Source: Ignavibacteria bacterium RIFCSPLOWO2_12_FULL_56_21
GTDB taxonomy: Bacteria; Bacteroidota; Ignavibacteria; UBA10030
DNA length: 64,000 bases
Direction: 5' to 3'
Assembly (NCBI GenBank): GCA_001802945.1
Contig: MHAK01000080.1
Coordinates: forward strand, 1 to 64,000
Shown here: positions 1 through 64,000 of the stretch, in pieces
How the letters are laid out: the number at the start of each line of letters is the position of its first letter
How positions within the stretch are numbered: the first letter of the stretch is position 1
Made by a program: the position numbers and the translations under genes
Notes under the pieces: generated by a model
Databases searched by the model: none
The model's input: only the letters and a program-made list of their open reading frames with translations
What the model was told of the DNA's origin: nothing

Positions 1-2
1 TC

Positions 3-1028
3 TCAGTCGCAGTGCTGCTTGCCCTCGTCGTCCTCACGGACAACGGGTTTGGGCAGTCTAAAAGGGTTGGAACAGCCGCAGCAAGCGAGCTGCTCATCCC
101 GATCGGGGCCAGAGATATGGCCTTGGGGGGGTCCAGTATTGCCAATTCGAAAGGCCTCGAGGCAATGTACTGGAACCCTGCAGGACTCGGCCGTATGCAC
201 AGTTCTGCCGAGGGTATGTTCTCCTCGATGTCCTACATTGCAGATATTGGGGTAGACTACGGGGCAGTTGCCGGATCGTTTGAATCATTCGGTGTGGTGG
301 GTCTTTCCATCACCTCAATGGATTTCGGCGACATCCCGTTGACAACCGAAGCTGATCCGGAGAATGAAAGCGGACGTTTCTTTTCTCCTGCGTTCGTCAC
401 GGTCAACTTTGGCTATGCGCGTGGCCTGACGGATGCAATCGCCGCAGGTTTCAACCTCAAGCTCATTAGTGAACAGATCGAGCGCGTGAGCGCCATGGGC
501 TTCGCCGTCGATATCGGGATTCAATACTCGGGCCTCGTTGGAGTCAAAGGGCTTGAACTGGGCGTCGTTGTGAAGAACATCGGTCCTCAGATGCAATATC
601 AAGGATCGGGCCTCTATCACACTTCCCTTCCCACGGAAGGTCTTCGGCCGTCTCAGCGGTTCTTGAGCGAGGCCGGAAGTTTCGAACTTCCGTCGGTCAT
701 CGAGATCGGACTCTCGTATGAAGGCACCGTCGAGAACAACCTGCACTATGGAGTGAACAGCGTGTTCTCGAACAACAGCCTATATTACGATGAGTACAAG
801 CTCGGTGCAGAGATCGGCTATATAATGGAAGAGATCGAACTCTTTGGCCGCTTTGGGATGGGCTTGGTGCCGGAAATCGAAGATGGCAATTCGCATATTT
901 TTGGCGAGAGCTTCGGCGCCGGCATCCACTGGAACGCTCCCGGCATGGATATCACGGTCGACTATGCATTCCGATCGGCTGAATTCTTCGACGGGAACAA
1001 CGTTTTCAGCGTGAAGTTCGGATTCTGA
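3..1028 (+). CDS. PorV/PorQ-family outer-membrane barrel protein, 5' partial
   Basis: Outer-membrane beta-barrel protein of the PorV/PorQ (UPF0164-like) group. The frame is open to the window edge, so the true start is probably just outside; a GTG at 12 is the first internal candidate. The remnant of a signal peptide (LLALVVLT, then GQSKRVG) precedes the family's conserved opening IGARDMALGGSSIA and YWNPAGLG. About 340 residues are visible, and the chain ends in Phe as many barrels do. PorV works in type IX secretion, but many paralogues have no assigned role and no other T9SS gene is visible here. It is the last gene of its transcript, since a strong terminator follows. Confidence 0.85.
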   Translation, partial: SVAVLLALVVLTDNGFGQSKRVGTAAASELLIPIGARDMALGGSSIANSKGLEAMYWNPAGLGRMHSSAEGMFSSMSYIADIGVDYGAVAGSFESFGVVGLSITSMDFGDIPLTTEADPENESGRFFSPAFVTVNFGYARGLTDAIAAGFNLKLISEQIERVSAMGFAVDIGIQYSGLVGVKGLELGVVVKNIGPQMQYQGSGLYHTSLPTEGLRPSQRFLSEAGSFELPSVIEIGLSYEGTVENNLHYGVNSVFSNNSLYYDEYKLGAEIGYIMEEIELFGRFGMGLVPEIEDGNSHIFGESFGAGIHWNAPGMDITVDYAFRSAEFFDGNNVFSVKFGF

Positions 1029-1051
1029 TCCGTTTTCCCCACCTTATGCGC

Positions 1052-1086
1052 AAAGGGCTGCCCGGACCCGGGCAGCCCTTTGTGTT
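1052..1086 (+). terminator. Rho-independent terminator after the PorV-like gene
   Basis: A 13-bp perfect stem (1052-1064 with 1069-1081, GC-rich core gggctgcccg) with a 4-nt loop runs into a T-rich end. It separates the barrel gene from the following PIG-L-like gene. Confidence 0.85.
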
Positions 1087-1106
1087 CTATGAACGTAACC
1101 TCATGA

Positions 1107-3401
1107 ATGCCCCTTGAATATATGTATCGTTGCGCCATCTCTTCATTCTTGACAGTCATTGCTGTGACATTGGGCATTGCCCAGGCTCCACGGTCGGGGT
1201 TCGAAACCCAATCAGCAGAACTTCGTCAGGGGGGTCGTGTGACGATCCTGGCGATCGCCCCGCTCTACGAGGACCTGTGGTCGGCTGTCTACTTACGACA
1301 GGTTTTCGGGGTAAAGGTGCAGCTTGTATACGTGACGAACGGAGAAGCGATGACCGGTGCTTCGGTGAAGCTCTATCCGAACCAGATGGCAGCGGACCTT
1401 CGGGGCCGCGCATATGCGATTTCAAGGACGCTTGATGCCGAACATGGCTTTCTCAATCTGTCGCACGTGGATGCCGCAGCGAACCAGGAGTACGTTAGGT
1501 CCGCGTGGGACGATGACACGGTCCGGTCAAGACTTTACGCTGTTTTTGCGGACTTCAAGCCGGACCTTGTGCTCGTGAACGGGCTCGAACGGCCGGAAAC
1601 GTCGCCGCATGTGGGAGAAGTCCTTCTCGAGAATCTCAAGGTTGTCTTGGAAAGACTTCGTTCGGAAAAGCGAAATATCCCTTCGGTGGTTGCCATTGCA
1701 GGACCGCCTTTGTCAGGAAGTTCGAAGAACGTCAAAACCGCAAAATTGACTCGTGGAAGATCATCTGCCCTTCACGTCGCGACATCTGTACGTGCGAAGT
1801 ACGGTGACCTGGCTGGCTTCATCTCGCCGATCGAAGCGTTCTACACAACTCTTCCAGGATACCCGAAGGATCGACTGAGAAACGTCATGGACAATGGGCG
1901 GCTTCTGCGTGTCCCGAGGCCAAGTACGATCTCAGCGATCGATAGCATCGTTCGCAAGGTTGCCTTGCTGCTGGATTCGTGGCGTTCAGTGCCGCGTGGA
2001 AGAGCAGGCGACCGGGCGCTCAAGGTATTGGTGGCAGCTCTCGGAGAGATCGATGCATGGACGGACGGACACCCTCGTGCCACAGAACTCGAACGCCGCA
2101 TCCTTCTCGACTGGCGCTGGTCGCTCGAGTCGGTCCGTCTGAAGATCATCGGTGCAGTCCCATACGTGCGGGTCAGCGATTCGGTATTGACAGCTGTACA
2201 ATTGGTCTATCTGACGATTGATTCAGTTAGGGGACTGGACCCTCGCGGGCAGACGCAGGTAATCTTCCCAAAGGCCAAGGAGGGCTGGATCCTGAATGAG
2301 CGCCCCGGAGACAGGGCTGCATTCGTCACCGGGGAGCCGTACCGTCTGATATCGCCTCGGTCTCTTGCGCTCGATCTACCAAGAGATATCGAGGGTTTGG
2401 AAAGACCGGTCTATGCCTCGCCATGGCATTTTTTCATCGTGCACTGGGCAACAATAAAGGAGCGGAGCTTCTCATTACGGGTGGACGCAGGTTTCCTAGG
2501 CGCTCCGCGGTTTTCCGTCGAGGTCATGACTCCTATCGCCATGGCAGTCAATGGAGAACGGATCGCCGTTCGGATCACGAACCAGTCGCGCGACGGTGTT
2601 CGAGACTCCGTGGCGGTGCGGTTGAACGAAGTATGGTCGGACGCAGCGCCTTTCAGGCTGAATACTAAAGGATCGCAGCAGGTCGATACGCTGACCCTCA
2701 AGGTTTCGCCCGAAATCCCCGACGGAACACATTTCGTCAATGTTACCATCGGTTCCGACCCGGTGGCGGGGTTTCTCTTGAGGAAGTTCCCTCTTCTCAC
2801 AGACACCTCGCACAGCGTCGTCGTTGTGGCTGCAGACTCATTTGACGCCGCGTCCATGGCGATCCGCAGGACGGCAATGTCGGCAACGTGGGTGATTCCT
2901 TCAGAACTTGAGCGTTCTTCACTCCCCGTTGCTGACGTCGTGCTGATCTCAGAATTCGCCTCCGAAGGAATCTCTCGTGGAGGTTGGAGCAACGTTCGCT
3001 CGTATGTGGAGCAAGGAGGTCGGCTCGTTGTTCTCGCGCAACGCCCCGGTCCTCTTCAGAAACTCCCCGGTGAACCGCAGCTATCGATTGCCCCGAGCGC
3101 GAAGTATGATACATCGGCAAAGCTGTCGATCGACTCATTGGATCTCCTGAGTGCCTCTCCGAACGACCTGAAGGAGGAATCTTGGATGGGATGGTTGTAT
3201 CGAAGAACTATGTGGCAAGTGCAAACCTCGTCGCGCACCGTCGTGGTGCAGGCGTGGTTCGGCGAGCGCGAAAATCCCGCGATTCTCCGTTGGCATGTCG
3301 GCCATGGAACCGTCACATACGTGAACATGAATCTTGGGCATCAATTCTTGAACGTACTTCCGGCGGCTCATCAGTTGCTTGCGAACCTGCTGGCGAATTG
3401 A
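1107..3401 (+). CDS. Secreted PIG-L/LmbE-like protein with degenerate catalytic motif
   Basis: A 764-residue exported protein with an N-terminal signal peptide (Met6 at 1122 gives a more typical signal, MYRCAISSFLTVIAVTLG). Residues ~45-200 follow the PIG-L/LmbE deacetylase fold pattern: ILAIAP, then VQLVYVTNGEAMTG, then FKPDLVLV. The zinc-binding HPDDE motif is replaced by LYEDL (residues ~53-57); a distal His (H168, in SPHVGE) remains. An Ig/NEW3-like beta domain (~470-560) and a C-terminal GATase1-like domain (~570-760, VEQGGRLVVLAQRPG) follow, as in long PIG-L proteins of Bacteroidota. I infer that deacetylase activity is lost. The next gene has its own promoter 5 bp downstream of the stop. 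Confidence 0.7.
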   Translation: MPLEYMYRCAISSFLTVIAVTLGIAQAPRSGFETQSAELRQGGRVTILAIAPLYEDLWSAVYLRQVFGVKVQLVYVTNGEAMTGASVKLYPNQMAADLRGRAYAISRTLDAEHGFLNLSHVDAAANQEYVRSAWDDDTVRSRLYAVFADFKPDLVLVNGLERPETSPHVGEVLLENLKVVLERLRSEKRNIPSVVAIAGPPLSGSSKNVKTAKLTRGRSSALHVATSVRAKYGDLAGFISPIEAFYTTLPGYPKDRLRNVMDNGRLLRVPRPSTISAIDSIVRKVALLLDSWRSVPRGRAGDRALKVLVAALGEIDAWTDGHPRATELERRILLDWRWSLESVRLKIIGAVPYVRVSDSVLTAVQLVYLTIDSVRGLDPRGQTQVIFPKAKEGWILNERPGDRAAFVTGEPYRLISPRSLALDLPRDIEGLERPVYASPWHFFIVHWATIKERSFSLRVDAGFLGAPRFSVEVMTPIAMAVNGERIAVRITNQSRDGVRDSVAVRLNEVWSDAAPFRLNTKGSQQVDTLTLKVSPEIPDGTHFVNVTIGSDPVAGFLLRKFPLLTDTSHSVVVVAADSFDAASMAIRRTAMSATWVIPSELERSSLPVADVVLISEFASEGISRGGWSNVRSYVEQGGRLVVLAQRPGPLQKLPGEPQLSIAPSAKYDTSAKLSIDSLDLLSASPNDLKEESWMGWLYRRTMWQVQTSSRTVVVQAWFGERENPAILRWHVGHGTVTYVNMNLGHQFLNVLPAAHQLLANLLAN

Positions 3402-3405
3402 TACA

Positions 3406-3434
3406 TTGCGAACATCGTCGGCTATTGATATATT
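3406..3434 (+). promoter_or_regulatory. Promoter TTGCGA-N17-TATATT for the GWxTD gene
   Basis: -35 TTGCGA (3406-3411), 17-bp spacer, -10 TATATT (3429-3434). The expected transcription start, 7 nt after the -10, falls on the A of the ATG at 3441, so the mRNA would be leaderless. Confidence 0.65.
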
Positions 3435-3440
3435 GAACCC

Positions 3441-4817
3441 ATGACGTCCTCGAAAAAGTATTTCGTCACAGCGTTACTTGTGCTTTCGGCGGCCGCGCCT
3501 TTGCCGGCCCAGCGATTCGACCCTTCGGCGGGGTTTATCCTCAACCTTGATTTCAGCCGCTTCCGGTATGATGATTCGACCGGATATGTAGAGTTGTATC
3601 ATGCGTTCTATCCGACCTTGGTCACGCTCGACGGGACTCCAGAAGGCTCCTACAAAGGATGGATCCGCATGACCGTCCGCATCAGAACGAAGGCTGAGGG
3701 CGTGCCCGTTGTTCACGAAGTAAACATCCTGCCCGTCGTTGTCCGCGATTCTGCATCTCTGCGCAGTTCCATGACAATGGTCAGCGCGTCGGCATATCGG
3801 ATACCCGCCGGAGAGTACTTTCTCGATGTGCTCGCGGTGGACTCGCTGTCTCCCAACAGGAGGGACAGTCTGCTGCTCCCCCTGTCCGTTCCGGCTATGG
3901 GGAGTCGAACGATGGTAAGCGACCTTGAGCTGTGCTCACGGATTACGGAAGGAGCCTCCGAGGGCATGTTTGTGAAGAATACGCTCGAAGTTGTCCCAAA
4001 CCCGAGTCTGGCTTTCGGGTCTGCGGGCGCACCGATCGTGTTTCATTATGCCGAATTGTATGACCTGAAGGCGGGAGTCCGATATTTTGTTGAGACATCT
4101 ATCATCGACAACCGGAACACGGTCGTACGCCGCACTGGCCGGTGGCGCACGTACAGCGTTCCTCATGCGGTAGACATTGGGACGACAAACGTGGCCGCGG
4201 TACCTTCAGGTCGTTATGTGTTCAGTCTACGGCTCTTGAAGGACAGTACGGAGGAGGTCGCGCGCTCGACGAAGATCTTCTTCGTTTCGAATCCTCACCT
4301 GCAGGCAGTGAGTGCCACCGAAACATCGTCGGCTGCGACGGAATTGGCGGGGCTGACATTTGAGGAACTGGGGACCGAATTCGCGACGGCCCGATATCTT
4401 GCGTCATCAAAGGAAGTGGAGATGTTTTCGAAGTTGACGACGGCCGATGCTCGTCGGGAATTTCTCGGCACATTCTGGACGGAGGTGGGAAAGGGGCACG
4501 AGGGCCATGAACCGACGACGCGGGTCGAATATCAAATGAGGGTGACCTCCGCAAATCAGAAATTCCGAGTTCACAATCGTGAGGGCTGGAGGTCTGATCG
4601 CGGCCGCGTCTACATTCTCTACGGGGATCCCGACGAAATTGAACGTGTGCCGAGCGAGGGCGACTCAAAGCCGAGTGAAGTGTGGCACTATTACCAGATA
4701 GAAAACGGCGTTCTGTTCATCTTTGCCGATCGGTCTGGTTTCGGCGAATATGTACTTGTGCATTCAACAAAGAGGGGCGAACTCCAGGACGAATCATGGC
4801 AGCGCATGTTGCGCTGA
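3441..4817 (+). CDS. GWxTD domain-containing exported protein
   Basis: 458 residues. An N-terminal signal peptide (KKYFVTALLVLSAAAPLPAQ) is followed by a beta-rich region and a C-terminal GWxTD domain at ~320-450: NREGWRSDRGRVYILYGDPD, then EVWHYYQ and FIFADRSGFGEY. Here the family signature reads GWRSDRG. GWxTD proteins occur in Chlorobiota/Ignavibacteria, Rhodothermota and related groups; their biochemical role is unknown, but they are envelope-located. The stop overlaps the start of the next gene by 22 bp, so the two are probably co-translated. Confidence 0.85.
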   Translation: MTSSKKYFVTALLVLSAAAPLPAQRFDPSAGFILNLDFSRFRYDDSTGYVELYHAFYPTLVTLDGTPEGSYKGWIRMTVRIRTKAEGVPVVHEVNILPVVVRDSASLRSSMTMVSASAYRIPAGEYFLDVLAVDSLSPNRRDSLLLPLSVPAMGSRTMVSDLELCSRITEGASEGMFVKNTLEVVPNPSLAFGSAGAPIVFHYAELYDLKAGVRYFVETSIIDNRNTVVRRTGRWRTYSVPHAVDIGTTNVAAVPSGRYVFSLRLLKDSTEEVARSTKIFFVSNPHLQAVSATETSSAATELAGLTFEELGTEFATARYLASSKEVEMFSKLTTADARREFLGTFWTEVGKGHEGHEPTTRVEYQMRVTSANQKFRVHNREGWRSDRGRVYILYGDPDEIERVPSEGDSKPSEVWHYYQIENGVLFIFADRSGFGEYVLVHSTKRGELQDESWQRMLR

Positions 4818-5662
4818 TCCTGACCGTTCTCTCGCTGATACAGGCATCGGGACAACCCCTGCTCATTGAGCGGGAACGCATTCCTGTGCACCGCAATGCG
4901 TCCCGGCTGGAACGGGACGGCTCCGGGCGCTGGTATGTTTGCGTTCCAAGTGTGCACATCGTGGTCATGTATCCGCCGTCCAAAAAAGGACCCGTGACGG
5001 CCGGCGGGTATGGATGGACGTTGAGCGCTTTCGACCGGCCGTCGAGCATTGCGACCGATGGGTTGAATGTCTTTGTTGCCGACGAAGGAAATCATAGAGT
5101 TGTACGTCTTGACAAAGACCTGAGACCGATCTCGGCCCTCTCGACCCGCGATACATCGTACGCGCCCGCGCGGTTCGGTTTTCCGAAAGGCGTAGCGGTC
5201 AACAGCCGCGGCCAACTTGCCATCCTTGACGCCGAAGGGCGGCAGGTGATCGTCTTCAACACCGACGGACGCTACATCACCCGTCTCGGCCAGGACCTTC
5301 CCGATCGGAAACAATTCGCGGATCCAAGAGATCTTGCGATCGACGAGCAGGATAAGTTCTACGTGCTTGACGGCTGGGACGTGAGGAGGTTCGATGAGTT
5401 CGGCAATGCCATCGGTTCTCTGGAAGCGATTGGACCAACCGAATCGCTCGGTCTTTCCGTATTCGCCGGCTGGCTTGCCATCGTTTCTGCAGATACGCTT
5501 GTCGTTTCAGACACTGAGGGGCGGCTGCGACACGCCATCCCACGCGGAGTGCTTTCACCCGGGAGTCCGCTGTCACCCCTGGCGGATGTTGGCTGGTACG
5601 ACGGTTCGCTTGCACTCCTGGCGGACGGAATGATCGTGCTCTATGAATTCGATGAACAATGA
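4796..5662 (+). CDS. NHL-repeat six-bladed propeller protein, exported
   Basis: 288 residues from the ATG at 4796, which opens a signal peptide (MAAHVALILTVLSLIQASGQ). An earlier in-frame start at 4682 would lie deep in the GWxTD gene and hide the signal. NHL-like blades recur: IATDGLNVFVADEGNHRVVR (~80-100), FPKGVAVNSRGQLAILD (~125-145), DPRDLAIDEQDKFYVLDGW (~175-195). NHL propellers serve as binding scaffolds; the ligand is unknown. Overlap with the GWxTD gene suggests both proteins act in the same envelope function. Confidence 0.75.
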   Translation: MAAHVALILTVLSLIQASGQPLLIERERIPVHRNASRLERDGSGRWYVCVPSVHIVVMYPPSKKGPVTAGGYGWTLSAFDRPSSIATDGLNVFVADEGNHRVVRLDKDLRPISALSTRDTSYAPARFGFPKGVAVNSRGQLAILDAEGRQVIVFNTDGRYITRLGQDLPDRKQFADPRDLAIDEQDKFYVLDGWDVRRFDEFGNAIGSLEAIGPTESLGLSVFAGWLAIVSADTLVVSDTEGRLRHAIPRGVLSPGSPLSPLADVGWYDGSLALLADGMIVLYEFDEQ

Positions 5663-5740
5663 TATTTGAGAATACCTTATTCGCGCTGATCCGCGCGAGT
5701 GGGGCGAAACAGTCCAGTTCACTTTAGCGGGAGGGATGGT

Positions 5741-6181
5741 ATGGCATCGAGAAGCGTCAACAAGGTGATTTTGATCGGCAATCTCGGAAAGGACCCCGAG
5801 GTACGCTACACCGGTAGCGGAGTTGCGGTGGCTACCTTCAGCGTGGCGACGAACGAGTCATGGAAGGACCCCGAAGGGAATACTCAAGAGCGCACGGAGT
5901 GGCACAATATTGTCGCCTGGCGCAAACTTGCAGAGATCTGCGGTGAGTATTTGAAGAAGGGCGGGAAGATCTATCTTGAAGGCCGGATTCAGTATCGCAC
6001 ATACGATGATAAGAACGGCGTCAAGCGGTATGTGACAGAGATCGTGATGGACGAAATGGTTATGCTTGATTCGCGAGGGGCGGCCGGGGCTGTCGCCGGT
6101 GCGCCGCCGGATTCATCAAAGAGCGGCTCTGCACCAGGACTTCCGCCGGCCGCAGGGAAAGATGAGGATCTTCCTTTCTAA
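5741..6181 (+). CDS. ssb: Single-stranded DNA-binding protein
   Basis: 146 residues. The ATG at 5741 follows a gggaggga ribosome site and gives the canonical SSB start [20 protein letters not shown]. The OB fold spans ~1-110 ([30 protein letters not shown]). A Pro/Gly/Ser linker leads to the acidic tip DEDLPF, the docking tail for replication and repair partners. The length is somewhat shorter than E. coli SSB. A GTG-initiated extension to 5699 is possible but lacks conservation. Confidence 0.95.
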
Positions 6182-6192
6182 ATGGTGACGGA

Positions 6193-7914
6193 GTGAAACC
6201 CGTTCCGCAACGATACGCGATCGTTTGTGTATCGACACTGCTATCGGCTGTTCTTTCAGCTCAATCTGCTCAGCCGACAGCAACAGCATATGTCCCGTTC
6301 CCCGGACGTACGGGAATGGTCGTAACTTCGCACTATCTCGCCTCCCAGGTGGGAGTGGATGTGCTGAAAGCCGGAGGGAATGCCGTTGATGCGGCAGTTG
6401 CGACCGGATTAGCCCTCGCCGTGGTCCATCCTGGGGCCGGGAATATTGGCGGGGGAGGATTTATGGTGGTGCACTTGAAGGACGGGACCGTCACCGCTTT
6501 CGATTTTCGGGAACGAGCTCCGCTCCGGTCGCACGAAACGATGTTCCTTGATTCTCTCGGACAGTATGTTGAGGATCTGAATCACGAAGGTTACCTCTCC
6601 GTCGGCGTACCTGGAACAGTCGCGGGATTCGACATGGCCCTGAAGAAATTCGGGAGCCGTTCATGGAAAACCCTTGCAGAGCCGGCGGTTCGGTTGGCCG
6701 ACAAAGGATTTCCCCTTTCGTGGTCAATGGCGGAGAGTTTTAAGGGGTACGCCAGCGATTGGCGCAAATTTCCGGCATCGGCGAAAAGTTTTCTTCGGTC
6801 CGATACGGTGTACTATCAGCCTGGTGACATCTGGAAGCAACCGGATCTGGCGAAGACGTTGCGCCGGGTTCAGAGGTCTGGTCGTGACGGATTCTATAAG
6901 GGCGAGACTGCACGGCTTCTTGCAGCCGATATGAAGGCGCATGGCGGACTTATCACTGAAGAGGACCTGGCTGCCTATGAGGCCAAAGAGAGATCGCCGA
7001 TTAGGGGCACATACAGAGGGTATGAGGTCATTTCCATGTGTCCGCCGAGCTCAGGCGGGACCGTGCTCGTGGAAATGCTCAACATTCTTGAAGGATTTGA
7101 ACTGGGCGCCTACGGTCACAACTCAGCCGCATATCTCCACGCGCTTGCGGAAGCGATGCGACGTGCTTTCGCCGACCGTGCCCGGTACTTGGGTGATCCG
7201 GACTTCAATGCCGACATGCCGGTGGCGCGATTGACGTCAAAAGAATATGCCGCCGACCTTCGCCGCACCATCAGCCTGAATACAGTATCGAAGTCCCCTC
7301 CTTCAACTCTGCAATTTCCGGAAGAAGACGACCACACAACGCACTACTCAATTGTCGATGGAGAGGGGAATGCAGTCGTTGTCACGTATACACTTGAGTA
7401 CTGGTACGGGTCGAGGATCGTTGCTGATGGACTTGGGTTTCTGCTGAACAACGAAATGGGAGACTTCAATCACATTCCCGGCCGAACTGATAGCACAGGT
7501 GACATCGGAACGCGTCCAAATCTCATTCAGCCCGGAAAACGTATGCTTTCGAGCATGACGCCGACGATCATTGCGAAGAATGGAAAACCGTGGGCGTTGA
7601 TCGGGTCTCCTGGCGGCCGAACGATCATCAACACTGTTGCTCAGGTTGTGCTGAATCTGATCGATTTCCGAATGAATGTCGCGGAAGCCGTTTCAGCAAA
7701 GCGCATCCACCATCAGTGGCAGCCGGATGTGATGAGGCTGGAGGTGAATACCACGTCACGGGATTCCGAACGTTTGCTGGAAATGATGGGTCACCGGCTG
7801 CGCAGAAACGGCTACCAAGGCCGAGTGATGGCAATCGTTATTGAAGACTCGACCGGCGTCCGGTGGGGCGCGTCCGACCCACGGGATGTTGACGCGGCCG
7901 CTGTCGGGTATTGA
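6193..7914 (+). CDS. ggt: Gamma-glutamyltransferase, exported
   Basis: 573 residues, GTG start. Transfers or hydrolyses the gamma-glutamyl group of glutathione-type substrates outside the cytoplasm. The signal peptide (YAIVCVSTLLSAVLSAQSAQ) is followed by the large-subunit motifs GGNAVDAAVATGLALAVVHP and GAGNIGGGGFMVV. Autocleavage should occur before Thr382 (TTHYSIVDGEGN), the nucleophile of the small subunit. GILLNN-like GFLLNNEMGDF, SSMTPTI and GSPGGRTIINT complete the small-subunit signature. It lies 11 bp after ssb, so it may be read through from it. All key residues are present. Confidence 0.95.
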   Translation: MKPVPQRYAIVCVSTLLSAVLSAQSAQPTATAYVPFPGRTGMVVTSHYLASQVGVDVLKAGGNAVDAAVATGLALAVVHPGAGNIGGGGFMVVHLKDGTVTAFDFRERAPLRSHETMFLDSLGQYVEDLNHEGYLSVGVPGTVAGFDMALKKFGSRSWKTLAEPAVRLADKGFPLSWSMAESFKGYASDWRKFPASAKSFLRSDTVYYQPGDIWKQPDLAKTLRRVQRSGRDGFYKGETARLLAADMKAHGGLITEEDLAAYEAKERSPIRGTYRGYEVISMCPPSSGGTVLVEMLNILEGFELGAYGHNSAAYLHALAEAMRRAFADRARYLGDPDFNADMPVARLTSKEYAADLRRTISLNTVSKSPPSTLQFPEEDDHTTHYSIVDGEGNAVVVTYTLEYWYGSRIVADGLGFLLNNEMGDFNHIPGRTDSTGDIGTRPNLIQPGKRMLSSMTPTIIAKNGKPWALIGSPGGRTIINTVAQVVLNLIDFRMNVAEAVSAKRIHHQWQPDVMRLEVNTTSRDSERLLEMMGHRLRRNGYQGRVMAIVIEDSTGVRWGASDPRDVDAAAVGY

Positions 7915-7981
7915 CCCGAACAGCATCCGGCGATCTCATGCAGGGTCCTTCGTTTGCGGCGTGATGAAATTGTGAGTGCGC

Positions 7982-8010
7982 TTGCTTCTTGAAGGCTTAC
8001 TAGTTATCAT
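7982..8010 (+). promoter_or_regulatory. Promoter TTGCTT-N17-TATCAT for the cobalamin riboswitch operon
   Basis: -35 TTGCTT (7982-7987), 17-bp spacer, -10 TATCAT (8005-8010), placing transcription start at about 8017, upstream of the riboswitch core. This is the only strong promoter-like pair I see between ggt and the receptor gene. Confidence 0.55.
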
Positions 8011-8054
8011 AAAAGAGCGCCTGTTCTTTCAATTCTGTAGTTCTGGTGTCCCGC

Positions 8055-8258
8055 ACGTGCGACAAAAGACGTTCGTACCAGCGGGATGAAAAGGGAATTC
8101 CGTACGTCCAATCGCTGTAAGGACCAATCGGAAGCTGCCCCGCAACTGTAGTCCCGATCCTCCAGAGGATCTGTGACACATCAAAACGCCACTGTTTCAC
8201 TTGCGTGGAATGGGAAGGCTGGATGTGCCCGGGAGAGCCAGGAGACCTGCCAGAACTT
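8055..8258 (+). promoter_or_regulatory. Cobalamin (AdoCbl-type) riboswitch
   Basis: The B12 box agccaggagacctgcc lies at 8236-8251. The upstream conserved blocks are in the right order: gaaaaggga (~8086), ccaatcg and gaagctgccccgcaactgta (~8130-8151), gccactg (~8187) and gggaaggctgg (~8211-8222). Binding of adenosylcobalamin is expected to favour the terminator at 8321-8355 and shut off the receptor genes. The 445-bp gap between ggt and the receptor gene is filled by promoter, riboswitch and terminator. Confidence 0.93.
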
Positions 8259-8320
8259 TGTTCCACGAGACCTTCGAGGGAAGGATTTCGCCGTGATGCA
8301 TGTCTGCAACATGTATTCTG

Positions 8321-8355
8321 GCCCCGCCTCCCTGAAGAGGTCGGGGCTTTTTCGT
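8321..8355 (+). terminator. Riboswitch expression-platform terminator
   Basis: gccccg (8321-8326) pairs with cggggc (8342-8347), extended inward by cctc/gagg, and is followed by ttttt. It sits between the B12 box and the receptor start codon, so it is the likely regulated terminator of the riboswitch. Confidence 0.85.
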
Positions 8356-8359
8356 TTTT

Positions 8360-10270
8360 GTGCGCATACTTCACTTTTCCATATTGCTTATGAGCGTTCC
8401 TGTCGTTCGTGGACAGGAGCAGGCTCCCGCGGATTCCAGCCTGCGTCGAACGCTACCGGAAGTTGTCGTTACCGGGTCGCGGACGCTGGGATTGATCGAC
8501 AGGACAGCAGCAAGTGCAATTGTACTTGAGCAGAAGACGCTGGAAGGGCTCAGAGGATTGACGGTCGACGCGGCCCTGACTCGCGAGACGGCAGCCTACA
8601 TACGGGACATCGGCAGCGGCGCGGGGATCAAGACAGTGGGATTGCGCGGATCGTCTGCGAGTGAAACACTGATCCTTCTGAACGGGGTCCGATTGAACAG
8701 TGCACAAAACGGATTGGTGGACCTTGGGCTTTATCCGTTGGAACTCTTCCAGCGCATTGAAATCGTTCGCGGCGGACAATCCGCAGCATTCGGGTCGGAC
8801 GCCATTGGCGGTTCAATCAATCTTGTGACGCGGGAAACCGGGGCTGAAGACCGCCTGGGCCTAAACGTCACGGGCGGGTCGTTTGGCCAACTGGGAGGCG
8901 CCGTGGATGCCGGACATGCATGGAAAGAAGGATCTGTCGCCATCCGCGGGGGATATGACCGGTCCGACGGTCGGTTTCCGTATGAGGTGAAGGACGGGTC
9001 CAGCACGATCACGGGGGTGCGGGAAGGGTCATCTTCGCGGAGAAGATACGGGCTTTTCGACCTCTCCGTCAGGCCAGCCCAGAGCTCAGAAGTGACGGCC
9101 ACGTTTCTAGGGGTATCTGCAGACCGAGGATCGCCAGGTCCTGTGACTGCCTCGGGTTCAGCGCAGGCACGATTGGCCGATGATGCCGGGAATGCGATCG
9201 TCCGTGCCACTTATGCGCTCTCCAACGGCATTGTGGAAGGTGGAGTGTTCGGAGGACTTCAAATCGAAAGGTTCCGGGATCCTTCAGCCGAAGGGGGGAT
9301 CGACGAGACCTATCGAAACCGTAACGTCGGAATCTGGCTGCAGTGGTCGGGCGAGGTCAATGATCAGCTCAGCGTGATCACGGCGTTGGAAGGCAATCGG
9401 GCGAGCGTTGAATCAAAAGTATTCGTCAACGGCACAGGGCGGTCGTTCGGCGGAGTATTGCTGGGTGCCCGGTGGACGCCTTTGCACGCTGGTGTATCGA
9501 TCATACCTACGATCCGCTGCGACAGCTACTCGATTGTTCAACCTCGGTGGATTTGGAAGTTGGCGGTGCTTATGCAGCTCGATGATGCCGGCCATGTGAC
9601 ACTGCGGGGAACCGCTGGGACGAATTATCGTGTCCCAAGCTTCAACGAATTGTATTGGATACCCGGCGGCAATCCGTATTTGCGGAGTGAAGCCGGTTAT
9701 TCCATGGATGCTGGCATCGATGCGCTGTTTACCGGCCTTGGTGAACATCGATTATCCATTACGGCATTCTCCAACAAGATCCGTGACCGCATCGTAGGAT
9801 TTCCTCCCTTAAACGTTACGGATTCACGGGCAATGGGAATCGAAGCGGGGTGGAGGTGGCAACCCATGCCGGATGTTCGCATCCACGGAGAAATGACGGG
9901 AATAAGGGCGGAGAGTCTGGAACCGTCGTTCAAGGGGAGGCAGCTGCCATTTCAGCCTCGCCTTTCGGCCGGCGGCGGAGTGATCCTGGATGTTCTGGGC
10001 ATGTCCGTGAATTCTGGAGTGAATTATGTTTCGCGAAGATACACGACCCTGGACAACCTCGAAGCGCACAGTGTTGACCCTTTTGCCGTTGTCCATTGCT
10101 CCATTTCCCGGTCCGGCATTTTCCAGGGACACAGCGTACAGGTCCTTCTTGCCGTGGAAAATATTTTCGACAAACAGTATCAAATAGTCACTGGGTATCC
10201 CATGCCTGGACGTGCAATTCGAAGTTCGGTTGCGTTCCGGCTTTTTGAGGCTCACCATTCCGAGGACTGA
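8360..10270 (+). CDS. btuB: TonB-dependent vitamin B12 receptor, BtuB-like
   Basis: 636-residue outer-membrane receptor, GTG start at 8360. Signal peptide MRILHFSILLMSVPVVRG is followed by a TonB-box-like LPEVVVTGSR, a plug domain (~35-150: VGLRGSSASETLILLNGVRLN, RIEIVRGGQSAAFGSDAIGG) and a 22-strand-type barrel. Substrate assignment to cobalamin rests on the riboswitch directly upstream and the BtuG-like gene directly downstream. The start codon is only 13 nt past the terminator stem and lacks a well-placed ribosome site; the next Met (8390) would destroy the signal peptide. Confidence 0.9.
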   Translation: MRILHFSILLMSVPVVRGQEQAPADSSLRRTLPEVVVTGSRTLGLIDRTAASAIVLEQKTLEGLRGLTVDAALTRETAAYIRDIGSGAGIKTVGLRGSSASETLILLNGVRLNSAQNGLVDLGLYPLELFQRIEIVRGGQSAAFGSDAIGGSINLVTRETGAEDRLGLNVTGGSFGQLGGAVDAGHAWKEGSVAIRGGYDRSDGRFPYEVKDGSSTITGVREGSSSRRRYGLFDLSVRPAQSSEVTATFLGVSADRGSPGPVTASGSAQARLADDAGNAIVRATYALSNGIVEGGVFGGLQIERFRDPSAEGGIDETYRNRNVGIWLQWSGEVNDQLSVITALEGNRASVESKVFVNGTGRSFGGVLLGARWTPLHAGVSIIPTIRCDSYSIVQPRWIWKLAVLMQLDDAGHVTLRGTAGTNYRVPSFNELYWIPGGNPYLRSEAGYSMDAGIDALFTGLGEHRLSITAFSNKIRDRIVGFPPLNVTDSRAMGIEAGWRWQPMPDVRIHGEMTGIRAESLEPSFKGRQLPFQPRLSAGGGVILDVLGMSVNSGVNYVSRRYTTLDNLEAHSVDPFAVVHCSISRSGIFQGHSVQVLLAVENIFDKQYQIVTGYPMPGRAIRSSVAFRLFEAHHSED

Positions 10271-10272
10271 AA

Positions 10273-11331
10273 ATGATCCGCACGTTGATACTTTGTTCGG
10301 CCGCTGTCTTCATATTCATGAACGGATGCGACACCCGCTCGTCGGTCGCATCAATGCCGTTGCCCTCCCACGGCGTCTATATACTTAACGAAGGAACGTA
10401 CCAATCTCGTAATGCCGAGATCTCATTCTATGACCCGACGTCGGGAACAGTCTATGGGAATTTGTATGCAGCGGCAAATGCGGACCAGGCGCTGGGCGAC
10501 ATCGCAAACGATATCCAGGTTGCCGATGGGAAGCTGTTCATCGTCGTAAACTATTCGCGAAAGGTCGAAGTCATCGCCGTCGGTACGAACCGGAAGATCG
10601 CCTCAATCCCCATGATTGGCGAGCCACGATACATACGTATCGTGTCTCCGACAAAGGCCTATGTTACCAATATGGATTCGACGGTCTCGGTACTTGACCT
10701 CGGCACCTGGACCGAGGTGCGAAGGATTCGAGTTGGAGATTATCCCGAAGGAATTCTCATGGCCGGCAATAAACTCTTTGTACTGAACGGAGGCTTTGGA
10801 TCAGGCGGCACCATTTCCGTGATTTCCGTGGACGCGGACAGCGTTATCGCCACCGTAGCGACGCCCGACGGTCCATCATATGGCGTAGCGGGTAATGATG
10901 GCAGGCTGTATATCTCGTGCACAGGATATTCGGAATATGGTCATCCCGAGAATGACACGCCAGGTGGTGTTATCGTCATCGATCCTGTTTCCCTGACGGT
11001 CGTGGATTCGTTGGCGATCCAGGGTCATCCTGGAAAACTTGCCATCGACAGCTTGAATACGTTGTATGTGCTCGCTTTGTCGTCAACGGGTTCCTCGTCA
11101 GTTTGGAAGATCGTCACGGGTCCGCACGTATCTGTCCTCAACCATGCTCTTGTTTCCGGTTCATTCTATGGCATCGGGATCCATGCTACCCGGGGAGAAC
11201 TGTATCTGGCCGATGCGGGTGATTATGTCACACCCGGGCGCGTGGCGATACATACACTCAACGGGACTTTTGTACGGGGTCTGAGGTCGGGGATAGGTGT
11301 TGCCCCGAACGGATTTGCCTTTGTCCCCTGA
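10273..11331 (+). CDS. BtuG-like surface beta-propeller lipoprotein (YncE/DUF5074 type)
   Basis: 352 residues. A lipoprotein signal (AAVFIFMNGC, lipobox Cys ~19) leads into repeated propeller blades: GVYILNEGTYQSRNAEISFYD, GKLFIVVNYSRKVEVIAVGT, KAYVTNMDSTVSVLDLGTWT, LFVLNGGFG, LYISCTGY. In Bacteroides, BtuG is a seven-bladed lipoprotein that caps BtuB and passes cobalamin to it; this gene starts 2 bp after the BtuB stop under the same riboswitch. Function is inferred from fold and position; the binding-face residues were not verified. Confidence 0.8.
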   Translation: MIRTLILCSAAVFIFMNGCDTRSSVASMPLPSHGVYILNEGTYQSRNAEISFYDPTSGTVYGNLYAAANADQALGDIANDIQVADGKLFIVVNYSRKVEVIAVGTNRKIASIPMIGEPRYIRIVSPTKAYVTNMDSTVSVLDLGTWTEVRRIRVGDYPEGILMAGNKLFVLNGGFGSGGTISVISVDADSVIATVATPDGPSYGVAGNDGRLYISCTGYSEYGHPENDTPGGVIVIDPVSLTVVDSLAIQGHPGKLAIDSLNTLYVLALSSTGSSSVWKIVTGPHVSVLNHALVSGSFYGIGIHATRGELYLADAGDYVTPGRVAIHTLNGTFVRGLRSGIGVAPNGFAFVP

Positions 11332-11391
11332 AGTTCTGGCGTTCGTCAACCTTTTTCTCTATACTTCAATCACAAGAACGGAGAGATCACC

Positions 11392-11919
11392 ATGAAGCAC
11401 CTGTCATTCATGATCGTTGTTGTCGTCGCGGCAGCGCTGTCGCGGTTGCTGCCGCATCCACCGAACTTCACCCCGATTGCCGCTATTGCACTGGCCGGAG
11501 GCGTCTATTTCGATCGGAGATGGGCGCTGGTCATTCCGACGGCCGCGTTGTTCCTGAGTGACGCCCTGATCGGATTTCACGGCCTAATGCCCTTTGTCTA
11601 CGGAAGTTTCGCGGCGATCGCGGCGATCGGGATCTGGCTTCGATCACGAAAATCAGTGGCCATGGTCGCAGGTGCAACGCTGTCGGGATCGATCCTCTTC
11701 TTTGTCATTACCAACTTCGGCGTGTGGTTCTTGGCCGACGGAACGATCTATCCGAAATCTTTGGCAGGGCTTGGAGCGTGCTATGTTGCAGCCCTCCCAT
11801 TCTTTCGCACTTCGTTGCTCGGAGACGCGGTCTACACTGCAATCCTTTTCGGCATACTTGAAGTTGCCTTGAGAATGTCACAGCGGACAGAGCGCGCTGC
11901 GGAACATCAACCCTCGTAA
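11392..11919 (+). CDS. DUF6580-type small membrane protein, putative cobalamin-related transporter
   Basis: 175 residues with about five membrane spans and an ECF S-component-like start: SRLLPHPPNFTPIAAIALAGG, then FDRRWALVIPTAALFLSDAL and a C-terminal FGILEVALRM. A gagag ribosome site precedes the ATG. It lies 60 bp after the BtuG-like gene; a weak -10 (tatact, 11360) could allow separate expression. ECF S-components bind vitamins, and position after a B12 riboswitch suggests a role in moving cobalamin or a precursor across the inner membrane. That is inference; no ATPase or T component is in the window. Confidence 0.7.
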   Translation: MKHLSFMIVVVVAAALSRLLPHPPNFTPIAAIALAGGVYFDRRWALVIPTAALFLSDALIGFHGLMPFVYGSFAAIAAIGIWLRSRKSVAMVAGATLSGSILFFVITNFGVWFLADGTIYPKSLAGLGACYVAALPFFRTSLLGDAVYTAILFGILEVALRMSQRTERAAEHQPS

Positions 11920-11955
11920 GCACTGTCACAGGCATATATCGCGTTGCGGATCGTC

Positions 11956-11990
11956 ACAAAGTCTCCTGTATTCGGGAGACTTTGTCTTTC
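11956..11990 (+). terminator. Rho-independent terminator ending the B12-uptake operon
   Basis: An 11-bp stem, acaaagtctcc (11956-11966) with ggagactttgt (11975-11985), an 8-nt loop and a trailing ctttct. Confidence 0.85.
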
Positions 11991-12097
11991 TAGTGCCGTT
12001 TCCAATAATTAACCTTGCATTCCACTTGATTTAAAACATTGGAAACGTGCACTAGTGCTCGCTCCCACACAAACTTTAATAGTGGGAGCGGCACTAG
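11990..12097 (+). repeat. 108-bp compound inverted-repeat element
   Basis: The outer 8-bp arms are perfect inverted repeats, ctagtgcc (11990-11997) and ggcactag (12090-12097). Inside are two hairpins: gtttccaat/attggaaac (11998-12006 with 12038-12046) and gctcccac/gtgggagc (12061-12068 with 12082-12089). They are separated by the palindrome gcactagtgc (12049-12058), which is also complementary to the outer arms. The whole can fold as a three-way junction or as two tandem hairpins. No coding potential is seen. It could be a miniature mobile element, a small structured RNA or a regulatory DNA site. Confidence 0.6.
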
Positions 12098-12194
12098 GAG
12101 TGGACAGGAACTGGAGGGCTTTCTTTTTCACTGAAAGATTCTCTATCATTGTCACCGACGCGTACCCACCACCCCCTCACTCAGGAGACGGCCC

Positions 12195-13616
12195 ATGCCT
12201 GGAGAGAAGAAGGAACTGAGCTTTTACGAGAATGTTCTCGCAATGTACGACAAGGCTGCCGCGCTGAGCACATATCCGCATAATTTGTTGGAGACGATAA
12301 AATCCACGAATAGCGTCTATTCGTTTATTTTCCCGGTCCGGACACCTAACGGGATCGTGGAATTCGAAGGGTGGCGGGTGGAGCACAGCCATCACAGGTT
12401 GCCTACGAAAGGCGGAATCCGATTTGCGCCGCATGTCAATGAGGACGAAGTGAAGGCACTTGCGGCGCTGATGACGTACAAATGCGCCCTCGTCGACGTT
12501 CCGTTCGGCGGAGCGAAAGGGGCGGTGAAGATCGATACGCGCAAGTACGACACGCCCACGCTCGAAGCCGTCACCCGCAGGTATACGGTAGAATTGATCA
12601 AGAAGAATTTCATCGGTCCGGGAACTGACGTACCTGCTCCGGATTACGGGACGGGTCCTCGCGAGATGGCGTGGATCGTGGACACCTACATGACATTCCA
12701 CCAAGGCGAAGTCGACGGAATGGCGTGCGTTACCGGAAAACCGGTCACGCAAGGAGGGATACGAGGAAGGACAGAAGCGACCGGAAGGGGAGTGTTCTTT
12801 GGGATCCGGGAAGCATGCCTGCAAGCGGACGACATGAAGAGGATTGGCCTTACTCCCGGGATCGAAGGTAAGCGCGTGATCGTTCAAGGAATGGGAAACG
12901 TCGGCTACTATGCGGCAAAGTTTTGTCAGGAAGGCGGAGCCCGCATTGTCGGGATCGCCGAATATGAAGGGGGGATTTACGATCCGAAAGGACTCGATGT
13001 GGACTCCGTAGCGCGTCACAGGCGGGAAACCGGATCGATCCTAAAATTCCCCGGCGCTCTGGATTTCAACCCGAGCGGACCTGTGCTTGAGCAGGATTGC
13101 GATATTCTTGTTCCGGCGGCGCTCGAGAACCAGATCACCAGTGACAACGCACCCCGCATCAAAGCTCGCATCATCGCGGAAGGCGCAAACGGGCCGACAA
13201 CTGCCGCCGGCGAAGAGGTCCTGTTGAGGAAAGGCTGTCTTCTTCTTGCAGATATGTATCTGAACGCAGGCGGTGTTACGGTTTCGTATTTTGAATGGTT
13301 GAAGAATCTGTCCCATGTCCGATTCGGTCGAATGGCAAAACGCTTCGACGAACGGACGAACACGCAACTCATTCACATGATAGAATCCGCCTCGGGAAAG
13401 AAATTCACGCAGGAAGAGCGCACTGCGGTTTCACACGGGGCGGATGAGGTCGACCTTGTGAACTCCGGTCTGGAAGAAACCATGATCACAGCGTTTCATC
13501 AGGTCCGGGAGACCTGGAAGCAAAATCCAAAAGTAGATAGTTTCCGGACCGCTGCGTTCATTAACGCAATTCACAAGATTGCAACGACGTATCTTGAACT
13601 TGGTATCTTTCCATGA
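12195..13616 (+). CDS. gdh: Glu/Leu/Phe/Val dehydrogenase (NAD-type glutamate dehydrogenase)
   Basis: 473 residues. Catalyses the reversible oxidative deamination of glutamate to 2-oxoglutarate. The N-terminal catalytic domain holds [20 protein letters not shown] and [17 protein letters not shown] (substrate and catalytic Lys), then [19 protein letters not shown]. The C-terminal Rossmann domain has [11 protein letters not shown] (~235-245). ~50 extra C-terminal residues ([18 protein letters not shown]) make it longer than typical 410-430-residue homologues. It is unlike the second GDH immediately downstream, which is of the hexameric NADP type. A ggag ribosome site precedes the ATG. Confidence 0.92.
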
Positions 13617-13846
13617 GTAACGTCCATTCTCAATTATGATTCCTGCTCTTGGGGTCGGGACTGAATTCGTTTTCGCGAACTTGAATCTGTTCATGTCGAC
13701 AGGGGCATTCCCACGATTCTCCGCAGCGGTTTGATGGCACAAGAGTTGTATCTCTGAGTCGCGCGCCCGACTTGCGACCTTAAGTTCCATCTGCTCTGTC
13801 GCTTGCCGCCAGCGTACACTATCCCCCCCAACAAGGAGTTCCGTCC

Positions 13847-15208
13847 ATGTCCGAATATGTGAAGAGCTTCCTCGCAGGTGTAAAGTCGAAAAACCCGAAT
13901 GAACCTGAGTTCCACCAGGCCGTCGAAGAAGTCGTGGATTCACTCAGCCTTGTGCTGGATCGGCATTCGGAATACCGGTCCCACAAGATCCTCGAGCGGA
14001 TCGTTGAACCCGAGCGCACAATTACGTTTCGAGTGCCGTGGATGGACGATCAGGGCGAGATCCATGTCAACCGCGGATTCCGCATTGAAATGAACAGCGC
14101 AATCGGTCCATACAAGGGTGGTCTTCGATTCCATCCATCCGTGAACATCGGCATTTTAAAGTTCCTGGCTTTCGAACAGGTTTTCAAAAACAGTCTGACG
14201 ACGCTCCCGATGGGCGGCGGGAAAGGCGGATCGGACTTCGACCCGAAGGGAAAGAGTGACAATGAGGTCATGCGTTTTTGCCAGAGTTTCATGAACGAAC
14301 TGTACCGACACATCGGCCCGAATACCGATGTTCCAGCAGGAGATATTGGAGTAGGGGGCAGAGAGATAGGTTTCTTGTTCGGACATTACAAGAAGCTCCG
14401 GAATGAGTTTACAGGCGTGCTGACTGGGAAAGGATTGCATTGGGGAGGGTCGTTGATTCGGCCCGAAGCGACGGGATATGGTTCGGTATATTTTGCCGCG
14501 GAGATGCTATCGACGCGCCGGGAGACGCTGGAAGGCAAAATGTGCCTAGTATCGGGCAGCGGGAACGTCGCCCAGTATACTGTTCAGAAGATCAATGAGC
14601 TCGGCGGGAAAGCGGTTACAATGTCCGATTCCAATGGATTTATTTACGATCCGGCAGGAATCTCCGCGGAAAAGCTGAACTTCGTCATGGAGCTGAAGAA
14701 TTTGCGTCGCGGCAGGATCAAGGAATACACCGACCATTTTCCAGCGGCAACGTACACGGCAGTCGACCCGAAAATGGATCACAATCCGTTGTGGGATCGA
14801 AAAGCTTCGTGCGCATTCCCGAGCGCCACGCAGAACGAGATTAACGGAAAAGATGCCGCCAACCTTATCAGGAACGGCGTATATTGTGTTGCCGAGGGAG
14901 CCAACATGCCGACCACGCTCGACGGCGTCAAGGTGTTTCTTGATGCCAAGATATTGTATGGTCCCGGCAAAGCTGCGAATGCGGGAGGTGTTGCAACCTC
15001 CGGATTGGAGATGTCGCAGAACAGCATGCGTCTTCCGTGGCCCCGCGAGGAGGTCGATGCGCGACTGCGCGGAATCATGAAAGCGATCCACAGCGCTTGC
15101 GTGACCACCGCTGAGCGTTTTGGCACGCCGGGAAATTACGTGAACGGCGCGAACATCTCGGGTTTCCTGAAAGTCGCCGATGCGATGATCGACCAAGGAC
15201 TCGTGTGA
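13847..15208 (+). CDS. gdhA: NADP-type glutamate dehydrogenase
   Basis: 453 residues, GdhA length. Aminates 2-oxoglutarate in ammonium assimilation. Motifs: GPYKGGLRFHPSVNIGILKF, PMGGGKGGSDFDPKGKSD, NTDVPAGDIGVGGREIGF and the Rossmann SGSGNVAQYT (~238-247). An aaggag ribosome site lies just before the ATG. The 230-bp gap from the first dehydrogenase holds no recognisable gene, terminator or clear promoter. Confidence 0.95.
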   Translation: MSEYVKSFLAGVKSKNPNEPEFHQAVEEVVDSLSLVLDRHSEYRSHKILERIVEPERTITFRVPWMDDQGEIHVNRGFRIEMNSAIGPYKGGLRFHPSVNIGILKFLAFEQVFKNSLTTLPMGGGKGGSDFDPKGKSDNEVMRFCQSFMNELYRHIGPNTDVPAGDIGVGGREIGFLFGHYKKLRNEFTGVLTGKGLHWGGSLIRPEATGYGSVYFAAEMLSTRRETLEGKMCLVSGSGNVAQYTVQKINELGGKAVTMSDSNGFIYDPAGISAEKLNFVMELKNLRRGRIKEYTDHFPAATYTAVDPKMDHNPLWDRKASCAFPSATQNEINGKDAANLIRNGVYCVAEGANMPTTLDGVKVFLDAKILYGPGKAANAGGVATSGLEMSQNSMRLPWPREEVDARLRGIMKAIHSACVTTAERFGTPGNYVNGANISGFLKVADAMIDQGLV

Positions 15209-15296
15209 TCCGCTGCTTCCTCAGCGTCGGGCAGGACGCAACGCCCGGGATCAACTTCGTACTGGCGGGCGAAGGACGAGGGACCTTCGTCCGCCC

Positions 15297-18296
15297 ATGA
15301 CTATGTCGACTGACATGCCCGAACCGACAGGGGTGGACAGCCAATTTGGCGGCCGCTTTCAAGGGTTTCAAAACCTGATGCGAAAGCGGATCCAGGAGGT
15401 CCTCCTGGTTTCCAGCCTGTACGACCTCTATCTTTTCGAGGAAGATGGACGTCTCTATGAGCTCATTCTTCATGAGTATCAGGGACTCCGTCTCTCCCAC
15501 TCTCCTGAGCTCACACGCGTATCGAGCGCGCGGGAAGCGATCGCACTTGCCAGACAGCGGCGCCGCTTCGACCTGATCATAACGACGTTGCACATTGAGG
15601 ATGTCTCTGCGATCCAATTCGCGGATATGGTCAAGGAAGAGGGGTTGAACATTCCCATCGTCCTGCTTGCCTACGACAGCCGTCAGTTGAAAGAGCTCAT
15701 CACCCATGAGAACACGTCCGAGTTCGCGCGCGTGTACTTATGGCAGGGAGATTTCCGTCTCATCGTTGCCATCAGCAAGAACCTCGAAGATCAGATGAAT
15801 GTTGAAGAAGATACCGCTCAGGTCGGTGTTCAATCCATCATTCTCATTGAGGACAACGTTGCCTACTATTCTTCGTTCCTTCCCCTTATTTACACGGAGA
15901 TACTGAACCAGTCGCAGCGTCTGGTCTCCGAGGGGGTTAGTCTTAGCGACAAGTATCTTCGCCTGAGGGCACGGCCGAAGATCCTTCTCTGTACGAACTT
16001 CGAAGAAGCATGGGCGTGTTTCACCAAATACGAGGAATTCGTTCTCGGGATCATATCGGACGTCGATTTTCAGAGGAATGGAGTGGCCGATCCGCGGGCA
16101 GGCATGACGTTCGCACGAATGGTCAAGGACCGACATCAGGATATACCCATTCTCCTTCAATCGACGACACCGGAGCACAGGGAAGATGCTCTGGCCTTGG
16201 AATGTTCGTATGTGTTGAAGGATTCTCCGACCCTCCTCAACGATGTACGCCACTTCATCACCGAATACTTCAGCTTCGGAGATTTCGTCTTCCGCGTCAA
16301 GGGGGGCGCCGAAGTGGCACGGGCAAGCGATCTTCAGGAGCTCGAGGATCAATTGCAGCATGTTCCGGAGGCGAGCATTCAGTATCACGCGGAACACAAC
16401 CATTTTTCGAATTGGTTGAAGGCACGGACGGAGTTCTGGCTTGCACACAAGCTCCGACCGCGGAAAGTGTCGGATTATCCGTCGGTTGAAGCGCTCCGTC
16501 AAGACCTCATCTCCTCGCTGCGCGAGTACCGACAACTCCGTCAACGAGGCATCATCACGGATTTCTCGAAAGAGACGTTTCTTCCGGGATCGAGCTTTGC
16601 CCGTATCGGCGGCGGCTCTCTGGGTGGAAAGGCGCGCGGCCTGGGGTTTGTGAATGTCCTCCTCAACAATTTCGACATGCGCGAACGGTTCGAGGATGCC
16701 CGTATCAGTGTTCCACCGGCCATCGTCTGCGGAACAGAGGTGTTCGACAAATTCCTTGACGCGAATAACCTGCGAAACTTTGCCCTCAACGCGACGGACG
16801 ACGAGGAGATCGCCCATCGATTTCTGCAGGCCAGGAAATTTCCCGGAGAGACCCTCGATCAATTGTCGGATTTTCTCGATTTGGTCCGGGAACCACTGGC
16901 CGTACGGTCTTCAAGTCTGCTCGAAGACTCACAATACCATCCATTTGCCGGGGTCTACGCCACGTACATGATCCCAAACAACCACAAAGATGCGCGCAAA
17001 CGGCTTGGGGAACTGGTGAATACGATCAAACGGGTGTACGCATCGATGTACTTTCAGAGCGCGAAGGACTATTTTCGCGTCACGTCGTATCGGCTGGAAG
17101 AAGAGAAGATGGCGGTCATACTTCAGAAAATGGTCGGTGCGCCGCATGGAATCAGATTCTATCCCGATATATCCGGAGTTGCCAAGTCGTTCAATTTCTA
17201 TCCCCTGGGGCCTCAGCGCGCAGAAGATGGCATCGTTTCGGCCGCACTTGGGTTGGGAAAATGGGTCGTGGACGGGGGCGTGACGGTAAGGTTCTGCCCA
17301 AAGCATCCCGCGCACCTTCTCCAGAACTCCGGAGCAGACGATTCTGCGGGGTCCTGGCAAACGAGATTCTACGCGTTGGAATTGACCGGACACCCGCTGG
17401 AACACGCAGAAACGTACGATGCGCTCTTGAAGACGTATCCGCTGGATGTCGCAGAAGAGGACCGTACTCTGTCGTACGTCGGATCGACGTATTCTGTGCA
17501 GAATGACACGGTCAGCGATGGCATTGCCCGCGACGGAGTGAGGGTTGTCAGTTTTGCGCCGGTGCTAAGGAATAAGGTGTTCCCGCTGCCGAAGATCATT
17601 GACCAACTCCTGGACATGGCAAGCAAGGGCATGGGAGCACCTGTGGAGATTGAATTCGCCGTCACGATGTCTGTGCCTCCCGACTCACGAAAAGAATTTG
17701 GGATCCTGCAAATGCGGCCGTTGGTACTCTCCCGGGAGGTGGAAGAAATGCAGATCGAGGGAGTTCCCCAGGAAGAAATCCTGTGTTCCAGTCATCAGGT
17801 TCTGGGAAACGGAATCGTCGACGATATTCACGATATCGTTTTCGTCGACCCGGACAAATTCGACCGCTCCAAAACCGTTGATGTCGCCCGGGAGGTGATG
17901 TCAATGAATGAAAGCCTGATCGCCGACCGTCGGCCGTATGTGCTCATCGGCATGGGGCGTTGGGGAACGCTCGATCCCTGGCTGGGGATCCCGGTGAGGT
18001 GGGACCAGATCTCCGGGGCGAGGGCTATTGTCGAAACAGGGTTGACCGATGTCGACGTCCTGCCATCGCAAGGATCGCACTTTTTCCAAAATCTGACATC
18101 GTTCATGGTCGGCTACTTCACTGTCCATTCAAGACTGAGAGAAGGATTCCTGGATTGGGAATGGTTGAAGGAACAATCGAATGCTTCTGCGTCGACATAT
18201 CTTCGTCACATCCGGACTTCCAAACCACTCCGCATGATCATGAATGGAAGGAAGAACAACGGTCTCATTCTAAAGCCGGGCACTCGATCGCGATGA
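15297..18296 (+). CDS. REC-REC-PPDK_N fusion (PEP/pyruvate-binding domain protein)
   Basis: 999 residues. Two receiver-like domains (~33-160 and ~175-345) precede a pyruvate-phosphate-dikinase ATP-grasp domain (~430-810). The second receiver keeps the acidic pair (LIEDN), the phosphoacceptor (about D255, ISDVDF), a Ser/Thr (LLQSTT) and Lys (VLKDS); the first looks degenerate. The ATP-grasp part keeps GGGSLGGKARGLG, LAVRSSSLLEDS and GILQMRPLV. The usual phospho-His swivel and PEP/pyruvate TIM barrel of PpsA/PpdK are missing; a ~190-residue tail with PSQGSHFFQNLTS follows instead. A signal-controlled phosphotransfer role is inferred; the substrate is unknown. Confidence 0.8.
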   Translation: MTMSTDMPEPTGVDSQFGGRFQGFQNLMRKRIQEVLLVSSLYDLYLFEEDGRLYELILHEYQGLRLSHSPELTRVSSAREAIALARQRRRFDLIITTLHIEDVSAIQFADMVKEEGLNIPIVLLAYDSRQLKELITHENTSEFARVYLWQGDFRLIVAISKNLEDQMNVEEDTAQVGVQSIILIEDNVAYYSSFLPLIYTEILNQSQRLVSEGVSLSDKYLRLRARPKILLCTNFEEAWACFTKYEEFVLGIISDVDFQRNGVADPRAGMTFARMVKDRHQDIPILLQSTTPEHREDALALECSYVLKDSPTLLNDVRHFITEYFSFGDFVFRVKGGAEVARASDLQELEDQLQHVPEASIQYHAEHNHFSNWLKARTEFWLAHKLRPRKVSDYPSVEALRQDLISSLREYRQLRQRGIITDFSKETFLPGSSFARIGGGSLGGKARGLGFVNVLLNNFDMRERFEDARISVPPAIVCGTEVFDKFLDANNLRNFALNATDDEEIAHRFLQARKFPGETLDQLSDFLDLVREPLAVRSSSLLEDSQYHPFAGVYATYMIPNNHKDARKRLGELVNTIKRVYASMYFQSAKDYFRVTSYRLEEEKMAVILQKMVGAPHGIRFYPDISGVAKSFNFYPLGPQRAEDGIVSAALGLGKWVVDGGVTVRFCPKHPAHLLQNSGADDSAGSWQTRFYALELTGHPLEHAETYDALLKTYPLDVAEEDRTLSYVGSTYSVQNDTVSDGIARDGVRVVSFAPVLRNKVFPLPKIIDQLLDMASKGMGAPVEIEFAVTMSVPPDSRKEFGILQMRPLVLSREVEEMQIEGVPQEEILCSSHQVLGNGIVDDIHDIVFVDPDKFDRSKTVDVAREVMSMNESLIADRRPYVLIGMGRWGTLDPWLGIPVRWDQISGARAIVETGLTDVDVLPSQGSHFFQNLTSFMVGYFTVHSRLREGFLDWEWLKEQSNASASTYLRHIRTSKPLRMIMNGRKNNGLILKPGTRSR

Positions 18297-18361
18297 GGTT
18301 CAGGATGTCCTTTTCATGGAACGAATCTCTTTTTTGGCTATGTTAAAGGGGTAAGACATCG

Positions 18362-19531
18362 ATCAAACACGCCCCCTTACATACTCGATTTCTTTGTTTC
18401 GCAGTTCTCCTTCTTATCGCGTCATCTCTCGGTTGCCACGGTAGAGCCGATAAGGTCCGGATCACATTACGCGTTGTTCCGCCGAAGTCGACTCCGCCGG
18501 GGGACACGCTTTATGTGGCCGGGTCGGTGGTTGAACTTGGAATGTGGAGTCCAAACGGACTCGCGCTGAATCCGGGCGCGGACGGAGTTTGGTCGGTCAC
18601 CCGCGCTTTTCCTTCATCCATGCCCGTGGAATTCAAGATTACCCGGGGCACATGGGAGACGGAAGCGATCTATGAAGCCGGCCAGATTCCGGGAAATACG
18701 CGGATGATGCCGGTGCATGATACAACTGTCACGTTGACACCGGTAACGTGGAGGGACCAGATGCCCCGCCCGCCCGGAGGAATTCACGGAATGGCTCGGT
18801 ATCACCGACAGCTCAGCGGATCTGGCTTGAAGTATCGTCGCGACGTCATCGTCTGGCTTCCCCCTTCGTACGCAAAGAACCCCCGCCGAAGGTATCCCGT
18901 GCTGTATATGCACGACGGGCAGAATGTCTTCGACCCATCCACTGCGACCATCGGGCGCGATTGGCGCGCAGACGAAGTCGCCGACAGTCTTATCCATGCA
19001 GGCTCAGTGGAAGAAATGATCATCGTTGCCATCAACAATTCCGCGGACAGGATGGTCGAATACTCCGAGACAGTTCAAGGGAGAGCGTATGCCGGTTTTG
19101 TGGTGCACACAGTCAAACCGATGATCGATTCCCTCTACCGCACCAAAAGGGGTCCTCACGATACGGCGGTCATGGGGTCGTCCATGGGAGGCTTGATATC
19201 GTTCCTGTTCATCTGGTGGCATCCAGACGTGTTTGGCAAAGCGGGCTGTCTTTCGAGTGTGTTTCACCGAAGGCATTCGTCGGTGCTCGATTCGGTAAGC
19301 CGGATGGAACCTGGGTCGCGGACGATGAAACTGTACATCGACTGCGGCGGATCAGGCGGCGATGAAACACTGAAGCCGGGAATGGATGAAATGGCAGATC
19401 TGCTTGGACAAAAAGGATTCCGCGAAGGCGAAGAATTTGCGATGTATTATGACCCTCGGGCTGAGCACAATGAGCCGGCATGGTCTGCCCGCTTGTGGCG
19501 GCCTTTCACCTTCTTGTTTCCGCGAAACTGA
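18362..19531 (+). CDS. Esterase-family alpha/beta hydrolase lipoprotein with N-terminal E-set/CBM-like domain; start uncertain
   Basis: The hydrolase part carries RYPVLYMHDGQNVFD, a GSSMGG nucleophile elbow (Ser) and a late His (AEHNEPAW), as in the esterase D/enterochelin-esterase group. Before it lies a CBM20-like beta domain (LYVAGSVVELGMWSP). The first conventional start is GTG 18515, inside that domain, yet the same frame stays open upstream and encodes a lipoprotein signal (FAVLLLIASSLGC) back to a stop at about 18345. No ATG, GTG or TTG exists in that stretch; an ATC at 18362, 10 nt after aagggg, is the best start candidate. A sequencing error or frameshift is the alternative. Confidence 0.75.
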   Translation: MKHAPLHTRFLCFAVLLLIASSLGCHGRADKVRITLRVVPPKSTPPGDTLYVAGSVVELGMWSPNGLALNPGADGVWSVTRAFPSSMPVEFKITRGTWETEAIYEAGQIPGNTRMMPVHDTTVTLTPVTWRDQMPRPPGGIHGMARYHRQLSGSGLKYRRDVIVWLPPSYAKNPRRRYPVLYMHDGQNVFDPSTATIGRDWRADEVADSLIHAGSVEEMIIVAINNSADRMVEYSETVQGRAYAGFVVHTVKPMIDSLYRTKRGPHDTAVMGSSMGGLISFLFIWWHPDVFGKAGCLSSVFHRRHSSVLDSVSRMEPGSRTMKLYIDCGGSGGDETLKPGMDEMADLLGQKGFREGEEFAMYYDPRAEHNEPAWSARLWRPFTFLFPRN

Positions 19532-19553
19532 CACTTTCTCTTCGGAGCTTTCG

Positions 19554-19823
19554 ATGGCATTGTTGAAGTCGCGCACGTGTTCGGTTTGCGGAAGAGCATA
19601 CATTTGGAAGATAGAACGACCCGGTGACGGCTACTGGGACCGGTGGCGGAATGACGACGGCGACACGCTGTCGAGCTGGTTTGTGACGAACAACCTGTGC
19701 TGGAACCATGCCTTCGAGCGCATGCCCGAACGGTTCCGGAGCCTGATTCGCACGGAATTCTATGAGGAGCCGGCCCCGTCAAGTGCTGCACAGGAACAGT
19801 CAGACAAAAGGAGCACACCGTGA
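19554..19823 (+). CDS. Small CxxC/His/Trp-rich protein of unknown function
   Basis: 89 residues from ATG 19554, preceded by cggag. CSVCGRAY (~9-16) and NLCWNH (~50-55) could form a metal-binding pair; the middle is rich in Trp, Asp and Arg (GYWDRWRNDDGDTL). The stop overlaps the GTG start of fumarase (GTGA, 19820-19823), suggesting translational coupling. I do not recognise the family. Confidence 0.55.
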   Translation: MALLKSRTCSVCGRAYIWKIERPGDGYWDRWRNDDGDTLSSWFVTNNLCWNHAFERMPERFRSLIRTEFYEEPAPSSAAQEQSDKRSTP

Positions 19824-21343
19824 AACTTTTCAAAGAAAGCATACTTCAGTTGATCACCGAGACATCGACGAATTTGCCCCCCGACGTCCGCCGCGCGTTG
19901 GTTCGCGCCACGGAAGTTGAGGACCCGGCTTCTCAGTCGGGGATGGCTCTTCAAATGATCGCCGTGAATGTCGATATGGCGTGCGATCACAGCGGACCGA
20001 TTTGCCAGGACACGGGAATGTTGACATTCGAGGTTCACACTCCGGTCGGAGCGAATCAGATCGTCATGCGCGCGCAGATCAGAGAGGCGGTCGCACAGGC
20101 GACAAAACTGGGAAAGCTCCGGCCGAATTCAGTCGATTCCATCACAGGCAAGAATAGCGGCGACAATCTCGGCCCGGGTACTCCCGTCATCCATTTCGAA
20201 CAACACGAAAAAGACGAGATCGATGTGCGGTTGATCCTGAAGGGGGGAGGGTGCGAGAATAAGAACATTCAATATTCTGTGCCGATCGAACTTCCTCATC
20301 TGGGCCGGGCTGATCGGACGCTTGAAGGAGTGCGCAAATGCATCATGCATGCCGTTTGGCAAGCCCAGGGACACGGGTGCAGCGTAGGAGCATTGGGAGT
20401 GGCCATCGGCGGCGACCGTGCGTCCGGTTACGCGTCTGCTAAGCAACAGCTCTTCCGGTCATTGGACGATGTCAATCCGAACCCCGAGCTCGCCGCGCTC
20501 GAGGAACGCATTGTACGCGACGCAAATTCCCTTGGCATCGGAACCATGGGATTCGGCGGTCGTGTGAGTCTGATCGGTTGCAAAATCGGCGCATACAATC
20601 GACTGCCGGCAAGCTTCTTTGTATCCGTTGCTTATGACTGCTGGGCTTTTCGGCGGCTCGGCGTAGTTCTCGATGCGACGACGGGAAAGGTCCACCGATG
20701 GCTGTATAAAGATGACGGCTCCGTCGTACGGATGGCAAAGGCCAAAGGACTTCCGGCGACAGGCCGGGAGGTGCGCCTTACCACTCCGATATCTGAATCA
20801 CAAGTGCGGAGTCTCCGTGTGGGGGACGTTGTCTTGCTGAACGGCAAGGTACATACCGGCAGAGATTCGCTTCATCACCACCTGCTTACGCACGAAGCTC
20901 CGGTGCCATTGAAGGACGGAGTGATCTATCACTGCGGACCGGTCGTTTTGAAAGAAGGGAATGGATGGAAAATGACCGCGGCGGGACCGACGACAAGCAT
21001 CCGTGAAGAGCCGTATCAGGCAGACATCCTCAGGAAATTCGGTGTTCGTGCGGTCATCGGGAAGGGAGGCATGGGAGCAAAGACTCTTGCGGCGCTTCAG
21101 GAAGTGGGCGCGGTGTACCTGAATGCGATCGGCGGAGCAGCGCAATTCTACGCGGAATGCGTGTCGAATGTCGACGGCGTCGATTTCCTCGAGTTCGGCA
21201 TTCCCGAGGCAATGTGGCACATACATATTAAGGACTTCCCGGCAATTGTGACGATGGACGCCCACGGAAAGAGTTTGCATGCGGAGGTTGAAGCATCGTC
21301 TGCAATAAATCTGGAGAGTCTAAAGGAACCGGCGGTCCGCTAA
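19820..21343 (+). CDS. fumA: Class I (iron-sulfur) fumarate hydratase, fused alpha-beta form
   Basis: 507 residues. Interconverts fumarate and malate in the TCA cycle with a [4Fe-4S] cluster. The alpha part (~1-280) has CQDTGMLTFEV and GGGCENKNIQYSVP; the beta part (~290-505) has LLNGKVHTGRDSLHHH, GPTTSIREEPY and VIGKGGMGAKTL. The GTG start overlaps the stop of the small upstream gene. Single-chain length matches bacterial FumA/FumB. Tartrate dehydratase is a related alternative, but the fused single chain favours fumarase. Confidence 0.92.
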   Translation: MKLFKESILQLITETSTNLPPDVRRALVRATEVEDPASQSGMALQMIAVNVDMACDHSGPICQDTGMLTFEVHTPVGANQIVMRAQIREAVAQATKLGKLRPNSVDSITGKNSGDNLGPGTPVIHFEQHEKDEIDVRLILKGGGCENKNIQYSVPIELPHLGRADRTLEGVRKCIMHAVWQAQGHGCSVGALGVAIGGDRASGYASAKQQLFRSLDDVNPNPELAALEERIVRDANSLGIGTMGFGGRVSLIGCKIGAYNRLPASFFVSVAYDCWAFRRLGVVLDATTGKVHRWLYKDDGSVVRMAKAKGLPATGREVRLTTPISESQVRSLRVGDVVLLNGKVHTGRDSLHHHLLTHEAPVPLKDGVIYHCGPVVLKEGNGWKMTAAGPTTSIREEPYQADILRKFGVRAVIGKGGMGAKTLAALQEVGAVYLNAIGGAAQFYAECVSNVDGVDFLEFGIPEAMWHIHIKDFPAIVTMDAHGKSLHAEVEASSAINLESLKEPAVR

Positions 21344-21371
21344 TGTGACGACTACCTGAACCTACGATACG

Positions 21372-21406
21372 CCAACTGTCGCTGCACACGTGACCGTTGG
21401 TTTTTT
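21372..21406 (+). terminator. Probable weak terminator after fumarase
   Basis: ccaac (21372-21376) pairs with gttgg (21396-21400), followed by six T. The inner pairing is imperfect, so strength is uncertain. Confidence 0.45.
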
Positions 21407-21425
21407 AGGTTGGTCCGCCGATAAC
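21397..21425 (+). promoter_or_regulatory. Possible promoter TTGGTT-N17-GATAAC before the phosphatase gene
   Basis: The -35-like TTGGTT (21397-21402) overlaps the terminator arm; 17-bp spacer; -10-like GATAAC (21420-21425). Weaker than the other promoters in this window. Confidence 0.35.
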
Positions 21426-21444
21426 CTTTCCGGGGCGTTCACGT

Positions 21445-22596
21445 ATGCTGTGGGAGCTCCCTTCTTCCCACCATCCTCACGGTATTCCAAATTCTGCAAT
21501 GGGCACTGCAATGCGACAATTGGTGGACCTGTTTTCGAAAGGCATCTCTACAATTCAGTTTGAGAGATTTGTACGCCAGGAGATCCCGGGCGCATACAGC
21601 TTTTACCGTCGAGCGATGCGGCAGAACGAGCAGCCCGTCGGCCGCATCCGAAGCGCAATGCGGGTGACGTGGTATATCTTCCTGGCGTTCCTGGAAAAGC
21701 TCACGCCGGTTCGCCGAGTGCTGTATGGGGCCGCAATTGTTCTGTTCATTCTCTGGTGGACTGACGGTCCGACGTCGTACTCATTCTATGCGTTTGTCTT
21801 GCTGAATCTTCTGTTGGCCATGGAGGTGGCTGACAAGCTGGTGACAAAGAACGAGCTTGTCGTGGCCCGTGAGATACAGCTCAGCCTGCTGCCGCAGTCG
21901 CCTGCATGCCCGGCCGGTTGTGACATTGCAGCATATTCCGAAGTGGCGAATTCCGTCGGCGGCGACTACTACGATGCGATCCAGGTTCGCAACGGTTCCG
22001 TTCTGTACATTTTGGCGGATGTATCGGGAAAGGGAATCCCGGCAGCATTGTACACGGCTACAGTGCAAACGGCCTTGCGACTGTTTGCGGCCGAAATCGA
22101 CCAGCCGCGTGAGCTGTTGGTCCGGCTGGATGCGTATTTGCGGGGCCAATTGCGGAAGGCATATTTTCTCACGATCGTGATCGCACGCGTGGATGCGGAT
22201 GGCACTGTGACGGTGTGCAGGGCCGGCCATCCAGGAGCCCTCTGGTATCGGTCGTCGGACAAGACCGTCCAGCCGATCAGACCGCAGGGGGCTGCCATTG
22301 GCCTTATCGTTCCGGGGGATGCTTCTGCAGAAAAGACCGTCCGTTCAACCCTGATGGAAGAGGTCGTTGTCATGGGACACCGGGACGCGCTTGTGTTGCT
22401 GTCCGACGGTCTGCTTGAAGCGACGAACATGGAAGGGGGAGAATACGGTGAACCGCGCCTCTCTGGACTCTTGAAAGCATTTCCAGCCTCGACTGCGGAG
22501 GAGTGGAAGGAGAGAATCCTGGCGGATGTGCTTCAGTTTCGGAAGGGAGCTGACCTTCGTGACGACCTCACGGTCGTCGTCGTTCATCGAGCGTAA
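21445..22596 (+). CDS. Membrane-anchored PP2C/SpoIIE-type serine phosphatase
   Basis: 383 residues. Two membrane segments (~93-108 VLYGAAIVLFILWW and ~114-132 SFYAFVLLNLLLAMEVA) anchor a cytoplasmic SpoIIE/RsbU-type phosphatase domain (~145-380). Metal-binding motifs are SVGGDYYDA, LADVSGKGIPAALYTA and VLLSDGLLEATN, ending with DDLTVVVVH. Such phosphatases control anti-sigma/anti-anti-sigma switching; no partner kinase or STAS protein is nearby. Start choice is uncertain: Met at 21499 or 21511 would give shorter proteins without loss of a domain. Confidence 0.87.
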   Translation: MLWELPSSHHPHGIPNSAMGTAMRQLVDLFSKGISTIQFERFVRQEIPGAYSFYRRAMRQNEQPVGRIRSAMRVTWYIFLAFLEKLTPVRRVLYGAAIVLFILWWTDGPTSYSFYAFVLLNLLLAMEVADKLVTKNELVVAREIQLSLLPQSPACPAGCDIAAYSEVANSVGGDYYDAIQVRNGSVLYILADVSGKGIPAALYTATVQTALRLFAAEIDQPRELLVRLDAYLRGQLRKAYFLTIVIARVDADGTVTVCRAGHPGALWYRSSDKTVQPIRPQGAAIGLIVPGDASAEKTVRSTLMEEVVVMGHRDALVLLSDGLLEATNMEGGEYGEPRLSGLLKAFPASTAEEWKERILADVLQFRKGADLRDDLTVVVVHRA

Positions 22597-22606
22597 TGCA
22601 AAGTCC

Positions 22607-22635
22607 TTGAACATTCGGGTATTTGTGGCTATCTT
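22607..22635 (+). promoter_or_regulatory. Promoter TTGAAC-N17-TATCTT for tRNA-Thr
   Basis: -35 TTGAAC (22607-22612), 17-bp spacer, -10 TATCTT (22630-22635), 11 bp upstream of the mature tRNA 5' end. Confidence 0.75.
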
Positions 22636-22646
22636 GGTTCATTCTC

Positions 22647-22719
22647 GCTGGCGTAGCTCAGCTGGTAGAGCAGCTGATTCGTAATCAGCAGGTCGACGGT
22701 TCAAATCCGCCCGCCAGCT
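22647..22719 (+). tRNA. tRNA-Thr(CGT)
   Basis: A 73-nt cloverleaf: acceptor GCTGGCG/CGCCAGC (7 perfect pairs), D-arm from GCTC, anticodon arm GCTGA-TTCGTAA-TCAGC with anticodon CGT, T-arm loop TTCAAAT with one A-C mismatch in the stem, discriminator T. CCA is not encoded. It reads Thr ACG codons. Part of its 3' half is repeated just downstream. Confidence 0.95.
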
Positions 22720-22740
22720 CATCGTCGCACAAGAGTGCAA

Positions 22741-22827
22741 GGTCGACGGTTTCCGACCCGTCGCGAAGCGACGGGTCGAGATCTCGTCCCCGCATAGCGG
22801 GGACGGACAAATCCGCCCGCCAGCTCA
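22741..22827 (+). repeat. Interrupted second copy of the tRNA-Thr 3' end with two inserted hairpins
   Basis: ggtcgacggtt (22741-22751) and caaatccgcccgccagctca (22808-22827) together repeat tRNA positions 22691-22721 exactly. They are split in the T-loop by 56 bp holding two perfect hairpins: an 11-bp stem cgacccgtcgc/gcgacgggtcg (22754-22778) and a 9-bp stem cgtccccgc/gcggggacg (22785-22805). No acceptor 5' half, D-arm or anticodon arm is present, so this copy is not a tRNA gene. It could be a decayed attachment site or a repeat insertion into duplicated tRNA sequence. Confidence 0.75.
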
Positions 22828-22835
22828 ACCCAAAG

Positions 22836-22857
22836 AATCCGCTTCGGCGGATTTTTT
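22836..22857 (+). terminator. Rho-independent terminator after the tRNA-Thr region
   Basis: aatccgc-ttcg-gcggatt (22836-22853) with a run of six T: a classic UUCG-loop terminator. Confidence 0.9.
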
Positions 22858-22867
22858 GTTCCTGCCG

Positions 22868-22896
22868 TTGGAAATCAGGCTGTTTTTGGCTATTTT
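22868..22896 (+). promoter_or_regulatory. Promoter TTGGAA-N17-TATTTT for atpDC
   Basis: -35 TTGGAA (22868-22873), 17-bp spacer, -10 TATTTT (22891-22896), about 50 bp before the atpD start and after the tRNA terminator. Confidence 0.65.
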
Positions 22897-22899
22897 TAA

Positions 22900-24363
<1,464 letters not shown>

Positions 24364-24366
24364 GAC

Positions 24367-24777
24367 ATGGCAGAGAAGAGCTTCCATTTGGAGATTGTCA
24401 CACCCCGTCGGATCGTCTACAATGCGCCCGCGGTCAGCTTCAGCGCCCCTGGAACAATCGGTGGATTTCAGGTACTCTACAATCACGCACCGTTGGTTTC
24501 TTCCCTCCGGGTGGGGGATGTCAAGGTCATTGAGCAGGATGGGAAGGAGATCCACTATGCAACCAGCGGTGGATTTGTTGAAGTACGCGACAATCGTGTG
24601 ACGCTGCTTGCGGAGACCGCTGAAAGGTCGGACGAAATAGACGTGGCGCGCGCCCAGGCGGCTCACGATCGGGCTGCAAAACGGTTGTCGAAAGGAGAGA
24701 GTGATGTCGATGTGGAACGGGCACGTGCGGCCCTAGCCCGGGCACTCAATCGGCTCCGGATCTCGGAAGTGCAATGA
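24367..24777 (+). CDS. atpC: F1Fo ATP synthase subunit epsilon
   Basis: 136 residues, 3 bp after atpD. Stalk subunit coupling F1 and Fo. N-terminal beta sandwich (FHLEIVTPRRIVYNAPAVSF, GGFQVLYNHAPLVSSLRVGD, TSGGFVEVRDNRVTLLAETA) followed by the helical C-terminal hairpin rich in Ala/Arg (ERARAALARALNRLRI). Normal length. A strong terminator follows. Confidence 0.97.
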   Translation: MAEKSFHLEIVTPRRIVYNAPAVSFSAPGTIGGFQVLYNHAPLVSSLRVGDVKVIEQDGKEIHYATSGGFVEVRDNRVTLLAETAERSDEIDVARAQAAHDRAAKRLSKGESDVDVERARAALARALNRLRISEVQ

Positions 24778-24783
24778 CGTGCA

Positions 24784-24822
24784 GAAACCCCCGACTGTCC
24801 GGACATCGGGGGTTTCGCTTTT
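24784..24822 (+). terminator. Rho-independent terminator after atpC
   Basis: gaaaccccc (24784-24792) pairs with gggggtttc (24808-24816), with further pairing inside, followed by gctttt. Confidence 0.88.
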
Positions 24823-24835
24823 CGAGGACTTCTCG

Positions 24836-24866
24836 TTGACATTCGCGGGTCCGCGGGGTATATTTG
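24836..24866 (+). promoter_or_regulatory. Promoter TTGACA-N17-TATATTTG for alr
   Basis: Consensus -35 TTGACA (24836-24841), 17-bp spacer, -10 TATATT with the TG extension typical of Bacteroidota (24859-24866); start about 26 nt before the alr ATG. Confidence 0.85.
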
Positions 24867-24897
24867 CCCTGATTCTCATGGCTTTCTACAGGATCTG

Positions 24898-26019
24898 ATG
24901 CATCGCCCTTCCAGGCCTACCTTCGCAGAGATCCACCTTCCGGCCCTCGCCTCCAATCTGCAGGCCATACAGCATCACGTGTCACCCGGAACCATCGTGA
25001 TGGCCGTGGTGAAGGCCAATGCATACGGCCATGGCATGTTGCCCGTAGCCTCGTATCTGGAAAAGCACGGAGCAAAGTATTTCGGCGTCGCGTTCGCCGA
25101 GGAAGGAGCGACGCTTCGAGCGGCAGGAGTGCGGTTGCCGATCCACGTGTTCGCAATCTCGGTCGGCGAACAGGCCGCATTGTGTGTCCGGCACCGACTA
25201 GAACCCACACTTGCGTCGCTCGATTCTGTTGAAGCGATCCGCAGGGCTGCGGAACGGTCGCGACGCACCGTCGATGTGCACATCAAAGTGGAAACGGGAA
25301 TGAATCGCATAGGCGTTCGGCCCGAAGAACTTACACCGTTTCTGCGCGCGCTGGGAAAATCCCGAAGGCTTCGTGTCAAAGGCGTGTATACGCATTTTGC
25401 GACCGCGGATGTTCCCGGATCGGCTTTCGTTGGCATCCAGTTGAAACGATTTCATGAGTTTCTCGAAAAGGTCCGGCAGGCGGGCATTGAGCCCGAACTG
25501 GTGCATGCCGCCAATTCGGGCGCGATCCTGTTTCGGGCCGACGCCGAATTCTCGATGGTTCGGGCGGGCATTCTGACATACGGATATTCCCCGTCATTCC
25601 GGGAGAATCTTTCTCTCCGCGTTCGTCCGGCCATGTCACTGCGGACTTCCGTTGTGCAGGTCAAGCGCATCAAAGCCGGCGAATCGGTAAGTTACGGACG
25701 ACGCTTCAGGTCCCGGAGCGGGACAACGATCGCAACACTGCCGATCGGATATGGCGATGGATTGTTTCGTTCCTTGACGTCAAAAGCATCCGTGCTTCTT
25801 CATGGCGTTCACCGCCCGATCGTCGGCACAATCTGTATGGATCAATGTATGGCGGATTGCGGGACTCTGGATATCAGCACAGGCGATGACGTGGTGGTGA
25901 TCGGGCGTCAACGCACTTCCACAATCACAGCATGGGACGTGGCGCGACAGGCAGGGACGATCCCGTATGAGATCACCTGCGCCGTTTCCGCACGGGTCCC
26001 GAGGGTCTATATGTCATGA
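24898..26019 (+). CDS. alr: Alanine racemase
   Basis: 373 residues. PLP enzyme making D-alanine for peptidoglycan. The PLP lysine is K39 in VVKANAYGHG; the C-terminal domain carries the catalytic Tyr region ESVSYGRRFRS and LPIGYGDG, plus MVRAGILTYGYSP and GTICMDQCMADC. The ATGA overlap with the next gene (26016-26019) implies coupling. Its own consensus promoter lies 32 bp upstream. Confidence 0.96.
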   Translation: MHRPSRPTFAEIHLPALASNLQAIQHHVSPGTIVMAVVKANAYGHGMLPVASYLEKHGAKYFGVAFAEEGATLRAAGVRLPIHVFAISVGEQAALCVRHRLEPTLASLDSVEAIRRAAERSRRTVDVHIKVETGMNRIGVRPEELTPFLRALGKSRRLRVKGVYTHFATADVPGSAFVGIQLKRFHEFLEKVRQAGIEPELVHAANSGAILFRADAEFSMVRAGILTYGYSPSFRENLSLRVRPAMSLRTSVVQVKRIKAGESVSYGRRFRSRSGTTIATLPIGYGDGLFRSLTSKASVLLHGVHRPIVGTICMDQCMADCGTLDISTGDDVVVIGRQRTSTITAWDVARQAGTIPYEITCAVSARVPRVYMS

Positions 26020-26846
26020 CGCGCGTGCAACAGTACCTGGACATAATTTTCGAGCGATTTCCTGTCGGAGAATTGGGTGGCGGGGATGCGCGCGATACAT
26101 TTGAGCGTCTGCGTAGTCACTGTGCCGGGACGGACAACCTGTCCGGGGAACTCCAGCGGTTATATCGCGTCGACAAGTGTGACGACCTGGCTCTTGGTCT
26201 TCTCTGGGTGACACAGCTGGTCGAAGCCGATCCCACGAAATCGGAACCGACAGAAGCAGAAGAGGAGGTTCTTTTTCCTGCGCTGCGAAAGAGTCTGGGG
26301 TTGGTGCAATCGGAATTGCCGTCGTGGGAAAGTCCGCCGACCGTCGCCAGTGCGCCGGAGCAGACGACAGAGTTCGCGAGCGCTCCTGCGGTTTCCGAAG
26401 AGCCGTCGTTGTCCGGTGGATTTGAGCCTCCTGTGGCTCAGGAAGAACAGTCCCCTGAACCCATGATGACCGACTCGACCGCAACGGGAGGTTCGGGAGC
26501 TGTCGATACATCATCCTTCGGTAAGCAACTGGAACAGTTCATGGAAGCCATCCAGGGTGGAACGGACGACCGGGCCCCGATGCTCGAACAGATCACGTCG
26601 AGTTGTGAGGTTCTCAGCGCGGACACGGGGACGCCGGATGATGTTCGCCACTACATCGAAAATCTCAAAGAGTTCCTGGCGTATATCTCGGAAAATCAGT
26701 TGCTCGACGATGTGCGGGTCATGAATCTCGTGACAAACATTCAGGATCCTTTCGCCCAGTGGATGCTGGCCGCGGAAGGCGAGAGGATCGGGATACTGGA
26801 CCAGGCAACAGAGCTTTTGCGTGATTTTCGCACAATGTTCGAATAA
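26016..26846 (+). CDS. Uncharacterised acidic protein downstream of alr
   Basis: 276 residues; no family recognised. The N-terminal ~95 residues look helical (YLDIIFERFPVGELGGGDAR), the centre (~80-165) is a low-complexity Glu/Ser/Pro/Thr linker, and the C-terminus (~170-276) is helical and acidic (FGKQLEQFMEAIQGG, DDVRHYIENLKEFLAYISEN). No signal peptide or membrane segment, so probably cytoplasmic. Translationally coupled to alr and 12 bp before manC, hence in a cell-envelope precursor operon, perhaps as a scaffold or adaptor. Confidence 0.75.
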   Translation: MTRVQQYLDIIFERFPVGELGGGDARDTFERLRSHCAGTDNLSGELQRLYRVDKCDDLALGLLWVTQLVEADPTKSEPTEAEEEVLFPALRKSLGLVQSELPSWESPPTVASAPEQTTEFASAPAVSEEPSLSGGFEPPVAQEEQSPEPMMTDSTATGGSGAVDTSSFGKQLEQFMEAIQGGTDDRAPMLEQITSSCEVLSADTGTPDDVRHYIENLKEFLAYISENQLLDDVRVMNLVTNIQDPFAQWMLAAEGERIGILDQATELLRDFRTMFE

Positions 26847-26858
26847 CCGGATACCCGC

Positions 26859-27944
26859 ATGTCACACGTGTATGCCGTCATAATGGCCGGGGGCGTCGGC
26901 TCCCGATTCTGGCCCAAAAGCCGGGAACGTACGCCGAAACAATTCCTCGACATTCTTGGCGGCGGGTCGATGATACAACAGACGGTGCGTAGGCTGGAAT
27001 CCCTGATTCCGCCGATGAATACACTCGTGGTGACGAACATCTTCCATCAAGATTTGCTGCGTCGGGAACTGCCGTTCCTGCCGTCTGAGAATCTGCTCGT
27101 GGAGCCGGTGGGCAGAAACACAGCCCCCTGTATTGGACTGGCGGCGCTGTGGGTGCATCGTATGGATCCTAACGGCGTCATGGTGGTGTTGCCGTCAGAC
27201 CACATGATTCGCGATGAAGCGGAATTCCTCAGGAAGATTACGACGGCCGTGGACGTTGCCGAACAATCGCGGGGCTTGCTAACGATCGGCATCGCCCCGA
27301 CTCACCCGGAGACGGGGTACGGCTACATCCAATTCGACGAATCAGCGGAACACAACCCCTACACGGACAAAGGCGTTTTCCGGGTTAAGACGTTCGCCGA
27401 AAAGCCCATCATTGAAACGGCCGAACGGTTCCTCGCAAGCGGGGATTTTCTCTGGAACAGCGGCATGTTCGTTTGGCGTGCGGACGTGATCCTGAAAGAG
27501 ATCGGCATTCATCTTCCGGAATTGTATGCGAATCTGGAGGAGGTCAAACTGACCCTGACAACTCCGGCATACCGCGCGACCCTCGAACAGGCGTTCGGAA
27601 AGATCAAGGGGATCTCGATCGATTACGGCGTTATGGAGCGGGCATCGAACGTGTTCGTTGTCCGCGGCGATTTCGGCTGGAGCGACGTCGGCTCGTGGGA
27701 CGAGGTCGCCCGTCTGTCCAACGGGTCCCCCGACGGCAATGCCTCAAAAGGAACGGTCATTCTCCGGGATGTTTCCGGTTCGTACGTAGATGCTGGATCA
27801 AAGGTCGTCGCGGCAATCGGAGTCGAGGATCTGATCATCATTGCGACAGATTCAGCCGTCCTGGTCTGCAAAAAGGGCCGTTCGCAGGAAGTGAAGGAGA
27901 TCGTCGATTACCTGCGTCGAAAGCAGATGAATGAACATATCTAA
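26859..27944 (+). CDS. manC: Mannose-1-phosphate guanylyltransferase
   Basis: 361 residues. Makes GDP-mannose from mannose-1-phosphate and GTP. Nucleotidyltransferase signature [21 protein letters not shown] then [42 protein letters not shown] and FAEKP follow. It lacks the C-terminal phosphomannose isomerase domain of the long bifunctional form. Its end overlaps the rlpA start by 14 bp. Confidence 0.95.
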
Positions 27945-28419
27945 GCAGGCAGGCATTGCCTTGATGATGATCGGTATATTCGCGACTCTGGACTGTTCGA
28001 CGTCGCCCAGGTTTACGAAGGGGGGAGAACAAACCGCAACGAGCGTATCGGGGGAGCATTCATCCACTTCTGCGCGGAGGACGTCATCAAAGTCGTTGCT
28101 GACGCTGGAGGGGGTCGCGTCCTATTATGCAGACGACTTTCACGGGAAGCAGGCTGCGAACGGCGAAACGTTCGACATGAACGATCTCACGGCAGCGCAC
28201 AGAACGTTCCCGTTTGGAACACGGGTGAGGGTGACGAATCTTGCGAACGGCAAAGTCGTTGTCGTGCGGGTGAATGACAGAGGTCCATTCAAAGAAGGCC
28301 GCATCATTGATCTGTCGCGTGGGGCCGCACGAAAGATCGATCTCATTCAAACAGGTACGACGAAAGTTCGACTGGAAGTTCTGCAGTGGGGCGACGGAAC
28401 GTTATACCACAAGAAGTGA
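27931..28419 (+). CDS. rlpA: RlpA-family septal ring lytic transglycosylase, lipoprotein
   Basis: 162 residues. Lipoprotein signal ([11 protein letters not shown], Cys ~19), a short disordered Ser/Thr linker, then a double-psi beta-barrel (~52-145): [55 protein letters not shown]. RlpA proteins cleave denuded glycan strands at the septum. The SPOR domain found in larger homologues is missing. It overlaps manC. Confidence 0.92.
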
Positions 28420-28423
28420 GAAC

Positions 28424-29098
28424 GTGCCGAAACAGCTCATCACGGAGGAAGATGTTCGCCAGGCCGCCCGAAAAGGTCTCCGAGCCATTCCGCTCGCTGC
28501 GGGCGCAGTTGTCACGCCGTCTGCGCGCGATGCGGCAGGGGCACTTGGGATTGCATTAACGGCAGAGGCAAAAGCCTCAAAGGAGGCGTCTCCAGGATCT
28601 GTCGACCCAGTCGTCCACGCACCGACCTCTTCAGTTCCCAAAGGAAGCGGCATGGTCGTCGCTCTCGGGGCCGACCATGGCGGATTCCGCCTGAAAGAGG
28701 AATTGCGGCCGTATCTCCTTGCCGGCGGCCATACGGTGATCGATGTCGGCACTCATTCTGACGCGCCCTGTGACTATCCGGATATTGCGTACGCAGTGGC
28801 AAAACTCATTATTGATGGGAAAGCGGACCGGGGGATCGTGATCGATGCGATTGGAAACGCTTCGGCCATAGCTGCGAACAAAGTTCCCGGCATTCGGGCG
28901 GCATGTTGCGGGAATGAGATGGCGGCACGAAGCAGCAGGGAACACAACGATGCAAACGTTCTAGCTTTGGGCGGACGGGTGATGGGCGGCGAGTTGGCCA
29001 AAGCTATCACTCTGGCTTGGCTAACGACTTGGTTCGGTGGCGGACGTCACGCGCAACGTCTGAAAAAGATCACTGACATCGAACACAGATTCCTTTGA
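28424..29098 (+). CDS. rpiB: RpiB/LacAB-family sugar-phosphate isomerase with N-terminal extension
   Basis: 224 residues from GTG 28424, starting 4 bp after rlpA; ordinary RpiB is about 145. Residues 1-~50 (LITEEDVRQAARKG, GAVVTPSARDAAGALGI) resemble the short N-terminal module seen in EutQ/microcompartment-type proteins. The isomerase domain (~76-224) has ALGADHGGFRLKE, CDYPDIA, IAANKVPGIRAA and SREHNDANVLALGGR. The catalytic CGTGIG loop reads DAIGNAS (141-147), so the usual Cys is absent, as in some actinobacterial RpiB. No microcompartment shell gene is nearby; the exact sugar phosphate is uncertain. Confidence 0.82.
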   Translation: MPKQLITEEDVRQAARKGLRAIPLAAGAVVTPSARDAAGALGIALTAEAKASKEASPGSVDPVVHAPTSSVPKGSGMVVALGADHGGFRLKEELRPYLLAGGHTVIDVGTHSDAPCDYPDIAYAVAKLIIDGKADRGIVIDAIGNASAIAANKVPGIRAACCGNEMAARSSREHNDANVLALGGRVMGGELAKAITLAWLTTWFGGGRHAQRLKKITDIEHRFL

Positions 29099-29102
29099 GG
29101 GG

Positions 29103-29357
29103 ATGAGCATACTTCCGAATTGTATGAAGATCAGCGTTCTGGCTAAACCGGGATCAAAAAAAAATGGGGTAGAGGAGAATGGTGACGGGGTCTGGGTCGT
29201 TCGAGTGCGGGTAAGGGCGGCTGATGGGAAGGCAAATGACGCGATCCGAGAGGTCCTCGCCGATCATTTTGGATGTCGGGCTCGGGAAGTCGAGATCATC
29301 TCAGGTTTCAAGTCCCACCACAAGATTGTTGAAATTCCTAACAATCTCCTCCAGTAG
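29103..29357 (+). CDS. DUF167 (YggU/UPF0235) family protein
   Basis: 84 residues, 4 bp after rpiB; Met8 (29124) is an alternative start. Family signature: ISVLAKPGSKKNGVEE, VRVRAADGKANDAIREVLAD, VEIISGFKSHHKIVEI. Small conserved protein of unknown biochemical function, usually beside YggT-type genes, which are not seen here. The following 205 bp (29358-29562) are AT-rich; no gene, terminator or clear promoter recognised. Confidence 0.9.
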   Translation: MSILPNCMKISVLAKPGSKKNGVEENGDGVWVVRVRVRAADGKANDAIREVLADHFGCRAREVEIISGFKSHHKIVEIPNNLLQ

Positions 29358-29562
29358 GTTCGATTCCTCCTTTCGTTGGCGATTAGTTCTTCCTGCGTTC
29401 ATTAGCTTTGATTTATGCGACACACATTTCAGATGTCGATGGCGATTTTCGTCGAATTTCGAGGACATGGGCATATGAGAGGGGTTCTCAGTTGAATTTG
29501 ACCCGCCGATTGCGTAGGTTTGAACTATAAGTAACGACAGTTCCATCACTGAGAGGAAGCGA

Positions 29563-30291
29563 ATGAGAAGCGTCTTGAAGTTGGGGTTGTCAGTGCTATG
29601 CTCGTTCGTTCTTTATGGATGTTTTCAGACGCCATCGACATCTGAGTTTCTTTCAAAGGAAAGAACTCCAGATGACGAAATGGCAGGAATTGCCGTTACG
29701 GAATCGCAGCCGAACGTAGAATTTGGATTGTCTGCCCGCAGCTCCCGGTTTACTCCAATTGTTAAGAAATACGCTGAAAAGTATGGAGTAGATTGGGTTC
29801 TGGTTCTCGCTGTAATGAAGCAGGAGTCGAGTTTTAACCATGCCGCTGTCAGTCGCAAGGGGGCGTATGGGCTCATGCAGATCATGCCCCATACGAGGTC
29901 CGAACTTGAAGATCGCCTGGGTGTCCGTGAGTCCCTCAGTCCGAAGAACAACATTAGAGCCGGTATCTATCACTTGAGGAGGCTCTCTTACGTCTTTCGA
30001 GAGTCGACGCCCGAAAACAGAATAAAGCTGACGCTAGCCGCATATAACGCTGGACTCACGCGCCTCAAAGATGCCCAAGACATCGTTCGATATCTTGGAG
30101 ATGACCCAAAATCATGGGAATCTGTGAGGTCGGCCCTTCCCCTCCTTTCCCGAAGATACTATACTCTCCACCAGGAAGTTTGGCCCCAAGGCAAGCCGAA
30201 AAGCGGTTACTTTGGGAATTCCCGGGAAACTATCTCTTATGTTGATAGAATTCTGGAAAACTATGGAGAGTATACTCTCGCCATAAAATGA
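29563..30291 (+). CDS. Lipoprotein lytic murein transglycosylase (SLT domain)
   Basis: 242 residues. Signal with lipobox (LCSFVLYGC, Cys ~20), then an SLT domain (~60-215). The catalytic Glu is in VMKQESSFNHAAVS, followed by GAYGLMQIMPHTRSE, NNIRAGIYHLRRL and LAAYNAG. Cleaves peptidoglycan glycan strands from the outer membrane side. Codon use and base composition look more AT-rich than the neighbours, which may indicate transfer. The gagaggaagcg before the ATG is a good ribosome site. Confidence 0.92.
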   Translation: MRSVLKLGLSVLCSFVLYGCFQTPSTSEFLSKERTPDDEMAGIAVTESQPNVEFGLSARSSRFTPIVKKYAEKYGVDWVLVLAVMKQESSFNHAAVSRKGAYGLMQIMPHTRSELEDRLGVRESLSPKNNIRAGIYHLRRLSYVFRESTPENRIKLTLAAYNAGLTRLKDAQDIVRYLGDDPKSWESVRSALPLLSRRYYTLHQEVWPQGKPKSGYFGNSRETISYVDRILENYGEYTLAIK

Positions 30292-30389
30292 CAAGCAGGG
30301 GCCTGTTTCTACGGACTGGCTCTTTTTAACCCATGGGTTTTAAGTGGGTTAGAATCCAGTCTTGACATTAGACTTTACCCCAAAGCCAC

Positions 30390-30420
30390 TTGACATTGAA
30401 ATCTCGTCAGGATATATTTG
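30390..30420 (+). promoter_or_regulatory. Promoter TTGACA-N17-TATATTTG for the small barrel gene
   Basis: Consensus -35 TTGACA (30390-30395), 17-bp spacer, TATATTTG (30413-30420). The mRNA leader would be about 80 nt. Confidence 0.88.
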
Positions 30421-30506
30421 TCCCGGAAAATGCGGTTCATGAAGTCTTGGTTGCCGCTGTTCCAGTCCACCATTTTCACAAACATCCACACATAGGAGGT
30501 TGCTTT

Positions 30507-31049
30507 ATGAAAAAACTCTCCCTAGTGGTCCTTTGCCTCGCGTTGGCCTCTTCCGTTATGGTCGGCCAGCTGCGGAAGGGTGCCATGGGCGTCACCGGGG
30601 GCGTTGGATCATCCAACACCCTGGGAGTCGCGTATGCGATGAGCGAGAATATGCGGCTGGGCATTGACCTAGTGTTCAGTTCCGCTTCAACAACGACAAC
30701 GCTTACGGCAGGCGACGACAAGGATACTCAGTCAGACCTCGGTGTCGGTCTGAGCGCAAAGTTCTATATGGCAACAGCAGAGAACCTGTCCACGTACGTC
30801 GGTGGAGCCGTTGGGTTTGAATCCGTGTCAGTGGAAAACATGCCTCCGGGTGGCGTAACGACCAAATACAGCGCGTCGGGATTCCAAATTGGCGCGATGT
30901 ATGGGGCCGAGTACTGGTTTTCGTCGAAGTTTTCATGGTACGGCCATGTCGGATTGGGCTACAGCAGCCTTTCGTCCGATGGACCGCCGAAAATTTCTTC
31001 ATCGTTGATTTCAACATCCTACGGCACAGGCCTGACCTGGTATCTGTAG
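30507..31049 (+). CDS. Small outer-membrane beta-barrel protein
   Basis: 180 residues from ATG 30507, right after a perfect aggaggt (30495-30501) ribosome site; a longer frame from 30390 would start inside the promoter. Signal peptide MKKLSLVVLCLALASSVMVG, then alternating beta strands with Gly and aromatic residues (GVAYAMSENMRLGIDLVF, DLGVGLSAKFYMATAENLS, YGAEYWFSSKFSWYGHVGLG) ending TGLTWYL. OmpX/OmpW-like eight-strand barrel; function unknown. Transcribed alone, with its own strong promoter and terminator, suggesting high expression. Confidence 0.85.
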   Translation: MKKLSLVVLCLALASSVMVGQLRKGAMGVTGGVGSSNTLGVAYAMSENMRLGIDLVFSSASTTTTLTAGDDKDTQSDLGVGLSAKFYMATAENLSTYVGGAVGFESVSVENMPPGGVTTKYSASGFQIGAMYGAEYWFSSKFSWYGHVGLGYSSLSSDGPPKISSSLISTSYGTGLTWYL

Positions 31050-31073
31050 GAATTCGTTTGGATAGGACACAAG

Positions 31074-31101
31074 GAGAGAACTTCGGTTCTCTCTTTTTTT
31101 T
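31074..31101 (+). terminator. Rho-independent terminator after the small barrel gene
   Basis: gagagaac-ttcg-gttctctc (31074-31093), 8-bp stem, followed by nine T. Confidence 0.93.
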
Positions 31102-31129
31102 TCTCCTTATCCTGACTGAGTCCACCGTC

Positions 31130-31158
31130 TTGTCCAACGGTCAATAATTTCGTACGTT
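31130..31158 (+). promoter_or_regulatory. Promoter TTGTCC-N17-TACGTT for purF
   Basis: -35 TTGTCC (31130-31135), 17-bp spacer, -10 TACGTT (31153-31158). The expected start, 31165, is the first base of the purF GTG codon, so the mRNA would be leaderless. Confidence 0.5.
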
Positions 31159-31164
31159 GTCCTC

Positions 31165-32661
31165 GTGAGAGAATTCGCACACGCCGAAGGCAAGCCCCGC
31201 TGCAATTGCGGCATTTTTGGGATCTTTGGCCATCCCAAAGCTGCGGTGCAAACCTACTACGGACTGCATGCCCTTCAGCATAGGGGGCAAGAGGCGAGCG
31301 GAATCGTTACCCGGGAGTATGTCGAAGACAAGAAACGATGGCGCTTTAACGTCCACAAAGGGGCCGGGCTTGTCACGGAAGTGTACCGGGATGAACGCAT
31401 ACTCCGTGACGTGCTCCAGGGGAATGGAGCGATAGGTCACAATCGGTACTCAACGACCGGCGCTTCAGACAACAACGCGAACATCCAACCCCTTGTCGTT
31501 AATTACAGGGACGGCAACCTAGCCGTCGCTCACAACGGAAATCTGACGAATTTTCGGACCCTCCGCCAATCCCTCCAGGACAAGGGGACGATCTTCCAGT
31601 CAACGTCTGACACGGAAGTCCTTCTCCATCTGGTCGCTCACAGCAGGCAGGAACAGCAGATCTACCAGATCCGGGAAGCACTGGAGGCTGTCGAAGGGGC
31701 GTTTTCGATTGTGATGCTCACAGACAATGCCTTGATCGCAGCGCGAGATCCTCATGGATTCCGTCCACTCGCACTGGGCAAGCTGGGAACTTCGTTCGTC
31801 GTTGCTTCCGAGACCTGTGCGTTCGACATCATCGGTGCGGAATACGTCTGCGACGTCGAACCGGGTGAGATCCTGGTGATTGACGATGAGGCGGTCGAAT
31901 CCGGCGCTGTGAAGTCCTACCATCTCGCGAAGAAGAGCCCCTCTCCACATCACTGTATCTTTGAATACGTCTATTTTTCCCGTCCCGACAGCAAGATCTA
32001 CGGCGAAAACGTCGACAAAGTGCGTCGCAAATTGGGTAAACTGCTTGCCCAAGAATCGCCGGTAAACAAGGGGGAAGAGGGGGAAAAGGTTGTCGTCATC
32101 AGCGTTCCCGATTCGAGCAACACGGCCACCCTGGGCTTCGTCACTGAAAGCCAGCTGGCGGGTCATGAAGTCAAAATGGAACTGGGATTGATCAGGAGCC
32201 ATTATGTCGGCCGGACATTCATTGCTCCCGACCAGAATAACAGGGAAATGAAGGTCAAGACCAAGTTCAATACGGTCAAAGGCGTGCTCCAGGGCAAGAA
32301 GGTGGTCATCGTCGACGACTCAATCGTTCGGGGTACAACTTCCCGGCAACTGGTAAAATTGATCAAAGAGGCCGGCCCAAAAGAGGTGCATGTCAGGATC
32401 ACTTCTCCTCCCATCAAGTATCCATGTCACTTTGGAATGGATTTCCCAAGCAAGCAGGAGCTGGTTGCCAATCGATGCGGCGGCGATGTCGAGCAGATAC
32501 GGGAATACCTCGATGTCGATAGTCTGGCCTATCTTTCGCTCGAAAAACTCCTTGAAGCGGCACCTCAGGAAAATGGCCGAAGTTATTGCACGGCGTGTTT
32601 CAGCGGCGTGTATCCGGCGCCGATAGACGACGATGCATCCAAAGACGCAAACGACGTCTGA
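31165..32661 (+). CDS. purF: Amidophosphoribosyltransferase
   Basis: 498 residues, GTG start. First committed step of purine synthesis: PRPP plus glutamine to phosphoribosylamine. A 14-residue propeptide precedes the nucleophile Cys15 (CGIFGIFGHPKA), which must be exposed by processing. The Ntn glutaminase half has LQHRGQEASGIV and NGNLTNF; the PRPP half has VVIVDDSIVRGTTSRQLV (~375). C-terminal Cys residues (YCTACFSGVYP) fit an Fe-S-type PurF as in Bacillus. Overlaps pgsA as TGATG. Confidence 0.96.
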   Translation: MREFAHAEGKPRCNCGIFGIFGHPKAAVQTYYGLHALQHRGQEASGIVTREYVEDKKRWRFNVHKGAGLVTEVYRDERILRDVLQGNGAIGHNRYSTTGASDNNANIQPLVVNYRDGNLAVAHNGNLTNFRTLRQSLQDKGTIFQSTSDTEVLLHLVAHSRQEQQIYQIREALEAVEGAFSIVMLTDNALIAARDPHGFRPLALGKLGTSFVVASETCAFDIIGAEYVCDVEPGEILVIDDEAVESGAVKSYHLAKKSPSPHHCIFEYVYFSRPDSKIYGENVDKVRRKLGKLLAQESPVNKGEEGEKVVVISVPDSSNTATLGFVTESQLAGHEVKMELGLIRSHYVGRTFIAPDQNNREMKVKTKFNTVKGVLQGKKVVIVDDSIVRGTTSRQLVKLIKEAGPKEVHVRITSPPIKYPCHFGMDFPSKQELVANRCGGDVEQIREYLDVDSLAYLSLEKLLEAAPQENGRSYCTACFSGVYPAPIDDDASKDANDV

Positions 32662-33209
32662 TGCTCGAACGGATTTGGACAGTTTCAACACTCCTCAGCC
32701 TCAGCAGGATCGCCCTCGTCGTTCCATTCGCCGTTTGTCTCCTTGTCGATTTTCCGAATCACAGACTGTGGGCGGCGGCGGTTATTGCGGCCGGCGTTGT
32801 GACCGATTTTCTCGACGGATATTTGGCGCGGCGACGGCATGAGGTGACAGATCTTGGAAAGATCGTCGACCCGATCGCCGACAAAGTGGGCATTGGGGTG
32901 TCCATCGGCCTCCTTGCATGGACCGGTGACATTTCGTGGTGGTTCGTTGCGGCCGTCATCCTTCGCGACCTTCTTATCGTCATCGGGGGAGTCTACATAC
33001 GCCGGCGTAAAAAGATCGTCGTTCAATCGAATTGGCCGGGCAAAGTCGCCGTCAGCGCGTTGGCCGTTCTTGTCCTCCTGTCGCTCGTGCGTGTGGAATC
33101 GATGGAGTGGTTTCGGTCGCTAACGTTGTGGTTCAGTCTGGCGATGATGACGGTGTCGTTTGCGATCTACGTGCAGAGACTGTTCGTCGGCCGCCGGTCA
33201 GCGTCTTGA
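32661..33209 (+). CDS. pgsA: CDP-alcohol phosphatidyltransferase, probably phosphatidylglycerophosphate synthase
   Basis: 182 residues from ATG 32661 (overlapping the purF TGA). Integral membrane enzyme with the CDP-alcohol signature DFLDGYLARRRHEVTDLGKI then VDPIADK. Full set of metal-binding Asp residues is present. About five membrane spans. Makes phosphatidylglycerophosphate from CDP-diacylglycerol in phospholipid synthesis; other CDP-alcohol acceptors cannot be excluded. Confidence 0.9.
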   Translation: MLERIWTVSTLLSLSRIALVVPFAVCLLVDFPNHRLWAAAVIAAGVVTDFLDGYLARRRHEVTDLGKIVDPIADKVGIGVSIGLLAWTGDISWWFVAAVILRDLLIVIGGVYIRRRKKIVVQSNWPGKVAVSALAVLVLLSLVRVESMEWFRSLTLWFSLAMMTVSFAIYVQRLFVGRRSAS

Positions 33210-33214
33210 CAGCC

Positions 33215-34165
33215 ATGGGACTGGGAGACTTCTTTTCGAGATTGCGCGAGGGCCTTGCCCGTACAAATGAATCCCTCGTCGTTCGGGTGCAGGAGATCCT
33301 GGCGACGCGGACAACGTTGGACGAAGCCACGGTGACCCGCATTGAGGAGACACTTCTTACAGCCGATGTTGGCGTGACGACGACGGCTGCGATCATCGAC
33401 CGGCTAAGGCGGGAGGTAAAAGAACATGGTGTCGTGAGGCCCGAGGATACTGTCCGGTTGCTGCGCGAAGAAATCGAGCGCGTTTTGAGCGGATCGGCTT
33501 CTCCTGGGGAGCCAGGCATTCTTCCGGATCAGCCGAGGCCGTATGTGATCATGGTTGTAGGGGTCAACGGCGCCGGCAAAACAACGACTGTCGGAAAGCT
33601 CGCTCATGTGTTCCATCGTTCCGGGTTGTCTGTCCTCGTCGGCGCGGCAGACACATTCCGGGCCGCCGCGAACGAACAGCTCGATGTGTGGGCCAATCGT
33701 GCGGGTGCGGACATCATACGACAGTCTTCGGGAGCGGACCCGGCATCCGTGGTGTTTGATACAGTCAGCGCGGCTGCGGCACGGGGGACGGACGTCGTGC
33801 TGCTCGATACCGCCGGACGTTTACACACGAAAGCTCATCTCATGGAAGAGCTGCGCAAGATCCGTCGCGCAGCGGGAAAACGTCTCGAGGGATCGCCGCA
33901 TGAGGTACTGTTGGTACTCGATGCCACGACCGGACAGAATGGGCTGCAACAAGCGATGAAGTTTGGGGAAGCAGCGGACGTGACCGGACTTGTCTTGACG
34001 AAGCTTGATGGGACTGCAAAAGGGGGCGTGGTATTGGCCATTGCCGCCGAGCGAAAGCTTCCGGTCCGGTTTGTCGGTTTTGGTGAAGGGATCGACGATC
34101 TTCAACCGTTTGAGCCGCACACATTTGCGCGTGCATTGCTTGGAATGCCGGCAGAGGAACATTGA
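33215..34165 (+). CDS. ftsY: Signal recognition particle receptor FtsY
   Basis: 316 residues from ATG 33215. SRP-GTPase that receives ribosome-nascent chains at the membrane. The NG domain alone: helical N part (~1-95), P-loop VGVNGAGKTTT (115-125), GAADTFRAAANEQL, VLLDTAGRLHTKAHLMEEL, LTKLDGTAKGGVV and GFGEGIDDLQPF. The long acidic A domain of E. coli is absent, as in many Bacteroidota. Begins 5 bp after pgsA. Confidence 0.97.
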   Translation: MGLGDFFSRLREGLARTNESLVVRVQEILATRTTLDEATVTRIEETLLTADVGVTTTAAIIDRLRREVKEHGVVRPEDTVRLLREEIERVLSGSASPGEPGILPDQPRPYVIMVVGVNGAGKTTTVGKLAHVFHRSGLSVLVGAADTFRAAANEQLDVWANRAGADIIRQSSGADPASVVFDTVSAAAARGTDVVLLDTAGRLHTKAHLMEELRKIRRAAGKRLEGSPHEVLLVLDATTGQNGLQQAMKFGEAADVTGLVLTKLDGTAKGGVVLAIAAERKLPVRFVGFGEGIDDLQPFEPHTFARALLGMPAEEH

Positions 34166-34208
34166 TCAGTATCAACGCGAACCTACGGGCATTCCTGATC
34201 GACCTACA

Positions 34209-35225
34209 ATGAAACTCACCTTTCGCAGATACGACCTTCGTTTACGCCACACGTTCACCATCGCCCGTGGTTCTTCCGACATCGACCCCGTGATCGTGAT
34301 CGAAGTAGAGCATGACGGTATTGTCGGGCTCGGCGAGTCGGCTCCATCCGGTCGGTATGGCGAGTCGGTCGATACCGTCGAGAAGTTTCTGCGCTCTTTC
34401 GATCTCTCAATGTTCACAGACCCGTTTCAGCTGGAATCCATACTTGCGGCTGTGGACGGACATGCAGAGGGAAATCCGTCGGCGAAGGCGGCAATCGATT
34501 TGGCGCTGCACGACTGGATCGGAAAACGACTTGGTGTTCCGCTTTACAAATACTGGGGGCTCGACCCTTCGGCCACCCCTGTCACGTCATTCACGATCGG
34601 CATCGATACACCGGAAATGGTCGAAAAAAAAGTGCGTGAAGCGGAGGCGTACCCGCTGCTGAAGATAAAGCTGGGCGGGGAAAACGATCGGGAAATCATG
34701 AAGGCCATCAGAAGGGCGACGAAGAAAAAGATCCGTGTGGATGCCAACGAAGGATGGACGGCGAAGGAAACGGCGTTGGAACGCGTGAAATGGCTGGAGC
34801 AGGAGGGGGTCGAATTTGTGGAGCAGCCGATGCCGGCAAAGGACCTTGCCGGTACGGCATGGCTTCGGGAGCGATCACCGTTGCCCCTGATCGCGGATGA
34901 AAACTGCGTCCGGCTCACGGACATTCCAAAGCTTCAGGGGGTGTTCGACGGCATCAACATCAAGCTCATGAAATGCACTGGCCTTCGCGAGGCTTTCTCC
35001 ATGATCCGTACCGCTCGCGCGTGCGGACTGAAGACGATGATGGGCTGCATGATCGAGTCGTCCATTGCGATCACTGCTGGGGCCCATCTTTCGCCTCTCC
35101 TGGATTATGCGGACCTCGACGGCAATATACTCATTACCAACGACCCCTACGACGGCGTCCGAGTTGAGAACGGAAGGCTCGTGTTGACCGATCGTCCGGG
35201 GATCGGCGTGGTGCCGCGCGCCTAG
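34209..35225 (+). CDS. Dipeptide epimerase, enolase superfamily (L-Ala-D/L-Glu epimerase type)
   Basis: 338 residues from ATG 34209. MR-MLE enolase-superfamily enzyme: capping domain (~1-120, FTIARGSSD, GLGESAPSGRYGES) and barrel with the KxK acid/base pair LLKIKLGG, metal ligands DANEGW, EQPM, ADENC and the second-face Lys in INIKLMKCTG. GCMIESSIAITAGAHL and the late DPYDG fit dipeptide epimerases, used in recycling murein Ala-Glu peptides. The specific dipeptide is not resolved by sequence alone. Confidence 0.88.
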   Translation: MKLTFRRYDLRLRHTFTIARGSSDIDPVIVIEVEHDGIVGLGESAPSGRYGESVDTVEKFLRSFDLSMFTDPFQLESILAAVDGHAEGNPSAKAAIDLALHDWIGKRLGVPLYKYWGLDPSATPVTSFTIGIDTPEMVEKKVREAEAYPLLKIKLGGENDREIMKAIRRATKKKIRVDANEGWTAKETALERVKWLEQEGVEFVEQPMPAKDLAGTAWLRERSPLPLIADENCVRLTDIPKLQGVFDGINIKLMKCTGLREAFSMIRTARACGLKTMMGCMIESSIAITAGAHLSPLLDYADLDGNILITNDPYDGVRVENGRLVLTDRPGIGVVPRA

Positions 35226-35230
35226 CACGC

Positions 35231-37063
35231 ATGCACATGTCTGAATCGATCCACATCTTGCCCCCCGAATTGGCCAACAGAATCGCCGCCGGCGAAGTAG
35301 TGCAGCGACCGGCGTCGGCTGTGAAGGAGCTTATTGAGAACGCCCTCGATGCGGGAGCCCATCGGATCGAGATTTATGTCCGGGATGCGGGGAAGACGTT
35401 GATCCAGGTGATCGATGACGGCACTGGCATGAACGAAGCGGACGCACTGATGTCGTTCCGGCGTCATGCGACGAGCAAGATCGGTTCCGTGGAAGACCTG
35501 GAGCGCATCACAACACTTGGTTTCCGCGGTGAAGCGCTGGCCTCAATCGCTGCCGTTGCACAGGTCGAACTCAAGTCCCGCTCAAGTTCTGACGATGTCG
35601 CGACGGTATTACGCATTGACGGCGATATAGTCAAGGAGATGTCAAAGGACTCTGGTGCGCGGGGTACTACCGTCACTGTCAAGAATCTCTTTTACAACAC
35701 TCCAGCCCGTCGGAATTTCCTCAAGACGCGGCACACGGAACTGAAGAACATAACCGACACTGTTATACGAGGCGCTCTCGCATATCCGGAAGTGGCTTGG
35801 CTGCTGGTGAGCGACGACGAAACGCTTCTGGATGTGCCGCCCCAGGAGGCCCGGATCCGCGCAACAGCGGTGCTCGGAGAGCGCGTGGGTGCGTCGCTGA
35901 TGGCCTGCTCGGAGGCGACCGAGTACGTATCCGTGGAAGGTTATCTTGCTCGGCCCGAGTATGCACGGAAGACCCGAACGGACCAATATCTGTTTCTCAA
36001 TCGTCGTCCGATTGTCAGCAAAATGATCGGGCACGCAGTATTCCAGGGATACGAACATCTGCTGATCAGCGGTGGATTTCCTCTGTATGTGCTCCACGTG
36101 AACATCGACCCCCAACGGGTCGACGTGAATGTGCATCCGTCGAAGCTGGAAGTGAAGTTCGAAAATGAATCGACAATCTATCGCATGGTCCTTTCGGTCG
36201 TCAGGAAGACGCTCGCAATGAACGACCTTGCTCCCCGAGTGGAATTCCGAGACGGTATGGCGGTCGACCCGGATGTCGACAGATTCGCTCTTCGTCCGGC
36301 ACAAACATCGTCCACCGACGCCGGAGCGCCGATCTTCGCGTTCCGGCCCGACGCGATGCCGGCAGTATTACCGTCGGAGGGGAAGTCGACCATACTGCCT
36401 CTGAGCCGGCCGCAGACGGGCCGGAATTCCGGGTCGGCGCCCGACGTGCCCGAGGAGTTCGAGCATCGGAGGGCTGCGAGGCCGGGAGAGACCGAGGCTC
36501 GCGCAATATGGCAGATCCAGAACAAGTATATCATCTCGCAGGTGAGGTCCGGACTCGTTATTGTCGACCAGCACGTTGCTCATGAGCGCATCCTGTATGA
36601 ACGCGTGCTGGCAAATTTTGAGAACAGCCTTCCTGTCATTCAACAGCTCCTGTTCCCGCAAACGCTGGAACTCCCGGCCGGAGATTATGCGCTGGTGAAA
36701 GACCTGGAACCTCACTTACGGCAATTGGGGTTCGATCTGAAGGTGTTTGGCAGGAATACTGTGGTCATCGAAGGCATACCTGCGGATGTCAAGCCGGGGA
36801 GCGAACAAAAGATCCTGACGGATGTGCTCGAGGATTTCAAGGCGAACGAACATGCTTCCGTCATCGATGTGCGGGACAGGCTTGCGAAGTCGTTCGCATG
36901 CAAAGCAGCGATCAAAGCTGGAGATCCGCTGAATGCGCAGGAAATGACGGTCTTAATCGAGCAATTATTCCTGACGAACATGCCGTATGTCTGTCCACAC
37001 GGCCGGCCTGTCGTGATCCGTATTCCCGTCGAAGAATTAGACCGTCGGTTTGGTCGGACGTAA
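35231..37063 (+). CDS. mutL: DNA mismatch repair protein MutL, endonuclease-competent type
   Basis: 610 residues. N-terminal GHKL ATPase: RIAAGEVVQRPASAVKELIE, VIDDGTGMNEADAL, TLGFRGEALASI, GTTVTVKNLFYNTPARRNF. A Pro/Ser linker (~345-415) leads to the C-terminal dimer domain with the nicking motifs DQHVAHERILYE (Val in place of the usual Ala), FACKAAIKAG and CPHGRP. This indicates a metal-dependent endonuclease MutL rather than the MutH-dependent E. coli type. Met at 35237 is an alternative start. Confidence 0.97.
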   Translation: MHMSESIHILPPELANRIAAGEVVQRPASAVKELIENALDAGAHRIEIYVRDAGKTLIQVIDDGTGMNEADALMSFRRHATSKIGSVEDLERITTLGFRGEALASIAAVAQVELKSRSSSDDVATVLRIDGDIVKEMSKDSGARGTTVTVKNLFYNTPARRNFLKTRHTELKNITDTVIRGALAYPEVAWLLVSDDETLLDVPPQEARIRATAVLGERVGASLMACSEATEYVSVEGYLARPEYARKTRTDQYLFLNRRPIVSKMIGHAVFQGYEHLLISGGFPLYVLHVNIDPQRVDVNVHPSKLEVKFENESTIYRMVLSVVRKTLAMNDLAPRVEFRDGMAVDPDVDRFALRPAQTSSTDAGAPIFAFRPDAMPAVLPSEGKSTILPLSRPQTGRNSGSAPDVPEEFEHRRAARPGETEARAIWQIQNKYIISQVRSGLVIVDQHVAHERILYERVLANFENSLPVIQQLLFPQTLELPAGDYALVKDLEPHLRQLGFDLKVFGRNTVVIEGIPADVKPGSEQKILTDVLEDFKANEHASVIDVRDRLAKSFACKAAIKAGDPLNAQEMTVLIEQLFLTNMPYVCPHGRPVVIRIPVEELDRRFGRT

Positions 37064-37107
37064 ACCACTTCACCTCGAAGTCATAACCATTTACGCAAAG
37101 GTGCTGC

Positions 37108-38772
37108 ATGCAGGACGGCAAGAATGACCTGAGACGACATCATGAGCAGTGGCTTGCAAAGACGTCCTCGCAAGGGAAAGTGCGGGAGGCTGTGTTTACC
37201 ACGGTCAGCGGCGCGCCAATCGAGGCGCTGTATACGCCCCTCGATGTCGAAAAGATGAATTTTCTTTCGGACATCGGATATCCGGGAGAATATCCCTATA
37301 CCCGTGGCATCCACCCGACCGGCTATCGGGGAAGACTGTGGACGATGCGGCAATTTGCCGGCTTTGGCACGCCGGAAGACACAAATGCCCGGTACAAGTA
37401 TTTGTTGAATCATGGTCAGACCGGACTTTCCGTTGCCTTCGATCTTCCCACATTGATGGGACGGGATGCGGACGATGTCCTGTCGATCGGCGAAGTCGGT
37501 ATATGCGGGGTGTCTGTGAGCTCCCTGGCCGATATGGAGGTCCTGTTTCAGGGAATCAACGTCGGGGACATTTCGACTTCGATGACGATCAACGCTCCCG
37601 CAGTGAACCTGATGGCCATGTATCTGGCCGTCGCCCAGGAACAGAAGGTCGCATTTGCGAAGCTTCGGGGCACGATCCAGGCAGATATATTGAAGGAATA
37701 CATTGCGCAAAAGGAGTGGATCTATCCGCCCGAGCCCTCGATGCGTTTGATCATCGACATGTTCGAATACATGAACAGGGAAGTCCCGCAATGGAACCCG
37801 ATTTCCGTCAGCGGGTACCATATCCGGGAAGCGGGTTCGACCTCTGTTCAGGAACTGGCGTTCACTTTGGCAGATGGATTCGCTTACGTGGAAGCTGGAA
37901 TCGCCCGTGGTTTGAACGTCGATGAATTCGTCCCCCGCATTTCGTTCTTTTTCAACTCTCATGTCGATTTCTTCGAGGAAATAGCGAAATTCCGCGCCGC
38001 GCGGCGCATATGGTCAAGGCGGATGAGGGACAAGTATGGAGCAAAATCTTCGAAGTCTTGGATGCTGCGCTTCCATACCCAGACAGCTGGATGTTCGCTA
38101 ACGGCACAGCAGCCCGAGAACAACATCGTCAGAACCGCCGTGGAGGCTCTTGCGGGAGTTCTGGGTGGGACCCAGTCGCTCCATACAAATTCGATGGACG
38201 AGACACTCGCCCTGCCGTCCGAGAAGGCCGCGAAGATTGCATTGCGAACGCAGCAGATTCTGGCCTACGAAACGGGCGTGGCAAACACGATCGATCCGTT
38301 GGCCGGCAGCTATTTTATCGAAGCGTTAACGACACGGATGGAGGAAGAAGCTGAACAGTATTTCGAGAAAATCGACGCAATCGGCGGAGTTATCCCGGCG
38401 ATCGAGGCAGGGTTCTTCCAGAAGGAGATCGCCGAAGCGGCCTACCGGTATCAGCGGGAACTGGATCGAAAAGAGAAGATCATCGTTGGTGTCAACGATT
38501 TTGTCGAGGAGGGAGAGAGTATTCAGATCCCGATTCTGCAGATCTCACCGGAAGTCGAGAAGAAGCAGCGGCAGCGACTAGCGGACGTGCGTCAAAGCAG
38601 GGATCAGGCGAAAGTGAACGAAGCTCTCGACGCATTACGCAGGGCCGCCTCGGAAGGGTCGAATATCATGCCGCCGTTGCTTGCATCTGTGCGGGCATAC
38701 GCCACATTGGGTGAACAATGCAACGCTCTGGCCGAAGTGTTTGGCGTGTATGAAGAACCGGCCGTATTCTGA
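37108..38772 (+). CDS. mcmA1: Methylmalonyl-CoA mutase, large (catalytic barrel) subunit
   Basis: 554 residues. Catalytic TIM-barrel subunit of the B12-dependent mutase converting methylmalonyl-CoA and succinyl-CoA. Motifs: [94 protein letters not shown]. The B12-binding domain is missing; it is encoded separately at 42986-43402, as in archaeal and some bacterial split mutases. Isobutyryl- or ethylmalonyl-type specificities cannot be fully excluded. Confidence 0.93.
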
Positions 38773-38817
38773 TCCGTTTCGCTTCCAGCACAACTAGACA
38801 GCGACAATAGGGCGCCC

Positions 38818-39717
38818 ATGCCATCGGTCCTTCGGCTTCTCCGTCCTCAACAATGGGTGAAGAATGCCTTTCTGTTTGCCCCGCTGGTGTTTTCGAAGCA
38901 TCTGTTCGACACTGCGTTTTTCGAACGGGAACTCATTGCGGTCGGCGTGTTTTGTCTCATCTCGAGCGTCGTCTATATTGTCAACGACATTGCCGATCGC
39001 GAGTCTGACCGTCTCCACCCCGTCAAACGATCTCGCCCGATTGCCTCGGGAGCGATCGCACCAACGGTTGCAATGGGAATCGGAGCATGCCTCCTGGCTC
39101 TCGGCGCGTACGGAGCGTTCTGGCTGGGGAATCGGTATGCGCTCTCGCTGGGCGTGTACTTCGTACTGAACCTCGCGTATTCGTTCGGGTTGAAGCAGGT
39201 AATGTTGTTGGATGTCTTCATCATCGCGGCCGGATTCATGCTCAGGGTACTGGCAGGCACATTTGCCATTGGCGTACCGGCCTCCCCATGGCTGATCCTG
39301 TGTACACTGTTCGTCTCGGTATTCCTAGCGGTCTCAAAGCGGCGGGCGGAAATACTGCTGAGCATAGAGCAGGAATCCGAAGTGGCCAGGCCGGTGTTGA
39401 AAAGTTATGATCTCCACTTCATCGACCAAATGATGACCGTTTCGGCATCCGGGATGGCGATATCGTACGCGCTCTATACGGTCGCACAAAGAACCGTCGA
39501 AGTGTTCGGGACGGAGAACCTGATCTTTACGACGGTCTTTGTTCTGTTCGGGATCTTCCGCTATCTGTTCCTCATCCGGGCCCACAAAACCGACGACAAT
39601 CCGACCCATCTTTTGCTGTCCGACCTTCCAATGATGCTGAATGTCCTCGCCTGGTTCTTCGCGTGCGTGTTCATCATCTATGCCGAAGCTTCCCATACAT
39701 TGTCGGATATCCTATGA
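38818..39717 (+). CDS. UbiA-family prenyltransferase (decaprenyl-phosphate phosphoribosyltransferase-like)
   Basis: 299 residues, about eight to nine membrane spans. Start RLLRPQQWVKNAFLFAPLVF and the Asp-rich motif NDIADRESDRLHPVKRSRPI are typical of the DPPR-synthase branch, which transfers phosphoribose from PRPP to polyprenyl phosphate. A second motif region LNLAYSFGLKQVMLLDVFII follows. In Bacteroidota the end product is unclear. ATGA overlap with the next gene implies coupling. Confidence 0.87.
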   Translation: MPSVLRLLRPQQWVKNAFLFAPLVFSKHLFDTAFFERELIAVGVFCLISSVVYIVNDIADRESDRLHPVKRSRPIASGAIAPTVAMGIGACLLALGAYGAFWLGNRYALSLGVYFVLNLAYSFGLKQVMLLDVFIIAAGFMLRVLAGTFAIGVPASPWLILCTLFVSVFLAVSKRRAEILLSIEQESEVARPVLKSYDLHFIDQMMTVSASGMAISYALYTVAQRTVEVFGTENLIFTTVFVLFGIFRYLFLIRAHKTDDNPTHLLLSDLPMMLNVLAWFFACVFIIYAEASHTLSDIL

Positions 39718-40856
39718 AGCTTCCTGAACCAAAGTCTCCGTCGCGCATCACGGGACTTCCGCATGCCAGTCCGGTCGTTGCAGTCGTCCGCACGCGTCCC
39801 GAATCCGTTCTCGAAGATGTGCAGCGTGCGATGGCTCTTGCGGGGGTCCGGAATGCATTGAAACCCGGAGCAACAACGATCCTCAAGGACAACATCTCGT
39901 GGCACTTTCCGTTTCCGGGGGCGAATTCGACGCCGTGGCAGCTGGAAGGAACGGTACTGGGATTGCGAAAGAACGGCTTGAACGACCTAGTGTGCGTGCA
40001 AAACAAGACGGTGGTGACGGATGCTTTCAAAGGCGAAGACCTGAACAAGTACGTGCCTATCTTCAAAAAGTACGATATTCCTGTCCGTTTCAATTTTCGC
40101 GACAGCGACATGAAGTGGGTTGATTTTCGTCCTCGGTCATCGATGCTCGTGCTCGATCAGATATTCCCCGAAGGGATGAAGATCCCCGATTTCTTCGCAG
40201 GGAAGAACATTGTTCACCTGCCCACGGTCAAGTGTCACATCTACACGACGACGACTGGTGCGATGAAAAACGCCTTTGGCGGTCTTCTGAACACGCATCG
40301 GCACTACACCCATTCATGGATTCATGAAACCCTCGTCGACCTCCTGGCCGTGCAGAAAGAGATCCACAGCGGGATATTCGCGGTCATGGACGGTACGACA
40401 GCGGGGAACGGGCCGGGACCACGGACGATGTATCCAGAACAGAAAGATGTGATCCTTGCCAGTGGGGATCAGGTTGCCATCGATGCCGTCGCCGCAAAAA
40501 TGATGGGCTTCGACCCAATGGGGATCAAGTACATCAACCTCGCCCACCAGCGGGGTCTGGGTTGCGGTGATCCGCGCGAGATCACCGTTGTCGGCGAGGA
40601 CATCTCTTCCGTCAACTGGAACTTCTCTGTCGGGGACAACGGCGCCAGTCTGGTCGGAGATATTCTGTGGTTCAGTCCACTGAAACGGTTTCAAAACCTC
40701 TTCTTCCGGACGCCGCTCGTGCATTTCTTCATCTTCGGGTCCGAAGCGTATCACGACTACTACCGGTGGCCGCTGAAGGATCGCCGGACCTTCAAAGACT
40801 GGCTCAAGCGTTCCCCATGGGGGAAGTTGTTTGCAGCATACGGCGACAGGGTGTGA
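39714..40856 (+). CDS. DUF362 domain-containing protein
   Basis: 380 residues from ATG 39714, overlapping the UbiA-family stop. DUF362 core: PGATTILKDNISWHFPFPGA, HLPTVKCHIYTTTTGAMKN, AFGGLLNTHRHYTHSWIHET and VMDGTTAGNGPGPR. No ferredoxin-type Cys clusters, which occur in some family members. Function unknown; translational coupling with a prenyl-phosphate enzyme hints at a role in polyprenyl-linked metabolism. Confidence 0.85.
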   Translation: MKLPEPKSPSRITGLPHASPVVAVVRTRPESVLEDVQRAMALAGVRNALKPGATTILKDNISWHFPFPGANSTPWQLEGTVLGLRKNGLNDLVCVQNKTVVTDAFKGEDLNKYVPIFKKYDIPVRFNFRDSDMKWVDFRPRSSMLVLDQIFPEGMKIPDFFAGKNIVHLPTVKCHIYTTTTGAMKNAFGGLLNTHRHYTHSWIHETLVDLLAVQKEIHSGIFAVMDGTTAGNGPGPRTMYPEQKDVILASGDQVAIDAVAAKMMGFDPMGIKYINLAHQRGLGCGDPREITVVGEDISSVNWNFSVGDNGASLVGDILWFSPLKRFQNLFFRTPLVHFFIFGSEAYHDYYRWPLKDRRTFKDWLKRSPWGKLFAAYGDRV

Positions 40857-40903
40857 GCCCCGGCCGATCTTTCGTTTGCCGTCATCCCGTGTCCTGAAGA
40901 ATC

Positions 40904-41782
40904 ATGATCGGACGAACTCCTCGAGCGCAAGCCGAGATTTTCTTCTTCATTATTACGTTTATTTGGGGAAGCACATTCGTCGTCACAAAGGATCTGCTTC
41001 ACGCGGCGTCCCCGTTTCTTTACATCTGCGTACGATTCACGGTCGCATCATTGCTCCTGCTGGCCGTGTTCCCCTCACTGCGATCGGGATGGTCCAGTGC
41101 CACAGTTCTTCGTGGCGGCGCGCTTGGATTGATGCTCTTCGCGGGTTTTGCCCTTCAGACGGTGGGTCTGCAGTATACGTCCGCCTCGAAATCAGCCTTC
41201 ATCACGGGTATGCTGGTTGTGTTCACGCCGGTGTGGCAGGTAGTGCTTGAACGACGAGCCCCGAAGGCCGGGAATATCCTCGGTGTGATCCTGGTGACGA
41301 TAGGGCTCTACCTGCTGACATCGCCGGCTGGTTCGGAATTTTCTACTGGCGACGCTATGACGATGATCTGTGCGGCATTGTTTGGGTTGTATATCGTTTC
41401 GTTGGACATGTGGGGAAAGGGGTATGATGCGGCGAAACTGACCATGATGCAGTTCCAGGTATCCGCGGTGGGGGGGCTGATGGGCGCACTGCTTTTGGAG
41501 AAGCCGTTCCTGGAGGTTTCCCTGTGGTCCGTTTCACAGCTTTTATACCTTGCCATTTTTGCGACAGTTATCGCGCTTTATGTGCAGACCGCGTATCAGA
41601 AGGACACGACGCCGACGCGAAGTGCGGTCATTTTTTCGATGGAACCCGTGATTGCAGCCCTCTTTGCGTATGTTCTTGCGGGAGAACGGATAGGCATAGC
41701 GGGCGTGGCCGGAGGCGGGGTTATTATCCTTGGGCTCCTCATTTCGGAGTTGTCGGATTCTCTTTTCGGCGGAAGGGCCTGA
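40904..41782 (+). CDS. EamA/DMT-family transporter
   Basis: 292 residues, ten predicted membrane spans in two EamA repeats (~10-135 and ~150-285). Motifs: FIITFIWGSTFVVTKDLL, FAGFALQTVGLQYTSASKSA, then second-repeat ATVIALYVQTAYQKDTTPTR, FSMEPVIAALFAYVLAGER. Exports or imports small metabolites; substrate unknown. Confidence 0.92.
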   Translation: MIGRTPRAQAEIFFFIITFIWGSTFVVTKDLLHAASPFLYICVRFTVASLLLLAVFPSLRSGWSSATVLRGGALGLMLFAGFALQTVGLQYTSASKSAFITGMLVVFTPVWQVVLERRAPKAGNILGVILVTIGLYLLTSPAGSEFSTGDAMTMICAALFGLYIVSLDMWGKGYDAAKLTMMQFQVSAVGGLMGALLLEKPFLEVSLWSVSQLLYLAIFATVIALYVQTAYQKDTTPTRSAVIFSMEPVIAALFAYVLAGERIGIAGVAGGGVIILGLLISELSDSLFGGRA

Positions 41783-41803
41783 AGGAATCTCTCGGGGGGG
41801 GAC

Positions 41804-41832
41804 TTGACCATTTGAGAAGCGGCATCTATATT
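41804..41832 (+). promoter_or_regulatory. Promoter TTGACC-N17-TATATT
   Basis: -35 TTGACC (41804-41809), 17-bp spacer, -10 TATATT (41827-41832). The predicted start (~41839) is 2 nt before the next ATG, so the mRNA would be almost leaderless. Confidence 0.75.
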
Positions 41833-41840
41833 GGTTGTGC

Positions 41841-42245
41841 ATGCGACCGCGAAATCTGATCCTTGCTTCGTTGGTGTTAACCGTGCTGAGCGTTGCCTAT
41901 GCGTCAGTCATTAAGGGAACGCCGGAAGGCTACAGCATTGGATCGGGCATTCTCATTCGATGGATCACCGAGGACGAAACGGGAATCGAGTCATTCGTTG
42001 TTCTGCGGAAGAATGCGAACGATGCTGAGTTCGTCGTCGTATCGAGTCCCATCTCTCCCAAAGGCAACAACTCCACGTATGAATTCCTCGATCAATCGGT
42101 GTTCAAAGGGTCTGGAGGCGTGTTTGTGTATCGCGTCCGTGCAGTGAAAGGGCGAACGCCGGTAGAGGAAGTGCAGTTCTCCGTGTCGCACACGAGCTCC
42201 GCCGCCCGCAGAACCTGGGGGAGCATCAAGGCGATGTTCCGCTGA
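41841..42245 (+). CDS. Exported fibronectin-III-like small protein
   Basis: 134 residues from ATG 41841; signal peptide MRPRNLILASLVLTVLSVAYA. The rest is one beta domain resembling an Fn3 fold: ILIRWITEDETGIESFVVLR, FLDQSVFKGSGGVFVYRVRAV. Such single domains in Bacteroidota often report on surface adhesion, but no function can be assigned. It has its own near-leaderless promoter and precedes maf by 40 bp. Confidence 0.7.
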   Translation: MRPRNLILASLVLTVLSVAYASVIKGTPEGYSIGSGILIRWITEDETGIESFVVLRKNANDAEFVVVSSPISPKGNNSTYEFLDQSVFKGSGGVFVYRVRAVKGRTPVEEVQFSVSHTSSAARRTWGSIKAMFR

Positions 42246-42285
42246 GATCCTTTCCATTTTTCCCCGTCGTTTTCCCGATCACTCC

Positions 42286-42933
42286 GTGTCCCCTCGTCAA
42301 ACGAACGCCCGCCGTCCGTGGAGGTTGATCCTTGCTTCGCAGTCTCCGCGCCGCCGCGTGCTCTTGCGACAAGCCGGGTATCGGTTCATTGTTCGGCCCA
42401 GCGGCATCGATGAACCGATCGATACAGCTCACTCCCCTGAGTGGAATGCGCGGCGGATCGCGCTGGACAAAGCAATGGACGTTGCGACGCGGGTTCGCTC
42501 AGGCGTCGTTGTCGGCGCCGATACAATCGTCGTACTGAGCGGCAAGTTCCTCGGCAAACCATTGTCGCCTTCCGATGCCCGGTCCATGTTACGACGTCTC
42601 AGCGGCCGTACGCATAATGTGTATTCGGGGGTGGCAATTGTTGATGCGGAGACCGGAAGGTCGACGACATTTGCAGAGCGGACGCGCGTGACCTTTCGGA
42701 TGCTCGAAGAAGATGAGATCAGGGCGTATGTGGCTTCGGGTGCGCCGATGGACAAAGCCGGGGCATATGGGATACAGGACGATTACGGTGCAGTGTTTGT
42801 TGAAAAAGTTGTGGGATGTTTCTATACTGTGGTCGGTTTCCCGCTCTCACGGTTTCATCTTGTGCTTCGTCGATTTCTTGGAATGACAAAGACAAGGTCG
42901 CAGAGGGCGGTGCGAAAGGGCAAAAGGGGCTGA
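42286..42933 (+). CDS. maf: Maf family nucleotide pyrophosphatase
   Basis: 215 residues, GTG start. House-cleaning hydrolase removing non-canonical nucleoside triphosphates (dTTP/UTP type). Signature [18 protein letters not shown] (~15-32), [57 protein letters not shown] basic C-terminal tail ([14 protein letters not shown]) extends past the usual end. Confidence 0.94.
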
Positions 42934-42985
42934 ACCCGCCGCCGCTCACGCGGCGACAACGATTCGAACCGAATCCGGAATAGGT

Positions 42986-43402
42986 ATGGCACGAAAGATC
43001 AGAGTTTTGGTTGCGAAAGCCGGGCTTGACGGGCATGACCGCGGTGCAAAGGTCGTTGCTGCGGCTCTCCGTGATGCCGGCATGGAGGTGATCTATACGG
43101 GCCTCCGCAAGACACCAGAGGTGATCGTGCAGGCAGCGCTCCAGGAGGATGTCGACGTCATTGGCGTCAGTTTGCTGAGTGGAGCCCACATGACCATTTT
43201 CCCGAAGGTGCTGTCGTTGATGAAAGAAAAGGGGTTGAATGATGTTCTCTTGTTCGGCGGAGGGATCATTCCGCAGGAAGATATTCGCAAACTGAAACAG
43301 ATGGGGGTCGGCGAGCTGTTCACACCCGGAGCGTCGACGATCGATATTGTCAAATATATCAATTCATGGTTTGGGACTCATCGGAGGGAATCGGCGGCCT
43401 AA
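42986..43402 (+). CDS. mcmA2: Methylmalonyl-CoA mutase small (B12-binding) subunit
   Basis: 138 residues. Stand-alone cobalamin-binding domain: [18 protein letters not shown] with the DxHxxG motif (D15, H17, G20; H17 is the lower cobalt ligand), [16 protein letters not shown] (Ser-x-Leu base-off loop) and [19 protein letters not shown]. Pairs with the catalytic subunit at 37108-38772, 4.2 kb upstream, an unusual separation. A strong terminator follows. Confidence 0.94.
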
Positions 43403-43427
43403 CCAGTGCGCGGCTGATGCGACCAAG

Positions 43428-43464
43428 AAAAATCCCGTCGCGGGCTTACCCGGACGGGATTTTT
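43428..43464. terminator. Bidirectional terminator between the B12 subunit and cspA
   Basis: aaaaatcccgtc (43428-43439) pairs with gacgggattttt (43453-43464); A-run on one side and T-run on the other allow it to stop both converging transcripts. Confidence 0.92.
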
Positions 43465-43486
43465 GTGTACCTGCGGAGGAGTGAGG

Positions 43487-43687
43487 TCAGACTTTGCTGA
43501 CTTTCACCGCCTGGAGTCCTTTCGGGCCCTGCTCAACTTCGAACTCCACTTTGTCTCCCTCGTTGAGCGTCTTGTACCCGTCTCCGCTGATGGATTTGTA
43601 ATGCACAAAGACGTCCTCACCGGACGATCGTTTGATGAAGCCGTAGCCTTTGGCATTATTGAACCACTTGACCGTACCTTGTTCCAT
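43487..43687 (-). CDS. cspA: Cold-shock domain protein
   Basis: 66 residues. Single OB-fold RNA chaperone: [17 protein letters not shown] (RNP1 KGYGFI), [10 protein letters not shown] (RNP2 VFVHY), then [17 protein letters not shown]. Normal length. The 256 bp upstream (43688-43943, to the end of the polymerase-like gene) hold no gene; they may be a long 5' leader as in many csp genes, but no clear promoter is seen. Confidence 0.96.
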
Positions 43688-43943
43688 ACGGTACCTTCCA
43701 TCAACTGTGGAACATGCACACCAGGCGTTTGTCTCCAGAACGCAACAGTGCTCAGCTCGGCACGTTGCCGGCTACTGCGGCCCCAAACCCGCTCATGCTC
43801 CCTTCCACGTGCCGTAATGACCTGACGCAGCGGAAGCCAAATCAACTGGCGATGAAGCAAAACCGGTGTAGTGAATTGCACGCGAAACTTAGGTGTCCCC
43901 ACATCAAAAAGCAAGGCCGGGAACCGGCGTGTAGAACAACCGG

Positions 43944-46247
43944 TCAATCCTGCCCGGTGTCCAGCCAGATTGACCGTTCAGGCGCCGGCTCTTCAGCCCC
44001 AGTTCGGCCCGAATATCGTTCCAACGTGCGGATCTGTGACGGATCGAATCCAAAGAGGTCTTCAGTGCTGAATATCCGCTCAAAATCCGCAGAAGGGAGC
44101 AGTATGCGAAATCGATCCCCGCATTGTCGAAGGCGGTCGAGGTAGTATTCGGTATTCTCATCGGGCTGGGTAGGGTCCCACAATTCGGCCAGCTTGCTGT
44201 TGTCCGATAGGACAACGTCCCTCTTCGACCCTGTGATGTAGTACGCAACGACCGTCCCGGCGTCGGGTGAACGTTCACCTTTTCGAAGAGCTTCATACGG
44301 CGCACTCGCATGCCGTATGCCGCGCTCGACTTCGGCCGCATACACAGCCCACGAGTCTCCAATCGTTTCGCGTCTTCCAAAATCCGATGGCCGCCAAGTC
44401 CTGTGAAGTATTCGCTGAACCTCCGCAACATAAAAGCGGTGGAGGGTATGCCAGTCCTTACGGAGGATGAGTTCGATAGAGTGAAGATAGAAATCCCGAA
44501 GAAATGGTTCGAACGATCGGGGCGGATGAGACCGCAGAAGCGTCACCGGCTGGTCGTTGGACAGGGCCGCCAGAATCCGCGGACCTAGGGAAGCGGCGGT
44601 CGCATAGTGAGCGATGGGATACGCCAAAAGTCCAAACGGAAGCCGCGAGGAAACGTTCTGCCAGAATCTTGTGCGCGCTTCCTCACTTTCGAGATTGTCC
44701 GGTATTTGAGACGTCACTACATCGCCGGAGAATTGGACTGGCGTTACATTGTGAAGTTCCAGGACGGCGACGGAGTCGCGCAAAGCACCTGATCGCCACT
44801 GGTCTGCCGTCCTATACATCTGATCATCGTGAAACCTCGAGGTTCTCGACGAGATCGCGGCCCAGGCTCCATACAGCAGCGCCGCTGAGGCCGCCCGCTC
44901 CGTTGCGGAAAGTCTGTTCGGATCGGTGCTGCGATCTGCGTGCTGCTCGGAAGATTGCGCGGGAGGGGCGTGCTCGATGAGAGACTCGTTGAACCGAGTC
45001 AAGCGGTCCCGGAGAAGTCTGGCGATGTCGCTGTCTGAGCCTTGCCAGCCAATCCATGCTGATCTGGCTACCAGGGGAACGATGGCAACGTCGGCGACAG
45101 GTGAGAACAGGCCTGTTCGGTACTCTGATTCGGACGGATTCGCAGAGACGAAAATCAGCGGGGCCGCAGGGATCGTCCGATGGGCGTCGAGCAGGCCGGC
45201 TGCGGCAAGCAGTTCAAAACGGAACGCGGGTGAAGCTCTGATCACCAGGTCAGGCCGAACACGGAGCTGCGACGAAAGGGAAACCAGGAAGGGAACCACG
45301 ACATCGCTCGCCGCTCGAACGGACCGGCACTCATCGGTGGGAGGCACACGGCGCGTGCCGGGTGATGACCAGTCTTTCGAATGGCGGGACGTTTTCCGCG
45401 GGGAGCTCTGCGCAACCATCCTCAACAATGCACGGGTCGATCCGTCTAGTCCTTGCTCGAAATCCAACGGATCGAGAAGCGTTCGACCGGGTACCGAATA
45501 TACAGACGGGAGCCCCGGAGGAGTTGATAGGCGAAGTGCGAATCCATCGCGTCCGAGGGCGCATTCAATCCCGAGCATTTCGCAGCGGACGGCAAGATAC
45601 GGCAGGAGAACATCGTGCACGTGGAAGGCTTCGAGGATGTCAGGGTTGACGGTCTGAATCCAATCGAAGAATGATGATATGAGAGCCCGCTCATCGTTCT
45701 TGTGAATGCGAAACGAGGCGCGGTCGCCTGACGAGGAATGTGCAGCTATCGCAGTGATCCGGTCCTCGGTACGGTCGGCCCGGCTGCGGAATCCTTCGCG
45801 GGAATGAGTGCGGATGCTGATCTGCGCGCGGAGAACTCGATCTATCGGACATCCGGCAAAGAAAGAGGAGCGGGCGTCAAACAACCAATGGTCGGCGGGG
45901 TCGGCAAGGAGGAAAAGCCGGTCGAGGTCCAGGTAAGAGTGAACGCGCTCATGACGCCGCTCCGATGTGTGGCGAATGAGCGTATGGACGCTCTCCCAGA
46001 CATCTGGCCAACGCTGAAACCGGACGACCCTGCGCAAACCGACCGACCCTTCGAGCAGAAATGATTCGTGAGGAGAAGGGAGAAGTTCCGTTGATTCCTG
46101 TTCATCCAGCACGAGCCACGGGCGAAGTGGATGGTCGAAAGACTGGACGCCTTCGGACGAGCGTGCGTAGACTCGTACCGTGCGGTCGTCCAAAACGTGG
46201 ATGCCGACTATGCCGTTCGGAACGACCGGTGTTCCGTCGGAAGACAT
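43944..46247 (-). CDS. Inactivated family-B DNA polymerase
   Basis: 767 residues with the layout of a bacterial Pol II-type family-B polymerase and no catalytic site intact. Exo I DIE reads SIR (142-147, QISIRT), Exo II reads DILEAFHVHDVLLPYL (203-218) without its Asp, motif A DxxSLYP reads ADVAIVPLV (385-393), motif B KxxxNxxYG reads ERAASAALLYG (450-460), motif C YGDTDS reads FSGDVVTS (506-513). The surrounding hydrophobic pattern, the GR after Exo II and the thumb region persist, and the frame is open, so the protein is maintained. Inactivated PolB2-branch relatives are known; a structural or DNA-binding repair role is inferred. It starts 6 bp after the slipin gene. Confidence 0.75.
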   Translation of the reverse strand: MSSDGTPVVPNGIVGIHVLDDRTVRVYARSSEGVQSFDHPLRPWLVLDEQESTELLPSPHESFLLEGSVGLRRVVRFQRWPDVWESVHTLIRHTSERRHERVHSYLDLDRLFLLADPADHWLFDARSSFFAGCPIDRVLRAQISIRTHSREGFRSRADRTEDRITAIAAHSSSGDRASFRIHKNDERALISSFFDWIQTVNPDILEAFHVHDVLLPYLAVRCEMLGIECALGRDGFALRLSTPPGLPSVYSVPGRTLLDPLDFEQGLDGSTRALLRMVAQSSPRKTSRHSKDWSSPGTRRVPPTDECRSVRAASDVVVPFLVSLSSQLRVRPDLVIRASPAFRFELLAAAGLLDAHRTIPAAPLIFVSANPSESEYRTGLFSPVADVAIVPLVARSAWIGWQGSDSDIARLLRDRLTRFNESLIEHAPPAQSSEQHADRSTDPNRLSATERAASAALLYGAWAAISSRTSRFHDDQMYRTADQWRSGALRDSVAVLELHNVTPVQFSGDVVTSQIPDNLESEEARTRFWQNVSSRLPFGLLAYPIAHYATAASLGPRILAALSNDQPVTLLRSHPPRSFEPFLRDFYLHSIELILRKDWHTLHRFYVAEVQRILHRTWRPSDFGRRETIGDSWAVYAAEVERGIRHASAPYEALRKGERSPDAGTVVAYYITGSKRDVVLSDNSKLAELWDPTQPDENTEYYLDRLRQCGDRFRILLPSADFERIFSTEDLFGFDPSQIRTLERYSGRTGAEEPAPERSIWLDTGQD

Positions 46248-46253
46248 CGCAGA

Positions 46254-47015
46254 TTAGGGACGCTTGACGTCCTCAGACCGTGTGAAGGCCTTGAACAGAT
46301 CGATGGGCACCGGGAAGATTGTCGTAGAATTGTTCTCGGTGGCGATCTCCCGAAGCGTTTGGAGATAGCGGAGTGTAATGGCGCTCGGCTGCAGGGAGAG
46401 AATTGCCGCTGCTTCGGAAAGCTTCTGCGCGGCCTGGAATTCACCTTCGGACGCGATGATTTTTGAGCGGCGTTCACGTTCAGCTTCCGCCTGCTTGGCC
46501 ATTGCGCGCTGCATTTCCTGGGGAAGGTCGATATGTTTGACCTCGACGTTGGACACTTTGATGCCCCACGGCTCCGTCTGATGATCGATGATCTTTTGGA
46601 GTTGGAGATTGATCTTGTCCCGCTCTGCCAAAAGCTCGTCGAGCTCCGACTGTCCGAGCACGCTCCGCAGGGTTGTTTGCGACAACTGGGATGTTGCGAA
46701 GAGGAAATTCTCCACCTCGACGATGGCTTTTTCGGGCATCATTACCCGGAAATACACGACAGCATTGACCTTCAGCGACACATTATCCTTCGTGATGATG
46801 TCCTGGGGCGGAACATCCATGACCACTGTGCGCAGGCTGACTTTGACCATCCGGTCGATGAAGGGCCACAACCAGATGATACCCGGCCCTTTGGTTGCAA
46901 TAAGTCGACCCAAGCGGAAGACCACTCCGCGTTCGTATTCGCGGAGGATCTTGACCGAGTTCGATGCGAGAAGAACGAACAGCAGGAGCGCAAAAAGCAG
47001 GACGGGGTTTGTCAT
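46254..47015 (-). CDS. Slipin/stomatin-family SPFH membrane protein
   Basis: 253 residues. N-terminal membrane hairpin ([18 protein letters not shown]), SPFH domain (~25-180: [54 protein letters not shown]) and a C-terminal coiled coil ([20 protein letters not shown]). Forms membrane rafts and pairs with NfeD-type proteases, whose gene overlaps it by 4 bp (ATGA). Standard bacterial slipin length. Confidence 0.95.
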
Positions 47016-48301
47016 AACGGTTTCTCCGGTACGGATTCGACGATTAGCGTCATGTTATCGATGCGCACGATGCGCACAGATGCTCCTTCTGGTATGGCGC
47101 TGCCGATCGCGTGCGCGTTCCACAATTCTCCGCGCACCATGATCGTGCCTGTGGGAGAGAGCTGAGTCCGGGCGGTACCCGAGGCGCCAATAAGGGCGTC
47201 CGCGCCGGTGGTCGGCCTTCTTCGTTGGGCCGTGAGACCGATGCCAATGACAAACACAAAGAAGCCGACGGTCATTGCTGCGACAAGCAGAATCACGGAC
47301 CAGGAAATCTCCACGAACTCCAGTTCGGACGACGGACGGAACAACATGGCGGACCCGAGCAACAGCGCGATCGTGCCTCCTATGCCCAGCAATCCATGGC
47401 TCGCGATCTTGATCTCGAGAATGAAGAGAATGACCGCAAAAACAATGAGGGCAACGCCGGCATAGTTGACCGGCAGCGTTTGCATCGAGTAGAATGCAAG
47501 AATGATGCTGATGCCGCCGACGACACCCGGCAGAATGGAACCGGGATTATAGAGCTCGAACAGCAATCCGTACAATCCAAGCAAGAACAAAATGTAGGCG
47601 ATATTCGGGTCGCTGATGATTCCCAGGAGTGACTCTGCGAACGACGGTTCATTCTCTTCGATCGTTGCCCCCGCTGTTGCCAGCTTGACCTCGCCGCCGG
47701 TTACCGATACGGACCGGCCGTCGATCTTCCGGAGCAAGGTACTGTCGTCGGGAGCGACGATGTCGATGACATTGCGGTCGAGGGCCTCTGATTCCGTCAG
47801 GGCCGTGCTTTTGCGGACCGCTTCCTCGGCCCACTGAACGTTGCGATTCCGGCGTCCGGCAATGGACCTGATAAAGGCCGCCGCATCGTTCGTGGCCTTT
47901 TCGTTCATGACCGAATCGATGCCCCCCTGCAGGTTTACCGGATGCGCGGCGCCAATATTCGTTCCGGGAGACATTGCTGCAATATGGCCTGCAATGGTGA
48001 TGAAGACGCCGGCGGAACCGGCACGTGAGCCGGAGGGAGAAACATACACAATGACGGGGACAGGGGAGTCAAGGAGATCGCGCACGATGGAACGCGTGGA
48101 CTCCAGGAGTCCTCCGGGCGTATTGAGGCGGAGAAGGACAGCTTGTGCAGCCGTGCGACGAGCGTCGTCAAGTCCCCGTTTGACGTATTCTGCCGTGGCC
48201 GGTGTAATAGGACCGTCGATCGTAAGTGCGCTGACCCGTTGCGCGGCCGATGATCCTGCAAGGAAGAGGGTGCAACAGAATACGAGAAAGGACCGCTTCA
48301 T
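47012..48301 (-). CDS. nfeD: NfeD-family ClpP-class membrane serine protease
   Basis: 429 residues from the ATG complementary to 48299-48301, which opens a signal peptide ([20 protein letters not shown]); a longer reading would run into the tRNA-Ser. ClpP-fold domain (~25-230): [37 protein letters not shown] (catalytic Ser) and [12 protein letters not shown] (catalytic Lys). Four membrane spans (~240-345) and a C-terminal OB fold (~370-425, [17 protein letters not shown]) follow. Works with the slipin encoded just downstream, which is its substrate in characterised pairs. Confidence 0.94.
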
Positions 48302-48327
48302 GGTGTCGACGGGCTGCGCGAGGGAAG

Positions 48328-48417
48328 TGGCGGAGAGAGTGGGATTCGAACCCACGATACCCTTTCAGGTATACACGCTCTCCAGGCGTGCCAGATAAAC
48401 CACTCCTGCATCTCTCC
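48328..48417 (-). tRNA. tRNA-Ser(GGA)
   Basis: Acceptor GGAGAGA/TCTCTCC, anticodon arm CACGC-CTGGAGA-GCGTG with anticodon GGA, long class II variable arm (ATACC-TGAAA-GGGTAT), T-arm GTGGG-TTCGAAT-CCCAC, discriminator G and an encoded CCA (48328-48330). It ends 27 bp before nfeD and may be co-transcribed with it. Confidence 0.95.
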
Positions 48418-48429
48418 GGAGCAAGTTGA

Positions 48430-48458
48430 AGAATACACAAAGATGACAGAAGAAGCAA
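48430..48458 (-). promoter_or_regulatory. Promoter TTGCTT-N17-TATTCT for tRNA-Ser(GGA)
   Basis: On the - strand, -35 TTGCTT is complementary to 48453-48458, 17-bp spacer, -10 TATTCT is complementary to 48430-48435, 12 bp before the tRNA 5' end. It may also drive nfeD, slipin and the polymerase-like gene. Confidence 0.65.
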
Positions 48459-48511
48459 TCCGTTGATTTTCAGGGGACAATTGCGTTCTTTGCATCATCG
48501 CACGGACATCC

Positions 48512-48892
48512 ATGGGTCAATTGATACTTGTTGCGGAGGATCAACAACACATCCGCAACCTCATCGAATACAAATTGAAGAACAGCGGCTATGATGTCGT
48601 CGCAGTCGAGGATGGCGCTGCCGCGCTTGAGAAAGCGCGGGAATTGTCGCCGGCTTTGATCATGCTCGACATCATGATGCCGCTCATGACCGGCTTTGAA
48701 GTGCTCGCTTCGCTCAAGAATGACCCGCATACGAAAGCCATTCCGGTCCTCCTGGTAACTGCTCAGAGCAAAGAACATGAAGTGCTGCGCGGCCTTGAAC
48801 TCGGTGCTGAAGACTATATCACCAAGCCATTCAGCCCGAATGAACTCGCTGCCCGCGTCAAAAAAGTGCTCCTAAAGCACACCGCGACATAA
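48512..48892 (+). CDS. Single-domain response regulator
   Basis: 126 residues, one receiver domain and no output domain. Acidic pair VAEDQ, phosphoacceptor Asp in LIMLDIMMPLMTGFEV (~54), switch Thr in LLVTAQ and Lys in YITKPFSPNELAARV. It precedes the HEAT-repeat and glycosyltransferase genes by 31 bp, suggesting phosphorylation-dependent control of that system by protein contact. No histidine kinase is nearby. Confidence 0.93.
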   Translation: MGQLILVAEDQQHIRNLIEYKLKNSGYDVVAVEDGAAALEKARELSPALIMLDIMMPLMTGFEVLASLKNDPHTKAIPVLLVTAQSKEHEVLRGLELGAEDYITKPFSPNELAARVKKVLLKHTAT

Positions 48893-48923
48893 CTCTGGTC
48901 TCGGCCCTCACTTTCCCGCCGGG

Positions 48924-50057
48924 ATGAGCCTCACCTTTCTCATTATCCTCGCGCTGACCGCAGCCATCACGTTCCTGGTGGTCATGGCCGCAGTCTCTCT
49001 CGTCATCCACAAGAATGCGGTAGCCCGACGTCAGCGCATTCAACGACGCCTTACGGAGGAGTATGCTGTTGCACTGACCGAAATGTTGATGACGGAACTC
49101 CCGTCATTACCCGCTACGGCCCCGTCCAGCGCGCGCTTCCGGCAATACGAATCCTTGCTCGAGCCGATCAAGAAACAGCTCCAATCCCTTTCCCGCCGTC
49201 GGCGGCGAATTCACCGGACGGCACTTTTGGAAGTCATGCTCGACTACGCGCAGGACCTTACGGGGGAGGCGGCCGACCGCGTCGTCTATGCAGCGTATAG
49301 CCTCGACTATGTGCAAGAGCTCATTGCCGAGTTGAAGAGCCGGCAGTGGTATTCAAGAGCCCAAGCTGCGCGAGACCTTGGCGTCATCGGAGCAAAGCGG
49401 GCCATCGGAGGCCTGACGGCGGCGCTCGAAGACGACCATCCCGATGTGCGATTTCAGGCCATCCAGGCGCTGATTGTGCTCGTCGGAGCTGATGCGCTCC
49501 GCACGATCTTCAGGGTCGGTGGTCGGTTATCGACCTGGAATATGATGGGTCTCTCAGTAATCGTGCTCCGGTTCAAGGAAGATGTTGTTCCGCATCTTAT
49601 CGAAGGACTGTATGCGGCCGACCAGTCGTTCGTCCTCTTTTGCATAGAAATGCTCGCAGAGATCGGGTTTGTGTCGGCCGTGGAGCCATTGCGCAGAATA
49701 GCGACGGATTATCCCAACGTGGTCGTCCGGGCCAAGGCTATCGAGGCGCTTGGCAGGCTGGGAGATGAACGCGCAGAGCCTCTCTTGTTGAAGAACGCGT
49801 CGAATCCATATCCGGTCATGCGATTGCGGGCACTTCAAGCCTTGCGCAAGGTCGGATCGCCGGCCGCGTTGCCGGTGCTCGAAGAACGACTTCGTGAAGG
49901 GCCCCTTGAAGAAAAGATCGCCGCCGCGCGAGCCATGGCGCGCACGGGCCTCGAAGGGTGGACGGTTTTGGAACGGATGCGGAAAGAAGAAGGAACACTG
50001 GCGGCAGCAGCAGCGGTTCAGGTCCTCGAAGAATTGTCGATCGGAGGTTCTGCATGA
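48924..50057 (+). CDS. Membrane-anchored HEAT-repeat protein
   Basis: 377 residues. One N-terminal membrane segment (LTFLIILALTAAITFLVVMAAVSLVI), a helical linker, then HEAT/PBS-lyase-type repeats from ~140 to ~360 (SRAQAARDLGVIGAKRAIGG, HPDVRFQAIQALIVLVGAD, VVVRAKAIEALGRLGDERAE, PYPVMRLRALQALRKVG). A protein-binding scaffold. The ATGA overlap with the glycosyltransferase gene suggests that it regulates or assembles that enzyme. Confidence 0.87.
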   Translation: MSLTFLIILALTAAITFLVVMAAVSLVIHKNAVARRQRIQRRLTEEYAVALTEMLMTELPSLPATAPSSARFRQYESLLEPIKKQLQSLSRRRRRIHRTALLEVMLDYAQDLTGEAADRVVYAAYSLDYVQELIAELKSRQWYSRAQAARDLGVIGAKRAIGGLTAALEDDHPDVRFQAIQALIVLVGADALRTIFRVGGRLSTWNMMGLSVIVLRFKEDVVPHLIEGLYAADQSFVLFCIEMLAEIGFVSAVEPLRRIATDYPNVVVRAKAIEALGRLGDERAEPLLLKNASNPYPVMRLRALQALRKVGSPAALPVLEERLREGPLEEKIAAARAMARTGLEGWTVLERMRKEEGTLAAAAAVQVLEELSIGGSA

Positions 50058-51490
50058 CCGCCGTTACCGTTCTTCAGTTCCTGTTCGACACGTATTTCGT
50101 GTTTGTCGTGTTGTATTTTCTGATCGTCAATATCACATATTTCATTCTGTTGTGGCTGTCGTTCCGGGAGATCGTCAATTATATGCACCGGAATCTGTTC
50201 ACCGATTTCCGATCGGTCGTGCAGTCTGAAATAACACCGCCAGTCTCTATCCTTGCGCCGGCGTATAATGAAGAACAGACCATTGTTGAATCTGTGAAGA
50301 GCCTCCTCAAGCTCGCCTACGGCGAGTATGAGGTCATCGTCATCAACGACGGTTCAAAAGATGGCACACTGGCACGCATGATCGGTCAATTCGACCTGTT
50401 CCCCTCGAAGCGTGTGTATGTTGAGCACATACCAACTCAGGCGGTCCGGGGGATTTACAGGTCGCGTCAAATTGCGTATCAGAACCTCATTGTCGTCGAC
50501 AAAGAGAATGGGGGAAAGGCTGACGCACTCAACGTTGGCATCAATGCAGCGCAGTTCGCACATGTGCTGAGCATTGACGCCGATTCGATCCTCGAGGACG
50601 ATGCGCTCCAAAAAGTCATGAAGCCGTTTCTTGAAGATGATACGGTGGTCGCTGCGGGGGGGATCGTGCGGATCGCTAACGGTTGCGAGATCGTTAACGG
50701 CAGGGTGGTTCATGTCGGCCTGTCAAAGAAGCTCCTGCCGATCTTCCAGGTTGTGGAATATTTCCGTGCTTTTCTTTCCGGAAGGATGGGTTGGCAAGCC
50801 GTGAACGGTTTGTTGATCATTTCGGGGGCATTTGGCATGTTTAAACGGGCCGCTGTCATCGACGTCGGAGGATACCGGCACGATACGGTGGGCGAGGACA
50901 TGGAGCTGGTTGTCCGGCTCCACCGCACAATGCGAGAACGGAGGATTCCGTACAGAGTTGTATTCGTGCCGGACCCGGTATGCTGGACGGAGGCGCCAGA
51001 ATCTGTAAGCATACTCTCCCGGCAAAGGAATCGTTGGCATCGCGGTCTGCTGGATGTGCTGTGGATGCATCGGACGATGCTTTTCAACGAGAAGTTCGGC
51101 GTCATCGGCTCGGCAGCTATGCCCTACTTTCTTTTTGTGGAACTCCTCGGGCCGGTGTTTGAATTCTTTGGGTACGTCACGCTTGCCATGCTTTGGTGGA
51201 TGGGGGCCGTGAACGTTCCGATGACCATTCTATTCTTCATCGTTGCGCTATTCTACGGCGTCATGTTCTCTGTCGGAGCCGTACTTTTGGAAGAGATCTC
51301 CTTCCGAAGATATCCCAACCCCAAACACCTTGCCCTATTGTTGTCGGTTGGAGTTCTGGAGAATTTCGGATACCGCCAGCTGACGATGCTGTGGCGGATC
51401 AAAGCATTCTGGGATTATGCGAGGGGGAAAAAGGGGTGGGGAAGCATGCAGCGGACCGGTTTTGCCCGGCCCGCCGCCGGGACCATGTAG
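50054..51490 (+). CDS. Membrane glycosyltransferase, family 2 (processive polysaccharide synthase-like)
   Basis: 478 residues from ATG 50054. An N-terminal membrane segment (FVVLYFLIVNITYFILLWL) precedes a GT-A domain (~55-330): VSILAPAYNEEQTIVESVKS, VIVINDGSKDGT, GGKADALNVGIN, LSIDADSILEDDAL (DxD) and the processive signature RQRNRWHRG (QxxRW-like). Three C-terminal membrane spans follow. Resembles PgaC/BcsA-type exopolysaccharide synthases; the sugar is unknown. It is coupled to the HEAT gene and followed by a YaiO barrel. Confidence 0.9.
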   Translation: MTAVTVLQFLFDTYFVFVVLYFLIVNITYFILLWLSFREIVNYMHRNLFTDFRSVVQSEITPPVSILAPAYNEEQTIVESVKSLLKLAYGEYEVIVINDGSKDGTLARMIGQFDLFPSKRVYVEHIPTQAVRGIYRSRQIAYQNLIVVDKENGGKADALNVGINAAQFAHVLSIDADSILEDDALQKVMKPFLEDDTVVAAGGIVRIANGCEIVNGRVVHVGLSKKLLPIFQVVEYFRAFLSGRMGWQAVNGLLIISGAFGMFKRAAVIDVGGYRHDTVGEDMELVVRLHRTMRERRIPYRVVFVPDPVCWTEAPESVSILSRQRNRWHRGLLDVLWMHRTMLFNEKFGVIGSAAMPYFLFVELLGPVFEFFGYVTLAMLWWMGAVNVPMTILFFIVALFYGVMFSVGAVLLEEISFRRYPNPKHLALLLSVGVLENFGYRQLTMLWRIKAFWDYARGKKGWGSMQRTGFARPAAGTM

Positions 51491-51493
51491 CGG

Positions 51494-51580
51494 CGGAAGG
51501 GGAGGGATTCGAACCCTCGATACCCTTGCGGGCATTCCGGTTTTCGAGACCGGCCGATTCAACCACTCTCGCACCCTTCC
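51494..51580 (-). tRNA. tRNA-Ser(CGA)
   Basis: 87 nt. Acceptor GGAAGGG/CCCTTCC, anticodon arm CCGGT-CTCGAAA-ACCGG with anticodon CGA, class II variable arm (TGCCC-GCAA-GGGTA), T-arm GAGGG-TTCGAAT-CCCTC, discriminator G. CCA is not encoded. It lies 3 bp from the end of the convergent glycosyltransferase gene. Confidence 0.95.
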
Positions 51581-51596
51581 GGGGTGGCTTCACAGA

Positions 51597-51627
51597 CAAA
51601 TATACTGAAGAATCGATGGATTTCCAA
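51597..51627 (-). promoter_or_regulatory. Promoter TTGGAA-N17-TATATTTG for tRNA-Ser(CGA)
   Basis: On the - strand, -35 TTGGAA (complement of 51622-51627), 17-bp spacer, TATATTTG (complement of 51597-51604), 16 bp before the tRNA 5' end. It overlaps the first possible start codon of the divergent barrel gene. Confidence 0.82.
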
Positions 51628-51660
51628 CGAAGACCGAATGTCGGAATTTCCGGACGCATC

Positions 51661-52479
51661 ATGAGATTTGCAGTGCTGATGACGATCGCGCAACTGACCG
51701 TGAACGGGTTGCACGCGCAGGAAGGTGAGTGGCCGTTGCCGGCAAAACCGGTTCACTCCGTCGCCGGTGCGGAATACGGAATCGACGCTTTTGACCGGAT
51801 CTACGGACCAATGCATCTCGCTACGGCGTACGGTGGAACGCGAGGTCCCGCCGGCACGTTCTACGGTAAGTTCCACGTCGCATCCCGTTTTAGGCAGACA
51901 GGAGCCCAGGCGGAAGCGGAAGCATATCCAATATTCAGTCGGGGATCGTATGGATATGCTGCCTATGCGTATTCCGGAAGTCCGCTGTTTCCCCGTCATA
52001 GGGTGGGAATCGAAGCGTACCAGGCTTTCGAGTGGTCCATTGAAGGATCGATGGGCGTTCGACTCTTTGCATTTGACGATCGTCGGACGATTACACTTCT
52101 TACCGGATCGGCGTCGTTGTACAGCGGCAATTTCTTGATTTCCGCGCGTCCCTATGTGACCGTGAATGTTCCGGAAAGTGCGTGGTCGTTTGTGGCGTCA
52201 GGCCGGTATTATTTTGGCGAAGCAGAGGAATATGTATCGGTCCGGATTGGTGCGGGATTCGCACCGGACGAACGTTCGATCCAATCGAACACGGGCTTTC
52301 CGGGAAAGCAGATCTTCTATCTCCAATCGCAGACTGGAGGGTCGGGCATTCAATTCGAGATCACACGGAAGGTGCTGGCAGGCATCCAGGTGGACCTAAC
52401 GCGGCAGGAATTGAGCTTTCTCCCCGGGTCGTTTGTGCTCGATGTTTCTGCACACACGTCGATACGCGTGATCTTGTAG
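51661..52479 (+). CDS. YaiO-family outer-membrane beta-barrel protein
   Basis: 272 residues from ATG 51661, giving a clean signal peptide (MRFAVLMTIAQLTVNGLHAQ); ATG 51616 is possible but overlaps the divergent tRNA promoter. The barrel of ~16 strands is rich in Tyr/Gly (YGYAAYAYSGSPLFPRHRVG, ASGRYYFGEAEEYVSVRIG) and ends STSIRVIL-like (TSIRVIL). YaiO proteins accompany polysaccharide synthases; here the family-2 glycosyltransferase is just upstream with the tRNA between. A role in polymer export is inferred. Confidence 0.82.
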   Translation: MRFAVLMTIAQLTVNGLHAQEGEWPLPAKPVHSVAGAEYGIDAFDRIYGPMHLATAYGGTRGPAGTFYGKFHVASRFRQTGAQAEAEAYPIFSRGSYGYAAYAYSGSPLFPRHRVGIEAYQAFEWSIEGSMGVRLFAFDDRRTITLLTGSASLYSGNFLISARPYVTVNVPESAWSFVASGRYYFGEAEEYVSVRIGAGFAPDERSIQSNTGFPGKQIFYLQSQTGGSGIQFEITRKVLAGIQVDLTRQELSFLPGSFVLDVSAHTSIRVIL

Positions 52480-52507
52480 CGCGTACGGCGAGTCACAACC
52501 CGTTGCG

Positions 52508-52538
52508 TTGACAAATGGAGCAAAACTGACTATCTTTG
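52508..52538 (+). promoter_or_regulatory. Promoter TTGACA-N17-TATCTTTG for the PerR-like gene
   Basis: -35 TTGACA (52508-52513), 17-bp spacer, TATCTTTG (52531-52538). The predicted start at about 52543 is 4 nt before the ATG, so the mRNA is nearly leaderless. Confidence 0.85.
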
Positions 52539-52546
52539 ACGACACC

Positions 52547-52942
52547 ATGCACACACACATCACAAAACGCAGTAAGCAAAGAGACCGCATTTTTCACGTT
52601 CTCAAGCGAACGCGTTCACATCCGACGGCTGAATGGGTATTTGACCAGGTCCGCGAGGAGATGCCGAAGATCTCGCTCGGTACTGTGTACCGTAATCTCC
52701 ACGTCCTGAAGGAACAGGGAAAGATTCAGGAACTGGACTTCGGCGAGGGGATCAAGCGGTACGATGCATTTCTCGGGGAACACTACCATTTCGTGTGCGA
52801 AATGTGCGGGACTGTGCAGGATCTGGAAGTTCCAAGACTTCAGGACGTCAATGCACGCGTCCAGGAGATCGTCCCTGAACGGATTCGGTCTCACAGACTC
52901 GATTTCTTCGGCACGTGTACCAAATGTTCTAGCAAAATCTGA
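52547..52942 (+). CDS. perR: Fur-family repressor, PerR-like peroxide sensor
   Basis: 131 residues from ATG 52547. Winged-helix domain (~5-75: SHPTAEWVFDQV, ISLGTVYRNLHVLKEQG) and dimer domain. The regulatory-metal ligands match the PerR pattern: His in HPTA, Asp in KRYDAF, both His in EHYH, and Asp in VQDLE, where Fur would have Glu. Structural zinc Cys pairs CEMC and CTKC are present. Two peroxiredoxin genes follow directly, supporting a peroxide-stress regulon. Sensing by His oxidation is inferred. Confidence 0.82.
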   Translation: MHTHITKRSKQRDRIFHVLKRTRSHPTAEWVFDQVREEMPKISLGTVYRNLHVLKEQGKIQELDFGEGIKRYDAFLGEHYHFVCEMCGTVQDLEVPRLQDVNARVQEIVPERIRSHRLDFFGTCTKCSSKI

Positions 52943-53041
52943 CGGGCTGCCCCACGCCACGCTTCACGGTCCTTTGTTGCCGCCGAATCCAGCGGTCCCC
53001 ACGATGTGTTTCCGCCCAACACCACTTCCTGAGGAGTAGAT

Positions 53042-53515
53042 ATGTCAGTTCAGGTAGGTCACCACGCGCCCGATTTTTCCCTGGTCGACACCGACAAGAA
53101 GCCCCGGACGCTGAAGGAATTTCTGGGATTGAAGACCGTACTTGTGTTCTTCCCCGGCGCTTTCACCGGCGTGTGCACCAAGGAAATGTGCGCAATTCGC
53201 GATTCTATGACGCGGTTGAATGAACTCAACGCCCATGTCATCGGGATCAGCGTTGATTCGCCATTTGCCAACAAGGCGTTCGCAGCCCAGAACAATCTTC
53301 AATTTCCAATCCTGAGCGATCTTCATCGGGAAGTAATAACGAAGTACGGCATCATTCAGGAGAACTTTGCAGGCCTCGCAGGATATCGTACGGCAAAGCG
53401 CTCGGTGTTTGTGCTGGACATGAACGGGGTCGTACAGTATGCGTGGATCACAGATAATCCGGGGGTCGAGCCGAATTACGAGGAAGTCACGAAAGCGGTC
53501 GGCTCGTTCAAGTAG
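53042..53515 (+). CDS. Peroxiredoxin, AhpE/Prx5-like
   Basis: 157 residues; gaggag lies before the ATG. Thioredoxin-fold peroxidase: FFPGAFTGVCTKEMC with peroxidatic Cys45 and a second Cys50, then VIGISVDSPFANKAFAAQN and SVFVLDMNGVVQYAW. Reduces H2O2 or organic peroxides in the cytoplasm. It lies 99 bp after the PerR-like gene and 79 bp before bcp. Confidence 0.92.
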   Translation: MSVQVGHHAPDFSLVDTDKKPRTLKEFLGLKTVLVFFPGAFTGVCTKEMCAIRDSMTRLNELNAHVIGISVDSPFANKAFAAQNNLQFPILSDLHREVITKYGIIQENFAGLAGYRTAKRSVFVLDMNGVVQYAWITDNPGVEPNYEEVTKAVGSFK

Positions 53516-53594
53516 GACTGGCATTCCCTGCCGGTGATACGCAGTGCAGGTTTGCAGACGGGAACCTGCCAATATTCATTATGAATCCCCAAAT

Positions 53595-54053
53595 ATGAAC
53601 ATGCTTTCTCCAGGAGACGTAGCTCCAGATTTCACTCTGACCACCGGCGCCGGAACCACAGTGTCTCTCAGGGATTTCCGCGGAAAGAAAGTGGTCCTGT
53701 TCTTCTACCCAAAGGACGACACGCCTGGTTGCACGAAAGAAGCATGTTCTTTCCAGGATCATATCGGGATCTTGGATAAGAAAGGAGCGGTTGTTCTGGG
53801 GATCAGCGCCGACGGCGTCGACTCACACGCCGCATTCGCGGACAAATTCGGGCTTACCTTCCCGCTGCTCAGCGATCCCGAGAAGTCCGTGATCAAAGGA
53901 TACGGTGTATGGCAGAAAAAGACGATGTACGGTCGGATATTCCATGGCATCGTTCGCACGACGTTTGTCATTGACGAGCGGGGGAAGATCGCACGGGTTT
54001 TTGAACGCGTGAAAGTTGATGGCCACATACAGGAAGTCCTCGAAGCCCTTTGA
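53595..54053 (+). CDS. bcp: Thioredoxin-dependent thiol peroxidase (Bcp/PrxQ)
   Basis: 152 residues from ATG 53595. FFYPKDDTPGCTKEACSFQD carries peroxidatic Cys46 and resolving Cys51, the PrxQ spacing; VLGISADGVDSHAAFADKFG and TTFVIDERGKIARVFERV follow. Part of the peroxide-defence cluster with the PerR-like gene and the upstream peroxiredoxin. Confidence 0.95.
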   Translation: MNMLSPGDVAPDFTLTTGAGTTVSLRDFRGKKVVLFFYPKDDTPGCTKEACSFQDHIGILDKKGAVVLGISADGVDSHAAFADKFGLTFPLLSDPEKSVIKGYGVWQKKTMYGRIFHGIVRTTFVIDERGKIARVFERVKVDGHIQEVLEAL

Positions 54054-54078
54054 CCTGTTGAACTCCTCTACGAACTCC

Positions 54079-54489
54079 ATGGTCCTGGTCTCCCGCCGCG
54101 AAACGTTTAGCGCCTCCCATCGCCTGTACAATCCAACACTTTCCGACGCGCAAAACGCCGCGATCTACGACAAGTGCGCCAATCCAAACGGTCACGGGCA
54201 CAATTATGAATTGGAGGTCGTTGTTGCAGGTCCCGTGCAGGAGGCGACCGGTTACGTCGTCGACCTGAAAAAGCTGAAGTCGATCATCCGGCGTGAGGTC
54301 GTCGACAAACTCGACCATAAGCACCTCAACCATGACGTCGACTTCTTGCGCGGCCAGATACCGACCGCGGAGAATATCGCCCGGGCCATATGGAACGTCT
54401 TGGAGACGCGGATCACGGAAGGCCGCTTGTATGCAGTCCGTCTGCGCGAAACGGAAAACAACGTCGTCGAATATCGGGGTGACCGGTGA
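54079..54489 (+). CDS. 6-pyruvoyl-tetrahydropterin synthase/QueD family protein
   Basis: 136 residues from ATG 54079. Zinc His residues in FSASHRL and [10 protein letters not shown]; catalytic Cys in [22 protein letters not shown] and [11 protein letters not shown] complete the family pattern. Acts on dihydroneopterin triphosphate, the product of FolE, whose gene overlaps by GTGA. The neighbouring SDR favours a tetrahydropterin (biopterin-like) product; QueD in queuosine synthesis is the alternative, though no queC/E is here. Confidence 0.9.
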
Positions 54490-55055
54490 ATCACACGAGG
54501 ATAGAGCGCATCGTCGGGCAATTGTTGGAGGAATTGGAGGAGAATCCGAATCGGGAAGGACTCCGTTCAACGCCTGCCCGAGTCGCCCGGATGTACAAAT
54601 TCCTCACAAAAGGATACAACGAAGATCTGACCAAGGTGCTCAATGGCGCCGTCTTCAAGGAAGAATACAGCGAAATGGTCATTGTCAAGGACATCGATTT
54701 CTTTTCGCTGTGTGAGCACCATCTCATCCCGTTCTTTGGAAAGTGTCACATCGCCTACATCCCGAACGGTAGGATCATCGGCCTCAGCAAGTTGCCCCGT
54801 ATCGTGGAGATGTTTGCGCGACGGCTGCAGGTTCAGGAACGGATGACGAATCAGATCGCTCAAACGCTCTTCAAGGTCCTGAAACCGCAGGGCGTCGCTG
54901 TCGTCATGGAGGCGCGGCACCTGTGCATGGTCATGAGGGGAGTCGAAAAACAGAATTCAACTGCGACAACGAGCGCCATGTTCGGCACTTTCCGCAAGGA
55001 CGTAAAAACGCGGACCGAATTTCTCACCCTCGTCCAGCATCCATCCCGATTCTAA
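54486..55055 (+). CDS. folE: GTP cyclohydrolase I
   Basis: 189 residues, GTG start overlapping the upstream stop. Converts GTP to dihydroneopterin triphosphate. [40 protein letters not shown] (zinc Cys/His), [31 protein letters not shown] and [17 protein letters not shown] are all canonical. Supplies both folate and the adjacent pterin pathway. The stop overlaps the SDR start (TAATG). Confidence 0.96.
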
Positions 55056-55762
55056 TGGCCCGTCCTCCTGTGGTCTGGGTGACCGGTGCCGGCAGCGGCA
55101 TTGGCCGCGCGCTGGCCGAAGCGTTTGCCAGCGCAGGATGCGCCGTGGGCGTAACGTCGCGCTCCGCCGCCCGCATCACGCGGGTCGCCGCATCGTCCGC
55201 TCGCATTGTTCGGTGCGCATGCGATGTTCGGAACAGCTCGTCCGTGCGACGGGCGCATGTGCGCATCGTGCGTAGCCTGGGACCCGTGGACATCCTCGTC
55301 AACAACGCTGGAGTAACGGTCTTCAAGAAGTTGCTAAGCACAAACGAACGCGAATTCACTGAAATCGTCGACACCAACCTCGGCGGAGTGTACCGAGCGA
55401 CGAGGGAAGTGTTGCCGTCGATGGTCCGTCGCCGAAAAGGGACGATCGTGACCATTCTTTCATATGCCATCAAGACCACCTATACGAGTTCTTCGGCATA
55501 TACAGCTTCGAAGTCGGGGGCCGAGGCATTATTGCGGGTCCTCCGTGAAGAATTGCGGGGGAAGGGGATTCGAGTTGTGAATGTAATTCCGGGCGCGGTG
55601 AATACAGCCATGTGGCCGAAGACCGTGCGTCGCTCTCAGGCGGACGTCATGATGGCGGCGGACGAACTTGCTGACGAAATCGTGCGAGCGTCGTTGAAGC
55701 AGGGGACGGTGGTGGCAGAAGAGATTGTCGTGCGTCCTCGTGTGGGAGACCTTCGCTTGTGA
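55055..55762 (+). CDS. Short-chain dehydrogenase, candidate sepiapterin-reductase-like enzyme
   Basis: 235 residues from ATG 55055. Classical SDR: VTGAGSGIGRALAEAFASAG (NADP loop), DILVNNAGVTVFKKLL, Ser in TILSYAIKTTY, YTASKSGAEALLR (YxxxK), then VNVIPGAVNTAMWP. Its tight coupling to folE and the PTPS-like gene suggests reduction of 6-pyruvoyl-tetrahydropterin. The substrate is inferred only from context; the 3-ketoacyl reductase group is similar in sequence. Confidence 0.82.
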   Translation: MARPPVVWVTGAGSGIGRALAEAFASAGCAVGVTSRSAARITRVAASSARIVRCACDVRNSSSVRRAHVRIVRSLGPVDILVNNAGVTVFKKLLSTNEREFTEIVDTNLGGVYRATREVLPSMVRRRKGTIVTILSYAIKTTYTSSSAYTASKSGAEALLRVLREELRGKGIRVVNVIPGAVNTAMWPKTVRRSQADVMMAADELADEIVRASLKQGTVVAEEIVVRPRVGDLRL

Positions 55763-55821
55763 GTGAACACGAGTGTGCGTCCCGTGAGTCGCACGTAAAG
55801 ACAGAACCAGGACGCTTGTGG

Positions 55822-55850
55822 TTGCCGACCACCGGAGCGTTTGGTATATT
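55822..55850 (+). promoter_or_regulatory. Promoter TTGCCG-N17-TATATT for the TPR lipoprotein
   Basis: -35 TTGCCG (55822-55827), 17-bp spacer, -10 TATATT (55845-55850), with the transcription start ~9 nt before the ATG at 55866. Confidence 0.65.
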
Positions 55851-55865
55851 ACAGGCGTATTCAGA

Positions 55866-57818
55866 ATGATGTTCACCTCCCGCCGTTCGATCGCTTTTCT
55901 CGCCCCTCTGACCCTCCTTGCGTTGGCCGGTTGCGGAGTGTTTGAGCCCGTGGGAACATTCTTTGCCCAAGGCTACCGCAACACCGTATCGTATTTCAAC
56001 GCCTATTACAACGCCGAGCGGCAGTTCAGTGCCGCGGAGGTCGAGATCCTCGAAGCCGAAAGGCTGCGGGTTCGCGGCGTCCGCACAGCGACGACGCAAT
56101 CCGTCGCTATCCCGACCACTGCCCGCGCGAAATTAACGGCCGTCATCGACAAGTGCTCGAATATTCTTGCTTTTCATTCACGCAGCAGCCTCGTCGATGA
56201 TGCCCTTCTGCTCATTGGCCGGTCCTACTCGTACCTCGGCGAACACGTCAAGGCGGAACGAAAATTCTCCGAGCTCCTCGTACAATTTCCGACGAGTGAA
56301 CTGGCGCTGGAAGCGGAAATCCGTCTCGGCGTGGCGATCTCCGACCAGGGGCGCGGGGAAGACGCCCAACTGGTCCTGGAACCAGCTATGAAAAAGGCGG
56401 CTGACACCGGCAACGATGAGATGCAGGCGATCGCGTTGGCACGATTGGCCCGCATCAGCCGAGATCTGGGTCAACTTCAACAGTCGATCGCATTCTATGC
56501 CCGTCTGCGGGCAGTGACGGGCCGGGAAGAAATCGCTGCGACGGCGCTCATCGAAGAGGCCGGGGTGCTTCTGGACGAAGGGAAACCTGAAGAGGCCCTC
56601 GAGCTCGTCGACGGTATTCACAACGTTACGGATGACCCGTACTTCCTGTATCAGGCCGGCCTCCTGTCCTCCGCTGCGCTCTCCACTAGCGGCCGTTATG
56701 CCGCATCGATCAGCCGGTTGGACTTGCTCCTCAACGACTTTCGTTATCGTGACAGGCAAGGCTGGATCCGCCTGGAACGCGCCCGGGTTCTGGAGGATTC
56801 CGCAGATATCCCCGCGGCGATCGAGGAATACCGTTTAGTCGACACCACCTACGCACGTCAGGAGATCGGTGCGAGAGCGGCATTTTCCCTGGGTCATCTG
56901 TACGAAACCAGCAACGTCAACTATGCGGCAGCGAAGCTCTCGTACGAACGGGCGGCTGCAGTTGTCGGTACACCATTCGCGGCCGACGCTCGGAAACGAC
57001 ATCAGGCAATGAGCAGGTACTTTGTCCTACAGGAACGGTTGCGGCTCGCGGATAGCATGCGTACAGCGGCGCACTCGCTTGCTTCCGATTCACTGAGATC
57101 GGAAAGTCTTCAGCAACGGAAAGATTCGCTTGACGCGGCGTACTCATCGATCGTTCAGGATATCGGAGAATGGTTCTACCTCGACCTTCAACGTCGCGAT
57201 TCGTCCATCGTGTGGCTGCTCCGCAGCATTGCGGTGGGGAAATCGCACGCGGGAACGGCGCGGTGCTTGTTCATCCTCGCCGACCTTGCACAAGTCGACT
57301 CGAGCGGCATATTGGAACGGCCCGACCTATATTTGCGCAGGATCGTCGATTCGTTCCCGACAACCGCGTATGCGGGAGCGGCGCGCAGCCGACTCGGACT
57401 CACCGAAGCCGACTCGACGGATCCCGCTCTGCAATTGTATGTCCATGCCGAAGAAGTGCTCTTGCGGGGCGAGTATGACAGTGCAGCCCGATCATTCGAA
57501 AATGTCTCGAAAATCTATCCGGCTTCGACGCTTTCCGGAAAAAGCACATACGCCGCCGGATGGGTCTATGAATACCATTTGACGCGATTGGACAGCGCGT
57601 TGGTCCGATACAGAGAGGTGGTCGCCAAATATCCGCGGACTCCGTACGCATTGGAGGCCCAAAAAAAGCTGGTTTCGATAACGCCCCCTTCCGACACTCT
57701 GACTGTTCCCTCAAGGATGAGAAACGACGAACGGCCCGCACAACCGCCAGGTGCAAAGAAGCCTGGAGAGACGGTGGAAGAAGTCCCGAGTTCCCAAAAC
57801 AAAGGGAAGATTGAGTGA
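55866..57818 (+). CDS. TPR-repeat outer-membrane lipoprotein
   Basis: 650 residues from ATG 55866 (or the next ATG, 55869); GTG 55818 would sit in the promoter. Lipoprotein signal FLAPLTLLALAGC (Cys ~20). The mature part is a long array of TPR-like helical pairs (SSLVDDALLLIGRSYSYLGE, EHVKAERKFSELLVQFPTSE, QIGARAAFSLGHLYETSNV, SALVRYREVVAKYPRTPYAL). BamD/YfiO-like repeats suggest a periplasmic scaffold for envelope assembly. The disordered C-terminus is Pro/Lys rich. It overlaps pyrK by 4 bp. Confidence 0.85.
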   Translation: MMFTSRRSIAFLAPLTLLALAGCGVFEPVGTFFAQGYRNTVSYFNAYYNAERQFSAAEVEILEAERLRVRGVRTATTQSVAIPTTARAKLTAVIDKCSNILAFHSRSSLVDDALLLIGRSYSYLGEHVKAERKFSELLVQFPTSELALEAEIRLGVAISDQGRGEDAQLVLEPAMKKAADTGNDEMQAIALARLARISRDLGQLQQSIAFYARLRAVTGREEIAATALIEEAGVLLDEGKPEEALELVDGIHNVTDDPYFLYQAGLLSSAALSTSGRYAASISRLDLLLNDFRYRDRQGWIRLERARVLEDSADIPAAIEEYRLVDTTYARQEIGARAAFSLGHLYETSNVNYAAAKLSYERAAAVVGTPFAADARKRHQAMSRYFVLQERLRLADSMRTAAHSLASDSLRSESLQQRKDSLDAAYSSIVQDIGEWFYLDLQRRDSSIVWLLRSIAVGKSHAGTARCLFILADLAQVDSSGILERPDLYLRRIVDSFPTTAYAGAARSRLGLTEADSTDPALQLYVHAEEVLLRGEYDSAARSFENVSKIYPASTLSGKSTYAAGWVYEYHLTRLDSALVRYREVVAKYPRTPYALEAQKKLVSITPPSDTLTVPSRMRNDERPAQPPGAKKPGETVEEVPSSQNKGKIE

Positions 57819-58588
57819 AACGTTTCCAGACGATGTCCGTTGTCATATCCCTGGAGGAAATCGCAGAAGGCATTTATGTATTGACGCTGGAATGTCCGGA
57901 GATCGCGAAACTTACAGAACCCGGACAATTCGTGAACGTGCGCATGCACGACGCTCATTCGGAACCATTGCTTCGGCGTCCGTTCAGCGTTTCCTTTGTC
58001 GAGGGTGACCGATTGGAGCTGCTGTTCAATGTCATCGGGACCGGAACGCGATTTCTGTCGACACGCAGGCCCGGAGACGCGGTCGACCTGCTTGGCCCGC
58101 TTGGTGTTCCCTTCCACATCGACGACACGTTTGAAACTGCGCTTCTCCTGGCGGGCGGGGTCGGCGTTGCCCCGTTTCCGATGCTTCGTGCGGCGCTGGA
58201 AAGAGCCGGCAAGAAAGTCATCACGCTGCTTGGGGCTCGTTCGGGCGTTCAGATCGCCGATCGGCGTCTGAACAATGCGTACGTGGCGACCGACGACGGC
58301 AGCCGCGGATTTCATGGATCGGTCGTCGACCTCTTCCATGCGACAGTTGCACGAAATGCCATTCTTCGGCCCAAGATCTTTGCGTGCGGGCCGAATCGTA
58401 TGCTTTCAGTCGTCGCGGCTGCAGCGCGCACGATCGGAATGGACTGCGAACTTTCACTCGAAGGGGAAATGGCGTGCGGGATAGGGATCTGTCAGGGATG
58501 CCCGGTAGAGCGGAGCAGAGAAGGCCGTAAATACGCGCTTGTGTGCACGGATGGGCCCACCTTTAACAGCAGGGACGTGGTGATATGA
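57815..58588 (+). CDS. pyrK: Dihydroorotate dehydrogenase electron-transfer subunit
   Basis: 257 residues, GTG start. Iron-sulfur flavoprotein passing electrons from PyrD to NAD. FAD domain (TEPGQFVNVRM, LLRRPFSVSF), NAD domain (LLAGGVGVAPFPML, IFACGPNRML), and four Cys for [2Fe-2S] in ACGIGICQGC and LVCTDGP. Overlaps pyrD (ATGA). Confidence 0.95.
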   Translation: MKRFQTMSVVISLEEIAEGIYVLTLECPEIAKLTEPGQFVNVRMHDAHSEPLLRRPFSVSFVEGDRLELLFNVIGTGTRFLSTRRPGDAVDLLGPLGVPFHIDDTFETALLLAGGVGVAPFPMLRAALERAGKKVITLLGARSGVQIADRRLNNAYVATDDGSRGFHGSVVDLFHATVARNAILRPKIFACGPNRMLSVVAAAARTIGMDCELSLEGEMACGIGICQGCPVERSREGRKYALVCTDGPTFNSRDVVI

Positions 58589-59532
58589 CAGTCAAGACCT
58601 CATTCATGCTGCGTCATGTCGAGTTTCAGAACCGCGTGTTTGTCGCGTCGGGCACCTTCGGGTATGGCGATGAGATCAACGATCTTGTCGATCCGAACAA
58701 GCTCGGCGGAATCGTCACGAAATCACTTTCGTGGAAGCCGCGCGACGGAAATCCTCCGCGGAGGATCGCTGAGACTCCCTCGGGCATGCTCAATTCCATC
58801 GGACTCGCGAATATCGGCGTCCACACGTTTATCGAGAAGAAACTCCCGTTCCTTCGGACGTTGAAGACAAGGATCATCGTGAACATTGCGGCGTCGTCCG
58901 TGCAAGAGTACTGCGACGTTCTTGCCCTCTTGGAACGACACGATGGAATCCACGGCTATGAGATCAATGTGTCCTGTCCGAATGTGAAGGAAGGAGGATT
59001 GAGTTTCGGAACGAACGTCGACCGGACCCGGGAGATCACGGAACGATTGCGTCCGCTGACGGAAAAGCCGCTCATCATCAAGCTGACGCCGAACGTCACA
59101 CACATGTCGGAATTTGCCCGCGCCGTTAAAGACGCGGGTGCGGACGCTGTCTCGTGCATCAATACGCTCGTCGGAATGGCTGTAGACGTTCGCACGCGCA
59201 CACCAAGGCTTTCCACGGTGACGGGAGGTCTTTCGGGACCCGCCATAAAACCGATCGCATTGGCGAAGGTGTTCGAAGTGGCGAAGTCGGTGGACATCCC
59301 CATTTTCGGTATCGGAGGTATCACCACGGCTGATGATGCGATCGAGTTCCTGCTTGTCGGTGCATGTGCGGTGCAGGTCGGAACGACGAATTTCGTCGAC
59401 CCCGGGGCATCCGTTCGAATTGCAGAAGGTATCGCGGGCTACGCTTCATCAAATGGTATCGACGACGTGGGAAAACTTGTGGGGTCGTTGAAAGCAGACG
59501 TGAAGGCATCGGTTCTGCAAACCTGGCTCTGA
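58585..59532 (+). CDS. pyrD: Dihydroorotate dehydrogenase (NAD, class 1B) catalytic subunit
   Basis: 315 residues. Oxidises dihydroorotate in pyrimidine synthesis. FMN barrel with VASGTFGYGDE, KSLSWKPRDGNPPRRIAETP, YEINVSCPNVKEGG (active-site Cys of class 1) and GIGGITTADDAIEFLLVGA. Works with PyrK, encoded immediately upstream. Confidence 0.96.
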   Translation: MTVKTSFMLRHVEFQNRVFVASGTFGYGDEINDLVDPNKLGGIVTKSLSWKPRDGNPPRRIAETPSGMLNSIGLANIGVHTFIEKKLPFLRTLKTRIIVNIAASSVQEYCDVLALLERHDGIHGYEINVSCPNVKEGGLSFGTNVDRTREITERLRPLTEKPLIIKLTPNVTHMSEFARAVKDAGADAVSCINTLVGMAVDVRTRTPRLSTVTGGLSGPAIKPIALAKVFEVAKSVDIPIFGIGGITTADDAIEFLLVGACAVQVGTTNFVDPGASVRIAEGIAGYASSNGIDDVGKLVGSLKADVKASVLQTWL

Positions 59533-59536
59533 GCAC

Positions 59537-60931
59537 ATGAGTGCGGGGACGCCGCTGAGATCAGACCTGAAACGTGATAGTCATAGAGCGCCCGAATCGC
59601 GCATCTCTACGCTGCCGACCGGCGTTTCGTCGTATGAAGAGGCGATCGGTTTTCTCTATGGACTGCAGTCGTTCGGCATAAAACTCGGACTTCACAACAT
59701 CAGATTCCTTCTGAAGAAGTTGGGGGACCCTCATCGTCGGTTCCGTGTGATTCACGTTGCCGGCACAAACGGCAAGGGCTCCACGGCCTCCATGATCGCA
59801 GCGATCCTCACCGCCGCGGGCCGGAAAACTGCGCTGTACACGTCGCCGCATCTCGTGGATTTTACAGAGCGCATGAGGGTAGACGGAAGAGCCGTTTCGA
59901 AAGAATCGGTTGTCCAATGGACGCACGTGCTGGAGGCAGATGTTCAACGCATATCTGCGACTTTTTTCGAGACCGTGACGGCCATGGCCTTCGCCTGGTT
60001 TGCCGAAGAGAGGGTGGACTGGGCAGTCGTGGAAACGGGGTTGGGGGGACGTCTCGATGCGACGAACGTCGTTCACCCGGAGCTGACGGTCCTCACATCG
60101 ATCGGAAAAGAACACACCGCAATCCTCGGTCGCACGTTCACCGCCATCGCACGGGAAAAGGCGGGCATTCTTAAGCACTCCATACCGTGCATCTGCGGTG
60201 TCGAGCGACGAGCTGCGGCCGATGTTATCAGGTCGACGGCCAAGTCGCTTCGGGCGCCGATCCGATGGTCGACGGCAGGTCGGGTCGTTCTCCGCAGACA
60301 AGACATTGAACATGTGCATCTCGATGTCGATGGTCCGTATGGTCGATGGAAGAACCTGGAGGTTGGATTGGGGGGGAAATACCAGATAAAGAACGTTCGC
60401 CTGGCGCTTTTAGCGGTGCATGTCTTGAATGCGCGGAAGGCATTGAGCATCCCCGAATCCGCAGTACGCACTGGGCTTCGCCGGGTGAAAGAGCTGTCGG
60501 GAATTCGGGGCAGAATGTCTGTAGTTCATCGGCAGCCCAGGATTCTTGTCGATGTTGCGCATAATCCGGACGCAATGCGGGAACTTGCCGCGGCTCTGCG
60601 TGCAATGGACCTGAAGCGCTTGCACGTGGTATTCGGCGTCGCCCGGGACAAGGATGTTCGATCGATGGCTCGAGCGTTGAAGCCGTGCGTCGTCGATGTG
60701 ATGATTGTCGCAGCGCGCACGCCCAGATCGGTCCCAGCAGAAGAGTTGCTCGCGATCTTCCATTCTATGGGAATCGATGCGACGGTCGCCCGATCGGTGG
60801 AAGACGCGGTGCGAACACTCCGCGACGGGTCGGACCCAACGTCGACAATTCTGGTCACCGGTTCGCATTTCGTCGCAGGCGAGGCAGTTGCATTTCTGGA
60901 AGGCCGCGAGTACTTGACAATCAGTCAATAA
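59537..60931 (+). CDS. folC: Bifunctional folylpolyglutamate synthase/dihydrofolate synthase
   Basis: 464 residues. Adds glutamate to dihydropteroate and folates. Mur-ligase fold: GTNGKGSTASMIAAILTAAG (P-loop), YTSPHLVDFTERM, ETGLGGRLDATN, IGKEHTAILG and the C-terminal VDVAHNPDAMRELA and VFGVARDKD. The N-terminal ~30 residues (before SYEEAIGFLYGL) extend beyond the usual start. 4 bp after pyrD. The promoter of rho lies within its last codons. Confidence 0.95.
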   Translation: MSAGTPLRSDLKRDSHRAPESRISTLPTGVSSYEEAIGFLYGLQSFGIKLGLHNIRFLLKKLGDPHRRFRVIHVAGTNGKGSTASMIAAILTAAGRKTALYTSPHLVDFTERMRVDGRAVSKESVVQWTHVLEADVQRISATFFETVTAMAFAWFAEERVDWAVVETGLGGRLDATNVVHPELTVLTSIGKEHTAILGRTFTAIAREKAGILKHSIPCICGVERRAAADVIRSTAKSLRAPIRWSTAGRVVLRRQDIEHVHLDVDGPYGRWKNLEVGLGGKYQIKNVRLALLAVHVLNARKALSIPESAVRTGLRRVKELSGIRGRMSVVHRQPRILVDVAHNPDAMRELAAALRAMDLKRLHVVFGVARDKDVRSMARALKPCVVDVMIVAARTPRSVPAEELLAIFHSMGIDATVARSVEDAVRTLRDGSDPTSTILVTGSHFVAGEAVAFLEGREYLTISQ

Positions 60932-60942
60932 TGGACTATACT
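60914..60942 (+). promoter_or_regulatory. Promoter TTGACA-N17-TATACT for rho
   Basis: Consensus -35 TTGACA (60914-60919) inside the folC end, 17-bp spacer, -10 TATACT (60937-60942). The start would be at ~60949, giving a ~167-nt leader to rho. A hairpin tggggc-gtcc-gcccca (60947-60962) lies at the very start of the transcript, and the rest of the leader (60963-61115) is pyrimidine-rich with no gene. Confidence 0.85.
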
Positions 60943-61115
60943 CGTGTGGGGCGTCCGCCCCATCCGTTCTGTTTCTTTCCATCCGTCTCATTTCTCCGAC
61001 GTCACTTAATCTCCCTATCTGACCTCGTTTTTTTCTTCGAGTGTACCGTTGCGGACCATCTTACCCGCGCTTCGCGCGCACTTCTGTTTGTCACTTTATG
61101 TAGGGGTACCTTCGC

Positions 61116-62369
61116 ATGCCGATGGACATAACTGAACTCAAGTCGAAAAAGATCGCCGAGCTCAATGAGATCGCAAAAGAGCAGAATATTCCCGGCTACA
61201 GCGATCTCCGAAAGCAGGAACTGATCTTCAAGATCCTTGAGGCGCAAAGCCAGAAGGACGGTCTTGGCTTCAGCAAAGGAGTGTTGGAAGTACTCCCCGA
61301 CGGGTATGGATTCCTCCGCTCGGTGAGCTACAACTACCTTCCCTCTCCCGACGACATTTACGTCTCGCCTTCGCAGATCAAGAAATTCGGACTTCGCACG
61401 GGGGACACTGTCACCGGACAGGTACGGCCCCCGAAGGAAGGGGAGCGGTTCTTTGCCCTGCTCCGCGTAGAAGCGGTCAATGAGGACCATCCGGATCAGA
61501 TCAGGGAACGCGTACTGTTCGATAACCTCACGCCGTTATACGCCGCAAGCCGCATCAAGCTCGAAACGGTTCCCGGTGAATACGCCATGCGCGTGCTTGA
61601 TCTGTTGTCGCCCATAGGCAAGGGACAGCGGGGCATGATCGTCTCCCCGCCAAAAGCCGGAAAGACCATCCTTCTGCAGAAGATCGCCAACAGCATCGCC
61701 CGCAACCATCCCGAAGTCAAGCTGATCGTCCTCCTGATCGACGAACGTCCCGAAGAGGTGACTGACATGGAACGATCAGTCAGTGCTGAGGTGGTCAGTT
61801 CGACGTTCGACGAACCGCCTGAGCGCCACGTGCAGGTGTCCGACATGGTCCTCGAAAAAGCGAAACGGCTTGTGGAGGCCAAGAAGGATGTCGTGGTGCT
61901 TCTGGACAGCATCACGCGTCTGGCCCGGGCCCACAACACGGTTGTTCCGCATTCCGGAAAGATCCTGTCCGGCGGTGTGGACGCGAATGCGCTCCATCGT
62001 CCAAAACGATTCTTCGGCGCGGCCCGCAACATTGAAGAAGGCGGAAGCCTGACGATCATTGCAACGGCTCTTGTGGAAACGGGCAGCCGAATGGATGAAG
62101 TGATCTTCGAGGAATTCAAAGGAACGGGCAACATGGAGATCGTGCTCGATCGGGGTCTGAGCGACAAGCGCGTCTTCCCGGCCATCAATGTCAACCGGTC
62201 CGGAACGCGCAAAGAAGAGCTCCTGATGGACGCCGACGATTTGAGCCGAGTATGGATCCTGCGCAAGTTCCTCAGTGACCTCAGTCCGATCGAATCGATG
62301 GAGCTCCTGCTGGACAAGATGCGGGGCACGAAATCGAACAAGGAATTCCTCAAGGTCATGAACAGCTGA
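61116..62369 (+). CDS. rho: Transcription termination factor Rho
   Basis: 417 residues. Hexameric RNA helicase. N-terminal helical Rho_N ([18 protein letters not shown]), RNA-binding cold-shock fold ([20 protein letters not shown]), P-loop region [15 protein letters not shown] (~181), [52 protein letters not shown]-like [15 protein letters not shown] and ENRVFPA-type [20 protein letters not shown]. Lacks the long N-terminal insertion of many Bacteroidota Rho proteins. Confidence 0.97.
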
Positions 62370-62379
62370 TGACAAACAT

Positions 62380-63567
62380 ATGAGCACTACTGCGGAAGTG
62401 GTCATCGTCGGGGCATGTCGGACGCCCGTTGGTTCGTTCCAGGGATCACTGAGCGCACTTACGGCCCCGAAGCTCGGCGCGATCGTGATTAAGGAGGCCC
62501 TCCGGCGTGCTGGAGCTCAGGCAGCCGACGTGGACGAGGTAATCATGGGCAATGTACTGACGGCCGGAGAAGGTCAGGCACCGGCACGACAGGCCGCATT
62601 GTTCGCCGGACTTCCTCAGTCGGTTGAATGTATGACGATCAATAAAGTGTGCGGGTCCGGGCTGAAGGCCGTGATGCTCGCTGCGCAGGCAATTCAACTC
62701 GGTCACGCGAATGTCATCGTCGCCGGCGGCATGGAAAGCATGTCCAACGTGCCGTATATCCTGGACAAGGCTCGTTCGGGCTATCGCCTGGGTCATGGAC
62801 AAATCGTCGATGCCATGATCAAGGACGGTTTGTGGGACGTCTACAACGACTACCACATGGGTAACGCCGCAGAATTGTGCGCAAAGGAATGTGAAGTTCC
62901 GCGGGAAGCCCAGGATGCGTTTTCCATCGAGTCGTACAGGCGCGCGCAATCCGCCTGGAAGGAAGGGCGCTTCACGGACGAGGTTGTCCCGGTGTCGATC
63001 GAAGGCAGGAAGGGGACCGAAACAGTTGCACAGGACGAAGAACCATTCAAGACGAATTTTGACAAAATACCTGCTCTGAAGCCGGCATTCGTGAAGGAGG
63101 GGACGGTCACAGCGGCCAATTCCTCAAAGATCAACGACGGCGCAGCCGCACTCGTTGTCACGACGCGTGCCGTCGCCGAAAGAAAGGGCTGGTCCCCGCT
63201 CGCGAGGATCGTCGCCTACGGTTCGCATGCGCAAAAGCCGGAGTGGTTTACGACCGCCCCTGCCGACGTGATCACGAAAGTACTGGCACGAGCGGGACTG
63301 ACGCAGGATCAGATCGACTTGTTTGAGATCAACGAGGCTTTCGCAGTCGTTACACTTGCCGTTAACAAGAAACTCGGCCTCGACAACGCGAAGGTGAACG
63401 TGAACGGAGGAGCCGTTGCGATCGGCCATCCGATCGGCGCAAGCGGCGCACGCATTCTTGTGACACTCCTCAACGCACTCAAACAGCGAAATGCACGAAG
63501 GGGTATGGCTGCGATTTGCATCGGCGGCGGTGAAGCTTCCGGAATGATTGTTGAGCGCTCGTTCTGA
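62380..63567 (+). CDS. atoB: Acetyl-CoA C-acetyltransferase (thiolase)
   Basis: 395 residues. Condenses or cleaves acetoacetyl-CoA. Nucleophile Cys in [14 protein letters not shown] (~91), [22 protein letters not shown], His in [13 protein letters not shown] and second Cys in [12 protein letters not shown] (Glu where Met/Gly is common). 10 bp after rho; a 26-bp gap to the hydroxyacyl-CoA dehydrogenase gene suggests a common butyryl-CoA or fatty-acid pathway. Confidence 0.95.
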
Positions 63568-63593
63568 CCAGATCTTCCAACTCACACCTCACC

Positions 63594-64000
63594 ATGGCCA
63601 ACATAACGAACGTCGCTGTCATCGGCTCGGGCACGATGGGCAACGGCATCGCACACGTATTCGCCCAACACGACTTTTCCGTTGCGCTGTGCGACGTGCA
63701 ACAGGGATTTCTTGACCGCGCTCTCGCAACGATCGCCGGCAATCTCGACAGGCAAGTGAAGAAGGGAACGATTACCGAAGACATCAAGAAGAAGACCCTG
63801 GCAGGGATAACGGCAACCACTGACCTCAGTGCTGCTGTATCAACTGCGCACATCGTTATCGAAGCGGTCACGGAGAATGTGGCCGTGAAAAAAGAGCTGT
63901 ATCGGAGGCTCGACAGCCTGACCCAACCGCACACGGTCCTGGCCTCTAACACTTCCTCCATTTCCATCACCGAACTCGGGGCCGTCACCGGACGTCCCGA
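63594..64000 (+). CDS. hbd: 3-hydroxyacyl/3-hydroxybutyryl-CoA dehydrogenase, 3' partial
   Basis: The first ~135 residues of an NAD-dependent dehydrogenase, cut off by the window end. Rossmann motif VAVIGSGTMGNGIAHVFAQ, DVQQGFLDRALATI, IEAVTENVAVKKELY and LASNTSSISITELG, whose Ser and Asn contact the substrate. Likely acts after the thiolase just upstream. Confidence 0.93.
   Translation, partial: MANITNVAVIGSGTMGNGIAHVFAQHDFSVALCDVQQGFLDRALATIAGNLDRQVKKGTITEDIKKKTLAGITATTDLSAAVSTAHIVIEAVTENVAVKKELYRRLDSLTQPHTVLASNTSSISITELGAVTGRP

Follow-up and report, generated by a model that had tools for sequence, protein, structure and literature searches.

The window, a stretch of 64,000 nucleotides from Ignavibacteria bacterium RIFCSPLOWO2_12_FULL_56_21 (contig MHAK01000080.1), contains a frame of 767 codons without internal stop that is flanked by NfeD and slipin genes on one side and by B12-binding protein and Maf genes on the other. 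The features of the locus are listed in Table 1. A tRNA-Ser gene (48328-48417, reverse strand) overlaps the GTG with which the longest NfeD frame begins, and the real NfeD start probably lies further downstream than this GTG.

Table 1. Genes, domains and motif positions at the PolB locus (window coordinates).
Feature	Position	Strand	Basis
Predicted inactive B-family DNA polymerase, 767 aa, positional orthologue of G3-type PolB	43944..46247	-	Sequence searches, motif alignment, AF2, synteny
Slipin/SPFH gene directly upstream of PolB, operon-like spacing; conserved neighbour of live and dead PolB	46254..47015	-	
NfeD gene, second conserved neighbour upstream	47012..48355	-	
B12-binding protein gene, conserved convergent neighbour, synteny anchor	42986..43402	+	
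Maf gene, conserved convergent neighbour, synteny anchor	42286..42933	+	
N-terminal domain, residues 1-132; P43, L65, G67, F77, L122 and G132 invariant across dead lineages	45852..46247	-	
Exo I position, ISIRT for LDIET	45807..45821	-	Motif alignment
Exo II position, EAFHVHDVLLPYL for EGHNIFNFDLPYI; Asp replaced by Leu214	45594..45632	-	Motif alignment
Motif A position, VAIVPLVARS for ADVESLYPSI; catalytic Asp replaced by Ala388	45060..45089	-	Motif alignment
Motif B position, SAALLYGAWAAISS for FKILINSFYGYLGY	44847..44888	-	Motif alignment
Motif C position, PVQFSGDVVTS for VIEVDTDGLYF; first Asp gone, Asp509 aligns with second	44709..44741	-	Motif alignment
Thumb, residues 581-734, best-kept domain	44046..44507	-	Retention of conserved columns
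EDLFGF, putative beta-clamp-type motif, end of thumb	44046..44063	-	
IWLD (residues 760-763), C-terminal short linear motif in disordered tail	43959..43970	-	

Sequence searches give weak evidence that the frame encodes a PolB, and only its exonuclease part was detected with Pfam, NCBIfam and the PDB. The match to Pfam exo1 (1.5e-4) is below the cut-off, and those to NCBIfam Pol II and to the PDB PolB 5mdn reach 2.3e-8 and 5.9e-7 (E-values here and below are approximate). A full-length match comes from structure prediction, which bears out the readable PolB fold of the original prediction. The AF2 model, made with 25 orthologues in the alignment, has a mean pLDDT of 79.7 and a Foldseek E-value of 1e-30; its full-length matches are polymerases of the KOD and Tgo family, i.e., archaeal PolB. 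A second model, made with catalytically dead homologues only, has a near-identical secondary structure (pLDDT 78.4, Foldseek 3e-31), so the PolB fold is recoverable from dead sequences by themselves. The TM-scores of the window model are moderate (0.42-0.67), which is probably caused by the arrangement of the domains. According to AF2 and Foldseek, the domain order is canonical, as in PolB group G3, with an N-terminal domain followed by a DnaQ-like exonuclease and the polymerase.

The alignment used to call the catalytic motifs comprises 96 orthologues and takes intact outgroups as its anchor. The losses originally read at Exo I (SIR for DIE), at Exo II (no Asp), at motif A (AIVP for SLYP) and at motif B (no Lys, no Asn) all recur in this alignment; in motif B, Lys, Asn and Tyr-Gly are replaced by Ala, Tyr and Trp-Ala. 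Exo III is lost as well, its position reading RVPPTDECRSV. The wider claim that every catalytic motif is destroyed holds for Exo I-III and for motifs A and B, and is a little overstated for motif C, since the metal-ligand Asp may be kept there. In an ungapped alignment with the conserved PDN as anchor, Asp509 of SGDVV sits at the second motif C Asp, and the distal Asp of this motif may thus be preserved. In PMC8764526, the role of metal ligand is assigned to the second Asp, the first one pointing away. Another Asp, Asp386, lies two residues upstream of the motif A position, where the alignment of the window protein has an uncertainty of two residues and may be shifted in register. In G001, a congener, motif A falls into a gap and the second motif C Asp is replaced by Glu; conservation of the motif thus fails even inside the genus. 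At the level of sequence, with the catalytic columns aligned with those of homologues, the proposed catalytic inactivity is supported, and the status of a pseudoenzyme is well supported.

A homologue of the gene is present in 29 of the 32 genomes of the GTDB family and in most of the searched genomes of the order. Two genomes of the same family that are 90-94% complete (G009 and G010) gave no match, and the gene may therefore be dispensable there. The gene order NfeD-slipin-PolB, facing a convergent B12-Maf pair, is shared by families f1, f2, f4 and f5, in genomes with live and dead PolB alike, and in these families the PolB start lies less than about 100 bp from slipin irrespective of the state of the gene. 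In f6, B12-Maf is kept beside PolB; the neighbourhood comparison did not match NfeD or slipin next to it. This common neighbourhood indicates that the live and dead genes are positional orthologues, not paralogues.

The window protein alone gave no match in a pattern scan of the named genomes, whereas a profile of the live orthologues did. The patterns of this profile include intact motifs B and C, which biases the resulting set to live enzymes, and the set was therefore excluded from the loss counts. The profile picks up PolBs of Chlorobi over their full length, at 38-41% identity, and matches archaeal PolB with 3e-57 vs. 7.5e-20 for Pol II. Membership of E. coli Pol II (G1) was rejected on these values. 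The live members are thus closest to the PolBs of Chlorobi and archaea, which fits group G3, a label that rests on the statement in the accessible part of PMC12926913 that G3 PolB is present in all Chlorobi, rather than on a G3 reference alignment. In the available portions of the literature, G3 is related to the N-terminal half of Pol epsilon and is described with conserved exonuclease and polymerase sites (PMC7544198, PMC12926913); a clamp motif has been reported in this group (PMC12926913). The resemblance to G3 lies in homology over the full length with the PolBs of Chlorobi and others, in the same domain order, and in the direct orthologues of the window gene within the order, which are intact G3-like enzymes. 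The difference is that both sites have been lost in several lineages of this order, and the exonuclease alone in more. Judged by its motifs, the window protein is an inactivated derivative of G3 and not a G3 polymerase, the conserved active sites being absent.

The suggested link to the PolB2 branch, as a group of inactivated polymerases, did not hold. Archaeal PolB2 is an active translesion extender in the part of PMC8764526 available, and the PolB2 of this genome is another gene. The PolB2/G2 motif pattern, in which motifs A and B and only the distal Asp of motif C are kept, is found in L001 on contig C109. There (L289:503-4547), PolB2 follows the genes of a RadA-like protein and of a PPB2-like protein of 125 aa that bears an MGRT motif, an arrangement matching the gene order of the bacterial PolB2 mutasome, iRadA-PPB2-PolB2 (compare the accessible text of PMC11791011). 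These two names derive from the MGRT start and the RadA-like sequence, as Pfam recognises neither partner in this genome. The window protein shares with PolB2 the B-family fold, a broken exonuclease and an altered motif C (available portions of PMC2527604, PMC8764526 and PMC11791011). However, PolB2 is an active enzyme with preserved motifs A and B, encoded in an operon with iRadA and PPB2, whereas the window protein has neither these motifs nor these neighbours, but NfeD and slipin instead; membership of PolB2/G2 was rejected for this reason. Besides its main PolB2, genome G003 has a second, divergent PolB2-like gene (L057, contig C44).

The original prediction was incomplete in that it overlooked the live orthologous polymerases and the recurrence of inactivation in several lineages. 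Among the 65 typed orthologues of the order, a set defined by what the searches returned and with most partial genes left out, 30 are intact, 17 have lost the exonuclease site only and 18 have lost both sites. Loss of the polymerase site with an intact exonuclease was seen in none of the 65. In each of the 18 dead orthologues, at least one of two residues is missing, the Asp of motif A or the second Asp of motif C. Some of the changes are mild: G034 has Glu at both ligands, G050 and G051 have Glu at the second motif C Asp, and G003 combines an Asp to Glu change in motif A with a change in motif B.

A tree of rpoB and rpoC implies seven losses each for the polymerase and the exonuclease site, numbers that depend on a species tree built from two genes. 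The PolB tree recovers the same families as clades, which points to vertical descent. The rpoB+rpoC tree and a family-only PolB tree both keep G030 apart from the main dead clade and put it beside the live G013 and G014. The PolB tree of all 77 sequences places it inside the dead clade with 97% support, which, given the agreement of the two other trees, is probably a case of long-branch attraction. In family f4, a single loss of the polymerase site is preferred by the gene tree, vs. three on rpoBC (AU test against the rpoBC grouping, p = 0.043), and this disagreement results in a range. The computation thus shows that the polymerase site was lost independently five to seven times in one bacterial order. 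The exonuclease was lost first in three cases (the main f1 clade, G030 and G034), as deduced from live relatives with a dead exonuclease; in the remaining cases, both losses fall on one branch. All 20 orthologues from other orders of the class keep the polymerase site, and the exonuclease has been lost again in some of them. Lost or altered exonuclease motifs beside an intact polymerase site occur in the G3 PolBs of G143, G116, G125, G107, G151 and G169 (L302, L308-L312) from these other orders. A second type of Y-family polymerase (IMS E-value about 1e-35 to 1e-41, about 410-445 aa) is commoner where G3 PolB is intact, an association that is clustered on the tree; it is also carried by G019, the sole fully intact member of the family of the window genome. 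This distribution was looked at for a possible takeover of the PolB role by a Y-family polymerase, a reading that was set aside. Literature searches returned nothing relevant on inactivated PolB in Ignavibacteria, and no inactivated G3 polymerase is described in the available portions of PMC12926913, PMC7544198, PMC11791011, PMC2527604 and PMC8764526.

The dead genes are kept under purifying selection and are not decaying. In four close dead pairs, the approximate Nei-Gojobori omega is 0.138, 0.167, 0.120 and 0.146, compared to 0.07-0.18 in pairs with a dead exonuclease and 0.04-0.09 in intact pairs. Moreover, the 18 dead orthologues, from fragmented assemblies that include MAGs, contain no stop and no frameshift despite large distances, where neutrality at 0.3-2 substitutions per site predicts 25-164 stops. 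In the open frame of 767 codons in the window, each neutral substitution per site would introduce about 82 stops, and none is present, which excludes chance. The window lineage is the fastest: its PolB distance is about 14 times the rpoBC distance, vs. 2-9 times in pairs without it, and its root-to-tip length in the PolB tree is 3.3 vs. 0.45-0.8 for intact genes. Constraint has thus been relaxed in this lineage, which still shows purifying selection: codon-position identity with G001, the sole partner available for comparison (36% protein identity, synonymous sites near saturation), is 0.49/0.57/0.34, the second position far exceeding the third (z = 8.7).

The retained parts are unevenly distributed over the protein. 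Among dead enzymes, the retained fraction of the columns that intact ones conserve is 0.87 for the N-terminal domain, 0.51 for the exonuclease, 0.47 and 0.51 for the first and second palm parts, 0.37 for the fingers and 0.77 for the thumb. In the window protein, this fraction is 0.77 for the thumb vs. 0.12 for the fingers, which are 23% identical to those of the congener. At the end of the thumb, F732 of EDLFGF is found in 14 of the 15 dead lineage representatives. The DLFxF motif has no Gln, unlike the canonical clamp motif; in other phyla, QxxLF-like clamp motifs follow the thumb at roughly this position. In the disordered tail, where most columns have an entropy of 2-3.5 bits, I-W-L-D recurs in dead representatives of four families (Ile in 15 of 15, Leu in 14, Trp in 12). 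To our knowledge, IWLD matches no described motif. Of the basic residues conserved in the thumb, 43% are left in the window protein, which favours a protein-protein role over a DNA-gripping one; of the five in the fingers, none is left. The DNA-binding half of the function originally proposed is weakened by these numbers; a polymerase-recruiting role is a plausible candidate. The tails of the G3-like PolBs from Chlorobi and Rhodothermales (L086, L087, L098, L099 and others) are acidic and end in EEVPF, EEIPF or DETPF, like the SSB C-terminus (DDLPF). Because of these EEVPF-like ends, mimicry of the SSB tail was considered for the order as well and rejected, its IWLD tail being unlike DDLPF. 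The SSB gene of the window genome (5699-6181, forward strand) ends in EDLPF.

Several other readings of the locus have to be weighed against this evidence. An early pseudogene that is still open by chance would be in line with the long branch of the window lineage and with the two genomes without a match. Such decay is nevertheless very improbable and was rejected: the check proposed with the original prediction, for an omega near 1 and frameshifts in sister genomes, revealed neither, omega being 0.12-0.17 in close dead pairs, and both the codon-position signal and an invariant Ile within a disordered tail argue for maintenance, as that prediction had supposed. Little more credence is due to the idea that the enzyme is still active, fully or in part, through metal ligands that have moved or been replaced. 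Archaeal PolB2, formerly regarded as inactivated, turned out to be active with a broken motif C (PMC8764526, accessible part), several dead homologues carry only the mild changes described above, and the window protein has Asp509 as well as an Asp just ahead of the motif A position. However, the dead proteins, unlike PolB2, share no conserved replacement motif, and the divergence of the fingers, the disappearance of all their conserved basic residues and the missing Lys, Asn and Tyr-Gly of motif B are difficult to reconcile with activity.

The role of the protein might concern NfeD and slipin, its membrane partners in the operon, and not DNA metabolism, as the close spacing to slipin is maintained in four families whether PolB is live or dead. 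This is quite unlikely, given that PolB of f6 stands beside B12-Maf with no NfeD or slipin matched there, and that ordinary polymerase motifs are present in the live orthologues. Somewhat less unlikely, but still doubtful, is that the dead protein serves specifically as an accessory subunit of the resident mutasome iRadA-PPB2-PolB2. PolB2 is found in 10 of the 13 genomes of the family with a dead PolB, the window genome has the whole operon, and in family f4 PolB2 lies about 3.4 kb (G051, L197:2873-11002) or about 7 kb (G049, L196) from the dead gene. Genomes with a live PolB carry PolB2 too, though, the linkage is confined to a few genomes, and in G020 (98% complete) the dead gene is present and PolB2 was not found.

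As the active site was lost while selection keeps the protein, its job is probably other than DNA copying. The explanation preferred here, to which roughly even chances are given, is that a G3-type proofreading polymerase was deprived of its exonuclease site first and of its polymerase site later, and that the protein persisted as a non-catalytic factor for docking or recruitment. The ancestral polymerase would have had a second, structural job, located in the thumb and tail and consisting of docking on the replication or repair machinery. Docking would most likely be on the beta clamp, with DLFxF as candidate contact, and IWLD might contact some further partner. The dead protein would perform this structural job alone, as a recruiter of, or place-holder for, another polymerase, which could be PolB2. 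A broader proposal, held slightly more tentatively, is that an ancestral non-catalytic function of the thumb and I-W-L-D outranks synthesis, so that the loss of proofreading frees catalysis to go, as would have happened five to seven times with natural intermediates left behind.

The inactive DNA polymerases that we know of arose mostly in single ancient events, so their origin cannot be watched. Here, intact, exonuclease-dead and fully dead versions occur in related species at one locus with the same neighbours, which makes the order of losses and the non-catalytic parts testable by comparison and by mutation of two short motifs. Two known systems may serve as precedents, not as demonstrated relatives. 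ImuB (PMC10421592, PMC11791113) is an inactive Y-family polymerase of the DnaE2 mutasome that is thought to tether the active polymerase to the clamp. As a dead polymerase bridging the clamp and DnaE2, it would be a functional analogue of the window protein, although it belongs to another polymerase family and its partner is known. The dead C-terminal half of Pol epsilon resembles the window protein in architecture, being a B-family exonuclease-polymerase module with dead sites and a structural job. That half, however, is ancient and fused to a live polymerase, whereas the protein described here would be a stand-alone, bacterial and repeatedly evolved counterpart.
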